Shown here one piece after another: positions 1 through 64,000 of a stretch of 64,000 nucleotides of DNA. How positions within the stretch are numbered: position 1 is the stretch's first letter; the number at the start of each line of letters is the position of its first letter. A program made the translations under genes and the position numbers. The stretch comes from Natronosalvus halobius (GTDB lineage: Archaea > Halobacteriota > Halobacteria > Halobacteriales > Natrialbaceae). The stretch is from contig NZ_CP099997.1 of the NCBI RefSeq assembly GCF_024138145.1, positions 2,418,001 through 2,482,000 on the forward strand. The letters run 5' to 3'. The notes under the pieces were generated by a model, which was not told where the DNA came from, ran no database searches, and saw only the letters and a program-made list of their open reading frames with translations.

Positions 1-1
1 C

Positions 2-178
2 GAGTTCGAGAGCGGCATGAACGACCTGGGCCTCGACGACGACGGCAGCGTGAGCGCAACCATCGGCCAGGACTTCGAGGGCGAACTCCCCGAGGACATC
101 GTCGACGCGCTCGAGGAGTCCCGGCAGGCGATCATCGACGGTGAAATCGACGTGCCGGACACCACCGACGACCTCTAG
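2..178 (+). CDS. BMP-family substrate-binding lipoprotein, C-terminal end only
   Basis: The open frame enters from the left edge and ends at TAG 176-178, giving the last 58 residues (ending VPDTTDDL). The visible end (ATIGQDFEGELPEDIVDALEES, a predicted helix plus acidic tail) resembles the C-terminus of Bmp/Med-type periplasmic-binding lipoproteins. The stop lies 5 bp before an ATPase and two permeases of the type that work with BMP proteins, so the family call rests mainly on context. Expected role: extracellular capture of a nucleoside or other purine-type ligand. The N-terminus and lipobox are outside the window. Confidence 0.7.
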   Translation, partial: EFESGMNDLGLDDDGSVSATIGQDFEGELPEDIVDALEESRQAIIDGEIDVPDTTDDL

Positions 179-183
179 ACGCG

Positions 184-1776
184 ATGGTGCCTGACGAGCG
201 CGGGACGGACGGCGAGACGCCGGCGGCGGTGGCCCTCGAAGGGATCACGAAGCGGTTCCCGGGCGTCGTCGCGAACGACGACGTCGACTTCACCGTCGAA
301 CGCGGCTCGATCCACGCCCTGATCGGCGAGAACGGGGCCGGGAAGACGACGCTGATGAACGTCCTCTACGGGCTGTACGAACCCACGGAGGGAACGATTC
401 GAATCGACGGCCGGGAGCAAACGTTCGACGATCCCGGCGACGCGATGGCCGTCGGCATCGGCATGATCCACCAGCACTTCATGCTCGTGGACACGATGAC
501 CGTCGCCGAGAACGTCGTCCTGGGGGACGAACCGACGAAGTGGGGCGGCCTCGCGACCGACCGAGCCAGGGCCAACGAGGAGACGCGGGCGCTGGCCGAC
601 CGCTACGGCTTCGATGTCGACCCGACCGAGCGCATCGAGGACGTCAGCGTCGGCGAACAGCAGCGCGTCGAGATCCTGAAGACGCTCTATCGTGGCGCGG
701 ACGTCCTCATCCTCGACGAACCGACCGCTGTCCTCACTCCGCAAGAGGTCGACGCCTTGCTCGAGGTCCTCGAGGAACTCATCGCCGAGGACAAGACGAT
801 CATCTTCATCACGCACAAACTCGGCGAGGCGCTCGAGGTCGCCGACGAGATTAGCGTCCTGCGAAACGGCGAACTCGTCGGAACGGTTCCGGCGGCCGAC
901 GCCACCCGTGAGGAACTCGCGCGCATGATGGTCGGTCGGGACGTACTCCTCGAGGTCGACAAACCCGCCGCTACGCGCGGAGACGTCGTCCTGGACGTCG
1001 ACGGCGTGACGGTCACGGACGAGCGGGGCGTCGTCGCGGTCGACGAGGCGACGTTCCGCGTCCACGAGGGCGAAGTATTCGGCATCGCGGGCGTCGACGG
1101 AAACGGCCAGTCGGAACTCGTCGAGGCCATCACGGGGCTCCGTCGGACGACCGGCGGAGCGATCACGTTCGACGGGCGCGAGATCACCTCGGTGCCACGT
1201 CGCGAGCGTATCTCCGCCGGGATGGCCTACGTCGCCGAGGACCGGCAGAAACGAAGCCTCGTGATGGATTACGATCTTCGGCGCAACGGCCTGCTGGGCC
1301 GTCAGCACCTCGCGCCGTTCTCGGACGGTCGACTGATCGACTGGGCGGCGACCAGCGACTACGTCGACGAGATCATCGAGGAGTACGACGTGCGGCCACC
1401 GGACCCCTCGGCAACGGCCCACTCGCTCTCGGGCGGGAACCAGCAGAAGTTCATCGTGGGCCGCGAGTTCGAGCGTGACCCCTCGCTGGTCGTCGCCGCA
1501 CAACCGACTCGGGGGGTCGACATCGGGAGCATCGAGTTCATCCACAACCGACTGCTCGACCTCCGTTCGGCGGGGAAAGCGGTGTTGCTCGTCTCCTCGA
1601 AACTCGACGAGGTGACCCAGCTTTCGGATCGACTCGCGGTCATGCACGACGGCGAACTCGTCGCCGTCGTCGACCCCGAAGCCGTCACCGAAGAGGAACT
1701 CGGCTTGCTCATGGCCGGCGAACGACCCGACGGACTCGATGTCGACGGCGCTCGAGTCGGGAGGTCGGTGGTATGA
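184..1776 (+). CDS. ABC transporter ATP-binding protein with two ATPase domains (BMP/nucleoside type)
   Basis: A 530-residue tandem ABC ATPase of the RbsA/YufO layout. Domain 1 has Walker A GENGAGKTT (about residues 48-56), signature SVGEQQR and Walker B LILDEPTAVLTPQE. Domain 2 has a degenerate P-loop (GVDGNGQSE), signature LSGGNQQK and the PTRGVDIG motif typical of the second half of this subfamily. A degenerate second P-loop is usual here and not a sign of decay. It should energise uptake through the two permeases that follow. Its stop overlaps the first permease start by 4 bp (ATGA at 1773-1776), which indicates translational coupling. The solute is not decidable; guanosine or other nucleosides are the best guess from the family. 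Confidence 0.93.
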   Translation: MVPDERGTDGETPAAVALEGITKRFPGVVANDDVDFTVERGSIHALIGENGAGKTTLMNVLYGLYEPTEGTIRIDGREQTFDDPGDAMAVGIGMIHQHFMLVDTMTVAENVVLGDEPTKWGGLATDRARANEETRALADRYGFDVDPTERIEDVSVGEQQRVEILKTLYRGADVLILDEPTAVLTPQEVDALLEVLEELIAEDKTIIFITHKLGEALEVADEISVLRNGELVGTVPAADATREELARMMVGRDVLLEVDKPAATRGDVVLDVDGVTVTDERGVVAVDEATFRVHEGEVFGIAGVDGNGQSELVEAITGLRRTTGGAITFDGREITSVPRRERISAGMAYVAEDRQKRSLVMDYDLRRNGLLGRQHLAPFSDGRLIDWAATSDYVDEIIEEYDVRPPDPSATAHSLSGGNQQKFIVGREFERDPSLVVAAQPTRGVDIGSIEFIHNRLLDLRSAGKAVLLVSSKLDEVTQLSDRLAVMHDGELVAVVDPEAVTEEELGLLMAGERPDGLDVDGARVGRSVV

Positions 1777-2996
1777 GTGGCGACGGCAGCAAGGGCAGTA
1801 GCGAGGACGGCGGCTGGCGCGAACGCGGCGGAGCAACCCTCGACCGCCTCGTCGACGCCTCGGCGGCCGAACGCGTCGCAATCAGCCTCGGCTCACTCGT
1901 CTTCGCACTCGTCGTCGGCGCCGTCCTGGTGTTCGTCTCCGGCTTCGTCGCCGAGTGCTCGAGTCCCTTCATCTACCTGCCGGGGCTCGGGTACGGCTGT
2001 TACAACCCGCTCGAGATGTACTGGACGATCCTGGACGGGGCGTTCGGCTCGTTCACCGACCTTGGCCAGACGCTGTTGCAGACGACCCTGTTGCTGTTCA
2101 CCGGGCTCTCGGTCGCCGTCGCGTTTCGCGCCGGCCTGTTCAACATCGGGACACAGGGGCAGATGGTACTCGGCGCGCTGGCGACGGCGATGACGGTACT
2201 CACGGTCGGGGAGTTCGTGCCGGATACGCTGCTCGGCTCACTCGTCGTCATCCCGGTCGGAATCGTCGTCGGCGGTTTCGTCGGCGGAGTCTGGGGGATG
2301 ATCCCCGGCCTGATGAAGGCCTACGCGAACGCCCACGAGGTGATCACGACGATCATGCTCAACTTCGTCGCCGCGGGCGTCGCCTACTGGCTCGTGCAGG
2401 TCCACATCGGCGACCTGGCGAGCGATTCGGTGCAAACGGAGCCGATCCCGGGGGTCGCCCGACTGCCGGCGTCGATCGACGGGAGCCGGTTTTCGCTGAT
2501 CGCCCTGGTCGGCGCCCTCGCGATCGCCATTGGCATCGCCCTCCTGTACTCGCGAACCGTCATCGGCTACGACCTGCGCACGAGCGGCATCCAGGAGGCC
2601 GCAGCGGAGTACGGCGGCGTCGATGCGAGACGAAACGTCGTCACGAGCATGACGCTATCCGGTGTACTGGGCGGTATCGCCGGGGCGATATACGTCACGA
2701 TGGTCCAGTATCGCTGGCAGGCGGGCATCCCGCCGCTCGGCTTCGACGGCATCGCCGTCTCCATCCTCGCCGGGAACAACCCCATCGGCGTGATTCCGGC
2801 CGCCCTCCTCTTTGGAACCCTCAAGACCGGCAGCGTGGCGGTCGACATCTCACTCGGCATCCCGAACGAACTCGTCGAGGTGCTCAGGGGATTGATCATC
2901 CTCTTCATCGCCATGCCCGAGTTCTTCCGGTTACTGGGCAAGCACTACGGATTCGGCAGCGAACCCGTCGCGACCGACGGAGGTGAGCGTCGATGA
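1773..2996 (+). CDS. ABC transporter permease 1 (BMP/nucleoside type)
   Basis: A 407-residue integral membrane protein of the BPD_transp_2 family (YufP/RbsC-like). After a hydrophilic start of about 30 residues it shows repeated hydrophobic segments and the conserved FNIGTQGQMVLGA region near residue 125, which is diagnostic for this permease class. An ANAHEVITTIMLNFVA segment follows and probably forms part of the coupling region. It overlaps the ATPase upstream and the second permease downstream by ATGA, so the three genes are one transcriptional unit. It should form the transmembrane heterodimer with permease 2. Confidence 0.92.
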   Translation: MSGDGSKGSSEDGGWRERGGATLDRLVDASAAERVAISLGSLVFALVVGAVLVFVSGFVAECSSPFIYLPGLGYGCYNPLEMYWTILDGAFGSFTDLGQTLLQTTLLLFTGLSVAVAFRAGLFNIGTQGQMVLGALATAMTVLTVGEFVPDTLLGSLVVIPVGIVVGGFVGGVWGMIPGLMKAYANAHEVITTIMLNFVAAGVAYWLVQVHIGDLASDSVQTEPIPGVARLPASIDGSRFSLIALVGALAIAIGIALLYSRTVIGYDLRTSGIQEAAAEYGGVDARRNVVTSMTLSGVLGGIAGAIYVTMVQYRWQAGIPPLGFDGIAVSILAGNNPIGVIPAALLFGTLKTGSVAVDISLGIPNELVEVLRGLIILFIAMPEFFRLLGKHYGFGSEPVATDGGERR

Positions 2997-4057
2997 ACGC
3001 GCCGACCGTCACCCGTCGACAAGGACTGGCCATCGGCGCGGGGCTCCTCGGCGTGCTCGTGCTCGGCCTCGTCGTCGACGGCGGACGCCAGTTCGTCGGC
3101 GAGATTGCCGGCGTCATCAGCGTCTCCTATCTCGGCTCGGCGCTCCGGTTCACCGTCCCAATCGCCTTCGCCGCGATGGGCGGCATCTTCGCCGAGAAAT
3201 CCGGCGTCATCAACATCGGACTCGAGGGGCTGCTCATCGTCGGCGCGTTCAGTTCGATCGCGACCATGTACGCACTCGGTTCCGAGTCCGTCCCGATCGA
3301 GCCGAATCCGTGGCTCGCGCTCCTGGGGGCCATCTTCGCGAGCACGCTGATCGCCCTCCTGTTCGCCATCGTCTGCATCGAGTTCAAGGCCGACCAGATC
3401 ATTGCCGGCCTCGCCGTCTGGTTGATCGCGCTGGGCGCCGCCCCGTTCCTCAGCGTCGTCATCTGGAATCGCCGAAGCAGTCCGGGGAACGTCGGCACGT
3501 TCTCGTCCATCTCGATTCCGGGACTCTCCGCGCTGCCGGGGGTCGGCCAGATTTTCGAGGTTTCGCCGCAGGTGCTGCTCTTGCTCGTGGCCGTTCCCGT
3601 CTCGTGGTACCTCCTCAACCGGACCACGTTCGGGATGTGGCTCGAGGCCAGCGGCGAGGACCCCAAGTCGCTCGACACGGCTGGCGTCGACGTCCGAAAG
3701 GTGCGTTACGCTGGCGTCCTGCTCTCGGGCGTCTACTGTGGCATCGGTGGGGCCGGTTGGGCGCTCAACGTGGGTCAGTTCACGGGAACCGGCGACACCA
3801 TGATCGATGGCCGCGGTTGGATCGGCCTGACGGCGTACCTGATCGGGAACTACAACCCGATCGGCGCGTTCCTCGCGTCGTTCCTCTTCGCGGCCCTCGA
3901 CGCGCTCCAGATCGAACTTCAACAGATCGCCGCGTACGACATCTCCTCGACGCTCGTCGGAATTATCCCCTACGTCGCCGTCCTGGTCGTGCTCACGTTC
4001 GTCGGTCGCACCCGGATGCCGTCGGCCGCGGGCGAACACTACGACTCCGACGAGTAG
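2993..4057 (+). CDS. ABC transporter permease 2 (BMP/nucleoside type)
   Basis: A 354-residue multi-spanning permease of the same superfamily (YufQ-like). Characteristic segments are EKSGVINIGLEGLLIVGAF near residue 65 and IDGRGWIGLTAYLIGNYNP near residue 265, both typical of the second permease of BMP-dependent transporters. The start overlaps the preceding stop (ATGA 2993-2996). It is the last gene of the operon, followed by about 450 bp without a gene. The protein ends in a short acidic tail, as expected for a haloarchaeon. Confidence 0.92.
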   Translation: MNAPTVTRRQGLAIGAGLLGVLVLGLVVDGGRQFVGEIAGVISVSYLGSALRFTVPIAFAAMGGIFAEKSGVINIGLEGLLIVGAFSSIATMYALGSESVPIEPNPWLALLGAIFASTLIALLFAIVCIEFKADQIIAGLAVWLIALGAAPFLSVVIWNRRSSPGNVGTFSSISIPGLSALPGVGQIFEVSPQVLLLLVAVPVSWYLLNRTTFGMWLEASGEDPKSLDTAGVDVRKVRYAGVLLSGVYCGIGGAGWALNVGQFTGTGDTMIDGRGWIGLTAYLIGNYNPIGAFLASFLFAALDALQIELQQIAAYDISSTLVGIIPYVAVLVVLTFVGRTRMPSAAGEHYDSDE

Positions 4058-4512
4058 TCGTCCTCCAACTCGAGTTTCGCGTTTCGGTCAAAATCCGTCA
4101 CACAGGAACACCGGCTGCTCCGGAAACAGTCCGTGCTAGCGGTCGTCGATGTCGAACCCCCGTACCGACCGGGCAACGAATGCACTCACAGCTAACGGAC
4201 GATTACTGGTCGGTCGGGACGACCGCTCCGAGCGAGAACTCGGCCTCGAATACCGATAGACCGTCGCGTCGTCTCTCGGGTTTTGAACCGCGTGCGACTC
4301 AGTGGGAACGCGTGGCCGTCACGGCAACGCGCGGTGACGACCACCGCCTGAGGCCGTCGAGACTCTATGTCGATTCCCGACAGTTCTGATACCCGACACA
4401 CTTCGTCGGACCGATACGTGTTGATTCCCGACGGGTATACGACACCGGAAACAGGATATTTCCACCGAGAGCAACGTCTAGCGTAAAGTCGGGTGGGGAC
4501 CATCGTTCGGGT
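4058..4512. other. Intergenic region, 455 bp
   Basis: Between the ABC operon and the MscS-like gene. I see no codon-biased frame, RNA gene or repeat. The promoter of the downstream gene should lie in its right end, where composition is somewhat richer in A+T around 4435-4490, but no single TATA box stands out. Confidence 0.5.
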
Positions 4513-5340
4513 ATGGTTCACACACAACCCGCACAGGTAACGGTTCCCGACTGGCTCCAGGATCCAATCGCCGAACTGGTGACGTTTCTGCCGCGACTCG
4601 TTGGCGCACTGGTCATCCTGGCAATCGGCTGGATCATCGGCCGCCTCGCCGGCCGCGTCGTCATGCGAATCGCCGACGGCATCGAACTCGATCGCATGGT
4701 GCTCGAGACGCCGCTCGGTCGCATCCTCGGCGGAACAGAGCAAGCCGTCTCGAGAACATTCGGCAAACTGGCGAAGTGGTTCGTCTACGCCCTCGCGATC
4801 CTCGCGGCCGCGAACGCCCTCGCGATCGCACTCCTGTCGGAGTGGATCTCGACCGCAGTCTCCTACTTGCCGGCGTTCGTCGCGGGCCTGCTCGTCATCG
4901 TCTTCGGGTTCATCGTCGCTGACTTCGTCGGCGACATGATCGAGCGGACTCGAGCAGCAACCCAGACGGCCTACACGTCCTGGTTCGCCGACGGAGCCCG
5001 GGTGTTCCTCTACTTCACGGCCATCGTGATCGGCCTCGGGACGATGGGCATCGACGTCGGCATCCTGTTAGTCTTCGCGCGAGCGCTCGCGTGGGGCCTG
5101 GCCGCGGCCGTGGCAATCGGCGCCGGCGTCGCCTTCGGCTGGGGCGGCAAGGACTACGTCGCCGAGAACATCGACAGCTGGATGCGCCGGACGAACTCGA
5201 TGGCGCCGTCCGATGAGTCGTCCAATCAGCGGCGAGCGGGCGAGAGTGGCGCTGGAACGGGGAGCGGGTCCAGCCCTCGATCGGACCGCGAACACGGTTC
5301 CGAGCCGGGCCCCGGTCCTGGAGCGGATTTAGACGACTGA
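4513..5340 (+). CDS. MscS-like / conserved TM-helix membrane protein
   Basis: A 275-residue membrane protein with about five hydrophobic segments. The first (LPRLVGALVILAIGWIIGRL) is followed by repeats of the form P-x-F/L-V-x-G-L-L-V-I-V-F-G, characteristic of the conserved TM helix repeat found in small mechanosensitive-channel relatives. GAGVAFGWGGKDYVAENIDSW near residue 210 matches the end of TM3 and start of the beta domain in MscS, but the cytoplasmic vestibule is missing. It ends in a hydrophilic Ser/Gly/Glu-rich tail of about 55 residues. A role in osmotic adaptation is a family-based inference. Monocistronic. Confidence 0.8.
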   Translation: MVHTQPAQVTVPDWLQDPIAELVTFLPRLVGALVILAIGWIIGRLAGRVVMRIADGIELDRMVLETPLGRILGGTEQAVSRTFGKLAKWFVYALAILAAANALAIALLSEWISTAVSYLPAFVAGLLVIVFGFIVADFVGDMIERTRAATQTAYTSWFADGARVFLYFTAIVIGLGTMGIDVGILLVFARALAWGLAAAVAIGAGVAFGWGGKDYVAENIDSWMRRTNSMAPSDESSNQRRAGESGAGTGSGSSPRSDREHGSEPGPGPGADLDD

Positions 5341-5346
5341 TCCCGG

Positions 5347-5745
5347 TCACCGGACGGCCGGCCGCGCCGCTTTCGGTTTCGCCAGCTTCGAGAAGAGCGG
5401 TTTGACCGGGACGACGACGTACGTCTTCACCAATCGGCCGTTAACCGAGCGCCACTTCTCGACGCGCGCGACGGCATGAGCCTCGTACAGCGACTCGAGC
5501 GTCTCGATCACCGCATCGAACGCAGCGGTGTCGAACGTTTCGTGTGGAACGCGGTCAGTGACGACGGCGAGGCGTCGGCGCCGCGCGTAGACGTCGAGTC
5601 GACCCTCGAACGCGAACTCGGCGTCCTGGATCAGGTCGTGAAGCGCGCCCATCGTCGGTGCCGACGATTCCGTCGGCAGGGAGATGTACGCCTGGTATTC
5701 GTCCGGCCGCTCCGCGACGTACCGTTTCCACAGGCGTTTTAGCAC
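5347..5745 (-). CDS. Conserved hypothetical protein, 132 aa
   Basis: A basic, soluble protein with no signal peptide or membrane segment. The codon pattern (G/C at third positions) supports coding on the minus strand. I recognise no named domain. It has a predicted alpha/beta pattern with YARRRRLAVVTDRVPHETF in the middle and a basic tail (KPLFSKLAKPKAARPAVR). Its stop is 6 bp from the stop of the convergent MscS-like gene. The start ATG at 5745 is the first in frame. Confidence 0.7.
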   Translation of the reverse strand: MLKRLWKRYVAERPDEYQAYISLPTESSAPTMGALHDLIQDAEFAFEGRLDVYARRRRLAVVTDRVPHETFDTAAFDAVIETLESLYEAHAVARVEKWRSVNGRLVKTYVVVPVKPLFSKLAKPKAARPAVR

Positions 5746-5957
5746 GGTTCGATCACCTCGAGTCCAGCGTGGGACCCGGACCCGGGTTTACCCCCTTTCT
5801 TCGTCCGATCACGTACGCTCGCCATCCTTGGCCGTGACTTCTCGCCACCGGTAATACGTCCTTTGTTGTTCGTCGGCCTCGATGCCCTGAAAGTCAATTT
5901 TTCGTGACGATAGCTGATTCGAGAGACCTATGTGTAATTGCTCACTACCGCCACGCG

Positions 5958-6407
5958 ATGCCCACTCGTCTCCTCGAGTCGACGCGGTTCGTGACCGTCA
6001 CGTCGGCGGCGCTCGTCGCCGCCGGCGTCGCCATCAGCAGCGGTTTGACGCCCTCGGCCCGATCGCTCGCGGCGCTGTGTCTCGTCTCGGTCGGACTCGC
6101 CGGCGTCGCGAGCGAGGTGAGCGAGCGTCCGCTCGAGGGCGTTCATCGGGCAACAGTTCGATGGTGGACGGTCGCCTTCGTCGCCTTCCTCCCCTACGGA
6201 CTCGTGGCAGCGCCTTCGAGCGAGGGAGCGACGGCGGTTGCCGACTCCCTGTCCGCCACGATACCGCTCGTCGCATTCGAAGCCGGTGCCGGGAGCACGT
6301 TTCTGTGTGCAACTGCGGTAACGGCGCTCTACGCGATGGCGCGCTACGGCGTCCATCCAGGACGACCACGGCCCGAAGAGCGGATCCTGGTCGAGGGCGA
6401 CGACTGA
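5958..6407 (+). CDS. Hypothetical integral membrane protein, 149 aa
   Basis: Three to four hydrophobic stretches (VTVTSAALVAAGVAISSG, SLAALCLVSVGLAGVAS, WWTVAFVAFLPYGLVA, and a C-terminal FLCATAVTALYAMARYGV) separated by short charged loops. The frame stays open upstream to another ATG at 5904, but the stretch 5904-5957 lacks haloarchaeal codon bias, so ATG 5958 (MPTRLLES) is preferred. No known domain is recognised. Confidence 0.65.
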   Translation: MPTRLLESTRFVTVTSAALVAAGVAISSGLTPSARSLAALCLVSVGLAGVASEVSERPLEGVHRATVRWWTVAFVAFLPYGLVAAPSSEGATAVADSLSATIPLVAFEAGAGSTFLCATAVTALYAMARYGVHPGRPRPEERILVEGDD

Positions 6408-6506
6408 CTCGAATTGCCGTCGCGATCCGATAGTCGGGTAACGAATTCTCCCGAAGACGTCACGTACTCGCCACGCAGCTGGCAGAACGCTGTGGACGAA
6501 ACGGCT

Positions 6507-7706
6507 TCAGACGTGCTCCTCGACGAACGACTCGATCCGCGCCAGCGCCTCGCGTAGGTCCTCGAGGCCCGTCGCGTACGAAACCCGGAGGTGGCCCTCG
6601 CCGCCGACGCCGAAGACGTCACCGGGGACGACCGCGACGCCGCGCTCGCGGAGGAGTCGCTCGGCGAAGTCATTCGCGCTCCCGTCCCACCCGTTGGGCA
6701 CCTCGGGGAAGACGTAGAACGCCCCTTTCGCCTCGAAACACGGCATTCCGATCTCGCGAAACCGCGAGATGACGAACCGGCGCCGGCGGCCGTACTGGTC
6801 GACCATCGCCTCGACGTCGTTCGCACAGGAATCGAGCGCCTCGAGGGCCGCGTACTGGGCGGTCGTCGGCGCCGAGAGCATGCCGTACTGGTGGACGCGG
6901 TTCATCGCACCGATCGCCCCGCCGGGACCGAGCGCGTAGCCCAGTCGCAACCCGGTCATCGCGTGGGCCTTCGAGAACCCGTTGCAGACGATGGTGCGCT
7001 CGCGCATGCCCGGAAGCGTCGCGATGGACGCGTGGGTGGCGGTGCCGGGACTCGCGTCGGCGTCGCGCTCGTCGTAAGTCAACTCGGCGTAAATTTCGTC
7101 CGAGAGGACCGCGAGGTCGTGCTCGCGGGCGAACTCGGTAATGGGCTCGAGATCAGTCCGCGTCATCACGGCGCCGGTCGGGTTGTTCGGATAGCACATG
7201 ACGAGCAGGTCCGCAGCCTCGGCTCCGGCTGCCTCGAGCGCCTCGACTGTGAGCCGGAAGTCGTCCTCCTCCCGCGTCCGCACGGGGAGGACCTCCCCGC
7301 CTGCGAAGATCACGCCCGGTCCGTAGGAGATGTACGCCGGCTGAGCCACGGCGACGGTATCGCCGGCGTCGACGAACGCCCGAAAGGCCAGGTCGACGGC
7401 CTCGCTCGCGCCCGCAGTGACGAGAACCTCCGCGTCGGGATCGTACGCGAGGCCGAAGCGATCGGCAACGTGCCTCGAGATGGCCTCGCGAAGGTCGTAC
7501 ATGCCGCGGTTGGCCGTGTAGGAGGTCTTCCCCCGCTCGAGTGACTGGATGGCGGCGTCCCGCGCCGCCCACGGTGCGGAGAAGTCGGGTTCGCCGACGC
7601 CCAGGGAGATGACGTCGTCGCGCTCCTCGGCAATTTCGAAGAAGCGACGGATACCCGAAGGGCCGACCGCCTGGACGCGTTCGGCTGGCTCGAGGCTCCT
7701 GGTCAT
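6507..7706 (-). CDS. Class I/II PLP-dependent aminotransferase (aspartate aminotransferase family)
   Basis: A 399-residue fold-type I aminotransferase. It has the N-terminal ISLGVGEPDFSAP region, the NPNNPTG-type motif (MCYPNNPTGAVM), the cofactor-binding D-E-I-Y (LSDEIYAELTY) and the PLP-lysine motif CNGFSKAHAMTGLRLGY. Length and motifs fit archaeal aspartate or aromatic aminotransferases; substrate specificity cannot be read from the sequence. The start overlaps the stop of the Lrp regulator by 4 bp (ATGA, 7703-7706), a frequent haloarchaeal pairing that implies the regulator controls this gene. Confidence 0.93.
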   Translation of the reverse strand: MTRSLEPAERVQAVGPSGIRRFFEIAEERDDVISLGVGEPDFSAPWAARDAAIQSLERGKTSYTANRGMYDLREAISRHVADRFGLAYDPDAEVLVTAGASEAVDLAFRAFVDAGDTVAVAQPAYISYGPGVIFAGGEVLPVRTREEDDFRLTVEALEAAGAEAADLLVMCYPNNPTGAVMTRTDLEPITEFAREHDLAVLSDEIYAELTYDERDADASPGTATHASIATLPGMRERTIVCNGFSKAHAMTGLRLGYALGPGGAIGAMNRVHQYGMLSAPTTAQYAALEALDSCANDVEAMVDQYGRRRRFVISRFREIGMPCFEAKGAFYVFPEVPNGWDGSANDFAERLLRERGVAVVPGDVFGVGGEGHLRVSYATGLEDLREALARIESFVEEHV

Positions 7707-8188
7707 GGCGACACGGAGAGTCGGTCGTCGTCCTCGCCGTCCCCGAGTTCGATCCCGTTCTCCTTGTAGGAGGCCATCACGTAGTGGGTGACCGTCTGGG
7801 TGATTTCGGGGACGGGGGCGACCTTCTCGCTGATGAACCGGGAGACCTCGCGGATCGAGTCGCCCTCGACCTCCATGTCGAAGTCGTAGTCACCGCTGAT
7901 CAGTCGGAGTGCTTTCACCTGCGGGAAGCGAGCGAGTCGCTCGGCGATGTCGTCGTAGCCCGTCTCGCGGTCGAGGGTGACGTTGAGTTCGACCTCGGCA
8001 CGAACGCGTTCGTCCTCGAGGCGGTCCCAGTCGACGACGGCCCGGTAGCCCCGAACGATTCCGGCGACCTCGAGCGCCTCGATGGCGTCGGCTACCTCGT
8101 CCTCGTCGAGGTCGGTCATTCGCGCGATGTCGGCCGTGTCGTACCGCGCGTTCTCACGAAGCAACTCGAGGACCTCGCGTTCGCTCAT
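7703..8188 (-). CDS. Lrp/AsnC family transcriptional regulator
   Basis: A 161-residue regulator: N-terminal winged HTH (MSEREVLELLRENARYDTADIARMTDLDEDEVADAIEALE) followed by an AsnC-type ligand-binding (RAM) domain with a hydrophobic strand then KALRLISGDYDF. The frame extends upstream to 8362, but the HTH begins exactly at the ATG at 8188 and the upstream part has no domain character, so 8188 is chosen. It is the first gene of a two-gene unit with the aminotransferase. It likely senses an amino acid and autoregulates, as the family does. Confidence 0.92.
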   Translation of the reverse strand: MSEREVLELLRENARYDTADIARMTDLDEDEVADAIEALEVAGIVRGYRAVVDWDRLEDERVRAEVELNVTLDRETGYDDIAERLARFPQVKALRLISGDYDFDMEVEGDSIREVSRFISEKVAPVPEITQTVTHYVMASYKENGIELGDGEDDDRLSVSP

Positions 8189-8468
8189 ATCCCTCCGAAG
8201 CGCGAGCGCCGGGAAAAGCGTTGTGCCACGTGCAACACCTGACGAATCGATGGGGTTCGGCGAGTGCACCATCGAGCGGGCTGGAATCGACGTTCGGGGG
8301 AGGACGCGCGTATTCGTCAGCATGTTAACTCCCCTATATTTACCCAACGTGTTTTGGGACAATGGGCATAACGACAGGACTATTTGAGTATCCTATACGC
8401 GAGACCGTTGACGATACGGCACTCTCATCGAATCGGGCACGACGCCCATCACATCGTCAGAGGCCACC

Positions 8469-8981
8469 ATGCTGTCAATGAAAGATACCGTACCCAAGAA
8501 CGAGACGATCAAGCGAGTTGCACGCCACGTCGAGACGTCGGTGCGCCGTTCCAACCCAGTCACCCAGGTGAAAGAACCCCAGCGGAACGATTCGACGGAC
8601 GACCGACCGGCTACCACCGACAGCCCTGACGGTCCAGGCAACGCCGGCGGACGAGTCCTGGAGACGCCCCGTCAGCGAGAGACGGCCACCTGTCTGCTCG
8701 AACACGGGACGAACGAGCCCGTAAAGATGGGGGCCCTCGCCGAACGGGTTGCCGCCCGGGAACACGAGACGACGGTTGCCGACCTCGAGGACCGCCAGCG
8801 AAAGCGAGTATACGTCTCCCTCTCTACGTCGGTCCTCCCGAAACTGGACCGGCAGGGGCTCCTCGAGTACGACAAATCCCGTGGGCTGGTGTACCCGACA
8901 GACCAGCTACAGCGATTCCGTCCTCACCTCGGCGCATCGGCAGGTGAGCCGGCGGTGGCTACCGGTAACGTAGGTCAGTAA
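8469..8981 (+). CDS. DUF7344-type winged-helix protein
   Basis: 170 residues. The N-terminal 70 residues are polar and probably disordered. Residues about 75-150 are the haloarchaeal DUF7344 winged-helix domain (RQRETATCLLEHG, then the hallmark HETTVADLEDRQRKRVYVSLSTSVLPKLDRQGLLEYDKSRGLV). The domain is a predicted DNA-binding regulator restricted to haloarchaea, related in layout to the proteins at 53146 and 53805, but without their membrane segments. ATG 8478 is an alternative start. The stop lies 4 bp from the stop of the convergent acidic protein gene. Confidence 0.82.
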   Translation: MLSMKDTVPKNETIKRVARHVETSVRRSNPVTQVKEPQRNDSTDDRPATTDSPDGPGNAGGRVLETPRQRETATCLLEHGTNEPVKMGALAERVAAREHETTVADLEDRQRKRVYVSLSTSVLPKLDRQGLLEYDKSRGLVYPTDQLQRFRPHLGASAGEPAVATGNVGQ

Positions 8982-8985
8982 TAGG

Positions 8986-9768
8986 TCAGTAATTCTTGAA
9001 CAGGAGTGCGCGCACGTCGTCTTTCGTCTGCACGTCCTCGGTGGAGTCGTCGGGGAGCGTGACCCGGTAGCGATAGTCCGCAGCGGGTGATTCGTCCCAC
9101 TTGTCCTCGTGGGTGTCGAGGAGGTTCATCATCTTGTTCAGCATGTCGTCGTCGTCGGCGGCGCCGCCGCTGTCTGTACCCTCGTCCTCGTTTTTGTCGT
9201 CTGCGTCTCCGTCCGCCTCGTCTTCGTTCTCGGTGGTGTCCTCGGTTTCGTCCTCGCCCTCGTCTGCGCTCTCACTGTCGTCCTCATTTGCACCCTCACC
9301 GTCGTTCTCGCTGGCGTCGGCATCGTCTGAGGTGTCGTCGCCCCCGGCGTCGTCCTCGCTCGAGTCCTCGGTATCCGCATCCGCATCTACATCCGACTCG
9401 GATTCCGCCGAGTCCGCACCGGCGTCGCCGTCGGCATCCACAGCGCCGTCATCTTCGTCGGCAGCGCTCGTCTCTAACTCCTCGTCGTAACTGACTTCCG
9501 CCACCCCATTGGCCTGGGAGCCCGACTCGATCGCCGTCTCGACGGCCGCCGCCACGTCGTCCGTCGCTGTTCGACCCGATGTGTCGGCCTCGAAGTCGAC
9601 ATCGAGGCCGCCCTCACCGTCCTCGCCCGCTTCGAGATTGTCGATCAGAAACTGGATCGCGTCGCGCTCGCGCACGAAGCCGTACCTGCCGACGACGTCT
9701 TCGGAGATGGCCGCTCGCAATCGCTGGATCACCGCGTACTGTTCGTCCGTGACCTCGACTGTCTGCAT
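8986..9768 (-). CDS. Hypothetical protein with a long acidic low-complexity middle
   Basis: 260 residues in three parts: an N-terminal helical region (about 1-50, MQTVEVTDEQYAVIQRLR) resembling a small ribbon-helix-helix-like module; an acidic Asp/Glu/Ser/Ala linker from about residue 55 to 205; and a compact C-terminal part (about 210-260, YRYRVTLPDDSTEDVQTKDDVRALLF). ATG 9768 is chosen because the N-terminal module begins there; an ATG at 9795 would add nine residues. Function unknown. The linker may act as a flexible spacer between the two folded ends. The DNA of the linker is made of GAC/GAG/GAT/GCC codons and therefore looks repetitive. Confidence 0.72.
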   Translation of the reverse strand: MQTVEVTDEQYAVIQRLRAAISEDVVGRYGFVRERDAIQFLIDNLEAGEDGEGGLDVDFEADTSGRTATDDVAAAVETAIESGSQANGVAEVSYDEELETSAADEDDGAVDADGDAGADSAESESDVDADADTEDSSEDDAGGDDTSDDADASENDGEGANEDDSESADEGEDETEDTTENEDEADGDADDKNEDEGTDSGGAADDDDMLNKMMNLLDTHEDKWDESPAADYRYRVTLPDDSTEDVQTKDDVRALLFKNY

Positions 9769-9924
9769 ACCTGACCGATGTGTCGAGGGGTACATATAGG
9801 TGGGTGCGTCTGTCGGTCGGTGAGCGTATAGGCTGTCAAGTTGCTAGATCGGCAGAACGCCACTCACAAACTCGCCAAATCGGCAAAACGCCAACTCATC
9901 AGTTCACCAGAACACCGCGTCGTC

Positions 9925-9952
9925 GACCCACCCCCCCCCCCCCCCATCTACC
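9925..9952 (+). repeat. Poly-C tract in intergenic region
   Basis: A homopolymeric run of C (about 15 residues, starting near 9930) lies between the acidic protein gene and gnd. It is non-coding and sits about 15-35 bp downstream of the gnd stop codon. Such tracts are prone to sequencing and slippage length error. Confidence 0.6.
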
Positions 9953-9963
9953 CCACAAACCGC

Positions 9964-10860
9964 CTACCGCCGCTTTACTTCGTGGCGACCGAACCCGTAC
10001 CGCAGACGATTCGCGAGCCGCCTCGAGAACCGACCCTCGTCCGCCCGCGAACTGTATCGCTCGGCGAGCGCCGTGTAGATCAGCGGGAGGGGAACCTCCT
10101 GCTCGAGGCCCTCCTGGACAGTCCAGGTGCCCGTCGAGCCACCCTCGATCCGGTCGGCGACGTCTCCCAGGTCGGACCCCTCCTCGCGGAACGCCTCCTC
10201 GCAGAGTTCGAGCAGCCAGGACCGGATGACTGCGCCGTTGTTCCACACCGAGGCGACGGCCTCGAGGTCGAGGTCGAACCGGCCCTCGTGGAGCAGTTCG
10301 AAGCCCTCGCCGTAGGCCTGCATCAGCGCGTACTCGACGCCGTTGTGGACCATCTTGACGTAGTGGCCCGACCCCGAGGGTCCCATCCTGGCGTGGCCAT
10401 CCGGCCCCGTCGCCACGGCGTCGAACGCCGGGACGAGTTCGTCGTAGGCCCACTCGGGACCGCCGACCATGAGCGAGAAGCCGAGTTCGGCGCCGGCGGG
10501 GCCGCCAGACGTTCCGCAATCGAGATACGCCGCCGGGCACGCCTCGGCGCGTCGGAGCGTATCCTGGAAGTTCGAGTTACCACCGTCGACGACCACGTCC
10601 GCGGCCTCGAGGCGGGGCTCGAGCGTCTCGAGGCTCGCGTCGACGGGCGCGCCCGCAGGAACCATCAGCCAGATCCGCTTGTCGTCACCGAGCTGGTCAC
10701 ACAGGTCGTCGATCGAGTCGGCGGGGCTAGCCCCCGCGGCGGCCGCCGCGTCGATCGCGTCCTCGTCCAGGTCGAAGGCGACGACGTCGTGGCCCGCGGC
10801 GAGCACCCGGTCGACGACGATCCGGCCCATTCGTCCGAGTCCGACTACGCCCAGTTGCAT
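9964..10860 (-). CDS. gnd: 6-phosphogluconate dehydrogenase, short decarboxylating type
   Basis: 298 residues, the length of GntZ/YqeC-type NAD-dependent 6-phosphogluconate dehydrogenases rather than the 470-residue classical enzyme. N-terminal Rossmann motif GVVGLGRMGR, the substrate loop with CGTSGGPAGAE near residue 120, and GSGHYVKMVHNGVEYALMQ near 165 containing the catalytic Lys and Asn. ATG 10860 starts directly at the Rossmann strand, so the in-frame ATG at 10878 is not used. It catalyses oxidative decarboxylation of 6-phosphogluconate to ribulose 5-phosphate, the haloarchaeal pentose route. It follows UspA and GNAT genes on the same strand. Confidence 0.93.
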   Translation of the reverse strand: MQLGVVGLGRMGRIVVDRVLAAGHDVVAFDLDEDAIDAAAAAGASPADSIDDLCDQLGDDKRIWLMVPAGAPVDASLETLEPRLEAADVVVDGGNSNFQDTLRRAEACPAAYLDCGTSGGPAGAELGFSLMVGGPEWAYDELVPAFDAVATGPDGHARMGPSGSGHYVKMVHNGVEYALMQAYGEGFELLHEGRFDLDLEAVASVWNNGAVIRSWLLELCEEAFREEGSDLGDVADRIEGGSTGTWTVQEGLEQEVPLPLIYTALAERYSSRADEGRFSRRLANRLRYGFGRHEVKRR

Positions 10861-10917
10861 GGATAGCCGTGCGCGCACGGGCGTGGTAGGGGTTGCGGTT
10901 TCCCGTCGCGAGCAGGG

Positions 10918-11505
10918 TTACACGATGTGGATCGACATCTCCTGTTCGAAGCTCTCGGCTCCACACAGTTCGAAGCCGACGCGTTCGTACAGCGCGATGG
11001 CCGGGCCGTTCCAGCGTTCGACGGTGAGCCAGACCCACTCGACGCCGCGGTCGGCAGCCTCCCCGAGGAGGTGCTCGAGCAACTGCGTTCCAATGCCGCC
11101 GCGCTGGTAGGCCTGCAGGACGAAGATCGCCAGCTCCCACTCGATCTCGCTCAGGTCCTCGATCGTCTCCGGATCGTCGACGTCCGGAACCAGCGTCGCG
11201 TGACCGATCACCCCCTCCTCGTGTCGCGCGACGACGTTGATCCCGTCCTCGAGCAACGGCTCGAGCCACTGGCGGATGCGCTCCTCGCCGGTCGGTGGAA
11301 TCCCCTGGGCGCGGTCGGCGGGGTCGAACTGTACGTACATTCGGGTGAGCGCCTCGAGCGCTCCGTCGGCCGGTTCGGGTCCGGTACCGCCGTCGAGAGG
11401 GTCGATCTCGATGTCTCGCCCCTCTGGATCGGTGTAGGTCGTCGGCGGCGTCGGAAACGGACCTGCCGGTTCGTCCGGGTACACTCGTCGTTGTCTCCCC
11501 GTCAT
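10918..11505 (-). CDS. GNAT family N-acetyltransferase
   Basis: 195 residues. The first 50 are polar; the GNAT fold follows, with NVVARHEEGVIGHATLVP (strands 2-4), the acetyl-CoA pyrophosphate-binding motif A in AYQRGGIGTQLLEHLL (about residue 132), and the C-terminal WNGPAIALYERVGFELCG motif B. Acceptor unknown. The start is 2 bp below the UspA stop (11508), so the two are probably co-transcribed. Confidence 0.88.
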   Translation of the reverse strand: MTGRQRRVYPDEPAGPFPTPPTTYTDPEGRDIEIDPLDGGTGPEPADGALEALTRMYVQFDPADRAQGIPPTGEERIRQWLEPLLEDGINVVARHEEGVIGHATLVPDVDDPETIEDLSEIEWELAIFVLQAYQRGGIGTQLLEHLLGEAADRGVEWVWLTVERWNGPAIALYERVGFELCGAESFEQEMSIHIV

Positions 11506-11507
11506 CG

Positions 11508-11876
11508 TTATCGAACGAGTTTGACGGTCATCGTCGCGTTCAACAGGACGAACTCGGTGATCGGCCCGAGGCGAACTTTCCCCATCGGGCTCCTGGTTCC
11601 GCCACCGATCACCAGCTGATCGACGGCCTCACGCTCGGCCAGGTCGACCAGCGAACTGCCGGGATCGCCCTCGAGCGTCCGGATTTCGGCGTCGATCCCC
11701 GCCGCCACGAGTCGTTCCTGGGCCAGATCGTGCATCTCCTCGGCCGTTCGGTCCGCCTCCGGCTTGTCGAGGACGGCGACGAGCAGGTCGTCGCCCACCT
11801 CGTCGACGCGCTCGATTGTCGTATCGAGCGTCTTCACCGACTCGTCGCTTCCGTCGAGTCCCAACAGGACGTGCAT
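11508..11876 (-). CDS. Universal stress protein, UspA family
   Basis: 122 residues, shorter than the usual 140 but with the full core: strand 1 MHVLLGLDGSDES and the C-terminal ATP-binding glycine-rich motif GGGTRSPMGKVRLGPITE. The shortening is in the first helix region. Function in haloarchaea is generally undefined; the motif predicts an ATP-binding dimer. First gene of a likely UspA-GNAT(-gnd) unit. Confidence 0.88.
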   Translation of the reverse strand: MHVLLGLDGSDESVKTLDTTIERVDEVGDDLLVAVLDKPEADRTAEEMHDLAQERLVAAGIDAEIRTLEGDPGSSLVDLAEREAVDQLVIGGGTRSPMGKVRLGPITEFVLLNATMTVKLVR

Positions 11877-11933
11877 GCGTTCGTGTGCGACGCCCCGGAG
11901 GAAAACCGTTGCGCCGGTTCACCGGCCGACCGG

Positions 11934-12497
11934 TCAGCGCGAAGGGTGTTCACGCTCGTCTCGGCTCCGTTCGAGTCGGTCCGTCACGAGGTCGAGTCCT
12001 GGATAGCCGTCCGCACGCCAGACGACCAGGGCCGCCGCGGCGAGGACGAACTCGAGCAGGAAGTAGGGGTCGCCCAGGGAGCTGTAAAACAACTCGAGGA
12101 CGCTCGGTACGCCCTCTTCGTAGGGTTCGACGGGGACGACCGGCCACAACAGATACCCGAATTCTTCGGCACCCCAGAGGGCCGGCACGATGTCGGCGAG
12201 GAGGTGTGAGAACGCGCCGATGGCGAAGGCGATCGCGTAGGTCGGACGATCGTACCGGCTCGCGACGGCCAGGACGACGAGCGAAACCGGGAGCAAGAAA
12301 AGCAGAGAGTGCGCCATCGATCGGCCCGTCGGGAGCATCGTCGCGTACCAGGCGAGCGGTTTGTCGATCAGGTCGGGAAACTGGCTGCCGACGAGGACGC
12401 AGACGACTGCCACCGCGCTCGGGACCCGCGCCGGGTGACGGCGCGTCCAGAGCGAGTAGAGGAGGTAAGCGAGGGCGGCGTGTCCGAGTGGCCACAT
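11934..12497 (-). CDS. DUF457/YdjM-type membrane-bound metal-dependent hydrolase
   Basis: 187 residues with four to five membrane spans. Family features: an N-terminal histidine in MWPLGHAALAYLLYSL, GSQFPDLIDKPLAW (metal-binding Asp/His type motif), a downstream M-A-H-S, and FSHLLADIVPALWG. A homologue with the same motif order lies at 55772. Predicted metal-dependent membrane hydrolase; the substrate is unknown. It is divergent from the phosphoesterase gene at 12602. Confidence 0.83.
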   Translation of the reverse strand: MWPLGHAALAYLLYSLWTRRHPARVPSAVAVVCVLVGSQFPDLIDKPLAWYATMLPTGRSMAHSLLFLLPVSLVVLAVASRYDRPTYAIAFAIGAFSHLLADIVPALWGAEEFGYLLWPVVPVEPYEEGVPSVLELFYSSLGDPYFLLEFVLAAAALVVWRADGYPGLDLVTDRLERSRDEREHPSR

Positions 12498-12601
12498 ACG
12501 TACTGTCTCGTCCGAAGATGGGGACGAGTATAAACGGTGCGACTACAGGCGCCCAACCGATGTCGAAACAGTGGTACTCCCTCGCGGCCTACCGCGTCCC
12601 G

Positions 12602-13129
12602 ATGCTCGCCATCTTCTCCGATACTCACAGCACCGGCGGTCACCACCTCGAGGGTGCGGCGCTCGAGGCCGCCCGCGAGGCCGACGCCGTGGTCCACGCC
12701 GGCGACTTCACTACGGTAGAGACTCTCGAGGCGTTTCGCTCGCTCTGCCCCGTCTTCTATCCCGTTCACGGCAACGCCGACAACGTTACCGTCACCGAAC
12801 AGCTACCGCCCGTTCGGATCGTCGACTGCGAGGGAATCCGGATCGCGGTCACGCACCGTCGCGACGGCGGCGATGTCGGTCTGGCGATGTTCGGCCGCTC
12901 GCGCGAGGCGGACGTCGTCGTCTCGGGACACACGCATCGCCCGTCGGTCGTCGACGCCGAGGGCGTCCTGTTGCTCAATCCCGGGAGCCACGCCCAGCCA
13001 CGCGGAAACCGGCCGGGGTTTGCGACGCTCGAGCGAGGTAAGGACGGGACGGTTCGTGGCGAACTTCGAGAACCGGACGGCACGCTGCTTGAATCGTTTG
13101 CGCTCGAGCGCGAAAACAGGAGTGAGTGA
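12602..13129 (+). CDS. Calcineurin-like phosphoesterase, MJ0936/YfcE family
   Basis: 175 residues. The metallophosphoesterase motifs are in order: FSDTH (D-x-H), VHAGDF (G-D), VHGNAD (G-N-H/D), VTHRRD and SGHTHRPSV (G-H-x-H). The frame is open far upstream, but MLAIFSDTH starts the fold and ATG 12602 gives the family-typical length; ATG 12560 (MSKQWYSL) is the main alternative. Predicted Mn-dependent phosphodiesterase. Confidence 0.88.
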   Translation: MLAIFSDTHSTGGHHLEGAALEAAREADAVVHAGDFTTVETLEAFRSLCPVFYPVHGNADNVTVTEQLPPVRIVDCEGIRIAVTHRRDGGDVGLAMFGRSREADVVVSGHTHRPSVVDAEGVLLLNPGSHAQPRGNRPGFATLERGKDGTVRGELREPDGTLLESFALERENRSE

Positions 13130-13542
13130 GCGACGTATGTGAAAGTTCAGGTGACCACGGGGGAGGGCACGCGACTGTAAATGGCGGTTCGGGCGACCGC
13201 CGAAGCATCAGAGGGGACGAGTAGGGGCCGACCGCGAGTGGTCGGTCGATCGGTCGATCGGTCGGTTTGTCGTGACTTCCGCGCTGGGGGAGAGCGCTGG
13301 GTCGGCCCCGGACGGTGGGTGGACTGTACCGGTCGCACCAGTGGATGTCACGGGAACGTGTGCGACCGAAGTCCATCAGCACCTACGTGTCGGGTATAAA
13401 AAGACTCACCGCAAGCTAAAAAATCGATTTTAGCTATCCGTTTCTCAGCCTCGAAGCCAGTTCCCCACCCCACAGATCCTCGAATCTCACCGTCTTCGAG
13501 GCGTCGAAACGGTTTTGCGACCGCCCCGTGTACCCTCGACGT
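13130..13542. other. Intergenic region, 413 bp, with a short GGTC/GATC repeat
   Basis: No convincing gene. A short tandem run of GTCGGTCGATCG-type units lies at about 13240-13272. The right half (13395-13445) is A+T-richer with TATAAAAAG near 13396 and may carry the promoter of the small membrane protein at 13543. Confidence 0.5.
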
Positions 13543-13674
13543 ATGTTCGACCTCATCCCCGACGACCCGGTCATCATCGCGATGGTAGTCATTTTGCTGT
13601 CGCTCATCTTCTTCCTCTACCTTCTGCTCCGGCGGACCGTCCTCGAGTTTCGGGACGGAATGGAGCGACGATAG
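13543..13674 (+). CDS. Small membrane protein, 43 aa
   Basis: Begins MFDLIPDDPVIIAM, has one membrane helix (VVILLSLIFFLYLLL), then a basic stop-transfer RR and the amphipathic tail RTVLEFRDGMERR. Haloarchaeal codon use throughout and a clean ATG-TAG frame. It looks like one of the small conserved haloarchaeal single-pass proteins; function unknown. Confidence 0.65.
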   Translation: MFDLIPDDPVIIAMVVILLSLIFFLYLLLRRTVLEFRDGMERR

Positions 13675-13707
13675 CGCCATTTCTCACGACTGGCCGTCGT
13701 CGGTCGT

Positions 13708-13775
13708 TGATTCTCCATGGGGCGCTGATTCTCCATGGGGCGCTGATTCGCCACGGCGCTGATTCGCCACGGCGG
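13708..13775 (+). repeat. Tandem repeat, two 18-bp and two 16-bp units
   Basis: Four consecutive units beginning TGATTC: 13708-13725 and 13726-13743 are identical 18-mers (TGATTCTCCATGGGGCGC), and 13744-13759 and 13760-13775 are a shorter 16-bp variant (TGATTCGCCACGGCG plus C or G). Non-coding, between the small membrane protein and ltaE. Confidence 0.9.
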
Positions 13776-13845
13776 TGAGACCGCGAGCAACTGGTGCTCG
13801 AAGGTTGGGAGTGACAAACGGTATCGGCGGAAGGGTAAACGCGGC

Positions 13846-14862
13846 CTAGACGAGCGCTCCAGCAACCTGCTCGACCGCTCGCTCGATGTCCTCGCGCGAC
13901 ACGTCTCGATGAGTACAGAACCGAATCGTCGTCGGCCCGAACGCGGTCGCCAGGACGTCGTGCTCGCGCAGGCGCTCGAGAACGCTCTCGACGTCCAATC
14001 CCGTTCCACCGACGTCGACGACGACGATGTTGGTCTCCGGTTCGGGAGTCGACAGGCCCGCGACGTCGTCCAGGCCTGCTGCCAGAAGCCGTGCGTTGTC
14101 GTGGTCGGCCTCGAGGTCGTCGACGTTCTCGAGAGCCTGCAGGCCGGGGCCCGCAATGATCCCCACCTGGCGCATCCCGCCGCCGAAGAGTTTTCGCGTT
14201 CGGCGCGCACGCTCGACGAAGTCGGCGTCGCCCGCGAGCATCGATCCAACGGGTGCGCCGAGCCCCTTGGAGAGACAGAACATCACAGAGTCGACGTGCT
14301 GAGTGATGTCGGTGACGTCGACGTCGAGGGCTGTCGCGGCGTTGAACACGCGCGCACCGTCGAGGTGAACCGCTACGTCGCGCTCGCGAGCGGCGTCGGC
14401 GGCCTCGGCGATCCGGACTGGTTCGATCGCCAGCCCCCCGCGCGCGTTGTGAGTGTTCTCGAGACAGAGCAACCCGGTTCCGGGGCGGTGGAGGTCCTCC
14501 GCGACGTAGCCCGCTTCGACCTGGTCGGCGGACGGAACGCCGCGCTCGCCGTCGACCATCCGCACCTGGACGGCGGCGTGCTGGGCCATCCCGCCGAGTT
14601 CCCACTTGACGACGTGGCTCTCTCGGTCGGCGAGTACCTCCTGGCCACGCTCGGTGTGTTCGCGGACGGCGATCTGGTTGCCCATCGTCCCCGTCGGTAC
14701 GTAGAGGGCCGCCTCCTTGCCCACGAGGTCGGCGGCGCGCTCCTCGAGTTCGTTCACTGTGGGGTCTTCGCCGTAGACGTCGTCGCCCACGTCGGCTTCG
14801 TGGGCGGCGTCGCGCATCGTGTCGCCGGGTTTCGTGACCGTGTCCGAGCGCAAATCGATCAT
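13846..14862 (-). CDS. ltaE: L-threonine aldolase (low-specificity type)
   Basis: 338 residues of the beta-eliminating lyase family. It starts MIDLRSDTVTKPG, with GEDPTVNELEERAADL, the H-L-D-G-A-R motif (VHLDGARVFNAA) and the PLP lysine in MFCLSKGLGAPVGSML. ATG 14862 starts the conserved domain; upstream in-frame ATGs lack domain content. It cleaves threonine or allo-threonine to glycine and acetaldehyde. Divergent from the M29 aminopeptidase gene at 15048. Confidence 0.93.
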   Translation of the reverse strand: MIDLRSDTVTKPGDTMRDAAHEADVGDDVYGEDPTVNELEERAADLVGKEAALYVPTGTMGNQIAVREHTERGQEVLADRESHVVKWELGGMAQHAAVQVRMVDGERGVPSADQVEAGYVAEDLHRPGTGLLCLENTHNARGGLAIEPVRIAEAADAARERDVAVHLDGARVFNAATALDVDVTDITQHVDSVMFCLSKGLGAPVGSMLAGDADFVERARRTRKLFGGGMRQVGIIAGPGLQALENVDDLEADHDNARLLAAGLDDVAGLSTPEPETNIVVVDVGGTGLDVESVLERLREHDVLATAFGPTTIRFCTHRDVSREDIERAVEQVAGALV

Positions 14863-15047
14863 GGTAGGTGTCCGTTTCGTCTCGCCGAAGAAATAGGCGA
14901 CGCTCCCGGTCGGTGCCGGGCGAACGCGTCGTGACTCGTTGGTTTCGGCTTCCCGCGCTCGAGTGGCGCCTCGCTGATTCGGTTGCCAGTGCCTCGAGTG
15001 ACGTTCGGAACGAAAGGATATTCGACTTCGAATCGAAATAGCCGAGC

Positions 15048-16160
15048 ATGGATCCGCGAATCCGCGAGCACGCACAGATCATCGCCGACCACTCCGTGGA
15101 CCTCACGCCCGGCGACAACGTCATTATCGACGCCCACCCCGTCGCGGAGGACCTGGTCGTCGCCCTCCACGAGGTCGTTGGCGACGCCGGCGCGAACCCG
15201 CTCACGACGAGCAAGCGGGCAGGCAAACGTCAGCACCGGGCGTTTCTTCGTGCGGCGGCAGACGGCGACGGTGACGACCCCGAGTTCGACACCCCATCAC
15301 ACGAACTCGCACTGATCGAGAATACGGACGTCTACATCGCGATCCGCGCGGACGACAACGCGACCGAGACAAGCGACGTCGATCCCGAGGTCAGCGCGGC
15401 CTACTCACAGGCCTACCGCCCCGTCCAGGACGAGCGCCTCTCGAAGCGGTGGTGTCTCACGCAGTTCCCCGCGCCCGCGAACGCGCAACTGGCCGAGATG
15501 TCACGCGACGGCTACGAGAACTTCGTCTGGGACGCCGTCAACAAAGACTGGGACGCCGTGCGCGAACACCAGCAACAGATGGTCGAGATTCTCGACCCAG
15601 CCGAGGAGGTACACATCGTCAGCGGCGACACGACGGACGTGACGATGAGCGTCGCCGGGAACACGACGCTCAACGACTACGGCGAGCACAACCTCCCCGG
15701 CGGCGAGGTATTCACCGCGCCCGTTCCCGACAGCGTCCAGGGCGAGGTGCTCTTCGACATGCCGCTGTACCACCAGGGCAGAGAAATCACCGACGCCTAT
15801 CTCGAGTTCGAGAACGGCGAGGTCGTCTCCCACGCGGCCGAAAAGAACGAGAATCTGCTGACGGAAGTGCTCGAGACGGACGACGGTGCCCGTCGGCTTG
15901 GCGAACTCGGCATCGGTATGAATCGCGACATCGACCGCTTCACCTACAATATGCTGTTCGATGAGAAGATGGGCGATACGGTTCACATGGCGGTCGGTCG
16001 CGCCTACGACGAGACGGTCGGCGAGGGTAACGAGGCGAACGACTCTGCGGTCCACGTCGACATGATCGTCGACATGAGTGAGGAGTCGTTCATCGAAGTG
16101 GATGGCGAGGTTGTTCAGAAAAACGGGACGTTCCGATTCGAGGACGGCTTCGAGGCGTGA
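15048..16160 (+). CDS. M29-family aminopeptidase (thermophilic/AmpS type)
   Basis: 370 residues. It begins MDPRIREHAQIIADHSVDL, with the family-specific NLPGGEVFTAPVPDSVQGEV segment (first metal-ligand Glu) and a C-terminal ELGIGMN...HMAVGRAY...NDSAVHVDMIVDM region carrying the remaining His/Asp ligands. It is a soluble, cytosolic two-metal exopeptidase that removes N-terminal residues. A copy of the dispersed element begins 5 bp after its stop. Confidence 0.92.
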   Translation: MDPRIREHAQIIADHSVDLTPGDNVIIDAHPVAEDLVVALHEVVGDAGANPLTTSKRAGKRQHRAFLRAAADGDGDDPEFDTPSHELALIENTDVYIAIRADDNATETSDVDPEVSAAYSQAYRPVQDERLSKRWCLTQFPAPANAQLAEMSRDGYENFVWDAVNKDWDAVREHQQQMVEILDPAEEVHIVSGDTTDVTMSVAGNTTLNDYGEHNLPGGEVFTAPVPDSVQGEVLFDMPLYHQGREITDAYLEFENGEVVSHAAEKNENLLTEVLETDDGARRLGELGIGMNRDIDRFTYNMLFDEKMGDTVHMAVGRAYDETVGEGNEANDSAVHVDMIVDMSEESFIEVDGEVVQKNGTFRFEDGFEA

Positions 16161-16164
16161 GATA

Positions 16165-16240
16165 GAAGTTTTTGGTCCAGCTTTTGCGAGCGAGTCACGA
16201 AGTGACGAGCGTTGGGGGAGTGACGAGCGAGTCAGAAGGC
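16165..16240 (+). repeat. Dispersed palindromic element, copy A (partial)
   Basis: Starts 5 bp after the aminopeptidase stop with AGTTTTTGGTCCAGCTTTTGC, then GAGTCACGAAGTGACGAG, a GTCAC-GAA-GTGAC hairpin. It shares the TTTTTG-TCCAGCTTTTGC start with copy B (28655) and the related start of copy C (31222). The right end (GCGCAAAAGG) is absent, so this copy is truncated. Confidence 0.7.
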
Positions 16241-16264
16241 GGCTTCGATCGAGCGAGACGACCA

Positions 16265-16684
16265 TCAGTGTCCACTCGAGACACGCCGATAACCCAGATG
16301 AGCGACGATTCCGACGACGAACGCGATCCCGATGTTCGTAGCCAGCGCCAGGAACCCAATTCCGATCGACAGCGGAAGGTGTTCGGACTGGCGAACACCC
16401 GATCCCAGCATAACGGCGACGACGACCAGCAAGACCCCCAGCATCGCCAGCGGAAACGCCTCGAGCAAGGTCACCGAGGCGAAGACGGCGGCCACGAGGT
16501 AGAACCTGCCCAAGATAACGTTCGCACCGCCGGATCGCGCGCCGAACGTGTACTTGCCGGCGACGCCATCACAGCCGTGACACAGCGGGATACCGCCCGC
16601 CGGAATCCCGAGGAGGTACCGTCGATTTGAGGCAACAGTCATCGCGTGTCGATCCAGTCGATGTTCTCCGCTGAATGGGATCAA
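16265..16684 (-). pseudogene. C-terminal remnant of a MOT1-like molybdate/sulfate transporter
   Basis: The frame gives GIPLCHGCDGVAGKYTFGARSGGANVILG followed by hydrophobic segments and LSIGIGFLALATNIGIAFVVGI, which matches the second half of MFS_MOT1 transporters (the P-x-C-H-G-x-G-G/D motif is diagnostic). The family is about 350-400 residues; only about 120 remain, preceded by about 25 residues with no family match. The upstream DNA (16685 onward) holds no first half. It lies next to other decayed features. An intact short protein cannot be excluded but is unlikely. Confidence 0.8.
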
Positions 16685-17028
16685 TCTCGTACGACCACGT
16701 CATCGGAAGATGTTGCCGCAACACTGGTGGTATAGGCAGTTCGCTACGCGAGGTACTGGTGCCGTCACTGATCAGAGGCACAACACTTGACACACCGTCG
16801 CGTCACCCCCGTTCTTCTCTCCTCTCGTGGGTGTTCGAAGCACGTCTCGAGTAAGTTCGCGGACGACCGCCGATATAACACCGCCGGAGCGCCCGAATCC
16901 CTTCAGACGCACCGGGGATTACACGCTGATCGATCTGTCTCTGGCCGTAATGGTACCTCGAAATTGCCGGTCTGGGCGTTATTAGACGCTGTGTCGACAA
17001 TGGTATCAGGATTAGAGAGTGTAACGAT
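16685..17028. other. Non-coding stretch between decayed genes
   Basis: No codon-biased frame and no recognisable first half of the MOT1 gene. Several A+T-rich segments are seen. Together with 16265-16684 and 17029-17646 it looks like a patch of gene decay. Confidence 0.5.
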
Positions 17029-17234
17029 ATGAGTGAACCAATGAACGGAGAAAGCGGATACTGGCACTCTGTGCGACCTGTAGATCAATATCCGTCGCAC
17101 ACGAGCTCCTGGACGGGATGATCCTCCCGATCGGTCGGAACGGATGTTCGTGTGAGGAGCAAGCGTTCGAGAAAGTAGAGCTGGCTTCGAGCCCCGAGCA
17201 CGACGAGGCGGACCCAACTGGTGAAGCCGACTGA
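17029..17234 (+). pseudogene. Small zinc-ribbon protein, frameshifted
   Basis: ATG 17029 opens MSEPMNGES in one frame. From about 17049 the frame shifted by one base reads RKRILALCATCRSISVAHELLDGMILPIGRNGCSCEE and ends EADPTGEAD at TGA 17232-17234. CxxC and CxC spaced by about 25 residues with an intervening PIGRNGC look like a haloarchaeal zinc ribbon. No ATG/GTG start exists in the second frame before the first Cys pair, so a single-base frameshift near 17048-17060 is inferred. A sequencing error would give the same picture. Confidence 0.5.
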
Positions 17235-17536
17235 TCAGTACCGCTCGTGCAGTGATCGGTTTTGCTCACACCGATCCGCGTTCGTGGCGACCAGGCGCGA
17301 TCTCTGGATCGTGAATCGCGACGTCGACACCGTCGCCGTTCCCACGACAGGTAGCGGAACGAATTGCACTCGTCGTTATCTCGTCCGAACCCGTTCTCGA
17401 TCCGTTCGTCTCACGTCCGCTCGTCAGGGTACACGGGCACGATGGGATTCGAACCACGGTCGCAACGAAGCTGCTCCCTGATTCGAACCCATCGTCGTTC
17501 GTGATTCGCTCCTCACGTCCGTTCGTCGCAGAATCA
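17235..17536. other. Intergenic region carrying a partial tRNA-Arg 3' end copy
   Basis: About 300 bp without a gene. Positions 17432-17455 repeat 24 bp of the tRNA-Arg gene exactly, and 17411-17419 repeats its downstream flank (see the repeat entry). Otherwise nothing recognisable. Confidence 0.6.
17411..17460 (-). repeat. Partial duplicate of the tRNA-Arg 3' end (possible att-site remnant)
   Basis: 17432-17455 is identical to 17535-17558, covering the tRNA discriminator, the 3' half of the acceptor stem and most of the T arm. TCACGTCCG at 17411-17419 also matches 17513-17521. The copy lacks one G in the T stem and has no D or anticodon arm, so it is not a functional tRNA. A duplicated tRNA 3' end is the usual footprint of integrase-mediated insertion; here the copies are only about 103 bp apart. 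Confidence 0.75.
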
Positions 17537-17646
17537 CGGGCACGATGGGATTCGAACCCACGACCGTCGGATGTCTTCCCCCACCGCAACCGCAACCGCG
17601 ACGGGGATAGAAGTCCGACGCTCTATCCAGACTGAGCTACGTGCCC
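17537..17646 (-). tRNA. tRNA-Arg (anticodon UCU) with a 35-nt intron
   Basis: On the minus strand: acceptor GGGCACG/CGTGCCC with discriminator G (17537), D arm GCTC...GAGC, anticodon stem TCGGA/TCCGA and loop C-T-TCT-A, variable loop CGGTC, T arm GTGGG-TTCGAAT-CCCAT. Between loop positions 37 and 38 sits a 35-nt insert (17573-17607) with complementary TCCCC and GGGGGA ends, consistent with a bulge-helix-bulge archaeal intron at the canonical site. CCA is not encoded. It decodes AGA. Confidence 0.93.
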
Positions 17647-17707
17647 TCGACTCCCTGTCGTCTGTCAACCAGTATAAGCAGTGGGGATTTCGACGGACAA
17701 AACGCAT

Positions 17708-18568
17708 CTATCGAGCGCATTCGTAACCGCCTACCGACGCCTCCGGTTGACTCTCCGACCTCGAGTCGATGTCCAGGAGGTCGGGATGATCACCCGCATC
17801 GGCCCCCGTCAGGACCACCCGGTCGCGCCGGCGTTGCCACCGCCGGTGACGAACGGAGACGTGAACCGGGATCGTTTCGAGTCCGAGTAGCTGCGCGACG
17901 ACCAGGCGCTCGAGTCCGTCGTGAAGAATCCACCGACCGTCGCGACCAACGTCGACCCGAACTTCGCCCGTCGCGGCCGGAAACGACGGACAGGGATCGA
18001 GGACCGACCCAGCCTCGAGAACCGTCGATCGTTCGTCACGACGCTCGCTGATCCGCGGACAGCCCCGCGTAGCGAGGTCGGCGAGGTACCACTCGAGTGC
18101 GCTCCGGTCGCCGGAAACGCCTGTCCGCTCGAGTCGCACTGTTGCTCGCGGGTTCGTCCCCTGATCGCCTCCGGATCGAGGGCCGCCGTCTGCGGCTACG
18201 GTGAGTGGTTCATCCGCGAGCGCCGACGACGGACGTCCCTCGTTAGTGAGCCACTGGACGACGCGACGATAGCGATCGGTTTCCCGTACCCGGGCGCTCT
18301 CGAGGTCCCACGTCCCGGGCACGACGGCCGGGACGTGCGTCGGCGACTTCGACTCGAGCACTCTGCGCTGGCGTGGCTCGAGCGCGTATCGTATCCGATC
18401 CGGAGCGACTTCGACGACGCGAAACGGGTCGATCGGGGCCGCGTAGTGCCGTCCGCAGGTCCACCAGGTCAGTAAACGAATGCGCTGTCGGTGGTACCGG
18501 CGAACGATCGACATCACGGCGTGCTCACCGACGAATCGAGAAGCGAATACCGAGTCGGCCCACCACAT
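17708..18568 (-). CDS. ParB-like haloarchaeal hypothetical protein
   Basis: 286 residues. The C-terminal part has VDVGRDGRWILHDGLERLVVAQLLGLETIPVHVSVRHRRWQ, which resembles the ParB/Srx-type domain (D-G-x-H-R-L-x-x-A-x-x-L) of haloarchaeal proteins often found near glycan gene clusters. The usual D-G-R-H-R-L is D-G-L-E-R-L here, so the catalytic/nucleotide motif is altered. ATG 18514 (MSIVRRYHRQR) is an alternative start. A TATA-like A+T stretch at about 18593-18605 is 25-35 bp from ATG 18568, favouring the longer form. Function unknown. Confidence 0.7.
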   Translation of the reverse strand: MWWADSVFASRFVGEHAVMSIVRRYHRQRIRLLTWWTCGRHYAAPIDPFRVVEVAPDRIRYALEPRQRRVLESKSPTHVPAVVPGTWDLESARVRETDRYRRVVQWLTNEGRPSSALADEPLTVAADGGPRSGGDQGTNPRATVRLERTGVSGDRSALEWYLADLATRGCPRISERRDERSTVLEAGSVLDPCPSFPAATGEVRVDVGRDGRWILHDGLERLVVAQLLGLETIPVHVSVRHRRWQRRRDRVVLTGADAGDHPDLLDIDSRSESQPEASVGGYECAR

Positions 18569-18665
18569 CGACTACATCGGCCTCGAGCAGGAGCGTAAGT
18601 AATCGGGAGATAGGCGTCGGTAGCGCGTCCGTACCGTCAGGCGAGCCCACCGCGAGCGTCGGCGG

Positions 18666-18941
18666 CTAGCTCTGATCGTCGGGCGCGTACTCGTCGGCGA
18701 CCCGAGACGCTTCCTCCGCGTATCGCTCCCGCGTGTCTTCGTCCGGAACCGGCGCGAGTTCCGACGCGTCGATTCTCTTGGCAGCCGGTACCGGCGGCCC
18801 CCTTCGAAGGGCCGTCGCCGACCGCTCCCGTCGCTGGTACCGCTCGCCGTTCGACATCGCGTAGACGAGCGTGACGAGGTTCCGATCGTCGAAGGTTCGT
18901 TCGACGAGCCAGCATCGAACGGCGTCGCTCGAGTCGGTCAA
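18666..18941 (-). CDS. Conserved hypothetical protein, 91 aa
   Basis: Soluble, highly charged. Core CWLVERTFDDRNLVTLVYAMSNGERYQRRERSATALRRG suggests a small alpha/beta fold, followed by an acidic helical tail with ERYAEEASRVADEYAP. Codon bias supports coding. It is divergently oriented to serB. Function unknown. Confidence 0.68.
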   Translation of the reverse strand: MTDSSDAVRCWLVERTFDDRNLVTLVYAMSNGERYQRRERSATALRRGPPVPAAKRIDASELAPVPDEDTRERYAEEASRVADEYAPDDQS

Positions 18942-19041
18942 ACTCGTGCTAACGGCCCCGTCACTGGTATCCTTTCCCTCGCGGCGACCAGACTCGCGGG
19001 AACCTGAACTGGTTTATCCCGGGACTGGCAATCCAGGAGTG

Positions 19042-19692
19042 ATGCGCGAAACGATCGTTGCGTTCGACTTCGACGGCACCCTTTCGGACTCGGAGATGAC
19101 CGTCCTGCTGGGGGATCGACTCGGCGTCGCCGACGAGATGGCCGAGATCACCGAGCGAGCGATGAACGACGAGATCGGCTACGCCGAGAGCCTGCGCTCG
19201 CGGGCGGCCCTGCTCGAGTCTCTCGAGCGCGTCGAGGTCGAGGCCGCGTACGCGAACGTAGTCCTCCGCGAGGGGGCAGCGGACCTGATACGGGACCTGA
19301 ACGAGGCGGGGGTCACGACGGCGATTCTCACTGGTGGCTTCCAGCGCGGCGTCGAAGCGGCGCTCGAGCGCGACGGCACGAGGGTCGATCACGTCGTATC
19401 GAACCGATTGCCGCTCGACGAGGCTGGCGAGGCGCTGACCGGCGACGTCGAGGGGCCGCTCGTCGAGGGGACGAAAGACGACGCGCTTGCCACTCTCGCC
19501 GACACCGTCGATGTGCCCCTCGAGTCGACGGTCGCGGTCGGCGACGGTGCGAACGACCTGCCGATGCTTCGGGTGGCCGGTCTCGCCATCGGCTTCGATC
19601 CCAAGCCAGCCGTCGAACCCCACTGTGACGTCGTCGTGACGTCCATGGACGGTGTTCGATCAGAACTTCGTAAGGCGGGCATACTCGAGTGA
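19042..19692 (+). CDS. serB: Phosphoserine phosphatase (HAD superfamily)
   Basis: 216 residues. HAD motif I AFDFDGTLSDSE (nucleophile Asp9), motif II in AILTGGFQRGVE, conserved Lys region and motif III/IV GDGANDLPML. Size matches archaeal SerB. It catalyses phosphoserine to serine, the last step of serine synthesis. ATG 19042 starts the domain, preceded by CCAGGAGTG, a good ribosome-binding site (GGAG). Monocistronic. Confidence 0.93.
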   Translation: MRETIVAFDFDGTLSDSEMTVLLGDRLGVADEMAEITERAMNDEIGYAESLRSRAALLESLERVEVEAAYANVVLREGAADLIRDLNEAGVTTAILTGGFQRGVEAALERDGTRVDHVVSNRLPLDEAGEALTGDVEGPLVEGTKDDALATLADTVDVPLESTVAVGDGANDLPMLRVAGLAIGFDPKPAVEPHCDVVVTSMDGVRSELRKAGILE

Positions 19693-19862
19693 GCGTCTGG
19701 ATGTTCCCCGTGAAGCGGACGCAAACGGACCGAAGACGGTTCTGACCATCACAGGGCTACAAATTAACTCGAATGATAGTCAATTTCGCACTAAGTTAAT
19801 TCCAACCACGCATTTTTGATACCAATGAGTATTTACCCGCTCCCGAAATAAGACCGGTAACG

Positions 19863-20294
19863 ATGTGGCAAGATTTGGTTTTCATGGTTGGTAGCGGCCT
19901 GTCGATATTCTTTCTCGCCCCGACGCTACGGGATGCGACAGCGCGCGTGCCCCTCGGAACGAGCCTTCCCTCGATGGGAATCGGGATAGTGTACGGCCTC
20001 ACGTTTTCGACGATGGGAATGACGTTCTCGGCAACGGGCGCGCTCTGTGCCGGTACGATGTGGGCGTTAATCGCGCTTTTCCGCTCTCCTGGAAGCCAGG
20101 CGGCACCGATTACTCGCGTCGACGGCCTCGCACTCTTCGTCCGAGATGCACAACGCTGGCTCGAGGGCCTGGTCGGCGAAACGAGCGTGCGCGACCAGTT
20201 CGTCGTCGACGGCGAGTATGCCGGATCGGCATACGGAAACGGACCTGTCGATGCCAGCATTGGGTTCGATCACCCACACACCGCTGACGACTAA
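19863..20294 (+). CDS. Haloarchaeal membrane protein, 143 aa
   Basis: Two hydrophobic hairpins in the first 80 residues (LVFMVGSGLSIFFLAPTLRD; SMGIGIVYGLTFSTMGMTFSATGALCAGTMWALIALF), then a cytoplasmic tail with VRDAQRWLEG and a Gly/Asp-rich end. The TLRDATARVPLGTSLPSM loop is a recurrent feature of a common uncharacterised haloarchaeal family. The stop overlaps the stop of the next gene on the minus strand by 4 bp. Function unknown. Confidence 0.75.
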   Translation: MWQDLVFMVGSGLSIFFLAPTLRDATARVPLGTSLPSMGIGIVYGLTFSTMGMTFSATGALCAGTMWALIALFRSPGSQAAPITRVDGLALFVRDAQRWLEGLVGETSVRDQFVVDGEYAGSAYGNGPVDASIGFDHPHTADD

Positions 20295-21361
20295 TCGTCC
20301 GACGGGCGATACCGGTCGTGGTTTCGATCGCGGTCTCCGTTCTGGCCACGGTCTCGGTTGCGATTGTGGCCCCGGTCGTGGCCATCGGCGGATTCGGACG
20401 GCAAATCATCGGGTTTGTAGCGGTCGTGATCGTGGTCCTGGCCGGTTTCAGGAGGTGACTCCTTCGCGGTCTCGGATCTGGCCTCGGCGTCGTCCATGTG
20501 CTCGCCGTGCGGTTCGCCATCCGGTTCGCCATTCGTCACCAGCGACGAAGTTTCATCCGCGATCCGTGACCGCGGGGCCAGTTCGCCTGGGTCGTCTCCT
20601 TCCGACGGTTCTTCCTCACTCGAGTCGGTATCGACCCGCGACGGCATCGCAAAGTGCGTCCAGGAGCGAGCGAGGAGAGCGCCCAGCGACGTAAATGCGA
20701 GAACCAGGACGATGGATGTGAGGAGAAACGACAGGTCGAGCCCGATGGCTATCGTTTCGATGTCGGCCTCCCGTCTGATGTTCGAATCGGCCGCTTCCAG
20801 CGAGTACCTCGCGAATCGGGTCAGCAACGAGAGCGCGCCGACGTACACCACACTGGCCGCACTAACGGCGACGGCGATCTCGGTGATCGTCTCTGACTCG
20901 AAGTACCTGCCGACGACGGCGCCCGCGGTCACCAGGACGAGTATCGCGGTCGGAACGAGAAACATCGGTCCGATCTGAAGGGTCTGAATCATCAGGTAGG
21001 GCGTACCCTCAGGCTCCTGGGCGAGGGTTCCACCGTGACTGACGAGCGTGACGATGCCCGCGTACACCCACACACCCGGTTCGCCCTCGGCGGGAGTCAT
21101 CCCGCTTCTGGTGGCCAGGGTAAGCTGGTAGGCCACGAGATACACGACGACGAACGCGGTCACGCCGGTGAGCGAACCAATTTTGGCGTACTGTGGGACC
21201 CTGTCGACGAACTGTATCATCTTGGAACGCGCCACGCCGATACCCGAAGTCGCTTCGTCGCGCTCGTCCGCCAGCGTTCGTCGATTCGTTCCTGCTCCGT
21301 CGTCAGAGGAGGCAGGAGGTGCAGAGGACCGTTCGTACTCGAGGCGGCGCTCGGGGGCCAT
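20291..21361 (-). CDS. Membrane protein with long polar His/Asp/Arg-rich tail
   Basis: 356 residues: a polar N-terminus of about 50, then roughly five membrane segments (residues about 60-240), then an extended tail of about 115 residues, first Glu/Ser-rich then rich in H-D-R (DHDHDRYKPDD; GHDRGHNRNRDRGQNGDRDRNHDR). The tail looks disordered and its DNA is repetitive (GATCG/GTCGT type). ATG 21220 (MIQFVDRV) is an alternative start just before the first helix. No characterised family recognised. Confidence 0.7.
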   Translation of the reverse strand: MAPERRLEYERSSAPPASSDDGAGTNRRTLADERDEATSGIGVARSKMIQFVDRVPQYAKIGSLTGVTAFVVVYLVAYQLTLATRSGMTPAEGEPGVWVYAGIVTLVSHGGTLAQEPEGTPYLMIQTLQIGPMFLVPTAILVLVTAGAVVGRYFESETITEIAVAVSAASVVYVGALSLLTRFARYSLEAADSNIRREADIETIAIGLDLSFLLTSIVLVLAFTSLGALLARSWTHFAMPSRVDTDSSEEEPSEGDDPGELAPRSRIADETSSLVTNGEPDGEPHGEHMDDAEARSETAKESPPETGQDHDHDRYKPDDLPSESADGHDRGHNRNRDRGQNGDRDRNHDRYRPSDD

Positions 21362-21452
21362 ACCGGTCCGACGAACCCAACACTAGTTAGTCTTTTGATC
21401 AGTAAGACGGTCCTCGCGAATTATCCTGCGGCGACCAGGAGGACGAGCGTAC

Positions 21453-22694
21453 TCACCGAGAGAAGAGGCTAGTGTGAACGGGCGCGAACGGGCTCGACTC
21501 CGGACGCTCGACGGTGTCCGTGATCGCTCGCCCCTGGAGGCCGGCCTCGAGCAATCCCGACAGCGGCGGGCCGACTTTCTCGGGTTCGACGAGGAACGCG
21601 TCGTGACCGTGATCGGAGTCGACGACGTGGTGGGCGACGTCGATATTGGCTTCTCGACAGGTCTCGGCCAGGGCTTCGGCCTGTTCGACGGTGAAGTGCC
21701 AGTCGCCGGTAAACGAGAGGAGCAACAGGTCGCCCTCGAAGGCGGCGAGCGCGTCGGCGTCAGACTCGTAGCCAGCAGCGAGGTCGAAGTCGTCCATCGC
21801 CCGAGTCAGGTAGAGGTAGCTGTTCGCGTCGAACCGGTCGACGAAGCGCTCGGCCTGATAATCGAGGTAGGATTCGACATCACGGTACGGGAAGAACGCA
21901 CCGGCTGGGTCCGTCGGCCCGTCTCGCGTCGCCTCGCGGCCGGCCGCTCGACGGCCGAACTTTCGGTCCATGGAGGCCTTCGAGAGGTACATGATGTGGC
22001 CGATCTGGCGGGCGCGAGCCAGGCCGTCCGTCGGGCCGGCCTCGAGCGATCCGCTGCCAGCCTCGGTCCCGTCGTCTTCGACCTCGTAGTAGTGACCGCC
22101 GTTCCAGTCCGGGTCGCTCGTGATCGCCCGCCGAGCGACCGCGTCCAGGGCTAGACACTGTGGATCGAGCCGCGGGGCGGTCGCGACGGCGCCCGCACAC
22201 TCGATATCGTCTGGGTAGCGCCGCAGCCAGTCGAGAACGTTCATCCCGCCGACGGAGCCGCCGACGACCGCCCGCAGGCGACCGACGCCGAGTTCGTCGA
22301 GCAGTCGCCGCTGGGCGCGGGTCCAGTCGCCGACTGTGACCGGTGGGTAATCAGTCCCGTACGGCCGTCCAGTATCGGGGTTCTCGCTCGCGGGCCCCGT
22401 CGTGCCGTAACACGAGCCAGGGACGTTCGCACAGACGACGTAGTACTCCGTGGTGTCGATCGCTTTTCCGGGGCCGACGACGTCGCCCCACCAGGCGCGG
22501 GCCTGTCCGGCCGTCTCGTCGCCGGCGTCGGGACGGCGGGCGACGTGGGCGCTTCCCGTGAGCGCGTGACAGACGAGGACCGCGTTCGAGCCGTCGAACT
22601 CGCCGTAGGTCTCGTAGGCGACCTCGAGCGACGGGATGGATTCCCCGCACTCGAAGGTGAACGACCCGAGGTCGACCGTATCCCTGGTGGTCAT
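21453..22694 (-). CDS. metX: Homoserine O-acetyltransferase
   Basis: 413 residues, alpha/beta-hydrolase fold. Oxyanion-loop region [10 protein letters not shown], substrate-specific [12 protein letters not shown], nucleophile elbow GGSVGGMN and C-terminal catalytic His in [13 protein letters not shown]. It transfers acetyl from acetyl-CoA to homoserine, feeding the sulfhydrylase encoded immediately upstream. ATG 22694 is 4 bp after the metY stop (22699-22701), so the two are one operon. Confidence 0.95.
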
Positions 22695-22698
22695 CGGG

Positions 22699-24048
22699 TC
22701 ACTCGCCTCCCGCCGGTGTCGTCGCCGACTCGATCGCCTGCTCGAGGTCGGCCAGGACGTCCTCGGGGTCTTCGATACCGACCGAAAGTCGAACGAGGTC
22801 GGGCGTGACACCGGCGTCGGCCTGCTCCTCGGGCGTGAGCTGGCCGTGGGTGGTGCTCGCGGGGTGGATGACGAGCGTCTTCGCGTCGCCGATGTTCGCG
22901 AGGAACTGGGCGACCTGGACGGACTCGCAGAACCGCTTGCCGGCCTCGTAGCCGCCGTGCGCGTCGTCTGAATCCGAATCGGCGGCGCCCTCGAGCCCGA
23001 ACGCGATCATGCTCCCGTAGTCCGCGAGGTAGGTCGCGGCGTTGTCGTGCGTCGGGTGGCTCTCGAGCCCCGGGTAGGTGACCCAGGCCACGTCGTCGTG
23101 GTCGGCGAGGTAGTCGGCGACGATGGCGGCGTTCTCGCAGTGTTTCTCGATTCGAAGGGGAAGGGTCTCGAGCCCCTGGAGCGTCTCCCAGGCGTCGACG
23201 GGCGACTGCTGGTTGCCGAGACTACGCGTCGACCGGTAGCGGACGGCGGCGGCCAGCGGCGCGTCCGCGAAGTCACGCGAGAAGTCGACATCGTGGTAGG
23301 CGTCGTTCGGACCGGCGACCTCGTCGTACCCGTGGGCGCCCCAGTCGAACGACCCGCCGTCGGCGACGACGCCGCCGACCGTCGTCCCGGAGCCGTGGAT
23401 CCACTTCGTCGTCGACTCCCAGACGACGTCGGCGCCGTGCTCGAGCGGCCGGCACAGCGCGGGCGAGGCGAACGTGTTGTCGACGACCAGCGGGACGCCG
23501 TTCTCGTGGGCGATGTCGGCGATGGTTTCGAAGTCGGGCGTGACGAGCGAGGGGTTGCCGACCGTTTCGACGTGAACGAACGCGGTGTCCTCGTCGATGT
23601 CCTCGGTGTAAGCATCCGCCTCGAGCGTCGGGACGAACCGGGTGTCGATCCCTCGGCGTGCCGCCGTCTTCGCGAAGTACGCGGTCGTCCCCCCGTAGGT
23701 ATCCGTCGAACAGACGACGTTGTCGCCGGATTCGGCGAGCACCAGGACGATTGAGTCCAGTGCGGCCATCCCGCTCGCGCTCGCGACGGCGCCGCTCGCG
23801 CCCTCGAGCGAGGCGAGGCGCTCCTCGAGAACCTCGACCGTGGGGTTGCTGATCCGGGAGTAGATGTGGCCCTCGCGCTCGAGGGCATACAGGTCGGCGG
23901 CAGTATCCGCGTCGTCGAAGGTGTAGGAGGTCGTCTGGTGGATCGGTACCGCGGCCGCACCGGTAGCCGGATCGCCGTCGTAGCCGGCGTGGACGCTCCG
24001 GGTGGCCAGCCCGGGGCTCGAGGGGCCGTCGCTCTCGTCGTTTCTCAT
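22699..24048 (-). CDS. metY: O-acetylhomoserine sulfhydrylase (Cys/Met metabolism PLP enzyme)
   Basis: 449 residues. Starts with a short polar leader, then [18 protein letters not shown] and [13 protein letters not shown] as in O-acetylhomoserine (thiol)-lyases. PLP lysine in [17 protein letters not shown], conserved [18 protein letters not shown] and a C-terminal [12 protein letters not shown]. It forms homocysteine from O-acetylhomoserine and sulfide. First gene of the metY-metX operon; a dyad overlapping its promoter is listed separately. Confidence 0.95.
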
Positions 24049-24058
24049 GTTTCGTATG

Positions 24059-24080
24059 CATACTTCTACGTAGACTTATG
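24059..24080 (-). promoter_or_regulatory. Inverted repeat overlapping the metY promoter, candidate operator
   Basis: CATACTT-CTACGTAG-ACTTATG: a perfect 8-bp palindrome (24066-24073) extended by CATA/TATG arms. On the minus strand CATAAGT at 24074-24080 is placed about 26-32 bp upstream of ATG 24048, where a TATA box of a leaderless transcript would be. A protein bound here would block transcription-factor access. The regulator is not known. Confidence 0.5.
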
Positions 24081-24208
24081 CACAGCAGTAACGGCAAATA
24101 CGGCCATCGGATGAGAGCGATTCGCTTGCACGGTGGCCGAGAGAATGTTTTAGAAGGGGCTCGATCCCACCCGGAACTGACGGTTTCATAGGTATCGAGT
24201 GCCAACAC

Positions 24209-25441
24209 GTGTACGTGCACTCGAGCGACCGGGATCGAATCGTCCTCGCGACGGTCGTCTTCGCCGTGCTCTTCTCCCAGCTACTGCTCTACCCGGGCAT
24301 CGCGGACCTCGTCGAGGCTCTCGGCGCCGGGGCAACCACCTCGCCGCTGACGTCGACCACCCTCGACGCCAGTATGTGGTTCCTCGTCGCGGAGTTCGCC
24401 GCCTACGTCGTCTTCGTCGGATTCTGGGGAATCGCCAGCGACGCGACCGGCAAGCGGACGCCGTTCATCGTCGCGAGCGCGCTCGGCGGGAGCGCGGGCT
24501 ACGCTGCCCTCGCACTCATCGGCGCGTTCGCCTCGCTCTCCTTCGGGGCCGTGCTCGTCCTGCGCGCGTTCCAGGGAGCGATGACCGTCGGCGCGCTCTC
24601 GCTCACCATGACGATGCTCATGGACCTCGAGGGCGGCCACGGGCGAAACATGGGTGCGGCCGGAATCGCCATCGGTCTCGGCGCCGCGATGGGCGCCCCG
24701 GTCGGCGGGCAGCTCACGGCGGTCGACCCCCTCGCCCCGCTCGCGGTCGCGGCCCTCTTGCTCGGCCTGGTCGGCCTCCTCGTGACCCTCGCGACTGACC
24801 GTGCACCCAGCACGCGCCGGCGAGCGAGCGCCATCCTGGAGGGCGTCCGACGGCGGCCGACGCTGTCGATCCCCTACGCGTTCGGCTTCATCGACCGGCT
24901 GACGGCGGGCTTTTTCGCCCTCGTCGGGACGCTGTACTTTCAGGCGACCTTCGAGGTGGACGCGGCCACGACCGGCCTCTTGCTCGCGTGCTTTTTCGCG
25001 CCGTTCGCCCTCCTGCAGTACCCCATGGGCGCGCTCTCGGATCGAATCGGTCGAACAATCCCCATCGTCGTCGGGTCGCTCTGTTACGGTGTCGGCATTC
25101 TGGCGGTCGGCGCCGCTCCAACGGTAACCCTCGCCGCCGCGATGATGGTCGTCGTCGGCGTCCTGGGGGCGCTCATCTCGCCGGCGACGATGGCCCTCGT
25201 CACCGACCTCGCGGCCGACGGCGAGCGCGGACTGGCGATGGCCGGGTTCAACCTGGCCGGCAGCCTCGGTTTTCTCGGTGGTTTCCTCATCGGAGGCACG
25301 GTCGCCAGCCAGTACGGCTACAGTCTGGCGTTCCTCGTCGTCGGCGGCCTCGAGATCGCGATCGCGATCGTCGCCGCCCCGGCGTTCGTGCGCCTCTCGC
25401 TCGGCCAGGGATCGTTGTCGCTTCGCGGTCGAGACGTCTAG
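24209..25441 (+). CDS. Major facilitator superfamily transporter
   Basis: 410 residues, about 12 membrane helices. MFS signature between TM2 and TM3 (GIASDATGKRTPFI) and the equivalent loop in the second half (GALSDRIGRTIPIVVG). Resembles drug/sugar-type MFS efflux proteins of haloarchaea; substrate undetermined. The start is GTG 24209 (GTG-TAC-GTG); GTG 24215 is also possible. It is divergent from metY with about 160 bp between. Confidence 0.88.
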   Translation: MYVHSSDRDRIVLATVVFAVLFSQLLLYPGIADLVEALGAGATTSPLTSTTLDASMWFLVAEFAAYVVFVGFWGIASDATGKRTPFIVASALGGSAGYAALALIGAFASLSFGAVLVLRAFQGAMTVGALSLTMTMLMDLEGGHGRNMGAAGIAIGLGAAMGAPVGGQLTAVDPLAPLAVAALLLGLVGLLVTLATDRAPSTRRRASAILEGVRRRPTLSIPYAFGFIDRLTAGFFALVGTLYFQATFEVDAATTGLLLACFFAPFALLQYPMGALSDRIGRTIPIVVGSLCYGVGILAVGAAPTVTLAAAMMVVVGVLGALISPATMALVTDLAADGERGLAMAGFNLAGSLGFLGGFLIGGTVASQYGYSLAFLVVGGLEIAIAIVAAPAFVRLSLGQGSLSLRGRDV

Positions 25442-25621
25442 TCGGACGGAACCCTCACTGACGGAGCGAATTCTCATCGTATTAGTGACGAATAACGCCG
25501 GGATCGGGCTGTTTTCGGGGCTTCAGCCATCGAGAGTCGTCCGTTCGACGTGTCGGTTCGTAACAAAAAACCGGCAGTTGCAGGTCATCGTTATATCCAT
25601 CCGTTTGATGAACCGGTGATT

Positions 25622-25975
25622 ATGGGATCAAAACAACCCTACTCACGACGACGAATACTCGGTATTTCAGGCGTTGCGCTTTCGGCCGTCCTCGCCGGCT
25701 GTGGCGGACCGAGCGATGAGGAGGGTGCGCCGGAGAACGAGACCGGTATTGGCGACGACAACGAAACCGACACCGGCGTCGGCGACGACGAGGAAGACGA
25801 CGAAACCGATGTCGGCGACGACGAAGAAGAAGACAACGAAACCGATGTCGGTGACGACGAAGAAGAAGACAACGAAACCGATGTCGGTGACGACGAAGAA
25901 GAGGACAACGAAACTGACGTTGGTGACGACAACGAAACCGACGTCGGCGACGACAACGAAACCGAAGACGAATAA
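25622..25975 (+). CDS. Tat-exported lipoprotein with acidic 12-residue repeats
   Basis: 117 residues. Twin-arginine motif YSRRRILGISG, hydrophobic stretch and lipobox LAGC (Cys near residue 25). After GGPSDEEGAPENETG the rest is acidic repeats: the 12-residue unit DEEEDNETDVGD (36 bp) occurs three times almost identically, flanked by shorter DNETDVGD units. No folded domain. The mature protein would be a lipid-anchored acidic surface polypeptide. ATG 25622 is at the twin-arginine leader. Length probably varies between strains because the DNA repeats are near-identical. Confidence 0.78.
   Translation: MGSKQPYSRRRILGISGVALSAVLAGCGGPSDEEGAPENETGIGDDNETDTGVGDDEEDDETDVGDDEEEDNETDVGDDEEEDNETDVGDDEEEDNETDVGDDNETDVGDDNETEDE
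25800..25972 (+). repeat. 36-bp tandem repeat inside the acidic lipoprotein gene
   Basis: GACGACGAAGAAGAAGACAA-type units of 36 bp repeated about three times with one or two changes each, then shorter degenerate units. In frame with the gene. Confidence 0.85.
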
Positions 25976-26245
25976 TTCGTCGCGCACCGATCGTTTTTGC
26001 CGACCAGTTGGAGCACCGCTCGAGGGGACAGACTGACGAAACGCCGAGCCACGAGGCTCCTGCTCGCTGCCGCTCCCCGTGGACGAAGTCGATCGCCCCC
26101 GACTCCACTTAGCTGTCACGTGAGATAGTAACACACCCACTCGACCCATTGTCGAATGTTATCATACACCCCCGAATTATCCGCCTATGGCCCTCGAGAA
26201 GAGTGAATAGCAACATAGATATACGGTCGACCCATTTTGAGGATA

Positions 26246-27286
26246 ATGACTGATACGAGAGATATCGTGCTCTTTCTCGGACTTGCACTCGTCTGGGGCA
26301 CCTCGTTCGCGGCGATCGAGGTTGGCCTGGCGACCGTGCCTCCGATCCTCTTCGCCGCGCTCCGGTTCGACGTCGCGGCACTCCTCTTCGTCGCCGCCGT
26401 CGCCCTCACTGGCGCGTCCTGGTGGCCAAGCGTTCGAGCCGACTGGCTCCTGATCGCGATCGGCGGTGGCCTCCTCGTCGGCGCTCACTTCGCGCTGCTC
26501 TTTCTCGGCCAGTCGATGGTCTCGAGCAGCGTCGCGGCGGTCGTCCTCAGCCTGACGCCCATCGTGACGCCGCCGCTGGCGCTCGCTTTGCTCCCCCGTG
26601 AGCGGATTCGCCCACAGGCCGTCGTCGGGTTGTTGCTGGGGCTGGTCGGCGTCAGCACGATTGCCCTCGAGGGTGGTTCGTTCGGCGGCCAGGCCCTCGG
26701 CGTCGGCCTGCTGTTCGTCTCGGCGGTCGTCTTCGCCCTGGGCTCTGTGCTCACCGAACGCACCCGGGGAACGCTGCCGATCGTCTCCCAGCAGGCCTGG
26801 GCGATGGGACTCGGAGCGGTCGTCCTGCACACCCTCAGCGGCCTCCACCCCGCCGAAACCCTGGTCGGCCTCGAGATGACGACCGACGCGGTGTTCGCCC
26901 TGGCGTACCTCGCCGTCGTCGCCACCGGCGGCGGGTTCTTCGTCTACTTCGTCCTCCTCGAGCGCATCGGGGCGACGGAACTCAGTCTCGTCAACTACGC
27001 CGTGCCGGTCGTCGCGGCGGTCGTTGGCTGGGCGGCACTGGGCGAGTCGCTCACCGCCGGGACGGTCGCGGGGTTCACGCTGATCATCGTCGGATTCGCG
27101 CTATGTAAACTCGGTGCCCTCTGGCAGACGGCCGCGCCCGCGATCGGCTACGGACCCTACCGTCCGAGCGACATCGACGGCGTCGTCGTCGGCGGGAACG
27201 TCTACCTCGTGGACGAGGACCGAGACCAGGACCGGACCCCCGAATCGACGCAGTCGGCTCGAGGCGACGCCGTCGCTGCGGACTAA
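26246..27286 (+). CDS. EamA/DMT-superfamily transporter
   Basis: 346 residues with ten hydrophobic segments arranged as two EamA repeats (first opening LGLALVWGTSFAAIEVGL, second opening VGLLFVSAVVFALGSVL). A hydrophilic tail of about 50 residues follows TM10. ATG 26246 is preferred over 26237: TTTGAGGATAATG places a GAGG ribosome-binding site 4 bp upstream. A TATA-like ATAGATATAC lies at about 26212-26221. Metabolite exporter of unknown substrate. Confidence 0.88.
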   Translation: MTDTRDIVLFLGLALVWGTSFAAIEVGLATVPPILFAALRFDVAALLFVAAVALTGASWWPSVRADWLLIAIGGGLLVGAHFALLFLGQSMVSSSVAAVVLSLTPIVTPPLALALLPRERIRPQAVVGLLLGLVGVSTIALEGGSFGGQALGVGLLFVSAVVFALGSVLTERTRGTLPIVSQQAWAMGLGAVVLHTLSGLHPAETLVGLEMTTDAVFALAYLAVVATGGGFFVYFVLLERIGATELSLVNYAVPVVAAVVGWAALGESLTAGTVAGFTLIIVGFALCKLGALWQTAAPAIGYGPYRPSDIDGVVVGGNVYLVDEDRDQDRTPESTQSARGDAVAAD

Positions 27287-27305
27287 CGATCGACACGCGC
27301 CTCGA

Positions 27306-27359
27306 TGTCCCTTCTCGCGACTGCCGCACCTGTGTCCCTTCTCGCGACTGCCGCACCTG
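27306..27359 (+). repeat. Perfect tandem duplication of a 27-bp unit
   Basis: TGTCCCTTCTCGCGACTGCC... unit at 27306-27332 is repeated exactly at 27333-27359. Non-coding, upstream of the class V aminotransferase. Confidence 0.95.
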
Positions 27360-27371
27360 GTTGGTCACCCA

Positions 27372-27394
27372 TTGTGGAATTGTGCCATTCACAA
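27372..27394 (+). promoter_or_regulatory. Dyad upstream of the class V aminotransferase, candidate operator
   Basis: TTGTGGAAT-TGTGCC-ATTCACAA: complementary arms (TTGTG, AAT / ATT, CACAA) with one unpaired G, centred about 49 bp before the GTG start. The position between promoter and coding region suits a regulator-binding site or an RNA hairpin in the leader. Confidence 0.4.
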
Positions 27395-27431
27395 GGACCA
27401 TAGCCTCACGTGACCCAGTACCGCCTATCAG

Positions 27432-28553
27432 GTGAGTCCCGTGACCGAGAAACGCGAATACAGAGACGACTACCCCGACAAGACGCTGTACATTCCGGGT
27501 CCGACCGAAGTGCGCGAGGACGTCATCGAGGCGATGTGCGAACCGATGTTCGGCCACCGGATGGACCGCATGACCGACCTCTACACGACCATCGTCGAGG
27601 ACACGAAGGCGTTCCTCGGCACCGATAACGACGTGATCGTCCTCACGGGGTCGGGAACCGAGTTCATGGAGAGTTCGATTCTGAACCTCGTCGACGAACA
27701 CGCCCTCGTCACGACCTGCGGCAGTTTCAGCGAGCGACAGGCCAACGTCGCCGAACGCCTCGGTAAGACCGTCGACACCCTCGAGTACGAGTGGGGCCAG
27801 GCGGTGAAACCCGAGGACGTCCGCGAGCGCCTCGAGGAGAGCGACACCGACTACGACGTCGTCACCTGCGTGATGAACGAGAGTTCGACCGGCGTCCGCA
27901 ATCCCGTCGAGGAGATTGGCGACGTCGTCGCCGAGTACCCGGATACCTCCTTCGTCGTCGACGCCGTCTCCGCACTGGGGGGTGATTACGTCGACATCGA
28001 CGCCCACGGCATCGACGTCATCTTCACCTCGGTCCAGAAGGCGTTCGCCATGCCGCCCGGGCTCGCCGTGTGCGTCGTCAGCGAGGACGCCTACGAGCGC
28101 GAGCTCGAGAGTGAGTCCGCCTCGTGGTACGGCGGCTTCCAGCGCACCATCGACTACTACGACCGGAAGGGGCAAACTCACTCCACACCGGCTATCCCGG
28201 TCATGCTCGCGTACCGAATACAGATGAAGCACATGCTCGAGGAGGGCCACGACGCCCGTGACCGACGTCACCGGGAGATGGCCAAGTACACCCAGGAGTG
28301 GGCCCGCGAGCACTTCGACATGTTTCCCGAAGAGGGCTACGAATCACAGACGGTGAGCTGTATCGAGAACACGCGTGGGATCGACGTCGCCGGCACCATC
28401 GAGGCCGTCTCCGAGGAGTACGACATGGTCTTCTCGAACGGCTACGGCTCGGCACTGGGCGAGAAGACGTTCCGCATCGGCCACATGGGCGAACACGACC
28501 TCGAGTCCATCGAAGCGCTGACCGACGCCATCGAGGATGTCGCCGGGTTGTGA
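27432..28553 (+). CDS. Class V PLP-dependent aminotransferase (serine-pyruvate/alanine-glyoxylate type)
   Basis: 373 residues. Start region TLYIPGPTEVREDV, GHR loop (MFGHRMDRM), VLTGSGTEFME (PLP phosphate), VVDAVSALGG (Asp binding the pyridine N) and PLP lysine 203 in FTSVQKAFAMPPG. Predicted serine-glyoxylate or alanine-glyoxylate transaminase, possibly linked to the haloarchaeal glycine/serine route. GTG 27432 or GTG 27441 is the start; no ATG is available before the domain. The last 68 bp are repeated at 28754-28821 with only silent differences. Confidence 0.92.
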   Translation: MSPVTEKREYRDDYPDKTLYIPGPTEVREDVIEAMCEPMFGHRMDRMTDLYTTIVEDTKAFLGTDNDVIVLTGSGTEFMESSILNLVDEHALVTTCGSFSERQANVAERLGKTVDTLEYEWGQAVKPEDVRERLEESDTDYDVVTCVMNESSTGVRNPVEEIGDVVAEYPDTSFVVDAVSALGGDYVDIDAHGIDVIFTSVQKAFAMPPGLAVCVVSEDAYERELESESASWYGGFQRTIDYYDRKGQTHSTPAIPVMLAYRIQMKHMLEEGHDARDRRHREMAKYTQEWAREHFDMFPEEGYESQTVSCIENTRGIDVAGTIEAVSEEYDMVFSNGYGSALGEKTFRIGHMGEHDLESIEALTDAIEDVAGL

Positions 28554-28574
28554 GGCGACCCTCGTAGCGTTTTC

Positions 28575-28748
28575 ACCGCGAATGAACGGAAGTGAGTGAG
28601 CGGACCGACGAACGACCGAAGCGCGGCGCGAAGTGCCGCGCTCCGAGGGAGTGAGGAGTGTTTTTGATCCAGCTTTTGCCGAGTGACGGCGAACCGGGCG
28701 GTAGCGAAGCTACCGACGGTGAGCCAGAACGCAGCGCAAAAGGTGGGT
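28575..28748 (+). repeat. Dispersed palindromic element, copy B (complete)
   Basis: The element consists of an A+G-rich head (GAACGGAAGTGAGTGAGCGG), a hairpin AGCGCGGC-GCGAAGT-GCCGCGCT (28619-28641), GTTTTTGATCCAGCTTTTGC (28659-28678), a second hairpin GGTAGC-GAA-GCTACC (28700-28714), and the end GCAGCGCAAAAGGT (28731-28744). AGCTTTTGC and GCGCAAAAGG are inverted relative to each other and bound the second hairpin. No reading frame. Confidence 0.75.
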
Positions 28749-28753
28749 CTACG

Positions 28754-28821
28754 TGGGCGAACACGACCTCGAGTCGATCGAAGCCCTGACCGACGCGATT
28801 GAGGACGTCGCCGGGTTGTAA
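28754..28821 (+). pseudogene. Second 3' end of the class V aminotransferase gene
   Basis: 68 bp aligned without gaps to 28486-28553, the last 22 codons and stop of the gene upstream. The six differences are all at third codon positions and all silent (stop TAA versus TGA). No start or upstream part. It is a fragment of a homologous allele rather than of a decaying copy. Confidence 0.9.
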
Positions 28822-28863
28822 CAGGCGAGGTTCGCAGCCGTCGTCTCGGTCGTCGCAACCAAC

Positions 28864-29139
28864 CTACTGGGTGTAGGAACTCTCGCCGACGGTCTCGACG
28901 TACTCGCCGCGACCAGTCGACATCGAGTCGTCGAACTCGGTGACGTGGACCCGGACGCGCTTTTCTACGTGCCCGGGGCTCACTCCCTCGACGTACAACA
29001 CGGTGTCACCGATACGGGCGATACCGACGTCGTCAGCGTCGAACTCCGAGAGGAAGACGTCCACCTCGGTTCCCGGGGTGAGCGTCGGCCTGGTCGTCCG
29101 GAAGTGCCACCCGCTGAGGAACTTCTCCAGGACGCTCAT
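28864..29139 (-). CDS. Small TRAM-like/OB-fold protein
   Basis: 91 residues. The region PGTEVDVFLSEFDADDVGIARIGDTVLYVEGVSPGHVEKRVRVHVTEF has the TRAM pattern (G-x-G/D-x-A-x-x-G-D-x-V-x-V-x-G-x-x-P-G-x-x-V), predicting a beta-barrel that may bind RNA. The start overlaps the NhaC stop by ATGA (29136-29139), so they are translationally coupled. Function unknown. Confidence 0.72.
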   Translation of the reverse strand: MSVLEKFLSGWHFRTTRPTLTPGTEVDVFLSEFDADDVGIARIGDTVLYVEGVSPGHVEKRVRVHVTEFDDSMSTGRGEYVETVGESSYTQ

Positions 29140-30704
29140 ACGCGGGCCACCTCCTCCGATTCGCGGTCGATAACGTACTCACGGCCGAAGCCGGTGATTG
29201 CCGCGAGGACAAACACCGCCACCAGCAGCCAGCCGTGGAAGACGAACGGGACGACGTCAATCGGATTGACGATCAGCGACTCGTCGAACCAGTCGTACGT
29301 CCCCGGCAGCCCCTGCATCTCGGAGTAGCCTACCAGGACCCCGCCGGACCACGGGAAGATGTAACCCAGCGCGGCCGTCTGGGCGTCCAGGATGTTCGCG
29401 CGCCGGTAGCCGTTGATGTTGAAGCGCTCGCCGACCTTCGAGATGTAGGGACCGATCGCGACCTCGGCGGCGGTGTTGATCGTGATCGTCGCGTTGATCA
29501 ACGCGGCGGATCCGACCATCGTCAGTTCGGCGTTGCGGACGTTCGTCGCGAGCGTGTCGAGCGACCAGTCGAGTATCGCCTGGAACGCACCGCCACGGAT
29601 CATGATCTGGGCAGCGCCGATGATGAACAGCACGAGGATCGACAGCGTGAAGAAGCCGGCGGCGCCCTCGACGAGGCTGCCGGTCACGGCGGGATCCTCG
29701 GCGATCTCGACGATCGGCAACACCGCGAGTTGGTCCGCTGCCGGTGCGTCAGCGGGTGCCTCGAAGTTGACGATGGCGCTCGGCGCCGTGAGGCCAAACA
29801 GGAGATTCGAAGCCACAGCGAAGACGATCCCCCAGGAGATGGCCTCGACGATGTGTCGCCCGGCGACCGCCGTCGCGATGACCACGCCCATCGAGAGCAG
29901 GTGAACGAGCCCGATTGGAGTGCTCTCCTCGACGAAGAGCTGTCTGGCCTCGGCCCCGTTGGTGATCTCGGCACCGGGGAGCACGGAGCTCGCAACGACG
30001 TATCCGACGAACGCGAGCACCGCGGCGATGATCGCGTACTTGAATCGGGACGCGACGACGCCGCCGATGTCAGCGTCCTGCGTGACGGCGCTGACGATCG
30101 TCGTGTCGCTGACCGGCGCGAGGTTGTCGCCGAAAATCGCGCCCGACAAAATCGCACCGAACAGCAACACCGGGTTCGTGCCCAGAAGCACGCCGGCCGG
30201 GAAAAACAGGGCGACGAAGGCGATCGTCGTCCCGTAACCCGTCCCGATGCCGGTCGCGAGGAGCGCCGCCAGCACGAACGTGATCGCCGGGAACAGCGCC
30301 GCGCCAACGCCGGTGAGGTCGGCCATCCAGACCAGCCCCTCGACGAACCCGCCGGTCTGCATCGTCTGAGCGAACATCCCTGCCCAGATCCAGGCGACGA
30401 TCGCCGTCACCGCGACCGGCTGGGTCATCCCCTCGAAGATGGTGTTCGCGTACCCCTTCCAGGAGCCCTTCACGAAGAACATCCCGAGAATGAGTCCCAG
30501 GAGGATCCCGAGCACGAGGCCCTCTTCGCTCGAGATGCGCAACAATGCGGTCTGAACGATCGCCCAGAGGACGAAGAACGCGATTGGCAACGCACTCATT
30601 CCTCGACCGCCGTAGAACGTGATCGCCGGTTCCTCGTCGGTCGGATCGACGAACTGTTCGCTGGCTATATCCTCGTCGTCTGGTGGGTCGTCCCTGCGTG
30701 ACAT
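29136..30704 (-). CDS. Na+/H+ antiporter, NhaC family
   Basis: 522 residues with about 12 membrane segments. Features include GYGTTIAFVALFFPAG, GAILSGAIFGDNLAPVSDTTIVSA (the conserved ion-path segment with D-N-x-A-P-x-S-D-T-T) and NATITINTAAEVAIGPYISKV near the end. The first 35 residues are acidic and cytoplasmic. Exports Na+ in exchange for H+, or acts on a related substrate; some NhaC-family proteins exchange organic acids. A TATA-like TTATATTG lies at about 30738-30747 on the minus strand. First gene of a two-gene unit. Confidence 0.9.
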   Translation of the reverse strand: MSRRDDPPDDEDIASEQFVDPTDEEPAITFYGGRGMSALPIAFFVLWAIVQTALLRISSEEGLVLGILLGLILGMFFVKGSWKGYANTIFEGMTQPVAVTAIVAWIWAGMFAQTMQTGGFVEGLVWMADLTGVGAALFPAITFVLAALLATGIGTGYGTTIAFVALFFPAGVLLGTNPVLLFGAILSGAIFGDNLAPVSDTTIVSAVTQDADIGGVVASRFKYAIIAAVLAFVGYVVASSVLPGAEITNGAEARQLFVEESTPIGLVHLLSMGVVIATAVAGRHIVEAISWGIVFAVASNLLFGLTAPSAIVNFEAPADAPAADQLAVLPIVEIAEDPAVTGSLVEGAAGFFTLSILVLFIIGAAQIMIRGGAFQAILDWSLDTLATNVRNAELTMVGSAALINATITINTAAEVAIGPYISKVGERFNINGYRRANILDAQTAALGYIFPWSGGVLVGYSEMQGLPGTYDWFDESLIVNPIDVVPFVFHGWLLVAVFVLAAITGFGREYVIDRESEEVARV

Positions 30705-30736
30705 TTCATCACCGCGCGTACGTTGTTACCAATGTA

Positions 30737-30747
30737 CAATATAATTC
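30737..30747 (-). promoter_or_regulatory. TATA-like element of the NhaC unit
   Basis: GAATTATATTG on the minus strand, 33-43 bp upstream of ATG 30704, the spacing expected for a short leader. Confidence 0.45.
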
Positions 30748-31087
30748 ACGGAGTCGTCAGTCGGTTTTGCTGGTACGGCTACACGAATCGTGAGTAACGT
30801 CTCCTGAATTCACAGCGGGACCTTCGCAACGGTGGGTTCGCATCACTTGGACGAACGCGGCCTCGAGTCGCTCTGAACATTGTAACTGCCTCGATCGCCG
30901 GATGAAACGGAGTTGCCGACCGAATTTCGGTCAGCCCTGCACGTGTGCTGTAGTGGCCGGGAGCACGACTCGAGCAACGCGAGAGACGTGCGACTTGGGA
31001 GAAGGCAGGCGATTCCCTGAATTGAACCGCGAGCGAATTCGTAGGCGAGCGGGCCAACGACTGACGTGGAGTGACGCAGCGCGTTAT

Positions 31088-31154
31088 GGAACGGAAAGAG
31101 GAGGCGTCACGGAACGGAAAGAGGAGGCGTCACGGAACGGAAAGAGGAGTGTTC
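31088..31154 (+). repeat. 23-bp tandem repeat, nearly three copies
   Basis: GGAACGGAAAGAGGAGGCGT plus CAC at 31088-31110 is repeated exactly at 31111-31133 and partly at 31134-31149. Purine-rich on the plus strand, non-coding. Confidence 0.92.
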
Positions 31155-31189
31155 TCGCGAGCAACGCGAGTGAGAACTCGGAAGTCACA

Positions 31190-31313
31190 GTCCGTGAGCG
31201 GAGTGAACGGAACCGTTTTCCGTATTTTTTGGTCGAGCTTTTGCCGAGTGTCAACGCGACGTGGAGCGCCACTGGCGCTCCCGTCGCGATACGAACGCAG
31301 CGCAAAAGGTCGT
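31190..31313 (-). repeat. Dispersed palindromic element, copy C
   Basis: Head GTCCGTGAGCGGAGTGAACGG, then TTTTTTGGTCGAGCTTTTGCCGAG (31225-31248), a hairpin GAGCGCCA-C-TGGCGCTC (31264-31280), and the end GAACGCAGCGCAAAAGGT (31293-31310). Same order of parts as copy B with different hairpin sequence. It ends 5 bp from the aIF1A stop codon, so relative to that gene it lies in the 3' region in reverse orientation. Confidence 0.75.
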
Positions 31314-31314
31314 T

Positions 31315-31602
31315 TTATTGGATGTGGCCTTCCCGCCTGAGCTGGTCGGCGTCGGCCTTCTCGTAGCGCCAGGTGATGTCGGCCTTCTCGTCCTGCCAGT
31401 CCCAGGGGGAAACGAGGACGACGTCGTCCTCACGGATCCAGATCCGCTTTTGCATCTTCCCCGGAATGCGGGCCGTACGCTCCTCGCCGTCGGCACACCG
31501 CACTTTCACGCGGTTCGCCCCGAGCATGTTCGTGACGGTCGCAAAGACCTCGTCGTCGTCGGGCATTCGGAGGTTCTTGCGCCCACCCTCGTCGTCGCTC
31601 AT
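31315..31602 (-). CDS. eif1A: Translation initiation factor aIF1A
   Basis: 95 residues, the normal length. S1-like OB fold with [66 protein letters not shown], all diagnostic for eIF1A. It supports ribosomal subunit joining and start selection. It is the last gene of a co-directional group DUF2270-truA-membrane protein-aIF1A. Confidence 0.97.
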
Positions 31603-31645
31603 ATGCCGGCGTTTGATCCCGGTACGGTTAAGGGTTTATCGTTTC

Positions 31646-31885
31646 TCACCGCTGCTCGGCCCGTACCGCGGTTCTGACGACTCGAGCCAGGCCCATCGTG
31701 ATCGCGACCGAGCCGACGAGTGCGAGTCCCGAAAAGAGGACGAAGCCGAGTGCTCGGGCCCCCAGCGCCGTGTACTCGAGGAAAGGGGCGGTGAAGCGGT
31801 AGCCGAAGACGAGCACGATCACGCCGATGGCGATTCGGATGGCGGCTTGCCAGTACGCGCCGTACTCTTCGGGTGAGACCTCCAT
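31646..31885 (-). CDS. Small membrane protein, 79 aa
   Basis: Two membrane helices (AAIRIAIGVIVLVFGYRFTAPFL and LGFVLFSGLALVGSVAITMGLARV) joined by a short loop, with a polar N-terminus (MEVSPEEYGAYWQ). Lies 43 bp upstream of aIF1A and 69 bp downstream of truA on the same strand. No known function. Confidence 0.7.
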   Translation of the reverse strand: MEVSPEEYGAYWQAAIRIAIGVIVLVFGYRFTAPFLEYTALGARALGFVLFSGLALVGSVAITMGLARVVRTAVRAEQR

Positions 31886-31954
31886 GTTTGTGTCTGTCCC
31901 TTTGGCTCGAAGTGGCGCTCGCGGGTGATAACTTCCGGTGGTCGTCGACGCGCG

Positions 31955-32905
31955 TCACTGTGTCGTGGGTCCGGGCTCGCTCGAGTCTCGTGACTCTCCC
32001 GACGCACTCGACTCTCCTGGTAAACCCGACGAACCCGACGAACCCGACGAATCCGTATCGAGTCCGTCCCGAAGCTGTCTCGCCACGCGAGCCCCCACCA
32101 GCTGGTCGATCCGTCGGGCCTCGAGAATCTCTCGGGTCCGCTGAGCGGCCTCCGCGTCGATAGCGAACTCGAGGGACGTAGTCGGGTAGTCGACGCCCGT
32201 AAGGACCAGCGACTCCGGCGCCGCGGGGGCGATACCCTCGTGGCCGGGAAGCGGTTCGGAGGCGAGCACACGGTCGATTTTCTCGAGGGATTCCTCGCCG
32301 GCCCCGACCGCGCGAGCGAGCGAGACGAGTCTGCGGACGAGTTCGCGTGCGAATCCGGACGCGCTGACGATGATCTCGAGGAACGACCCGTCTCGCCGGG
32401 CCTCAAGCGTCGGCGACCGGCGGGTCCCCTCCTCGTCTGGCGTGAGGTTGTGGAAGTCGTGGGTTCCGGAGAGGGCCTCGAGGGCGGCGTGAAAGCGGTC
32501 GTCGTCGACGGTTTCAGTCGTTGCATCGGAACCGGAGCCTGTACCGAAACCCGCACGAGGTGCGTACAGATGGTAGGTGTACACCCGGCGCGTGGCGTGA
32601 TGAGTGGCGTGGAAATCCGCCGGCGCGTCCGCGCTGGCCCAGGCACGCACGTCGGCCGGAAGCGCCGAGTTCAACGCTCGCGGGGTGAGCCAATCGGGCG
32701 CCTCGAACGCGATCGTCTGGGCGAGTGCCGAAACGCCAGCGTCCGTCCGCCCGGCCGCCGCGTACCCGGCGGGTTTGGGGTCGTCGCCGATTACCTCGAG
32801 ATTCCGGAGCGCGTCGAAGATGGCGTCCTCGACGGTTGGGACGTCGGGCTGGCGCTGGAAGCCGTAGTAGCCGGTCCCGTCGTAGGCGATCCGGTAGGCG
32901 CGCAT
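31955..32905 (-). CDS. truA: tRNA pseudouridine(38-40) synthase
   Basis: 316 residues. Starts MRAYRIAYDGTGYYGFQRQPD, catalytic Asp in AAGRTDAGVSALAQTIAFE (near residue 50), RVYTYHLY and the C-terminal SGFARELVRRLVSLARAVG. It modifies uridines of the anticodon arm. The C-terminus carries a Ser/Gly/Asp-rich extension of about 35 residues (SSGSSGSSG), repetitive at DNA level. The upstream 60 bp is a hexamer repeat. Confidence 0.95.
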   Translation of the reverse strand: MRAYRIAYDGTGYYGFQRQPDVPTVEDAIFDALRNLEVIGDDPKPAGYAAAGRTDAGVSALAQTIAFEAPDWLTPRALNSALPADVRAWASADAPADFHATHHATRRVYTYHLYAPRAGFGTGSGSDATTETVDDDRFHAALEALSGTHDFHNLTPDEEGTRRSPTLEARRDGSFLEIIVSASGFARELVRRLVSLARAVGAGEESLEKIDRVLASEPLPGHEGIAPAAPESLVLTGVDYPTTSLEFAIDAEAAQRTREILEARRIDQLVGARVARQLRDGLDTDSSGSSGSSGLPGESSASGESRDSSEPGPTTQ

Positions 32906-32954
32906 CGATTCTCGAGCGTCGAGACGGCCCTGTGGGGGTTAGGCCCGTCGGTTC

Positions 32955-33014
32955 CAGTTTCAGTTTCAGTTTCAGTTTCAGTTTCAGTTTTAGTTCCAGT
33001 TTCAGTTCCAGTTC
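32955..33014 (+). repeat. (CAGTTT)n hexamer tract, ten units
   Basis: Six perfect CAGTTT units (32955-32990) followed by four one-base variants (TAGTTC, CAGTTT, CAGTTC, CAGTTC). It lies in the 166-bp gap between DUF2270 and truA, in the leader or promoter region of truA. Confidence 0.92.
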
Positions 33015-33071
33015 CGGATCCGGTTCTAGCGCCCAGCACCGAATCGGACGCTCGAGCACCGGGTTTCGCGG

Positions 33072-33782
33072 CTACTTCCAGTCGCCTGTGTTCTCGCCGT
33101 GAATTTCGCCCTTCGCCTTCCGCCTGCCCGGCCACACCGCGAGCACCGCGACTGCGAGGTAAAACGTCCCGAGAATCCCGGCGACGACGAAGCCGTGGAT
33201 GCCGGACAGTTCGGCCGCCTCGGTCCACTGTGTCTCCGGCGTGAAGAGGGACACTTTCGCGATCCAGGCGAGTCCGACGATGACGAACAGTAGCCCGTAG
33301 ATGCGTCGTATGCGACGAGAGAGTGCCTCGAGGAGCGAGACTTTGAACGTCGGTTCGCGCAGGTCGGTGCCCAGTTCCTCGCGCCAGCGCGGATGCTCGA
33401 CGCCGACCGGCTGTAAGGCGTTCGCGAAGACGTTCTCCTGGACGAACCGGACTCGAGCCCGGTACATGTCGTAGAAGCGGTAGCGTCGGACTTCGTAAGA
33501 GAGGAAGATACAGAGGACGACGAGACCGATCAACAGCAGGTAGGCGGGCATCTCGCGGCTCGAGAACACCAGCGACAGCAGCGCCGCGATGACCGTGATC
33601 GCCCAGTTGGTTGTCTGATCGATCCGGTCTTGTGCGTTGTTGGCCTGGCTGACCTCGCCCCGGTAGTAGTGCGGTAAGAGCGCGAGGAGTGAGTCGCCCT
33701 CGTCGGCGACATCGGCGGCGATATCCTGGTCCTCGCGGTCGAGCGGGGAGTTCCCACGATCGGCGCGATCACTGCCTCTCAT
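33072..33782 (-). CDS. DUF2270 membrane protein
   Basis: 236 residues. LLPHYYRGEVSQANNAQDRIDQTTNWAITVIAALLS and YEVRRYRFYDMYRARVRFVQENVFANALQP are hallmarks of DUF2270. Four membrane helices in two pairs, the pairs split by a long cytoplasmic loop. The N-terminal 30 residues are acidic. Function unknown; the family is common in haloarchaea. Possibly first gene of the group leading to truA and aIF1A. Confidence 0.88.
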   Translation of the reverse strand: MRGSDRADRGNSPLDREDQDIAADVADEGDSLLALLPHYYRGEVSQANNAQDRIDQTTNWAITVIAALLSLVFSSREMPAYLLLIGLVVLCIFLSYEVRRYRFYDMYRARVRFVQENVFANALQPVGVEHPRWREELGTDLREPTFKVSLLEALSRRIRRIYGLLFVIVGLAWIAKVSLFTPETQWTEAAELSGIHGFVVAGILGTFYLAVAVLAVWPGRRKAKGEIHGENTGDWK

Positions 33783-33891
33783 GGACGTCGTTCGGTCCCC
33801 AGACGGGTAACGGGCTACTGGCCGTCGATCTGACTATCACGTTCGACGAACGCTCACCCGGTGGCACCTATTTACGCAGGGTTGGTGGACG

Positions 33892-34623
33892 ATGCGTATG
33901 GACGAGGACCTCCTGACCGTGACCGACGAGAGATCGCCGACCGCTGCCGCGGGAACGCTGCGAGCGATCGCCGACCAGCTCGAGCGCGGTGACCAACTAC
34001 GACTCGACGGAAACGACCGTCGAGTGACCGTTTCGTTTCCCAACGCGGTCGATTTCGAAGTGGAACTGGAACTCGAGGGAGTAGATGGAAGCGAGAGCGG
34101 AAGTGAGGCTGAGGGCGAGGGCGAGGGCGAGGACGAGACCGAGAACGAGAACGAAACTGAGAACGAGACCGAGACCGAGACCGAGACCGAAACCGAGACC
34201 GAGACCGAGACCGAGACCGAAACCGAGAACGAAACCGAGAACGAGAACGAAGACGGCAAAGAACAACTCAGGATCGAACTCGAGATCGAACTCGGGTGGC
34301 CGGTGACCGACGCGGACGCTGTCGAGGTCGTATCGACGGCCGAGTCTGGCGAGGAGGTAGAACCGACGGGCGAGACGGAACGGGTCGACGCCGAGCGCCC
34401 CCACGAAGCGGTTACCGTCACCTCACCACCCGAATCGCTCGCCGAGTTCCGGCTGTTCGAGGATCGGGCAGGTGAGTGGCGCTGGCACCTCCGTCACCAT
34501 AACGGGAACATCATCGCGGACAGCGGCGAGGGATACACGACGAAGCAGAACGCCCGCAACGGCATTCGAAGCGTCGTACGGAACGCGCCGGGCGCGAGTG
34601 TCCTCGAGGGACGCCCCGAGTAG
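33892..34623 (+). CDS. Amphi-Trp domain plus DUF1508 protein with Glu/Thr-rich linker
   Basis: 243 residues. N-terminal amphi-Trp-type domain (AAAGTLRAIADQLERGDQLRLDG...VSFPNAVDFEVELELE). Residues about 65-120 are an acidic linker of Glu, Thr and Asn, mostly ET repeats from a GAGACC/GAAACC hexamer. After a short beta segment (LRIELEIELGW) the C-terminal 55 residues form a DUF1508 (HVO_2922/YegP) domain: AEFRLFEDRAGEWRWHLRHHNGNIIADSGEGYTTKQNARNGIRSV. ATG 33898 is an alternative start. DUF1508 is a small dimeric domain of unknown biochemical role. Confidence 0.85.
   Translation: MRMDEDLLTVTDERSPTAAAGTLRAIADQLERGDQLRLDGNDRRVTVSFPNAVDFEVELELEGVDGSESGSEAEGEGEGEDETENENETENETETETETETETETETETETENETENENEDGKEQLRIELEIELGWPVTDADAVEVVSTAESGEEVEPTGETERVDAERPHEAVTVTSPPESLAEFRLFEDRAGEWRWHLRHHNGNIIADSGEGYTTKQNARNGIRSVVRNAPGASVLEGRPE
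34130..34258 (+). repeat. GAGACC/GAAACC hexamer tract, in frame
   Basis: About 17 hexamers, mostly GAGACC, with GAGAAC and GAAACC variants, coding for E-T and E-N dipeptides in the linker of the amphi-Trp/DUF1508 protein. Expansion or contraction by whole units keeps the frame. Confidence 0.9.
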
Positions 34624-34741
34624 CGATGGCGTCGAGGGATACCTCGAGTAACCGCGACGTCGAGAGATGGACCGAGAATCGCAACCCGGGCGCTCGAGAA
34701 CCTGCATACGCTGGCCCGATGACCTTCCCCGTCTGCGGCGC

Positions 34742-36253
34742 ATGAATCCTATGGTAACGGGCGACTCTAACGAGCGTGATGTACAAACCCATCGAAACGC
34801 GCGGAACGTCGTTCTCGTCGTGCTCGACACGGCGCGAAAAACGAGCGTCTCGCGGGAGACGATGCCGACGCTCACCCAGCTCGCCGAAGCGGGGACGACG
34901 TTCGAACGCGCGTTCGCGACGGCCCCCTGGACGCTCCCATCGCACGCGTCTCTGTTTACCGGCACCTACACCAGCGAACACGGCGCCCACGGCGGCTACA
35001 CCTACCTCGACTCGAATCTCCGGACCCTCCCGGAGGCCTTTCGAGACGCCGGCTACGAGACCGTCGGCGTCTCGAACAACACCTGGATCACCGACGAGTT
35101 CGGCTTCGACCGGGGATTCGACGACCTCCGTCGCGGCTGGCAGTACATCCAGTCCGATGTCGACATGGGGACGGTCGTTCGCGGCGAGGACCTCCGCGAG
35201 AAACTCGAGGCGACGCGAGACCGCCTCTTCGAGGGAAACCCGCTGATCAACGCCGCCAACGTCCTCTACAGTGAAGTCCTCCAGCCGAACGGCGACGACG
35301 GCGCCGACCGGTCGACGGCGTGGGTCGCCGACTGGCTCCACTCGCGAGAGGACGAACGCCCGTTCTTCCTGTTCTGTAACTACATCGAGCCCCACATCGC
35401 ATACGATCCCCCCCGAGCGTTCGCCGAGCGATTCCTGCCCGACGGCTGGGACTACGAGGCTGCGACGAACATCCGCCAGGACCCCCGGGCCTACGATTGC
35501 GAGGACTACGACATCTCCGAGTCGGCGTTCGCCGCTCTCCACGGCCTCTACCGCGCCGAACTCGCCTACGTCGACAGTCAGCTCGAACGCCTCCAGGACG
35601 CGCTCCAGTCGGCGGGCGTCTGGGAGGAGACGCTGCTGGTCGTCTGTGGCGACCACGGCGAGAACGTCGGCGACCACGGCTTCTTCGGCCACCAGTACAA
35701 CCTCTACGACACCCTGATCCACGTCCCGCTGGTCGTTCACGGCGGGGCGTTTACCGACGGCGGGCGACGGACGGACTTCGTCCAGTTGCTCGACCTGCCC
35801 GAAACGATGCTCGAGGCGACTGGCGTGTCGGATCCGGACTTCGAGGCCCAGAGTCGGGGGCGTTCGTTCCATCCCGACGCGGTCACCGAGACGAGGGACG
35901 CGGTGTTCGCCGAGTACGTCGCCCCTCAGCCGTCGATCGAACGCCTCGAGGCCCGATTCGGATCGCTCCCGGAGCAGGTCTACACCTACGACCGTCGGCT
36001 ACGAGCGATCCGCACGGATCAGTACAAGTACGTCCGCGGCGACGACGGATTCGAGCGTCTCCACGCCATCTCGAGCGACCCGACCGAGGCGGACGACCTG
36101 TCCGGCCGGCAACGCGACTGCGCCGAGACGCTTCGTGAGCGACTCGAGGCACATTTCGAGGGCGTCGATACCGTCGAACGTCCCGCAGAGGGAGCCACCC
36201 CGGAGATGACCGACTCGACGAAGGATCGGCTCGCCGACCTCGGGTATCTTTAG
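34742..36253 (+). CDS. Sulfatase-like alkaline phosphatase superfamily hydrolase
   Basis: 503 residues. N-terminal metal-binding strand NVVLVVLDTARKT, the nucleophile region APWTLPSHASLFTGTYTSEHG, and metal ligands VVCGDHGENVGDHGFFGHQ. The site reads T-L-P-S-H instead of C/S-x-P-S-R, so no formylglycine can form and Thr is the likely nucleophile; it may be a phosphatase or phosphotransferase rather than a sulfatase. The protein ends RLADLGYL, a tail shared with the next gene's product. ATG 34742 starts just before the domain; the frame extends upstream to 34667. First gene of the glycan locus. Confidence 0.87.
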   Translation: MNPMVTGDSNERDVQTHRNARNVVLVVLDTARKTSVSRETMPTLTQLAEAGTTFERAFATAPWTLPSHASLFTGTYTSEHGAHGGYTYLDSNLRTLPEAFRDAGYETVGVSNNTWITDEFGFDRGFDDLRRGWQYIQSDVDMGTVVRGEDLREKLEATRDRLFEGNPLINAANVLYSEVLQPNGDDGADRSTAWVADWLHSREDERPFFLFCNYIEPHIAYDPPRAFAERFLPDGWDYEAATNIRQDPRAYDCEDYDISESAFAALHGLYRAELAYVDSQLERLQDALQSAGVWEETLLVVCGDHGENVGDHGFFGHQYNLYDTLIHVPLVVHGGAFTDGGRRTDFVQLLDLPETMLEATGVSDPDFEAQSRGRSFHPDAVTETRDAVFAEYVAPQPSIERLEARFGSLPEQVYTYDRRLRAIRTDQYKYVRGDDGFERLHAISSDPTEADDLSGRQRDCAETLRERLEAHFEGVDTVERPAEGATPEMTDSTKDRLADLGYL

Positions 36254-36585
36254 ACGGGCGTTTCACTTTCGAAACGAAGAAATAGAGGGTTACTCGGCGC
36301 TGTAAAGCGGGCTCGGCGCGGATCAGCGAATCGAGCGAGCGATCGAACGCCGTTCGGCGTTCGAGGACACGTCAACGAGGGAAACGGTCAGCCAGGGTGG
36401 GTATCTGATCCGGTCGAACTGGCTGGTATATCGGGTTGAAGCGTGAATTTCAGGGTTTAACGCATCGATAATGAAGGGCGCCCCGCGTGTTGGCATCCGT
36501 ATGAAGCAACTCCGAATCAACCCCTGTCCAGATTCAGTGGATGTGGACGGCCGGAAACAACAACCAATGGGGAGGCGGTGAGAGG
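36254..36585. other. Intergenic region, 332 bp, with hairpin
   Basis: Contains the hairpin CGAACGCC-GTTC-GGCGTTCG at 36344-36363 and TTTCGAAA at about 36271. The hairpin may end or process the upstream transcript. TTTAACG at about 36457-36463 is A+T-richer, but no clear TATA box is seen. Confidence 0.5.
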
Positions 36586-38274
36586 ATGACAGGACGACAC
36601 AATCGATTGAATGGGGCATCGACAACGGACCGAGTGACCGACGACTCGGGCCTCGACGTACTACTAATCGGTATCGACGCTGGCTGTCTACCGGTCTTCG
36701 AACGGCTTTACGAGGAGGGGCACATTCCGAACCTCGAGCGACTCTGTACCGAGCCCGGGAACGTCTCGGCCCCACTCGAATCACAGATTCCGCCGTGGAC
36801 GCCGAGCGCGTGGCCGTCGGTTTTTACCGGGGTCAATCCTGGCAAACACGGCGTCGTCGGCTTCGTCGGCTACGACGGCTACGACTGGCACGTCTCCAGC
36901 AACGACGACGTCCACGAACGCTCCCTCTGGTCGCTCCTGGACCACCACGATCGTTCGAGCGTCGTCGTGAACGTACCAGTGACACACCCGCCAGACGAAT
37001 TCGATGGCGCGATCATCCCCGGGTTCATCGGCCCGGAGGATCCGCAGTGTCACCCCGAGGGGACGCTCGAGGAGGTTCGAGAGGCCATCGGCGAGTACCG
37101 CGTCTATCCAGGCTACACTCGGGGCGACGAATCGATCTCCGACCACGAGAAGATGGCCGAGTATCAGCGCCTCATTCGTATGCGCGGGGAAGCGTTCCGC
37201 TATCTCGTCGGTAAGCACGAGCCGGACTTCGGGTTCGTGCAGTTCCAGAAGACCGACACCGTCTTTCACGAGTTCGCGGGCGACCCCGACAAGGTCGAGA
37301 CGGTGTACGAGGCGACGGACGACCAGATCGGAAAGATCCTGGAGGAGTGTGATCCAGACACCGTCTTCGTCGTGAGCGATCACGGCATGGGGCCGTACGA
37401 GGGTTACGAGTTCCGGGTCAACGAGTTCCTCGAGGAGGCAGGATACCTCGAGGCGACGACCAGCGGGAAGGGGATGCCCTCGTGGCAACCCATGCGCCAC
37501 CAGCTTCGAGAGGGGAAAGATTGTGACAGCTGGGAGCCGACGGTGACCGAACGAGCGGCCGCCGTCGCCGCGAAGTTCGGTATTACCGCCAGACGGGCTC
37601 GAATTGCCCTCGAGCGGGTCGGTCTCGCTGACCACGTCATCAAGTACGTCCCTCAAAACGTCTCCCGGACGGCCAATCGGCAGGTCGATTTCGCTGCCTC
37701 GCAGGCGTACGTTAGGGCCCGGACTGAACTCGGCGTTCGCATCAACCTCGAAGGACGAGAGCCAAACGGTATCGTCCCACCGTCAAAGTACGACGCCCTC
37801 CGCGAATCCTTGATGGCTGATCTTCGGGCCGTCGAGACGCCCGACGGGGAGCCGGTCTTCGAGACGGTCGCCCCCCGTGAGGAGTACTTCCACGGCCCGT
37901 ACGAGGAACACGCCGTCGACATCGTGACGATTCCCGCCGACTTCGATCACGCGCTCTCGGAAGAGCTGTGTGGCGAGCAGTTCGGTCCCGTCGAACCGTG
38001 GAACCACAAGCTCGACGGGGTCTTCGCCGCGAGCGGGAGAGGAATCGACGAGAAGGCGGCGATCGGCCACCCCACCATTTACGACGTGGCACCGACTGTG
38101 TTAGCCGCACTGGGCGTGCCCCACAGCGATCGAATGGACGGGGGTGTACTTCCAATCGTCGACTCCTTCGGGACCGAAGCATATCCGGCCGCCGGCGAGT
38201 CGACGACAGCGACTCGAGACGCCGCAGACGAGACGGTAACCGCTCGACTCGCCGACCTGGGCTACATGAATTGA
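36586..38274 (+). CDS. Alkaline phosphatase family protein (type I phosphodiesterase/nucleotide pyrophosphatase)
   Basis: 562 residues. LDVLLIGIDAGCLPVFERL (first metal Asp), nucleophile Thr in PPWTPSAWPSVFTGVNPGKHGVVGF, GFVQFQKTDTVFHEF and VFVVSDHGMGPYEGYEFRVNEFL with the Asp-His pair. The middle (residues about 310-370) is a helical cap. ATG 36586 is chosen because GGAGGCGGTGAGAGG precedes it, a strong ribosome-binding stretch; ATG 36541 is in frame upstream. Ends RLADLGYMN like the previous protein. Possible substrate: a phospho-glycan, nucleotide sugar or lipid-linked intermediate. Confidence 0.88.
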   Translation: MTGRHNRLNGASTTDRVTDDSGLDVLLIGIDAGCLPVFERLYEEGHIPNLERLCTEPGNVSAPLESQIPPWTPSAWPSVFTGVNPGKHGVVGFVGYDGYDWHVSSNDDVHERSLWSLLDHHDRSSVVVNVPVTHPPDEFDGAIIPGFIGPEDPQCHPEGTLEEVREAIGEYRVYPGYTRGDESISDHEKMAEYQRLIRMRGEAFRYLVGKHEPDFGFVQFQKTDTVFHEFAGDPDKVETVYEATDDQIGKILEECDPDTVFVVSDHGMGPYEGYEFRVNEFLEEAGYLEATTSGKGMPSWQPMRHQLREGKDCDSWEPTVTERAAAVAAKFGITARRARIALERVGLADHVIKYVPQNVSRTANRQVDFAASQAYVRARTELGVRINLEGREPNGIVPPSKYDALRESLMADLRAVETPDGEPVFETVAPREEYFHGPYEEHAVDIVTIPADFDHALSEELCGEQFGPVEPWNHKLDGVFAASGRGIDEKAAIGHPTIYDVAPTVLAALGVPHSDRMDGGVLPIVDSFGTEAYPAAGESTTATRDAADETVTARLADLGYMN

Positions 38275-38360
38275 TCGTCCCACTGTGTGAAACAGTCAGT
38301 CGATCTTATCTTACTCATAAGTATTGCCCTGCCCGCCACTAGTTCAGCTATACTGGCACC

Positions 38361-39020
38361 ATGGGCTTCGTTGCACACGTCTCACTGTCACATCCTGATC
38401 TCGTACTCGCGCCGACGATCCGGGCACATTCGAACGTAACGATGCGATTCGAGTATGGTGTCGTCACCGACAGCCGCGAACGCTGTTTCGTCTCGATATT
38501 CAGCGACGAATTCGACCACATCGAGCAGACGATGGCGAACGATCGCACAATTTCGAGCCCGACACGCGTCGCGACGTTCAGTGGACGATCCATCTATCAG
38601 ATGACCGTCGAAACCGGGCTCGAGATCGTCCCCTACCGGTGTTCGGTGAGAGGTATTTTCGTCTTCGAGACAATCAGCAACGACAACGGGTGGGACGTTC
38701 GCGTCCACATACCGGACCGGGAGACGCTGTCTGCGTTCCGCGAGTACTGCCGGTCGCGATCGATCTCCTTTCGGGTCAATCGGCTGTCCGAGTCGACGGC
38801 AGACGACGATGGCGACACATACTTTCTCACGGAACGCCAGCACGAAATTCTCTCGAAGGCCTACTATTCGGGTTACTTCGAGATTCCGCGCCGCGCGTCG
38901 CAGGACGACCTGGCGAACCAGCTCGGGATCTCGACGTCGGCGGTATCACAACGGATCCGCCGTGCCGTTGGCGAACTCATCGAATCGACCCTCGAGAACA
39001 GCCGAACGCCCGACCGATAA
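38361..39020 (+). CDS. HTH-10 (Bat-type) transcriptional regulator
   Basis: 219 residues. The C-terminal HTH-10 domain has LTERQHEILSKAYYSGYFEIPRRASQDDLANQLGISTSAVSQRIRRA, the classic bacterioopsin-activator HTH. The N-terminal 150 residues resemble the Bat-associated ligand/sensor region. Likely controls genes of this locus. Starts 86 bp after the phosphodiesterase stop, same strand. A TATA-like ATAAGTATT occurs at about 38316-38324, 37-45 bp before ATG 38361. Confidence 0.9.
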   Translation: MGFVAHVSLSHPDLVLAPTIRAHSNVTMRFEYGVVTDSRERCFVSIFSDEFDHIEQTMANDRTISSPTRVATFSGRSIYQMTVETGLEIVPYRCSVRGIFVFETISNDNGWDVRVHIPDRETLSAFREYCRSRSISFRVNRLSESTADDDGDTYFLTERQHEILSKAYYSGYFEIPRRASQDDLANQLGISTSAVSQRIRRAVGELIESTLENSRTPDR

Positions 39021-39302
39021 CGGCGTGAAAGTGGGCGGGATTGAATGGGATGCTCGCAGTGAGACTGTTGCTGAGAAGATTACCTCGAGCACTCGGTCCG
39101 AATGACTCACAGCGACATCGGTTCGTGTTTTCAGTAGTTTGGGCGCTTGAAGAGGGGTTTTAGCAAATGTTGTGCTATATGGAACAGTCGTAATTTAGAA
39201 TTTCCACGCTTAGCAGACCGATAATCCAGGCTGACTTAAAAGCTGTCTATTCGAATCCATAGATATTGGCCCGGAACGTTACTCTTACCAAAGTGAATAT
39301 CA

Positions 39303-40934
39303 ATGGCGAAACGAAGCGGTACGCAGTATTCACCCACTCAGGGTTCTTTCGACTCTTCCGAAGCGGAAGTACAGGCAGAGGACGAGCGTCGTTCTTCAAC
39401 CGCCGGTGGTCGGTCACGGCGAGGGTTTATCGGTGGCGTTGCCGCTGCCGGCGTCTCGCTCGCCGCGTTCAGTTCGAGCGCGAGCGCCTACCACGGGTAC
39501 GCCGACGAGTACGACAACGTCGTCAACATCGTCGATGCGGGCGCAGATAACACGGGTTCGAAGTCGATCACCCCCGTTCTCAAGAAAGTCCGGGCTGACG
39601 ATACGCTCCTCGTCTTCCCCGAGGGACGGTACTACATGGACGAGCAGTTCCGATTCACGGGGTTCGATAACTTCGGTATCGTCGGCAACAACGCGACAAT
39701 TGTTCCGGCAAACTACTACAACTTCGACGGACCACAGTATCGACTGTTCCGGCTGGGAACGGTCAAAAATCCCGGTCGCAAGGTGCGGGTCGAGGGACTT
39801 CGAGTCGATCAGACGGCTCCCGACACCGGTATTCGAGCGATCGAGGCCAACGTCACGACCCGACTCGACGTCGAGGACATCAAGATTTACGGGAAACACG
39901 ACAGCGGTACCTGGGGTCCCGCCCGGTTCAACGTCGTCGACCCGAACGGCACCGGTCGCGTCGTCGACTTCCACGCAAAAGACGGCGGCGAGTGGACGGA
40001 CAACACCCCGCACGCGGAGCACAGATCCTCTCGCGGACCGATCGGTATCGTTGCGAACCGAACCGAGGGAGAACTCATGTTCAGGCGGTGTCACCTGTAC
40101 GACTTCCCCGGGTCGGGCCTGTACGCGATCAACGGGTCGGGGAAGATCATCGTTCACGGCGGCGTCTACAAGAACAGTTCCTCCGCCAGCCTCCGCGTCG
40201 GTGGCACGGACAGTATTGTTCGATGGCCTCAGGTGATCGTCGACACGGATTCCGGCCGGAGCACGTCCCAGCGGGGGATCCGCCTCGAGAGCGGCGGCGC
40301 CACGGTCAAAGGTGCCGCGATCGACATCTCCGTCGACAAGGAGAACTGCTACGCCATCAGCGTGATGAACTCCTGCAGCGACGCCTGGATCGAGAACGTG
40401 AAGATCAATCTGTCCGGCAACGCTGTGCAGCACGGGATCGTTACCTCGGCGGGCTGTGGCGAAGTAGTCATCGTCGACACCGACATCACGCATACCTCCG
40501 ACGGTGGCTACCCCCTCTGGGCACGAGGCACCGGCAACGACGACCGCCTTCTCTGTGAATACCTCACGATCGACGGTCGGGCCGGCGACAAAAGCGGCTT
40601 CCGCGACGCCGTTCGCATCGATCGGGACAACTGCCGACTGAATGCGTGTGAGATCTATCAGCCTGGCAAAAACGGCGCCGCTCGAAACGCGGTCGCCAAC
40701 TTCGGTCAGGGGCTGACGATTTACAAATCGACGCTCGAGGCCAGCCAGTACCCCATCGTCGAAGTCGGTAACGACACGATGTACCTCGACGTCGACGCCG
40801 AGTCGTACAGCGGCCGTCAAGCCGCCTGCCTCTACGACGAGAGCTACGACGTCGCAATCAAGAGTAGCCGAATGAAAAACGGCATCCGTGACTTCGGTTC
40901 TAGCGGCCTCGTACTGTATAACAACACCTACTGA
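39303..40934 (+). CDS. Tat-exported right-handed beta-helix protein
   Basis: 543 residues. A 35-residue polar lead, then SRRGFIGGVAAAGVSLAAFSSSASA (Tat signal, no lipobox), and a mature protein starting AYHGYADEYDNVVNIVDAGADNTG like pectate-lyase-3 folds. Repeated short beta-strands with Asn/Gly turns over residues 80-540. No obvious catalytic set; could be a polysaccharide lyase, epimerase or a surface scaffold. Exported in folded form. It lies between the HTH-10 gene and an asparagine-synthetase-like gene on the same strand. Confidence 0.85.
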   Translation: MAKRSGTQYSPTQGSFDSSEAEVQAEDERRSSTAGGRSRRGFIGGVAAAGVSLAAFSSSASAYHGYADEYDNVVNIVDAGADNTGSKSITPVLKKVRADDTLLVFPEGRYYMDEQFRFTGFDNFGIVGNNATIVPANYYNFDGPQYRLFRLGTVKNPGRKVRVEGLRVDQTAPDTGIRAIEANVTTRLDVEDIKIYGKHDSGTWGPARFNVVDPNGTGRVVDFHAKDGGEWTDNTPHAEHRSSRGPIGIVANRTEGELMFRRCHLYDFPGSGLYAINGSGKIIVHGGVYKNSSSASLRVGGTDSIVRWPQVIVDTDSGRSTSQRGIRLESGGATVKGAAIDISVDKENCYAISVMNSCSDAWIENVKINLSGNAVQHGIVTSAGCGEVVIVDTDITHTSDGGYPLWARGTGNDDRLLCEYLTIDGRAGDKSGFRDAVRIDRDNCRLNACEIYQPGKNGAARNAVANFGQGLTIYKSTLEASQYPIVEVGNDTMYLDVDAESYSGRQAACLYDESYDVAIKSSRMKNGIRDFGSSGLVLYNNTY

Positions 40935-41060
40935 TACTGGAATCAAACCCGCCGTTTCTCCATCTATTCGAATGACTCCGACGTCACCGACGCTCAAGTC
41001 AGAGTCGACGAGCGATTTAACCCCCCGATAATAAACCACGTCGGTCGCGACAGTTCGTGT

Positions 41061-42821
41061 ATGCCTGGAATCACGGCCGTCGAATCGCCACCGGCACCCG
41101 ACGTTCTCGACGAGGTACTCGAGACAATTTGCTTTACTGATGATTACGCGCGCGAGGATTTTCTGCTGGCGGACGAACTCGTCGTCGCGGCCACCGGTTA
41201 CGAACAGTATCCCGTCGACGTCTTCGAAACCGACGACTGCACCATCGTACTCGAGGGGCACCTCTACGGGACCGACGACGTCGAAGCCGCCGTAACGGAA
41301 GCGGCGTCGTACGTTCGCGAGGGGCAGACTGAGCAGCTGTCGTCGTGGCTCGCCGAGAGAGACGCCGAATTCCTGTTGACCGTCGCCGACCGGGAGACGG
41401 GATCGCTGTGGGCGCTCAACGACGCATTCGGCCGACTGCCGACCTATCGGGCGACCATCGGCGACACGACGGTTGTCACGCGCGAACTCAAAGCGGTCCG
41501 GAAGCTCGCTCGTACGCTCGACGACGGCCTCGAGCCGAACCGACTGGCGCTCGGACAACAGTTGCTCTTCGGGTATCCCCTCGGGACCCGGTCGCTGTAC
41601 GAGGGCGTCGAACACCTGCCCCCGGGGTCACTTCTCGAGGTCGAGACCGGAGAGATCACGTCGCTACACGAGTTTCGGTTCGACAGCCACGCCAACGCCG
41701 ATCGGAGCGTCCGGGCGAACGCGCTTCGGCTCCGGGATCGGTTCGTCGAAGCCTGCGAAAACCGTGCCAGCGTCGGCGACGAAACCATCGTCTCGCTGAG
41801 CGGTGGACTCGATTCGCGGGCGGTGATCGCCGGCTACAACCGCGTCGACTGTCAGTTGTACGCGGCGACGTCCGCCAGGGCCGACGGCGGCAACACCGCC
41901 GAAGTCAACGTCGCCAGGCAGGTCGCGGACGCGCTCAACGTCCCATGGTCGTCGTACATCGCCGATCGGACGGAACACCACCAGTCGTTTCTCCTCGAGG
42001 CGACACAGGGGATGAACAACCTGGGGATGTCGATCGGGCTCGACTTCGCCGAGCAGGTAGCCGAACGACACGAAAACGCCGTGTTCGTTACCGGCGACGG
42101 CGGTGACAAGGCGATTCCGGACCTGACCCCCTCGCGAGAAGTCACCACGACGGACGACCTCGTCGAGGCACTCCTCGACGGCCAGCAACTCTTCACGCCC
42201 GAGGAGGTCGCCGACATCGTCGACGTGACCGTCGAGGACCTCGTCGGCTCCGTTCACGAACGGGTCGCGTCCTACCCGGAGACGACGCTCGAGGCCAAGC
42301 ACGTTCACTTTCTCGTGCGCGAGCGGGGGGTCAACTGGCTCAACCATGGCGAGGACCGAACCCGACACTACCTGTGGTCGACGACTCCGTTCTACGCGCT
42401 GCCGTTCTTCGAGGAGGCGATGGCGTGCCCGCCCGAACAGAAGCGGGGGAACGATCTCTACCGCGAGTTTCTCTCCGGACTGTCACCGACGGTCGTCGGG
42501 ATCGATTACGTCGACTTCGGGGCGCCAATCGACTCGCTCGAGTTCCGGATCAAGCAGTATGGGTACAACTGGCTCACCAACCATCCAAAGCTGAAATCGC
42601 GCGTTACCAGTCTGTTGAAGCAAAACGGTAACGGAACAGACGAGCGTCCCGTCCACGCCCTGGCCGAGGCAGTGCGGACGTCGTCGGAGCTGGATCAGTA
42701 CTTCTCCGAGGAGGCGATCAACCGGGTCGCCTGGAGCGGCGGTGCACACACCAGCCAGCACCGGTACGTCCTGTATACCGCAATTGCAGCGCTCACGAAC
42801 GACGAAATCGAAGCGGCATAG
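41061..42821 (+). CDS. Asparagine synthetase-like enzyme 1 (no glutaminase Cys)
   Basis: 586 residues. Residues about 1-190 are an Ntn-like N-terminal domain without the N-terminal Cys (MPGITAVES), with FLLTVADRETGSLWALNDAFGRLPTYR where AsnB has its F-x-x-D-x-x-G-x-x-P-L-Y. Synthetase domain with PP-loop SLSGGLDSRAVIAG (about 245-252), and a second ATP-pyrophosphatase signature TGDGGDK. It probably adenylates a carboxylate, such as a uronic acid, and uses free ammonia or another amine. UDP-sugar dehydrogenase in the same locus makes a uronic acid, which fits. No His/Lys-rich features. Confidence 0.87.
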   Translation: MPGITAVESPPAPDVLDEVLETICFTDDYAREDFLLADELVVAATGYEQYPVDVFETDDCTIVLEGHLYGTDDVEAAVTEAASYVREGQTEQLSSWLAERDAEFLLTVADRETGSLWALNDAFGRLPTYRATIGDTTVVTRELKAVRKLARTLDDGLEPNRLALGQQLLFGYPLGTRSLYEGVEHLPPGSLLEVETGEITSLHEFRFDSHANADRSVRANALRLRDRFVEACENRASVGDETIVSLSGGLDSRAVIAGYNRVDCQLYAATSARADGGNTAEVNVARQVADALNVPWSSYIADRTEHHQSFLLEATQGMNNLGMSIGLDFAEQVAERHENAVFVTGDGGDKAIPDLTPSREVTTTDDLVEALLDGQQLFTPEEVADIVDVTVEDLVGSVHERVASYPETTLEAKHVHFLVRERGVNWLNHGEDRTRHYLWSTTPFYALPFFEEAMACPPEQKRGNDLYREFLSGLSPTVVGIDYVDFGAPIDSLEFRIKQYGYNWLTNHPKLKSRVTSLLKQNGNGTDERPVHALAEAVRTSSELDQYFSEEAINRVAWSGGAHTSQHRYVLYTAIAALTNDEIEAA

Positions 42822-42949
42822 CGACGATACGTGGAGACCCCAATGGGGATTCCTACCAGGTCGACGTGTAGTCCGTCCGGTCGGGCGAATTGGCGCCGCG
42901 AAATCGGCGTGCCAGAGCCCGATCCACGGTTGTGCTCGTTTAAGAGCCG

Positions 42950-42957
42950 TATAATAA
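42950..42957 (+). promoter_or_regulatory. TATA-like element before the flippase gene
   Basis: TATAATAA, flanked by G+C-rich DNA, 125 bp upstream of ATG 43082. Confidence 0.4.
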
Positions 42958-43081
42958 GGCCCGGCGCGAGTCACCGTTTTAGTACTGTGAATGTGCTGGA
43001 CGGGCGTCGAAATGGGACGTGGGAATGGGATGGGGCGGACGACGTCGTCGACGGTCATTTCGGCAGAATCCAGGTGAACAG

Positions 43082-44716
43082 ATGAACCGAAGCATCGCGA
43101 GTGGCGTTCTCTCGGTCGTCAGCACCAAAGTCCTCGTTCTCATTATTACGGCGATTACGACGCCGTTACTGTACCGTTTGCTCGGTGTCTCAGCGTTCGG
43201 TGACTACGCGTTTCTGATGTCGGTGTTCGCGATTTACATGATTTTCGTCAGCTCCGGTATCACCGACGGAGTTCGAAAGTACCTCGCCGAAGATCGAAAC
43301 ACCAACGACTGGAGCGGCCACGTCGTCGGTTTCTACTTCCGGCTGGCGACTGGCTTCGCGGTCGCCGGAGCGGCGTTACTCGCCGTGGCCGCGTACTTCG
43401 AGGTCATCTCGACCACGTTCGGAGACACGTACTCGGCGTACTTCTACGTCCTGGCGTTGCTCGTTATTCTCGCCCAGTTCCGGGATTACGCTCGAAAGAC
43501 CCTCATGGGGTTCGGCCTCGAGCGCTACTCCGAGCCACTGAAGGTTCTCAACAAGGTGGCCTTCGTCGTTGTCGCGATCCCGCTCGTCTACTTCGAATTC
43601 GGCGTGATGGGCGTGCTCGTTGGACACATCGTCGCGAGTATTCTCGTGGCCCTGATTGGGCTGTTCCTGGTCAACCGACGGGTATCCCTGGCAAGCGTAT
43701 TCTCGTCGCCGCCGGCGAATTTCCCCCGCCGGGAGATGCTAACATTCAACTCGATGAGCATCGTTCTCGTCTTCCTCCTGATGTCGCTCTACCACGTCGA
43801 CATCATCATGTTACAGCGATTCGGGGAGAGTTCGCAGGTCGGGAACTACAAGGCAGCACTCACCCTCGCCGAGTTCCTGTGGTTCGTCCCGCTCGCCCTG
43901 CAAACGGTCTACGTCCACTCGACCTCGGAACTCTGGTCGCAAAACCGGTTCGAGAAGATTTCGTCGCTCGCGTCCCGAACGACCCGCTATACGTTCCTCC
44001 TGACAGCCGTCATGGCCATCGGCCTCGCCGCGCTCGCGGACGTGGCGGTTCCGATCTACTTCGGAAACGACGCCCGCCCCGCGGTCGAGCCGCTCATCCT
44101 CCTGTTACCCGGCGCGCTCGGGTTCGCACTCGCCCGTCCCGTGCTGGCGATTTCACAGGGGAATGGACAGCTCCGGTATCCCGTTGCCGCGACCGGCGTC
44201 GCCGCCGTAATCAACGTCATCCTCAACTCCCTGTTGATTCCCAGATTCGGTATGCACGGCGCGGCGGTCGCGACGAGCGTCGGGTACGGATCGATGTTCG
44301 CCTTCCACATCATGAGCGCTCGAACGATCGGATTCAACCCGCTCTCGGACGCGCGGCTTAGCCAGGCCATGGCGACATCCGGGCTCGCGGGGCTACCGAT
44401 CTTCGCACTCGCGACCGCCATCCAGAACCCGTGGCTCGCACTCCTCGTGGTCCCGCCGGTCGGACTCGCCATCTTCGTCGGGTTTGCGATCTTACTCGGC
44501 GCACTCGATCCCTCCGAACCGTTCGAAATTCTCGCGATGGCACCAGATCCGATCGGTTCCGTCGCGGGCAAGTTCTGTCGGCGCCTTCAGACGACGCCGG
44601 GTGCTTCGCCGATCGCGATGGGACAGAGCCTGCTCGTCGCTATCGGACTGTCGCTGCTGGTTTCCGGGCTCGTTCTCGGCCTGGTCGGCCCGGGGATCGG
44701 GATGACCCATCCCTGA
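43082..44716 (+). CDS. Wzx-type oligosaccharide flippase (MATE/polysaccharide-transport superfamily)
   Basis: 544 residues with about 14 membrane segments. Starts MNRSIASGVLSVVSTKVLVLIITAITTPLLYRLLGVSAFGDYAFL, typical of polysaccharide_synt family flippases. YHVDIIMLQRFGESSQVGNYKAALTLAEFLWFVP lies in TM7-8. ATG 43082 is at the natural start; an upstream in-frame ATG at 43019 would add an Arg-rich leader. TATAATAA at 42950-42957 is a possible promoter giving a leader of about 100 nt. Moves the lipid-linked repeat unit across the membrane. Confidence 0.9.
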   Translation: MNRSIASGVLSVVSTKVLVLIITAITTPLLYRLLGVSAFGDYAFLMSVFAIYMIFVSSGITDGVRKYLAEDRNTNDWSGHVVGFYFRLATGFAVAGAALLAVAAYFEVISTTFGDTYSAYFYVLALLVILAQFRDYARKTLMGFGLERYSEPLKVLNKVAFVVVAIPLVYFEFGVMGVLVGHIVASILVALIGLFLVNRRVSLASVFSSPPANFPRREMLTFNSMSIVLVFLLMSLYHVDIIMLQRFGESSQVGNYKAALTLAEFLWFVPLALQTVYVHSTSELWSQNRFEKISSLASRTTRYTFLLTAVMAIGLAALADVAVPIYFGNDARPAVEPLILLLPGALGFALARPVLAISQGNGQLRYPVAATGVAAVINVILNSLLIPRFGMHGAAVATSVGYGSMFAFHIMSARTIGFNPLSDARLSQAMATSGLAGLPIFALATAIQNPWLALLVVPPVGLAIFVGFAILLGALDPSEPFEILAMAPDPIGSVAGKFCRRLQTTPGASPIAMGQSLLVAIGLSLLVSGLVLGLVGPGIGMTHP

Positions 44717-44954
44717 TCGGCGGGGTCACTCACAGACCCATGACCGCAGCCGTGGGAACCTGACACGAAAATTTTTGGAAGAAGGGTTTACAAGATGGAC
44801 GTTCCTAGATTCCACAATGGACATTCGGCCGAGGCGGCTGTGGTGCTCGTGATCGGCGGAACCAACGCCGAGAAGCGACAGGGGCGGCGACTGGCGAGCC
44901 GGGTCGGTGGGACGTCCCGGATACCCGCAGACGTATCACCGCGAAGAGATTGCA

Positions 44955-45404
44955 ATGAACGCTACTAGGAACGAACACACCGACGTGCTGCTGATCGAAG
45001 ACAATCCTGGCGACATCCGCCTGATAGAGGAAGCTTTTGAGACACACAGCGAGGGCGTGACGCTCTCCGTCGTCCACGACGGTATCGCGGCGCTCGACTT
45101 CCTCTTCCAGCGCGGGGACTACGGCGACAGTCCCACTCCGGGCCTCGTCTTGCTCGACCTCAACCTCCCGCGGAAGAACGGCGACGAAATCCTCGAGGAG
45201 ATGAAGAACGAACCGACGCTCCGGCGGATTCCGGTCGTCGTGCTCACCAGCTCGCAGGCGCGTGAGGACGTGCTACGAACGTACGACAAGTGTGCGAATG
45301 CGTTCCTCACGAAGCCGATCGACCCCGACGAGTTCCTCGAGATTATCGAGTCGGTCAGGGAGTTCTGGCTGTCGACCGCTAGACTCCCCGACAGCCGAGG
45401 GTAA
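44955..45404 (+). CDS. Stand-alone response regulator (CheY/Rcp1-like receiver)
   Basis: 149 residues. DVLLIEDNPGDIRLIEEAF (acidic pocket E-D), phospho-acceptor Asp in GLVLLDLNLPRKNGDEIL, VVVLTSSQAREDV (Thr/Ser) and AFLTKPIDPDEF (Lys). No output domain. Matches the Rcp1-type receivers frequent in haloarchaea. No histidine kinase is visible nearby, so it must get phosphate from elsewhere. ATG 44955 starts the receiver. Confidence 0.92.
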   Translation: MNATRNEHTDVLLIEDNPGDIRLIEEAFETHSEGVTLSVVHDGIAALDFLFQRGDYGDSPTPGLVLLDLNLPRKNGDEILEEMKNEPTLRRIPVVVLTSSQAREDVLRTYDKCANAFLTKPIDPDEFLEIIESVREFWLSTARLPDSRG

Positions 45405-45413
45405 ATCCGGCAG

Positions 45414-45536
45414 TCACTCGACCTGGTGCTCGAGAAGTTCGCTCTCGAGCACGTCGAAAAACATCGCGAACAATACGAATACGAACACGTTGAAAAACAT
45501 CGCGAACAATACGAGCACTGCGTCGATTGCGGTCAC
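45414..45536 (-). CDS. Possible 40-aa membrane peptide with internal repeat
   Basis: GTG 45536 opens VTAIDAVLVLFAMFFNVFVFVLFAMFFDVLESELLEHQVE, a very hydrophobic peptide in which LFAMFF is repeated because of a 36-bp tandem DNA repeat. A charged C-terminal tail follows. On the opposite strand the same DNA reads as a charged Glu/His/Lys repeat from GTG 45426. I cannot decide which, if either, is translated. Confidence 0.25.
   Translation of the reverse strand: MTAIDAVLVLFAMFFNVFVFVLFAMFFDVLESELLEHQVE
45450..45521 (+). repeat. 36-bp tandem duplication
   Basis: The unit starting CACGTCGAAAAACATCGCGA (45450-45485) is repeated at 45486-45521 with one internal change (GTC to GTT) and a diverged last few bases. 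Lies between the response regulator and the deacetylase gene. Confidence 0.85.
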
Positions 45537-45640
45537 CAGGAGGCCGAGATCGAACTCGAGGTCGAGGCCGAGGCCGAGGTCACGCTTACTGTCGAACTCG
45601 ACGGTTCATTCCGATCCTGGACGGCGATACGCACGTCTTA

Positions 45641-46939
45641 TTATGCGTCACCGGCCAACTCTGAAGCCGTCACGACCTGGACGTCTGCCGAGTCGACGTA
45701 CTCGAGCAGGTCGACGAACGCGTCCTCGGACATTCCATCGGAACCGCCGATTTCCTCGAATCGGATCACGGCGAGTTGACCGTACTGGGCGGCGTAGTCG
45801 ACGTACTGGGCCGTTTCCGAGCCAGCCGCCCCCGAGAACGTACCGACGTTGTGCGGGTCGGTGAGCGGCAGGCCGTTGGGGCCGCCCCCGTAGCGGAACG
45901 CCACTTCGTGGTGTTCCTGGACCAGGTCGTAGGTGTTCGGCCCCATGATGTTACGCGGCGTGACGAAGTAGTTGGCTCCGTCTTCGAACCCACGGTGCTC
46001 GAGGAACTTCTTCGTCCGTTTCATCGCGCCCTCCTGTTGCTCGCGCGTGAACTCGTTGATGTTTCTGGAGCCGGTTCGTGGGCGACCAGCCATGTCCCAG
46101 CCGGCTTCCGCGAGGTCTTGCATCTGATCGTGCGTGAGGCGTCCGGTCTCGTCGACTGCTTCGGGGATTACAGCCTCGACACCAGCGAAGCCGAACGACT
46201 CCATGTGCTCGAACGCGGTTGCGTGGTGTGATTCGAGTGTGCCGTCGAAGAGGAACAGCACCGATCCCTGGTCCGGGCGCTCGGTTACGCGAAGGTCGTC
46301 GATCGCAAAGTCGATCGGTCCCTCGTTCGAGCCGCGTCGGTGAGCGATGACCCGGAATTCTCGGACGTCCGTGAGGTCGGGTGAGGTATCGACGTTCGTC
46401 GTCCCGAAGTCGACGCGAACCCAGCGGTCGACCGGTCCGGTGAGCACCCGACGCAGCGTCACCTTGTTCCGGGCGTTCGGTGCGAGGACTTCAAGCGTGA
46501 TCATCAGTTGTTCTCGGCCCGAGTACCTGACGGCCATCGAGAAAGCCGCGTCGGACAGGTCCTTGCTCTCGGGGAGCATGAACGAGGAGCCGGCGAACTG
46601 GTTATCTTCGCTCGCGTGTAGCCGCGCAGACTGAGATCCCGCGTAGGGGTCGTCGGTCGTCGCCTCGATGGACCCGCCGTCGAGCAACGTGGCCCAGTTG
46701 TCGAGGGATTCGAAGTCCTCGAGCGTTTCACCCGGAAGGTGATCGAGTTCGCCGGCCGAGTCCTGGGGGGTCTCGGTCTCGTTACCGTTGCCGGTGTCTG
46801 AGTCGTCCGACGAGTTCGTCTCGTTACCACTCGAGTCTGACGGAGACGAGTCCCCGTCGCTCGAGAGACAGCCCGCCAGTCCGAGTGCACCAACTGTCCC
46901 AGCAGTACGAATGAACGATCGTCGATTTCGGTTCGTCAT
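45641..46939 (-). CDS. Tat lipoprotein, NodB/polysaccharide-deacetylase-like, degenerate active site
   Basis: 432 residues. Tat/lipobox leader NRRSFIRTAGTVGALGLAGC, Ser/Asn/Asp/Thr spacer to about residue 65, a beta-sandwich carbohydrate-binding-like region (LEDFESLDNWATLLDGGSIEATTDDPYAGSQSARL), and a C-terminal NodB-like domain from about 225. Motif 1 reads LFLFDGTLES instead of T-F-D-D-G and motif 2 AGRPRTGSR lacks the H-x3-H, so catalysis by the usual route is doubtful. ATG 46939 is supported by TATA 46964-46975. Paralogue of the protein at 49504. Confidence 0.8.
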   Translation of the reverse strand: MTNRNRRSFIRTAGTVGALGLAGCLSSDGDSSPSDSSGNETNSSDDSDTGNGNETETPQDSAGELDHLPGETLEDFESLDNWATLLDGGSIEATTDDPYAGSQSARLHASEDNQFAGSSFMLPESKDLSDAAFSMAVRYSGREQLMITLEVLAPNARNKVTLRRVLTGPVDRWVRVDFGTTNVDTSPDLTDVREFRVIAHRRGSNEGPIDFAIDDLRVTERPDQGSVLFLFDGTLESHHATAFEHMESFGFAGVEAVIPEAVDETGRLTHDQMQDLAEAGWDMAGRPRTGSRNINEFTREQQEGAMKRTKKFLEHRGFEDGANYFVTPRNIMGPNTYDLVQEHHEVAFRYGGGPNGLPLTDPHNVGTFSGAAGSETAQYVDYAAQYGQLAVIRFEEIGGSDGMSEDAFVDLLEYVDSADVQVVTASELAGDA

Positions 46940-46963
46940 CACCAGAGTGGTCAACACGTTGCA

Positions 46964-46975
46964 CCTTTCTTATAG
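46964..46975 (-). promoter_or_regulatory. TATA box for the deacetylase-like gene
   Basis: TATAAGAAAGG on the minus strand centred 31 bp upstream of ATG 46939, giving a near-leaderless message and confirming this start over the ATG at 46957. Confidence 0.6.
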
Positions 46976-47044
46976 AGGTAATAGGTGGCTCGAGCGAAAC
47001 GCCTTATTCGATGGAAATACGCCATATACGGCGCTTATTCACCT

Positions 47045-47052
47045 GATAATAA
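47045..47052 (+). promoter_or_regulatory. TATA box for the family 2 glycosyltransferase
   Basis: GATAATAA ends 28 bp before ATG 47080, the spacing of a leaderless haloarchaeal transcript. Confidence 0.6.
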
Positions 47053-47079
47053 TGGACGCGGCGTCGCTATCCGGGGTAG

Positions 47080-48135
47080 ATGCCACGCGTTAGCGTTATC
47101 ATCCCGACGTACAATCGGGCCGGCTCGCTCGTGCGCGCGATCGACAGCGCGCTCGAGCAGACGATCGACGACCACGGTCACGACTACGACTACGACTACG
47201 ACCACGACCACGATCACGATCACGATCTCGAGGTCGTCGTCGTCGACGACGGCTCGACGGACAACACCGGACTGGTCCTCGCCGAGTACGACGACCCGCG
47301 GGTTCGTCCGGTCGTCCACGCGACGAACCAGGGGGCAAACGTCGCTCGCAACACCGGCATCGAGCACGCTCGTGGCGAGTACGTCGCGTTCCTCGACTCG
47401 GACGACGAGTGGGACCCCACCAAGCTCGAGAAACAGCTCGCGGCGATCGAGGACCGCGGCGACGACTGGATCGGGACTTACTGCGACACGGCCTTCGACC
47501 TCGAGGGGACCAGCGGCCGACTCCGAGGAGTCGCCGCGAGTCTCCTCTCGCGGACGGACGACCAGCCGACGATGGAGGGCAACGACGACCTGATCGGTGA
47601 AATCCTCTCCGACGGCGTCCAGCCGGGTGCCGGCTCGACGCTGCTCGTTCGAACCGACGTCGCCCGCGAGATCGGCGGCTTCGACGAGGACCTGGATCGC
47701 TTCCAGGATCCCGAGTTCTGTCTCCGCGTCCTGGAGCAGGGGAAACTCGCGTACGTAGACGAGAAGCTTGTCGTCCGCGAGGAGACGGGCCACCCGCCGG
47801 CAGACATCGTCCGTCGAGCCGACCAGCAGTACCTCTCGAAACACGAGGCCCTGGTCGAGAGCTACGAGGCCGAGGGCTACGAGATTCGCTCGAGACACGA
47901 ACTCGTCGTCGCGAAGCGGTACCTCGCGGAGGGGCGACTGCTCCGGGGGGCCTGGCACCTGCGGAAGGCCGCCGTCTCCGCCCGGCACTATCCTGGACTC
48001 CTCTGGGCGACGGGGTCGGGCGTCCGGCGACGGCCGCTCCCAATCGTCGCCTCGCTCGCGCTGGTCTTCGTCGCCAGCACACTCGGTCGACGAACGCTCA
48101 CGAACCGCGCTTTTGATCGCTCGTCGTCGCGGTAA
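47080..48135 (+). CDS. Family 2 glycosyltransferase with Asp/His/Tyr insertion
   Basis: 351 residues, GT-A fold. MPRVSVIIPTYNRAGSLVRAIDSALEQT, then an insertion DDHGHDYDYDYDHDHDHDHD (about residues 30-49), then the nucleotide strand LEVVVVDDGSTDNTG and the D-x-D region YVAFLDSDDEWDP. The C-terminal 100 residues are helical and basic. The insertion replaces a short loop between the first helix and second strand, near the sugar-nucleotide site, and is coded by GACCAC/GATCAC repeats. Activity: transfer of a sugar to a lipid-linked glycan; specificity unknown. Confidence 0.9.
   Translation: MPRVSVIIPTYNRAGSLVRAIDSALEQTIDDHGHDYDYDYDHDHDHDHDLEVVVVDDGSTDNTGLVLAEYDDPRVRPVVHATNQGANVARNTGIEHARGEYVAFLDSDDEWDPTKLEKQLAAIEDRGDDWIGTYCDTAFDLEGTSGRLRGVAASLLSRTDDQPTMEGNDDLIGEILSDGVQPGAGSTLLVRTDVAREIGGFDEDLDRFQDPEFCLRVLEQGKLAYVDEKLVVREETGHPPADIVRRADQQYLSKHEALVESYEAEGYEIRSRHELVVAKRYLAEGRLLRGAWHLRKAAVSARHYPGLLWATGSGVRRRPLPIVASLALVFVASTLGRRTLTNRAFDRSSSR
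47176..47228 (+). repeat. GAC-TAC / GAC-CAC / GAT-CAC codon repeat in the glycosyltransferase gene
   Basis: Alternating Asp with Tyr then His codons over about 50 bp, a hexamer repeat that keeps frame on expansion. Confidence 0.85.
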
Positions 48136-48276
48136 CGACTGCCGTCGAGCAGTCCACGTGTTGGGAACGAAGCGGTCGAACGTTTCATCAGTTGAAATAT
48201 TTGCTCGGGAACGGGTGTCTCGAATGTCCTCGTCGCTCGGTAGCGTTAGCGCCGAGATAGTACAGCCAGTTCGAGT

Positions 48277-49297
48277 ATGAGTCCGGGCCGGCATGGACCG
48301 AGGTCCAATCCACACGCCGATCGCTACTGACCGCTGCTGGTAGCTGTGCGCTGGCGAGCGTCGGCGTCGCCTACGCGAGCAAAGGTACTGCGAACGATGG
48401 AAACACGGTGGCCGAGGGAACGGCCGTCACTTGAGACACATTCACCATCCTGGCTGGCACTGACCGGGAGACGACCGGATACGTCACGCAGGCAGAGGTC
48501 GACGGGCCGACGGTCGTCGTTCTTGGTGGTGTACACCGGAACGAGGTAGCCGGGTACACGGCCGCCGGCAAGATCGCTGACTGGGAGATTACGGCCGGAA
48601 CACTCGTGACGATCCCCGAAGTGAACGTTGCCGCCATCGAACGCGGGACGCGAACTGACGAGGAAGGCACCGACCTCAACCGGCAGTTTCCTGAGGGTGG
48701 GAGCCACGAACCGACCTCGCTCGCGCGGTCTGGGACGTGCTCCTCGAGTACGAACCCGACGCCCTCATCGACTTCACGAGTCGGTTGGGGTCTACACCGG
48801 CGACGACGTCGACGGGGTCGGACAAGCGATTTTCCACTCGAGCGATGACGGGGCGGCCGCCGCCGAGGAAGCAGCAGCCCTCGTCGACCGGGACTACGTC
48901 GACGACGAAAGTGGCGAAGACGACGAGACCGGCATTGAGGACCCGGACGTCGACGATCCGGAGGAACCCGAACCGGAGCCTGAACCTGACGACCCCGATG
49001 CGGGCGAACCGGGTCGCGATCCGCTCGCCGAGATCCGAACGACGCCCGAAGACGCGGCCGAGCGGACACTCTCGGTCGACGATACCGTCGAACTCGACGC
49101 CTCCTGTTCGCGTGCGCCGGAGGGAAGATCGTTCGCTACGAGGGAGCGTCTACGACGAGGGCAGTTTCGACAAACCCGGACAGACGATCGACGTGACGAT
49201 CAGCGGCGAGGGCGAGCACCCGATCGTCCTCCGCGTCGAAGACGACGGGGGACGAACCGATACCGCGAAGATCACGCTCTCGGTGAAGAGTTCCTGA
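48277..49297 (+). pseudogene. Exported M14/AstE-type deacylase with PKD domain, multiply disrupted
   Basis: Conceptual translation over shifting frames: Tat-like leader (TRRSLLTAAGSCALASVG), in-frame TGA at 48432-48434, then the catalytic region TVVVLGGVHRNEVAGYTAA (zinc motif H-x-x-E), TIPEVNVAAI and TDLNRQFPEG, typical of succinylglutamate desuccinylase/aspartoacylase. A frameshift near 48730 leads to WDVLLEYEPDALID, another near 48773 to LHESVGVYTGDD, an acidic Pro/Glu linker, and a third near 49140 before a PKD-type C-terminus ending AKITLSVKSS. At least one stop and three frameshifts make it non-functional. Confidence 0.88.
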
Positions 49298-49503
49298 TTT
49301 CCACTCGAAGAGAGCGACTGGCTGCACTACCCGTTTAGTTCGTGAGAGAAGGCGGCCTGACGCCTCGAGACAGTTCGTTCGAAAGAAGAGCGAGTGCTAT
49401 CGAGCAGACTGTCTCGTACGATAGTTCTCGAAGTAATGGTACTCGCTCGTGCGTCGCCAAACGATAAACGGCGAGACGAGTGACTCCTGGCGATTCGGCT
49501 GAA

Positions 49504-50868
49504 TCAGTTTCCGGACGTGCGCATCTCCCAGAGTTCGTCGAACGTGATAACCTCCACGTCCGACTCGTCGATGTAGGCGAGCAACTCCTCGTAGTCCTCC
49601 TGTGGCATGGTGTTGTTTGCGGAGAACTCGTGGAAGTTCAGGATTGTACACTGGTTGTACGTGCCAGCGAGGTCCACACAGCGTTTGGCGATGTCGAGGT
49701 CGTGACCTATCGTCCGGGGCAGCGCCAGCGGATCGAAGCCGTGGACGTTCGTGAGGTTCACGTTCCCGGCCTGGTTGAAACCGCCACAGTAGTGGTACTT
49801 CGAGATGTACTCGAGGCTGGTGGCGTCGTAACTGTTGTGCGGGTAAACGATGTAGTCAGCGCCCATAAACTCGTGCTGGATGAGCCAGTTCTTGTCCCCG
49901 CGAAGGCGACCCTCCAGCTGGTCCTCGTCATCGTACTCGTGCATCCGAGAGTGGGTCCCGTGGGTAACGATCTGGTCACCCGCATCCTGTCGCTCCTTGA
50001 GTTGTGAGACCGACATGATTCCCTCGCGGGCCTCCTCGGACCACCGGGGAATGACGGCCTGAATCGCGCTAAATCCGTAATCGTCGTGAACCGGGCTCGC
50101 TTTCTCGTAGAAGTCCAGAGACGCGTCGTCCCAGGATAGCATCACGTATCCATTATCGGCCGTCGGAACCGCGCGAAGGTCGTCGATCCACACCTCCGCC
50201 TCCGGCATCGAGTGGAGTACCTGAATCTGGAGGGTGGCGATGTCGTCCATCATCGGCTCGATCGAGCTCTCCTCGAACACGCCGGGGCTCGAGCGGAACC
50301 AGCCGACGTCGGGCGCGCGATAGGTGATCTCCCGGAGGGAGTAGACTCGCTCGCTTCCGTAGGAGTCGACGACACGGATGTTGATGGTGATTCGGTCGGG
50401 AGTCGTCGTTCGCACGGCGAACGACAGGTCGAGGTCGGTCAGGTCGACGTCCGAGAGTTCGCGTTCGACGACGATGTTCTCGTCCTCTCCCGCCGTGAGC
50501 CGGAAGCTCTGTGACCCGTCGAAGACGACCTCCTCGTCGGCTTCGCCCGACCCCTGTACGACCTCCCACGGACCGAGGTCCTCGAAGTCGTCGATGGAGT
50601 CGCCTGGCTGACGGTACTCCTCGCGGCTGTTGTACTCGGTCTCGAGTGCCGGAACGCCGTTTCCGTCCTCGTTTTCGTCGGTGTCGTTGTCGCCGTCCGA
50701 GTTGGAATCGGTATCGTTGCCGTTGCCAGTGCTGTTACCGTTACCGTTCCCGCCCCCGTTACCTCTCACGGAGTTCAGACGATTGGTACAACCCGCGAGC
50801 CCGGCCGCCATCGCAGCCGCACCCGAGGTGGCCAGGAAGCGTCGCCGCGTCGTGTTGTCTCGCGTCAT
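49504..50868 (-). CDS. Tat lipoprotein, NodB-type polysaccharide deacetylase-like
   Basis: 454 residues. TTRRRFLATSGAAAMAAGLAGC (twin-arginine plus lipobox), a Gly/Asn/Asp spacer to about residue 75, a beta-sandwich region (DDFEDLGPWEVVQGSGEADEEVVFDGSQSFRL), and a NodB domain: motif 1 VMLSWDDASLDF, motif 2 VTHGTHSRMHEY with His residues for metal binding, and a late LNFHEFSANN. These suggest that it, unlike its paralogue at 45641, could be active on an extracellular glycan. TATAATAAT at 50898-50906 is a near-leaderless promoter. Confidence 0.85.
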   Translation of the reverse strand: MTRDNTTRRRFLATSGAAAMAAGLAGCTNRLNSVRGNGGGNGNGNSTGNGNDTDSNSDGDNDTDENEDGNGVPALETEYNSREEYRQPGDSIDDFEDLGPWEVVQGSGEADEEVVFDGSQSFRLTAGEDENIVVERELSDVDLTDLDLSFAVRTTTPDRITINIRVVDSYGSERVYSLREITYRAPDVGWFRSSPGVFEESSIEPMMDDIATLQIQVLHSMPEAEVWIDDLRAVPTADNGYVMLSWDDASLDFYEKASPVHDDYGFSAIQAVIPRWSEEAREGIMSVSQLKERQDAGDQIVTHGTHSRMHEYDDEDQLEGRLRGDKNWLIQHEFMGADYIVYPHNSYDATSLEYISKYHYCGGFNQAGNVNLTNVHGFDPLALPRTIGHDLDIAKRCVDLAGTYNQCTILNFHEFSANNTMPQEDYEELLAYIDESDVEVITFDELWEMRTSGN

Positions 50869-50897
50869 TGGTACCCGGCAGTACCGGCAACGACCCC

Positions 50898-50906
50898 ATT
50901 ATTATA
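50898..50906 (-). promoter_or_regulatory. TATA box for the active-type deacetylase gene
   Basis: TATAATAAT on the minus strand, 30-38 bp upstream of ATG 50868. Confidence 0.55.
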
Positions 50907-51147
50907 GATGCGATAGACCCCTCGAGCACCCGTCCGACACCGCATCAGACCGCCACAGCAGGTTCCGACCCCAGAGTCCGCGAAATCGGGCGCGACTCGG
51001 ACCGAGCCCGTCGCTCGCCCGATGCTTAATGACGCCATAGTAAACGACGCGGCGCCAGATACTGGTAGGTACGCAAGCGAACGCGCGACGGCCCCACCAC
51101 AATCGTCGGGACGCCGTCGACGGTTCGTTCGAGGGAGACATTCGACG

Positions 51148-52878
51148 ATGAATAAGGAACTATTCGGCGTGTTTGGAAGCATCGAGGTGTTCGAACGACA
51201 CCGGTCGGTCGAGGCGTTCGACGACGTACTCGTGGGAACGGAAGTCACCGTCGGTATCAGGGACCCCGGTCTCGGCACCCCCGGGTGGAGCGCACGATAC
51301 GCCGACGAGCGAGGCATCTGCGTCGTCTGGGGGGAAGCCTACGTTCCCGGCGACGAAACCAACGCGGCCCGCTGGCTGCTCGATCAGTACGATTCCGAAG
51401 GCGATGCAGCATTCGACGTGTTGAACGGGTCCTACCTTGCCATCGTCGATCCGGTCGACGACGATGCGTTCGTCGCGACCGACCCGGTTCGCTCTCGAGA
51501 GTGTTTCTACACCGACGAGCCGGACCTCCGAACCTTCGGGACCGACGCGGCCAGCGTCGCCCGGACGATCGACGCACCGTCGGCGAATCGAAACGCCGTC
51601 CTCGAGTACCTCCACCTGGGTGTCACCCTCGGAGAGAAAACTGCCTTCGAAGAACTCTCGCGACTGCCGATAGATAGTCGGCTGACCCGATCCAGGGTAG
51701 AATCACTCGAACGCTTCGTCTACCGGCCCCACCGGTTCGATTACGTCGGAGAACTGGCTGATCGGCTGAACCGGGCACTGGAACGCCGATCCATCCTCCC
51801 GGGACGGAAGGGGTTGCTCCTATCGGCCGGCTACGACTCCCGCATTTTCCTGCCGACGATACCTGACATCGACCGCTGTTACACGGTCGGAACGCCGTCA
51901 GCCCAGGAGGTCACCGGCGCGCGGCGCGTCGCGACCCAGTACGGGGCCAATCACGTCGCCTTCAAACCCGACGAGCGGTACCTGCTGGCTGAGGAGTCGA
52001 AGACCCGGTACGGACAGGGCATCAAAGAGTCGCTCCACATCCACCACTCCGGATACACTGACGAGATAAACGTCGATACGATGTATCACGGCCTGCTCTG
52101 TGATACGTTCTTCCGCGGTCACTTCACCGCACAGGACACGATCGAACTCTTCGGAACGGAGGTTCCACGAAACAGACTCGATCCGGATCCCGATCCAGTC
52201 GACTCCCTCCTCGGAAAATTCGGGTACGACCGGGAGTCGAGTGAAGCCCTCGCCGAGCACATCGCCTTCAACGAGGACCCCGATTCATTCGTCCGGGACG
52301 CAATTGCGGCGGAGTTCGACGCCGTCGGTGATCGAGCCGTGACGACCCAGAACTCGCTGACGTGCTGTGGAATCGCTAACCAGCCGTCGATCCCGTTTCA
52401 CAATCACCTCGCGGACAACTTCTTCGCGTCGTTCCTCGCGGCCGACATCGAGCTCGTCCGGTGGCACCTCGAGACGCCGCCGGCCCACCGAACGACAGAT
52501 ACCTTCCTCGAGGCCTGCAAACGCCTCGATTCCGACCTCCTCCACCACCGCCCGCCCGATCGCCCGCACGACGTGACCCTGCTCAACGAGGCCGAGCGGT
52601 TCGTCCGCCGGAAGACGCCCCTGCTCGAGCCGTTCGAACCGCCGTGGCCGGACCGCGAGTGGATCTTCGATCACTACGGGCTCGACCGAAAACTCCTCCC
52701 CGATCTCGAGCACGTACACGGGCTACCGGTGAGACACAAATTACGACTGAACGATCTTAACCGGTGGATCGGTGCTTCGACCGACGACGACAGTGCCCGT
52801 TCGTGGCTTCACCCAGGATCGGTAGCGGAAGACGGAGACGGAAACGATGATCGTTCGACGCGGCCACTCCCCCAGTAG
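51148..52878 (+). CDS. Asparagine synthetase-like enzyme 2 (no glutaminase Cys)
   Basis: 576 residues. N-terminal Ntn-like domain starts MNKELFGVFGSIE (no Cys at position 2) and retains FDVLNGSYLAIVDP; synthetase domain with PP-loop variant LLLSAGYDSRIFLP (about 226-239, SAGYDS for SGGLDS). The second signature TGDGGD is not visible; the region instead reads MYHGLLCDTFFRG. Divergent from enzyme 1 and probably with a different substrate. ATG 51148 is at the domain start; an in-frame ATG at 51022 would add a basic, uncharacteristic leader. Confidence 0.83.
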   Translation: MNKELFGVFGSIEVFERHRSVEAFDDVLVGTEVTVGIRDPGLGTPGWSARYADERGICVVWGEAYVPGDETNAARWLLDQYDSEGDAAFDVLNGSYLAIVDPVDDDAFVATDPVRSRECFYTDEPDLRTFGTDAASVARTIDAPSANRNAVLEYLHLGVTLGEKTAFEELSRLPIDSRLTRSRVESLERFVYRPHRFDYVGELADRLNRALERRSILPGRKGLLLSAGYDSRIFLPTIPDIDRCYTVGTPSAQEVTGARRVATQYGANHVAFKPDERYLLAEESKTRYGQGIKESLHIHHSGYTDEINVDTMYHGLLCDTFFRGHFTAQDTIELFGTEVPRNRLDPDPDPVDSLLGKFGYDRESSEALAEHIAFNEDPDSFVRDAIAAEFDAVGDRAVTTQNSLTCCGIANQPSIPFHNHLADNFFASFLAADIELVRWHLETPPAHRTTDTFLEACKRLDSDLLHHRPPDRPHDVTLLNEAERFVRRKTPLLEPFEPPWPDREWIFDHYGLDRKLLPDLEHVHGLPVRHKLRLNDLNRWIGASTDDDSARSWLHPGSVAEDGDGNDDRSTRPLPQ

Positions 52879-53116
52879 CGGGCCGTACGTGTGACAGTAG
52901 CGGACCGTTTCGGTGAGTAATAGCTCAAAAGAGGCCTCGCAGTCGGTTTCAAATTGCTCAACAGTGGTTCTGTCACCGTCTTTTACACACGTTCGTTCAC
53001 AAAGGTGTCCGAATTGGTGAACGTACCGATTGATGAATCAATACTCGGTTTTGCTCGTCTCAACGCTCCCTAAGGGACTCGTAGTACTGTTCAAAATCGA
53101 AAAATGAGGAGAATAC

Positions 53117-53122
53117 TTATAA
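53117..53122 (+). promoter_or_regulatory. TATA box for the membrane HTH gene
   Basis: CTTATAACCC centred about 26 bp upstream of ATG 53146 makes the transcript leaderless and excludes the upstream ATG at 53104, which would precede the TATA box. Confidence 0.6.
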
Positions 53123-53145
53123 CCCATCACTTGTTTGGTTGGAAT

Positions 53146-53655
53146 ATGCGTCTGACGCCGTCTTGGGTTCGTTCGTCGCGAGACGCGTCTTCGGGCAACC
53201 GGTCCGCCCCCGACGACAGCGCTTCACCCGCACCCGAGGTACCAATCTATTACGCGACCGACGAGTCGACGGATTCGTCGTCGACTTCTCCGGTATCGGC
53301 CGCCTCGTTCGTGCCAGAATCCGATATGGCGCTCCTCGAGGAAATCACCGAGCTAGATGCACCCGTTACGGTCGATGAGCTCGCTGACCACCTCATCTGG
53401 CCGGCCGATCCGCCGATCGAAACGTGGGCCGACGTCCACGAACTACTCTACGACGAACGGCTTCCCGCACTCGAAGCCCGCGGAGTGCTGGCGTTCGATC
53501 CGGAAAAAGGGATAATCGAACACGTACGAGAAACCGAAGGTCACACCGAAGGGCTCTGGTTTTCTCGGCCGGTTCTCGGATTACTCTCGCTTGTCTTGCT
53601 CGCGACGACGCTGTTTCTCGTCTCTACCGGTGTCGTGACGGCGACCCCGTTCTAA
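53146..53655 (+). CDS. Membrane-anchored winged-helix-like protein
   Basis: 169 residues. Polar N-terminus of about 55 residues; helix-turn-helix-like core MALLEEITELDAPVTVDELADHLIWP...HELLYDERLPALEARGVLAFDPEKGIIEHV resembling DUF7344/ArsR winged helices; then one C-terminal hydrophobic segment (VLGLLSLVLLATTLFLVSTGVV). Predicted cytoplasmic DNA-binding domain held at the membrane. Convergent with the related gene at 53805. Confidence 0.7.
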   Translation: MRLTPSWVRSSRDASSGNRSAPDDSASPAPEVPIYYATDESTDSSSTSPVSAASFVPESDMALLEEITELDAPVTVDELADHLIWPADPPIETWADVHELLYDERLPALEARGVLAFDPEKGIIEHVRETEGHTEGLWFSRPVLGLLSLVLLATTLFLVSTGVVTATPF

Positions 53656-53804
53656 TATTCGTAATATTCGTAGTATTCGTAGCAGTAGCACCCAACGGCC
53701 GTCTCAACGGAATAACGATGGTGTTCTCGAGGTAACGTAGCTGTCACAGAAAGGAGGGCCGTCGTCAGCACGGTGAGACGACCGTCGTCCGATCAACGGG
53801 AGAT

Positions 53805-54395
53805 TCAGTTAACGAATCGCCCAGCAGTCAGTACCGTAAACAACAGCAGTATCAACGCGCTCAGGCCGATCCCGGAAAGCAGCGAGACGAACGGCAGTTC
53901 GAAGATCGCGCCCAGGAAGACCAGGTAACACAGCGCAGTCGCGCCGAGATAGTAATCGTCCCACCCGCCGCTCGCGCTGGGCTCTGAAGACGCTTCATCC
54001 GTCGGTTCTCCGACCTGGAGGTACTGGTCGACGTAATCGGCCAGCGGCTCTCGCTCGACGATCCCGCGGTTCTTCTGGTAGGAGATGATGCCGGCCTCGT
54101 CGAGTTTCGACAGGTGTGACTGGTAAAGCGGGATGTACACGCGCTGGCGTTGTGCGGACGTGAGCTGGTCGACAGTCGTATCGTGTTCCCACGCGGCGAC
54201 TTGCTCTGCTACGTCGCGCATGCGGACGCTCCCCTCCGCATCGCGCAAATACTCGAGCACGAGCCGGCGACGTTCGTTTTGCAACAGGTGAAAGAGTTCG
54301 TCCTTCGAAAATGGGACGTCCTCTTCCGGAGCATCGGCGCTCCCATCAGTCGTCTGCTCGTCCTCTTCTTCAGGGCTGATATATTCGGACTTCAT
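53805..54395 (-). CDS. DUF7344 winged-helix protein with C-terminal membrane hairpin
   Basis: 196 residues. Acidic start, DUF7344 domain at about residues 25-125 (FHLLQNERRRLVLEYLRDAEGSVRMRDVAEQVAAWEHDTTVDQLTSAQRQRVYIPLYQSHLSKLDEAGII), a Ser/Glu spacer, then two membrane segments (YYLGATALCYLVFLGAIFELPFVSLLSGIGLSALILLLFTVL). A TTTATTACC stretch at 54424-54432 is a possible TATA box 29-37 bp upstream of ATG 54395. Predicted membrane-bound transcription regulator of the glycan locus. Confidence 0.85.
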   Translation of the reverse strand: MKSEYISPEEEDEQTTDGSADAPEEDVPFSKDELFHLLQNERRRLVLEYLRDAEGSVRMRDVAEQVAAWEHDTTVDQLTSAQRQRVYIPLYQSHLSKLDEAGIISYQKNRGIVEREPLADYVDQYLQVGEPTDEASSEPSASGGWDDYYLGATALCYLVFLGAIFELPFVSLLSGIGLSALILLLFTVLTAGRFVN

Positions 54396-54787
54396 CGCAC
54401 CAGTCTTCTGGAAACAGTTACAGGTAATAAAGGATAGAAACCGTCCAGTGATGAACGATTTATTTTAGTTGAGTTCACGGGCCGTCCCAGACTTTTTTCG
54501 TTGTTTTAATACCGTAGTATCGGCGCACTCAAAGCATCTATCTCCAGAATCCCGCACATATCAGTTCCCCAACTAATTGTTAATTTCATCTAGGATAGAA
54601 CGATATTAGCTAGCGTTCAAGACCATTTTTTTGGCCATTTGAGAACCTCGTACCGGAAGCAAATCGAGGATATCGAAACAGTGTCTGGAACGTTACATTC
54701 CGGACCATATCCTTCGTTTTTTCCGCCTGTGACCCCCGAGAATTACCGTCCAGATAATAAATGGCCGTGAGGACCTCTCGAGAACCA
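54396..54787. other. Intergenic region, 392 bp, A+T-rich
   Basis: Markedly richer in A+T than the surroundings, without a gene. It contains divergent promoters: TTTATTACC (minus) near 54428 and GATAATAA (plus) at 54753-54760. Nothing else recognised. Confidence 0.6.
54753..54760 (+). promoter_or_regulatory. TATA box for the DUF1616 gene
   Basis: GATAATAA ends 28 bp before ATG 54788, indicating a leaderless transcript and this start rather than ATG 54761. Confidence 0.6.
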
Positions 54788-55771
54788 ATGAGCGACAACA
54801 ACTGGTGGTTTCTCGATCTGGCCGCCGTCGTCGCGGCGACCGGATTCCTCTCGTTCGGCCTCCTGCTCGGCGTTCCAGGCGTCGCTCGAGTGGCATTTGC
54901 CCTGCCACTCGTGTTATTCTTGCCTGGATACGCGCTGATCGCCGTACTGTTCCCGGACGCGCCGAGCGACGACTACCAACCGTTCGATATCGACCGTACT
55001 GGGCTTCGAAACCCGCTTTTAGTCTCTGGCGGTCTGGCGTCTACAGAGCGAATTATCCTATCATTCGTCGCGAGTGTTTTTCTCGTCCCGGTGATTGCCC
55101 TTTTTGCGAGTGTAGCCCCTAGGGGTATTGCTCCGGAAACGGTCATCCTCGGCATTGCGGGACTGACTGGTTTATTGACACTTCTGGCGATTGTCGCACG
55201 ATACCGATGCGCACCCGATCAGCGATTCGCGTTGACGTTCGGTATGTCCGGTCTCCTGTTCGGTCCACCGAGTCGATCCACTGGCGTGTCCACTCGACCG
55301 TTCAACATCGCGATCGTCATCGCCCTCCTAGTGCTCGTCGCGACGACCGGCTTCGCGGTCGCCAACCCACCGACCTCAGAGTCATTCACGGAGTTCGCGT
55401 TCGAGACCGAACCCATCACGGGCGATATCGACACGGTGTACCAGACCAATTACGCGGCGGGTGAACCCGCGGACGTGCCCGTTTCGATCACGAACCACGA
55501 GGGAACGGAGCAAACGTACACTACCGTGATACTTCTCGAACGGGTGAGCTACGGTGAGTCAGACGTAACGGTTGAAGAACGAGAACAGCTCACGAGCGAA
55601 TCCGTTACACTCGTGGACGGCGAACAGCGAAACCAGACGCTCGAGATGACGCCGACGATGCAAGGAGACGACGTCCGGCTGACAGTACTGTTGTACAAAG
55701 GGGAACCACCGTCCGACCCCTCGACCGAAAACGCCTACCGAGCGGTGCACGCACCGATCGTGGTGGAGTGA
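54788..55771 (+). CDS. DUF1616 membrane protein
   Basis: 327 residues. Two pairs of membrane helices at the N-terminus with the DUF1616 hallmark FLPGYALIAVLFP and STERIILSFVASVFLVPVIAL, another helix near residue 185, and a predicted extracellular beta domain (residues about 210-325) with NHEGTEQTYTTVILLERV. The family is often linked to glycan or S-layer glycosylation loci. Its stop TGA abuts the ATG of the next gene (TGAATG), so the two are coupled. Confidence 0.88.
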   Translation: MSDNNWWFLDLAAVVAATGFLSFGLLLGVPGVARVAFALPLVLFLPGYALIAVLFPDAPSDDYQPFDIDRTGLRNPLLVSGGLASTERIILSFVASVFLVPVIALFASVAPRGIAPETVILGIAGLTGLLTLLAIVARYRCAPDQRFALTFGMSGLLFGPPSRSTGVSTRPFNIAIVIALLVLVATTGFAVANPPTSESFTEFAFETEPITGDIDTVYQTNYAAGEPADVPVSITNHEGTEQTYTTVILLERVSYGESDVTVEEREQLTSESVTLVDGEQRNQTLEMTPTMQGDDVRLTVLLYKGEPPSDPSTENAYRAVHAPIVVE

Positions 55772-56350
55772 ATGTGGCCCTGGGAGCACTTGCTGTTCGC
55801 GTACCTGCTGTACTCGCTATACGCGAACGTCGTTTGGAGACGCAGTCCGTCGGGGCCTGAAGCCCTCGCGGTTGCCGTCGGCTCACAGTTGCCAGATCTC
55901 GTCGATAAGCCCCTGTCCTGGACGTTCGACATCACGCAGACCGGCTACTCGGTCGGCCACTCGATTTTCGTCGTTCCATTCGTCTGTCTGGCTGTTTACG
56001 TGCTCCTCCACCGCTGGGAGCGCGGATCGGTTCGACAGGCGACTGCGTTCTCGATCGCAATTCTGTCCCATCTCGCTGGGGACATCGTCTATCCGTGGCT
56101 CACGGGTGGCCACCTCAACCCGAGAGCCGTCACGTGGCCGGTCGCATCGCCGCCGACGGTCGATCAAGGCAACTTCCTCGATCACGTCGTCATCTACGGC
56201 AACCGGTCTCTCGAGATGTTTCTCGGCGGTGAATTACCACAGGAGTTGGCGGTGCTACTCGGGCTGCTGGCCCTCACAGTCGTCCTGTGGGTGTACGACG
56301 GGGCACCGATCGCCGCCGATTGCTGGCGATGGGTGTCTCGGCGGTCGTAG
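55772..56350 (+). CDS. DUF457/YdjM-type membrane-bound metal-dependent hydrolase
   Basis: 192 residues, four to five membrane helices. WPWEHLLFAYLLYSLYANVVW, VGSQLPDLVDKPLSWTF, GYSVGHSIF and ILSHLAGDIVYPW are the family motifs (His and Asp metal ligands). Homologous to the gene at 11934 with the same motif order. ATG directly follows the DUF1616 stop. Confidence 0.85.
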   Translation: MWPWEHLLFAYLLYSLYANVVWRRSPSGPEALAVAVGSQLPDLVDKPLSWTFDITQTGYSVGHSIFVVPFVCLAVYVLLHRWERGSVRQATAFSIAILSHLAGDIVYPWLTGGHLNPRAVTWPVASPPTVDQGNFLDHVVIYGNRSLEMFLGGELPQELAVLLGLLALTVVLWVYDGAPIAADCWRWVSRRS

Positions 56351-56931
56351 CTCGAGCACTCGTCACGTGAGTCCTGCGAACGTCGCTATCGTCGTCACCG
56401 TCGATCATGGTGTCCCAGACGAACCAGGCGAACGATCGCACACTCTCGTGACGTCACAGCGCAACAGTAGCGGACGCTCTCGAGTCGGCCACGAGGTCAT
56501 ACGCTAGTTCGATCCGTTACCGGTCCGATACTAGTGTTGGAACGGAGGAGTGCCACCCAACGAATATCGACTGGACAGTGAGTACCACGCGGACGAGAAC
56601 GCCGATCGTACGCTCTCGACGCATCGGCGTTCGAGGCCGACTCGAGTGGAAGCGCATCCCGTCAGTGTGCGCAGCTGGGGGACGCTGAACCCGAATGACG
56701 AGTACGCTGCTGGCGTCCCGATGACAAACCTGGGATTCACTGACGAGTTCGTGACGCGGATTCTACCGACTTCTATCTCGAGGTCACGAGAGTGTTTCCG
56801 ACTCCCGACACCGGGTGCGGAGGTCACTGCTGGCTCGAGAGACGTGACGGCGCGTTCGCGCTGGAAAATCCGTTCCCGCTTGGCTCGTAGAAGCGCCCCG
56901 CGGAGATCGCGTACTATTCGAACGATCGTAA
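56351..56931. other. Region of 581 bp without a recognisable gene
   Basis: Frames of up to about 140 codons exist on the plus strand (from 56550), but their translation has no haloarchaeal acidic bias and no motif I can name. It separates the convergent DUF1616 and glycan operons. Possibly decayed coding DNA. Confidence 0.5.
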
Positions 56932-58911
56932 TCAGTTCGAAACCGGCGACGGCACACAGAAGTTGACGTCACCGTTGTCGTACACCGTTGCCTGCGTCGG
57001 ACGACACAGCTGCGACCGCTCGATCGAGTCGTGGTACGCTCGCCCATCTTCGTTGGTGAAGTACACCACGTTCTCGGTCTGTTCGGTTCGGTACACCACG
57101 TAATCGTGCTGGACGGTGCCGTCTTCGGGGATCGTGACGTACACCGACGACGGGTAGGCACCCGTTCGGCCGAAGACCGTGAAGTACGGGTGGTCGGTGT
57201 GCAGTTGCTGATCGGGACGGATCTCGGAGCCAGTCGGTGATCCGGTCATCTCGCCGATCGACGAGACGGCGACGATTTCCGATTCGCTGTAGGCCAGTTG
57301 CTCGTGTTGCTGGTCGAATATCGGATTCTCGGTGTTGGTCTCGGCGGCGAAGGCCATCGCTCCGGGGTAGATCAGGACCACCAGGAGCACGGTAACGACT
57401 GCGAGCCGAGGATCGAGGTCGCGGATAAATACCCGGATCGCGATCGCTCCGAGGATCGCCATCGGCGCGTAGAGGAAGGCGAACCATCGCGTCGGGATGA
57501 AGTTCCGAATCCCGAACATCGGTAGTCCCATCACGAAGACGAGCATGAACGCCGACGCGAGCAACAGGGTGAAGACGGACTGCTCCGCCCGTTTCCGATG
57601 AACGACGTACAAACACCCCACGAACGTCAATCCGAGCAGGAGCAAGAATCCGAGTGAATCGACGTACGGAACGACCTGATCGAGGAGCGACGGCGCCGCG
57701 GCCTCGGTTTCCGTTCCTCCGCCTCCCGATCCGCTAGCGATGTTGAGGAATCCGGCGCTCTCCTCGACCGTCTGCGTGAAGAAACTCAGAACGGTACCCA
57801 GGAACGAATCCTGGCGATACGGCGTGAGTGACCAGACGAAGATCGTCAGTCCGAAGTTGAAGACGACCAGGCCGATCAGATTGACCGGTTTCTTCGTCCG
57901 GAACGTGTTCGTATCGAGGCGGTTGAGGCCGAACGGACCGATCATGAAGACGAGTTGGGCGAGGAACGCGGTCACGAGCACCACGAGCATGATGAACGTC
58001 GACACCTGGTGGGTGAGGATGACCGCGAGACTCAACACCAGGAGTAACGTGAAGTCCCGAAGCGTGTACTCGATCCGCATGACGCGAATCAGTGCGTAGA
58101 GGACGCCGAGGAAGAACACGAGCCCCATGCTTGTCGGGATCAGGTGCATCCCCCACAGGGAGACGTAACTCGCCATGGCGAACAGGCAGGCTGCGAGCGC
58201 CGACCAGCGCGGCGAGATCAACAGGTTCGCCGTCGCGTAGACGAGCAAAATTGAGAGCGGCATCACTACACCAACGGTCAGGTACAGCGCTGCCCGCAGC
58301 GGAACGTCGAAGACGAGCGCGCTCGACGCCACGAGCAGGTGGTACAGCGGTGAACCGTAGTGTTTGTCGTTGGAGATGGCGCTCAGCGACCGCTCCTCGA
58401 GGATCGATCCGGCCAGGTCCATGTGCGTCCAGATGTCGATGCCGATGTATCCCGGCGTCGCGTACAGCGCCGTAAACCGGAAGACGAACGCAAAGAGGAC
58501 GAGCTGGAGCAAAACGAGTCCCGTATTGAACGTCTCGTCCTCGGAGAAAACGATCTGAGCGATCAACAGCGTACCGACGACACCCGACAACACGAAGAAC
58601 GCGATCGTCCGCTCGCCCTGTACGAACGACAGCGCGACGAGGGCAGACAGGCCGAACAAGACGAGCGTCGGTAACGTCATCAGGGCCGGTCTCGACAGCG
58701 TCGGCATCGCCGGATTGTCGTTCTGGGCGTACAGCGACAGCAGGTACAGCCCGCAGGCTAACCCGAGGACGATCGGCACGGTTTCGATGTAGATCTGGGA
58801 CGCGAGCAACCGGAGTGGCAACATCACCAGCGCCAGTCCGAGTCCGATAATCGCGGCGACGGTATCGAGGCGCAACGGCCGGATCCCCGACAGAAACGAC
58901 GAGTTACGCAT
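56932..58911 (-). CDS. Large multi-pass membrane protein, GT-C glycosyltransferase-like
   Basis: 659 residues with about 14-16 membrane segments and a C-terminal soluble region of about 130. After TM5 it has IGIDIWTHMDLAGSILEERSLSAISNDKHYGSPLYHLLVASSALVF, where the acidic residues after the first helices are reminiscent of the GT-C first-loop D/E motif. Probable polymerase or lipid-phosphate-sugar-dependent transferase of the glycan. It overlaps the GT4 gene by 8 bp and is the last gene of the minus-strand operon. Confidence 0.72.
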   Translation of the reverse strand: MRNSSFLSGIRPLRLDTVAAIIGLGLALVMLPLRLLASQIYIETVPIVLGLACGLYLLSLYAQNDNPAMPTLSRPALMTLPTLVLFGLSALVALSFVQGERTIAFFVLSGVVGTLLIAQIVFSEDETFNTGLVLLQLVLFAFVFRFTALYATPGYIGIDIWTHMDLAGSILEERSLSAISNDKHYGSPLYHLLVASSALVFDVPLRAALYLTVGVVMPLSILLVYATANLLISPRWSALAACLFAMASYVSLWGMHLIPTSMGLVFFLGVLYALIRVMRIEYTLRDFTLLLVLSLAVILTHQVSTFIMLVVLVTAFLAQLVFMIGPFGLNRLDTNTFRTKKPVNLIGLVVFNFGLTIFVWSLTPYRQDSFLGTVLSFFTQTVEESAGFLNIASGSGGGGTETEAAAPSLLDQVVPYVDSLGFLLLLGLTFVGCLYVVHRKRAEQSVFTLLLASAFMLVFVMGLPMFGIRNFIPTRWFAFLYAPMAILGAIAIRVFIRDLDPRLAVVTVLLVVLIYPGAMAFAAETNTENPIFDQQHEQLAYSESEIVAVSSIGEMTGSPTGSEIRPDQQLHTDHPYFTVFGRTGAYPSSVYVTIPEDGTVQHDYVVYRTEQTENVVYFTNEDGRAYHDSIERSQLCRPTQATVYDNGDVNFCVPSPVSN

Positions 58912-59875
58912 TCTCCGTCACCTCGAGGTCGCGGGGCCGACCCGTGGGCCGGGACCGTCGTCCGAGGACGTCGCGATAGCACTCAAGCAGACGGTCGCCC
59001 ATGGCGTCCAGGCTCAGTCCGTCGACGACTTCGCGGCCGTTCGACCGCCGGTCGCCGTCCAGGACCGTCTCGAGGCCCGCGGCGAGGTCGGCGTCGTCGT
59101 CGCTCACGATGCAGTTGTCGACCTCGCCGATCGTGTCGCGGACGAAGCCGACGTCGGTCGAGACGACCGGCACGTTGCAGGCGGCGGCCTCCTTGATGAC
59201 CATCGGGCCGGCCTCGCGCTTCGAGGTCACGAGGAGGGCGTCGCTGGCGTTCATGTAGTAGGGCATCTCTTCGTAGGGGACGCCGTCGATCGTTCGCAAT
59301 TCGATGTCGGCGTCGGCGCGCTCGACGATGCGTTCGGCCCGCGGATAGTCCTTCTCATCCCTGTTTGGATCGTACGGAAAGAGCGCGATGCGTTCGTCGG
59401 GATCCCAGCCCACGCGTTCACGGGCGTCCGCGCGTGGGACGGGTCTGAACTGCTCGGTGTCGACGCCGAACGGGATCTCGACGTGGTCGGTGTCGAGTTC
59501 GCGCGACATCGCGGGGCTCGGAACGATCGTGGCGTCCGCAAAGCGGGCGCCGTAGCGGCTGATCGACTCGAGCCAGCGCATGTCGCTCATCAGGTCGGTT
59601 CCCCACAGGCTCATCACCACCGGACGCGTCGGCTGGGCGAGCGCGAACGGCGCGACGAGACCGTAGTGGCCGTGGATCAGGTCGTACTCTCCCGACCAGA
59701 CGTGCGAGAGCACCTTCGGATAAAACCGCAGGTAGTCGACGGGCGTCCGCGGCGAGTCGGCAGTGTATTCGCCGGGAACGCCGATGACGGTGCACTCGAC
59801 GCCACGTTCCTCGAGGACGGAAATCTGCTGCTCGAAGAACGAACGCGTAGAGGTGATGAGGTGTAATACGTGCAT
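58904..59875 (-). CDS. Family 4 glycosyltransferase
   Basis: 323 residues, GT-B fold. N-terminal MHVLHLITSTRSFFEQQISVLEERGVECTVIG, YDLIHGHYGLVAPFALAQPTRPVVMSLWGTDL, and the C-terminal E-x7-E region SKREAGPMVIKEAAACNVPVVSTDVG. Uses an NDP-sugar donor. Starts 6 bp below the DUF354 gene stop. Confidence 0.93.
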   Translation of the reverse strand: MHVLHLITSTRSFFEQQISVLEERGVECTVIGVPGEYTADSPRTPVDYLRFYPKVLSHVWSGEYDLIHGHYGLVAPFALAQPTRPVVMSLWGTDLMSDMRWLESISRYGARFADATIVPSPAMSRELDTDHVEIPFGVDTEQFRPVPRADARERVGWDPDERIALFPYDPNRDEKDYPRAERIVERADADIELRTIDGVPYEEMPYYMNASDALLVTSKREAGPMVIKEAAACNVPVVSTDVGFVRDTIGEVDNCIVSDDDADLAAGLETVLDGDRRSNGREVVDGLSLDAMGDRLLECYRDVLGRRSRPTGRPRDLEVTENA

Positions 59876-59881
59876 GTCGTG

Positions 59882-60949
59882 TCAGTCAGCGTTAGCGGCG
59901 AGCGCCGGTCGGTCGGGCCTGGTCCCGGAGACGGTTTCGACCTCCCTGACGATGACGTCTGTCACGTCGATCCGGTCAGCAAGCAGTCGTTCGCGTCGAC
60001 GGCCCCACTTCTCGGGGTCGTCTTCCTCGATCACCGAGATGGCCTTCTCGAGCGAGCGGGCGTGGCGGTCCGATCCGTTGAAGTTGAACACGAGGCCGTA
60101 CTCCTCCTCGAGTTCGGTCGTGTACCCGAGCGACAGGGAGTTGACGTACACCGCCGGCGTGCCCAGCACCGCAGCCTCGGCGGCCATCGTCGCGCCCTCG
60201 CCGACGAAACAGTCGGCGTACGCGAGCAGGTCGTGCATTCGGTCGGGCGACGTCGTGAGCCGGTTCGATTCGAGTTCGTCGGGGAGGGGAACCTCCGACG
60301 TGAGCACGACCTCGGCGCCGGCGTCCTCGAGTCGCTCGACGGCCTCGACCGGATCGTCGAAGCCGCCCTGTCCCATATCGTGCGAGGAGTCCCAACTGCT
60401 CAGGCGCATCACGACGAGCGTGTCGTCGGGTTCCAGCCCGGCTTCCTCGAGGATCCCGGGATCGGGTTCGAACCGGTCGGGGTGGAGGTACGCGAGTTCG
60501 TGATAGCCCGGGTACTCGACCTTCTTCGAACCGATGTCGCCGTCGTAACACTCCGGCGTACAGACGACGTCGGCGAACGGGTACGCGAGCGCCTTGATGA
60601 TCGTCGCGTGTTCGGTGTCGTAGAAGACGACGCTCTTCGCACCGACGAGTTTCGCGACGTGGGCGGCAGCGACGCCGCCGATCGCGGTGATGACGTCGGG
60701 CTTGATGCGACGCGCTCGCGCCAGCAGTTTCGCCTCGTAGGTCGCCTGGACCGCCGCCAGCGAGAGCAGCGAGTTCGACTCGCCGGCCAGGATCTCGTGG
60801 TCGATGTCGTAGCACTCGAGTAAGTCCGTCACCACCTCGTTCTCGCGCGCGAAGACGTGAACGCTGTGACCGTTGGACTCGAGTTCGGCGATCGCGTGCT
60901 TGAAGAAGTGGACGTGTCCGGGGTGCTGGATCGTCACGATGACGCGCAT
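59882..60949 (-). CDS. DUF354 protein (UDP-GlcNAc 2-epimerase-like GT-B fold)
   Basis: 355 residues. MRVIVTIQHPGHVHFFKHAIAELESNGHSVHVFARE at the start, DVITAIGGVAAAHVAKLVGAKSVVFYDTEHATI, and CFVGEGATMAAEAAVLGTPAVYVN near the end (the S/G-x-G-x-M-x-x-E-A-x-x-L-G nucleotide-binding region). Such proteins are common in archaeal glycan loci; activity is either epimerase or glycosyltransferase. Start is adjacent to the preceding stop (60949/60950). Confidence 0.9.
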   Translation of the reverse strand: MRVIVTIQHPGHVHFFKHAIAELESNGHSVHVFARENEVVTDLLECYDIDHEILAGESNSLLSLAAVQATYEAKLLARARRIKPDVITAIGGVAAAHVAKLVGAKSVVFYDTEHATIIKALAYPFADVVCTPECYDGDIGSKKVEYPGYHELAYLHPDRFEPDPGILEEAGLEPDDTLVVMRLSSWDSSHDMGQGGFDDPVEAVERLEDAGAEVVLTSEVPLPDELESNRLTTSPDRMHDLLAYADCFVGEGATMAAEAAVLGTPAVYVNSLSLGYTTELEEEYGLVFNFNGSDRHARSLEKAISVIEEDDPEKWGRRRERLLADRIDVTDVIVREVETVSGTRPDRPALAANAD

Positions 60950-61993
60950 CTAACGACGCACCCCCTTCTCCGCGTTCTCACCGGCGTCGATCACCATCGC
61001 AACCAGAAAGACGACCGCGCTTGCGACGAACGCGAGCCCGGTCGTGAACAGTTCGCGAAGTGACGTCTCGCCCTCGAGGGCATTCGTGGTAGCGCCGCCG
61101 GCGAACGCGACGGCTCCGACCAGCGACGCGACGCCGATCAGGTACCCGAGCGCGGTCGGGTCGCTACGATCGTCGGCGAAGCGTACTCGCATTCGCTGGA
61201 GGAAGCCACGCAGCAGCGTCACCGACGTGATCGGGATGAATCGCTTGTAGTCGATGGTGCTCTCCTCGTCGGCGTACTTCGCCGGCATCGAGACGTCGGC
61301 GACGCGCATCCTCGCGATGTTGAGCCTGACGAGCAGGTCGTTGGTGTACTCGTGATCGTCCGGCAGCGACTCGATGTCGACCGCCGACAGTGCCTCGTTG
61401 GTGATCGCCGTGTACCCGTTTTGTGGGTCCTGGAGGCTCCAGTATCCGCTGGCGACCTTCGTCAACTGCGTCAAGACCCAGTTGCCGAACAGGCGAAACG
61501 GCGGCATCTCCCGTCGGCTTTCCCGGTCGGCGAGTCGGTTGCCCTTCGCGTAGTCGGCCTCGCCCTCGACGATCGGATCGAGCAGCTTCGGGAGCTGGTC
61601 AGGATCCATCTGGCCGTCCGCGTCCATCGTGACGACGACGTCCATTCCGTCGTCGCGCGCGCGAACGTATCCGGTTCTGAGCGCCCCGCCGGCGCCCTGG
61701 TTTTCCTCGTGGCGGATCGCGACAATCTCTGTCCCCCCGATCGCCCCGCCGTCGGAGAGCAAGGCGCGCGGTGCAACCTGCTCGTCGGTAGCCGGATCGA
61801 CGCTCCCCTCGTCGGTCGACCGTCTCGAGCGGGCTGCGTACTCCTGGATGATTTGCCAGGTGTCGTCGGTCGAGCGGTCGTCGACGGCGTAGATCCGGTC
61901 GACGAAATCGGGCATCGTCTCGAGGACGCCGCCGACGTGCGTTTCCTCGTTGTACGCTGGCACGATGACGCCGATGGTGTGTCCACGGTACAT
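60950..61993 (-). CDS. Family 2 glycosyltransferase, dolichyl-phosphate-sugar synthase-like
   Basis: 347 residues. TIGVIVPAYNEETHVGGVLETMPDFVDRIYAVDDRSTDDTW and VVTMDADGQMDPDQLPKLLDPI (D-x-D), then PFRLFGNWVLTQLTKVASGYWSLQDPQNGYTAI, as in AglD/Dpm1-like enzymes. Two C-terminal membrane helices (YLIGVASLVGAVAFAGG; LFTTGLAFVASAVVFLVAMVI). It likely charges a dolichyl or other polyprenyl phosphate carrier with a sugar. Start overlaps the upstream stop by 1 bp. Confidence 0.92.
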   Translation of the reverse strand: MYRGHTIGVIVPAYNEETHVGGVLETMPDFVDRIYAVDDRSTDDTWQIIQEYAARSRRSTDEGSVDPATDEQVAPRALLSDGGAIGGTEIVAIRHEENQGAGGALRTGYVRARDDGMDVVVTMDADGQMDPDQLPKLLDPIVEGEADYAKGNRLADRESRREMPPFRLFGNWVLTQLTKVASGYWSLQDPQNGYTAITNEALSAVDIESLPDDHEYTNDLLVRLNIARMRVADVSMPAKYADEESTIDYKRFIPITSVTLLRGFLQRMRVRFADDRSDPTALGYLIGVASLVGAVAFAGGATTNALEGETSLRELFTTGLAFVASAVVFLVAMVIDAGENAEKGVRR

Positions 61994-63399
61994 TATACCC
62001 TCCGGTAGACGAAGCCAGCATCAACGACGGCGTTCTCGTCGAGTGCTGCGGTCACGTCAACCAGTGCCGGTTTCTCGTTGAGTTCGGCGGCGGCGTGCTC
62101 GAGGTCCATCTCGACGAACTCCTCGTGCGGTGTACCGAGGAGGACTGCGTCGAAGTCGGTGAAGTCGAGTTCGGTCTGGACGTCGATTCCGAACTCGTCG
62201 TGAATGGCGTCGGCGTCTGCGAACGGATCGTATCCTTCGATGCCGATGTCGTACTCCTTGAGTTTCTCGACGACGTTCGCAATCTTCGAACTCCGAATGT
62301 CGCCTACGCCGGCCTTATACGAGAGGCCCAGAACCAGAACGCGGCTCTCACAGAGAGTCTTCTGACACTCGTTGAGCGCCTTGATCGTCAGGTCGGCGAC
62401 ATGCTGTGGTACTTGCTCGTTGACCGCGCGACCCGTCTGGATGAGTTCCGGCGTGAATCCCGCCTGCTCGGACTGGTAGGCCAGGAAGTACGGGTCGACC
62501 GGAATACAGTGTCCGCCGACGAGCCCCGGCCGGTAGTCGTGGAAATTCCACTTCGTTCCGGCGGCTTCGAGAACCTCTCGCGTGTCGACGTCGAGTCGCT
62601 CGAAGGCCATCGACAGCTCGTTGACGAACGCGATGTTGAGATCCCGCTGGGTGTTCTCGACGACCTTGCTCGCCTCGGCGACCTCGATCGTGGGCGCGCG
62701 GTGGACGCCGGCGTCGACGACCGACTCGTAGAGGGTGGCGACGTCCTCGAGTACCTGCTCTGTCTGCCCGCTGACGACCTTCACGACGTCGGCGAGGCCG
62801 TGTTCCTCGTCGCCCGGGGTCGCCCGTTCGGGCGAGTAGCCGACGAAGAAGTCCTCGCCGGCGGTCATCCCGGAGGCCTCCTCGAGCGCAGGAATCATGA
62901 CCTCGCGGGTCGCACCCGGGTAGACGGTCGACTCGAGGATTACCGTCGCCCCCGCAGTCATCTTCGAGCCGACGGTGCTCGCGGCTGCCTCGACGAAGTC
63001 GAAGTCCGGGCGGTTGTCGCAGTCGACCGGCGTCGGAACCGCGATGATGACGTAGTCGGCGTCGGCGATCTGGCTGGCCTCGGTCGTGTAGGATACGCCG
63101 CTTTCCGCGACGGCATCGTCGGTGAGGTCGCCAGTCGTGTCGACGCCGTTCTGGAGCGTCTCGACCTTCGACTCGTCGACGTCGAATCCGACGACGTCGA
63201 AGTTGGCCTCGGCAAACCGGACGGCGAGTGGCAGTCCAACGTAGCCCAGCCCGACGACGCAGATCGTCGCCTCACGTGCGCGTTCGATCGCCGGCTCCTC
63301 GAGCGTTCCCTCCTGGCCGCGCTGGGAGTAGTCCGTGACGACGGGCACGTTCGATCGATTCTCGCTTCGCGATTCCGTATTGCTGAGTGGTGGATTCAT
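61993..63399 (-). CDS. UDP-sugar 6-dehydrogenase (UDP-GlcNAc/ManNAc dehydrogenase, WecC/WbpA/TviB family)
   Basis: 468 residues. N-terminal extension of about 45 polar residues, NAD Rossmann motif ICVVGLGYVGLPLAVRFAE, VIIAVPTPVD, STVYPGATREV, and catalytic Cys in GGHCIPVDPYFLAY near residue 305; C-terminal SKIANVVEKLKEY domain. Two-fold oxidation of UDP-HexNAc to the uronate. First gene of the operon dehydrogenase-GT2-DUF354-GT4-membrane protein. A possible TATA (TATAGTAAA, minus) at 63515-63523 suggests a leader of about 100 nt. Confidence 0.94.
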   Translation of the reverse strand: MNPPLSNTESRSENRSNVPVVTDYSQRGQEGTLEEPAIERAREATICVVGLGYVGLPLAVRFAEANFDVVGFDVDESKVETLQNGVDTTGDLTDDAVAESGVSYTTEASQIADADYVIIAVPTPVDCDNRPDFDFVEAAASTVGSKMTAGATVILESTVYPGATREVMIPALEEASGMTAGEDFFVGYSPERATPGDEEHGLADVVKVVSGQTEQVLEDVATLYESVVDAGVHRAPTIEVAEASKVVENTQRDLNIAFVNELSMAFERLDVDTREVLEAAGTKWNFHDYRPGLVGGHCIPVDPYFLAYQSEQAGFTPELIQTGRAVNEQVPQHVADLTIKALNECQKTLCESRVLVLGLSYKAGVGDIRSSKIANVVEKLKEYDIGIEGYDPFADADAIHDEFGIDVQTELDFTDFDAVLLGTPHEEFVEMDLEHAAAELNEKPALVDVTAALDENAVVDAGFVYRRV

Positions 63400-63828
63400 G
63401 GGTACATCACCGTCTTCTTCGTGTGCCGGCCGACCGGGTCCGACCGATCGGAAGGTCGTTCATTTGGCGATCCCGGGAGCGGGACGCGCTATTCCCCCTT
63501 TCCAGCCTCCCTCCGTTTACTATACCGCTGGTAAAACTGTTGCAGCGGCGGAGACGATCGTCCTCAGGGCCGGTACCGGCCAGTCACCGGGGTATGAGCC
63601 GAAATTGAGCCACAGAAGTGCCTCGAGGGCTTAGCCTGCCGTTAAGCGGCCCTGTAGCGCTTTATAATGAAAAGGGTGTCTCGTATTAGTGGACGTACGG
63701 TCGTACCCGATCGTCGTTTCGATCGGTCGGCTCGGCCGTGCGTGATCATCCGATTCGCGAGATCACGATCACCGATACCGAAGCCGGAAACGAAATCGAT
63801 CATCAACCAGCTCCGAAGGACCGAAGAT
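63400..63828. other. Intergenic region, 429 bp
   Basis: Carries the divergent promoters of the dehydrogenase operon (TATAGTAAA at 63515-63523, minus) and of the gene entering at 63829 (TTTATAATGA at 63661-63670 is a candidate). No gene recognised. Confidence 0.5.
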
Positions 63829-64000
63829 ATGACGGCACCCACCTCTCAGATCGATGTTGCCCCGTCCGGGGTCGTGCGTTCCCGGGCCGACACTGGAGAG
63901 TCGACCGATTCGACTCCCCAGCCAGCGCCTGCGAACGTACGGTCGACAGACGACAGCGCCACCGACCGTGGTTCCACAGCACGCTCCGAGTCGGTGTGTG
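63829..64000 (+). CDS. Unidentified protein, N-terminal part
   Basis: ATG 63829 opens a frame that runs off the right edge: MTAPTSQIDVAPSGVVRSRA then Ser/Thr/Asp/Pro-rich. The composition resembles the disordered N-terminal arms of haloarchaeal HTH or glycan-associated proteins. Too short to identify. Confidence 0.45.
   Translation, partial: MTAPTSQIDVAPSGVVRSRADTGESTDSTPQPAPANVRSTDDSATDRGSTARSESVC

What the first reader, a model, noticed from the sequence alone, without database searches (positions are those of the whole stretch)
28486..28821. Allelic-replacement scar: aminotransferase 3' end present twice with only silent differences
The last 68 bp of the class V aminotransferase gene (28486-28553) recur at 28754-28821. 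All six differences are at third codon positions and keep every residue; even the stop differs (TGA/TAA). Random decay of a duplicate would hit all codon positions, so both ends evolved as functional genes. The simplest reading is that a homologous allele, with its own 3' flank including dispersed element copy B, recombined into the locus and left the old 3' end behind.
Basis: partly seen in the sequence, partly recalled or inferred. Interest (0 to 1): 0.68.

Follow-up and report, generated by a model that had tools for sequence, protein, structure and literature searches.

The report
Recombination scar at an aminotransferase gene end
In this salt-loving archaeon the last 68 bases of an aminotransferase gene occur twice, most likely because DNA exchange spliced two versions of the gene end together; nine other genomes of the family carry a second copy of the same gene end, so the kind of event is known but unusually frequent at this one place.

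Summary
The duplication is real: 28486-28553 and 28754-28821 are 62/68 identical and encode the same residues. One detail is wrong: five differences are at third positions; TGA/TAA differs at the second. Five more genomes, each from a different genus, carry the same layout: gene end, spacer, ~190-bp dispersed hairpin element, then a gene-end copy starting at the same base behind nearly the same joint. Four further genomes have longer second gene ends with other cargo and other joints. In all, 10 of 123 Natrialbaceae genomes carry a second 3' end; among 1064 long-ORF ends tested, one other locus did. Best reading: recombination fused two alleles of a variable interval between the conserved aminotransferase and eIF1A genes, stranding one allele's 3' end. 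The shared joint probably arose once, then spread by homologous exchange or was inherited with many losses. Which end is native here is unsettled. This kind of scar (homology-anchored displacement leaving orphan 3' ends) is known from toxin loci.

The parts
27432..28553 (+). class V aminotransferase gene, complete, with the left copy of the 3' end
   Evidence: ORF of 373 aa; Pfam Aminotran_5 E=3.5e-21; orthologues in 59 of 61 relatives
28486..28553 (+). left copy of the 68-bp gene end, stop TGA
28554..28574 (+). spacer between stop codon and element; similar to the spacer in G034, whose first 11 bases match the native flank of Haloterrigena salina
28575..28749 (+). dispersed element copy B (ACCGCGAATGAACGG...GCAAAAGGTGGGTC)
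   Evidence: 85 related copies in 1.45 Mb of fetched DNA, none in the reversed control
28666..28749 (+). long hairpin of the element (GATCCAGCTTTTGC...GCAAAAGGTGGGTC)
   Evidence: RNA fold -52.3 kcal/mol, z=-4.66; no Rfam match
28750..28753 (+). TACG at the joint: with the preceding C it reads CTA (reverse TAG), a possible stop-codon remnant of a former convergent neighbour, or diverged CACA of the gene
   Evidence: shared with G034 and G143, one base off in G107; CTA lies at the usual distance of stop codons from this element
28754..28821 (+). right copy of the 68-bp gene end, stop TAA, orphan
28864..29139 (-). DUF7513/TRAM small protein; also follows the gene directly in G002 and G007
29136..30704 (-). 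NhaC-family Na+/H+ antiporter gene
   Evidence: Pfam Na_H_antiporter E=4.8e-36
31229..31310 (+). dispersed element copy A (hairpin core), abutting the eIF1A stop codon
31315..31602 (-). eIF1A gene, conserved right border of the variable interval

Best explanation
The window carries a recombination scar made of two alleles of one locus. One allele is aminotransferase (at least its 3' part), spacer and hairpin element; the other is an aminotransferase 3' end followed by DUF7513-nhaC. Incoming DNA paired by homology on one side and was joined, on the other side, inside the 3' part of the resident gene instead of beyond it, so 68 bases of gene end are present twice, each with the silent differences of a working allele (shown: layout, silent differences, synteny; inferred: order of events). 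The locus is prone to this: the interval between the conserved aminotransferase and eIF1A genes holds different convergent cargo in different species, and 10 of 123 family genomes keep an orphan second gene end, with at least three distinct joints. The joint seen here, at the foot of the hairpin, is shared with five other genera, so it probably formed once and then either spread as an insertion allele by ordinary homologous recombination (the gene on the left and the 68-base end on the right serving as homology arms) or was inherited and often lost by recombination between the two ends.
For: Silent-only differences with an intact stop. Insert-free relatives G002/G007 with the right copy's downstream genes. 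Both component arrangements occur in the genus. Same layout and nearly the same joint in G034, G107, G143, G025, G008, at six separate places on the gene tree. Other cargo with other joints and decayed second ends in Natrialba and in G134/G135. Second ends rare at other genes: one other locus among 1064 long-ORF ends. Variable content between aminotransferase and eIF1A. Mosaic between the two ends in Natrialba, consistent with exchange between ends or alleles. Excess of window-specific changes in 28044-28553 (weak).
Against: No strain of the same species is held, so the empty or donor allele has not been seen. The donor tract is not significant in a region-wide scan (p=0.10). The element at the six sites is no more alike than random copies, so spread between genera is not shown directly. 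A shared joint is also what site-specific integration would give.
Confidence: 0.7

Rival explanations
1. Site-specific integration: the gene's 3' end is the attachment site of a small integrative element that brings its own copy of the end (attL/attR), as for elements that integrate at tRNA or other gene ends; the 200-bp insert would be a non-autonomous or decayed element.
For: Same start of the right copy and nearly the same joint in six genera; silent differences with a restored gene are what attachment sites in gene ends show (established knowledge).
Against: The ~200-bp insert has no room for a recombinase gene. Second ends at the same gene begin at three different positions (68-bp, 128-bp and 143-151-bp types). 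No viral, phage or plasmid record carries the gene end as an attachment site; plasmid matches are whole genes. In G034 the left end and its flank look native.
Confidence: 0.12
2. Ancient single fusion kept by inheritance, with concerted evolution: gene conversion from the left copy keeps the right copy gene-like, and most lineages lost the insert by recombination between the two ends. No recent replacement in this species.
For: Right copies resemble their own genome's gene in G143, G107 and G008; mosaic ends in Natrialba; element similarity at these sites equals the family background.
Against: Needs many losses: the six carriers fall in six places on the tree, and G034's 97%-identical relative lacks the copy. 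In the window the left-right divergence (6/68) is as large as that between species, yet silent on both sides.
Confidence: 0.14
3. Tandem duplication of the whole gene followed by deletion of the 5' part of the second copy.
For: Would also leave a gene end that had evolved as a working gene.
Against: No locus examined shows two complete tandem copies; the second complete copy in G035 lies on another contig. Insert-free relatives have the right copy's flank directly after their only gene.
Confidence: 0.04

Closest known systems
Displaced 3' ends by homology-facilitated illegitimate recombination (type VI effector/immunity arrays in Vibrio, PMC5361080; Rhs and CDI orphan C-termini as cited there)
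   Same: Conserved stretch of a gene acts as anchor, new DNA is joined next to it, and the 3' end of the displaced allele remains downstream; repeated at one locus.
   Different: Here a housekeeping enzyme in an archaeon; the cargo in the window is a non-coding hairpin element; the protein is unchanged; the same joint occurs in six genera.
Integrative elements with attachment sites in gene 3' ends (general knowledge)
   Same: Duplicated gene end with silent differences bracketing an insert.
   Different: No integrase in the insert, three different start points of the second end at the same gene, insert of only about 200 bp.
Exchange of variable intervals between conserved flanking genes by homologous recombination (general knowledge)
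   Same: Different cargo between aminotransferase and eIF1A in different species.
   Different: Normally leaves no partial gene copies; here the 3' end of the border gene is stranded.

Membership tests
Homology-facilitated illegitimate recombination scar | Duplicated stretch belongs to a gene that offers a long homology anchor | tested here: met
   Gene is 88-97% identical at DNA level among near relatives
Homology-facilitated illegitimate recombination scar | Non-homologous or microhomologous joint on the other side | tested here: inconclusive
   Joint lies at the hairpin foot followed by TACG|TGGGCG; at most 2 of 4 bases of TACG match the gene, and the donor sequence beyond the joint is unknown
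Homology-facilitated illegitimate recombination scar | Empty site in relatives | tested here: met
   G002, G007
Homology-facilitated illegitimate recombination scar | Displaced end decays with time | tested here: met
   G134/G135 second ends have frameshift and replacements
Site-specific integrative element | Recombinase gene in the element | tested here: not met
   Insert of 200 bp; ORFs overlapping it are short or antisense and none is a recombinase-sized gene within it
Site-specific integrative element | Fixed core for all insertions at the gene | tested here: not met
   Second ends start at three different positions
Site-specific integrative element | Excision or circular form | not testable with these tools
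   Needs reads or PCR

The most novel reading that the evidence does not exclude
The hairpin element plus its captured 68-base gene end is a minimal mobile unit that needs no enzyme of its own: the gene end is a homology arm through which the host's recombination machinery inserts it into the same gene of new hosts, restoring the gene each time. That would be a homing unit without nuclease or integrase, spread over six genera.
Probability: 0.12. Interest if true: 0.7.

Novelty: new member of a known kind. Interest (0 to 1): 0.42.

Why it matters
It gives a readable record of how cargo enters a variable interval next to a conserved archaeal gene: each event strands an old gene end, so replacements can be read and partly ordered. 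It shows that displacement of 3' ends, described for bacterial toxin loci, also occurs at a housekeeping gene in haloarchaea and recurs at one locus (10 of 123 genomes). The shared joint at a hairpin foot is a clear test case for spread by homologous recombination versus inheritance with loss.

Tried and rejected
A pattern scan of 392 genomes of the order for the joint returned mostly unrelated coding matches and was not used for counts; a strict element pattern in the genus was too narrow. Idea that every dispersed element is bracketed by a duplicated gene end: rejected; among 85 copies only the aminotransferase loci show strong bracketing repeats (E below 1e-10), one other copy (L222) has a weak match at 8e-9. 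Idea that element similarity proves recent horizontal spread: not supported, elements at these sites are as alike as random copies. My first thought that the left spacer is homologous to the right flank was dropped: the spacer resembles that of G034 and the native flank of H. salina. Viral and phage carriers of the gene end: none; plasmids only whole genes or an element. The donor-tract scan is suggestive only. Relative of G107 (L080) could not be compared by script because the search pattern missed its end; its end is printed and shows a single end with a different flank. A tree of the 68-bp ends alone was not built: too short.

Full report
OBSERVATION. The window is from a haloarchaeon of the Natrialbaceae. 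The genus is inferred to be Natronosalvus because genus member G005 has the contig length of N. hydrolyticus. The gene at 27432-28553 is a class V aminotransferase. Its last 68 bases recur at 28754-28821 with 62 of 68 identical. All differences keep the residues. Five are at third positions; the stop codons TGA and TAA differ at the second position, so 'all six at third positions' is slightly wrong. The silent-only argument must be restricted to changes on the right copy, because the left copy is under selection. Against G002 and G007 three changes (GCC, ATT, TAA) are clearly on the right copy and two are ambiguous. With a silent fraction of 0.24-0.31 the probability of silent-only is 0.013-0.03 for three and 0.001-0.003 for five. 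This is good but not overwhelming evidence that the right copy was a working gene end until recently.

INSERT-FREE RELATIVES. G002 (97% protein identity) and G007 (95%) have one gene end, no insert, and directly afterwards the DUF7513 and nhaC genes that follow the window's right copy. G003, also of the genus, has aminotransferase, a copy of the dispersed element, then eIF1A. Both arrangements needed for a fusion therefore exist in the genus.

NOT UNIQUE. A check of all fetched loci for a second gene end turned up the same layout in other genera. G034 (main chromosome of 3,889,038 bp, the size I recall for Haloterrigena turkmenica), G107, G143, G025 and G008 all have gene end, spacer, an element of about 190 bp and a gene-end copy that starts at the same base. 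The joint GGGTCTACGTGGGCGAACACG is identical in the window, G034 and G143, one base off in G107, and altered in G025 and G008. The copy is cut short in G143. On a tree of 116 aminotransferase genes built without the last columns, the six carriers need six changes of state. G034's nearest relative, Haloterrigena salina, 97% identical, has no such copy.

OTHER CARGO AT THE SAME GENE. In two Natrialba species a second gene end of about 128 bp lies 2.2 kb downstream, beyond predicted secreted proteins. In G134 and G135 a 143-151-bp second end lies beyond a subtilase gene; in G134 it sits directly before DUF7513-nhaC, where the window's right copy also sits. These two ends have frameshifts and replacements, which is what a stranded end looks like after some time. 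Ten of 123 family genomes with a detectable gene end thus carry a second one (nine, plus G143), with at least three distinct joints. As a control, 1064 distinct ends of long ORFs in the fetched DNA were tested for a copy within 3 kb downstream; apart from aminotransferase carriers one locus (L088) was positive. The fetched set is enriched for carriers and contains spurious ORFs, so the fair comparison is 10 of 123 against roughly one in several hundred or fewer. Across the fetched loci the interval between aminotransferase and eIF1A holds subtilase, nhaC, both, neither, or other genes.

MECHANISM. These facts fit recombination anchored by homology in a conserved border gene and completed by a joint that falls inside the same gene's 3' part, so that one end is stranded. 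Bacterial work calls this homology-facilitated illegitimate recombination, and it has been proposed for stranded 3' ends of type VI effectors and Rhs proteins (PMC5361080). Either it spreads as an insertion allele by ordinary homologous recombination, or it is old and often lost. Right copies resembling their own genome's gene (G143, G107, G008) fit both, because a crossover inside the 68 bases or later gene conversion gives the recipient's sequence. The two Natrialba species show a mosaic between their two ends (three cross-linked sites followed by four parallel sites), consistent with such exchange.

POLARITY. In the window the right copy is contiguous with the flank of G002 and G007, which favours right = native. 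Window-specific changes are enriched in 28044-28553 (27 of 48 informative sites against 11 of 43 upstream, p=0.005 after choosing the boundary), as expected if the gene's 3' half was imported with the element, but a scan of the whole aligned region finds a stronger cluster elsewhere and is not significant (p=0.10). In G034 the opposite is suggested: the left end and the first 11 bases after its stop match H. salina.

ELEMENT. Copy B folds into a long hairpin (28666-28749, z=-4.66) with no Rfam match. In 79 copies with both core ends, 58 have the stop codon of a convergent open frame of at least 90 codons near the right foot, 53 of them 2-8 nt after GCAAAAGGT, against 12% at random positions and 8 of 79 at the left edge of the core. 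In the window CTA stands at the usual distance, so it may be the stop codon of the neighbour from which the element was cut. This is inference; homology of TACG to CACA in the gene is the alternative. Elements at the six aminotransferase sites are not more alike than copies elsewhere, although they are more alike than fourfold sites of the gene, so the element family itself is conserved and its similarity cannot date the spread.

ALTERNATIVES. Site-specific integration is the serious rival because of the shared joint and the silent differences, but the insert has no recombinase, second ends at this gene begin at three different positions, and no viral or phage sequence carries the gene end. 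Tandem duplication with deletion is unsupported. An assembly error is very unlikely given the same structure in five independent genomes.

VERDICT. Observation confirmed with one correction; interpretation partly supported and extended. A known kind of scar, at a new kind of gene, unusually recurrent. Interest 0.42.

Noticed in passing
window 28575-28749 and 31229-31310; copies in L039, L040, L042, L128-L136, L185-L247: A dispersed hairpin element of Natrialbaceae sits with its right foot 2-8 nt from the stop codon of a convergent open frame (53 of 79 copies; 12% at random positions). It has no Rfam match and could be a shared terminator-like 3' module or an element that targets gene ends.
   Followed up: partly
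L252 (G134) 3284-5000 and L253 (G135) 4058-6530: Second, decayed aminotransferase 3' ends beyond a subtilase gene: independent displacement events at the same gene.
   Followed up: partly
L050 and L058, 5120-7440: Natrialba species carry a 2.2-kb cargo between two aminotransferase ends, and the two species show a mosaic between left and right ends.
   Followed up: partly
L250 (G025), about 60 bases downstream of the gene stop: The spacer holds a third partial gene-end-like stretch (GAGGACATCGCCGGATTG), hinting at more than one round of exchange.
   Followed up: no
window 25550-25975: Predicted lipoprotein with an acidic repeat (DNETDVGDDEEE); this stretch is the most divergent from G002 in the neighbourhood.
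   Followed up: no
window 31071-31140: Three tandem copies of GGAACGGAAAGAGGAGGCGTCAC-like units inside the 5' part of element A, absent from G002 and G007.
   Followed up: no
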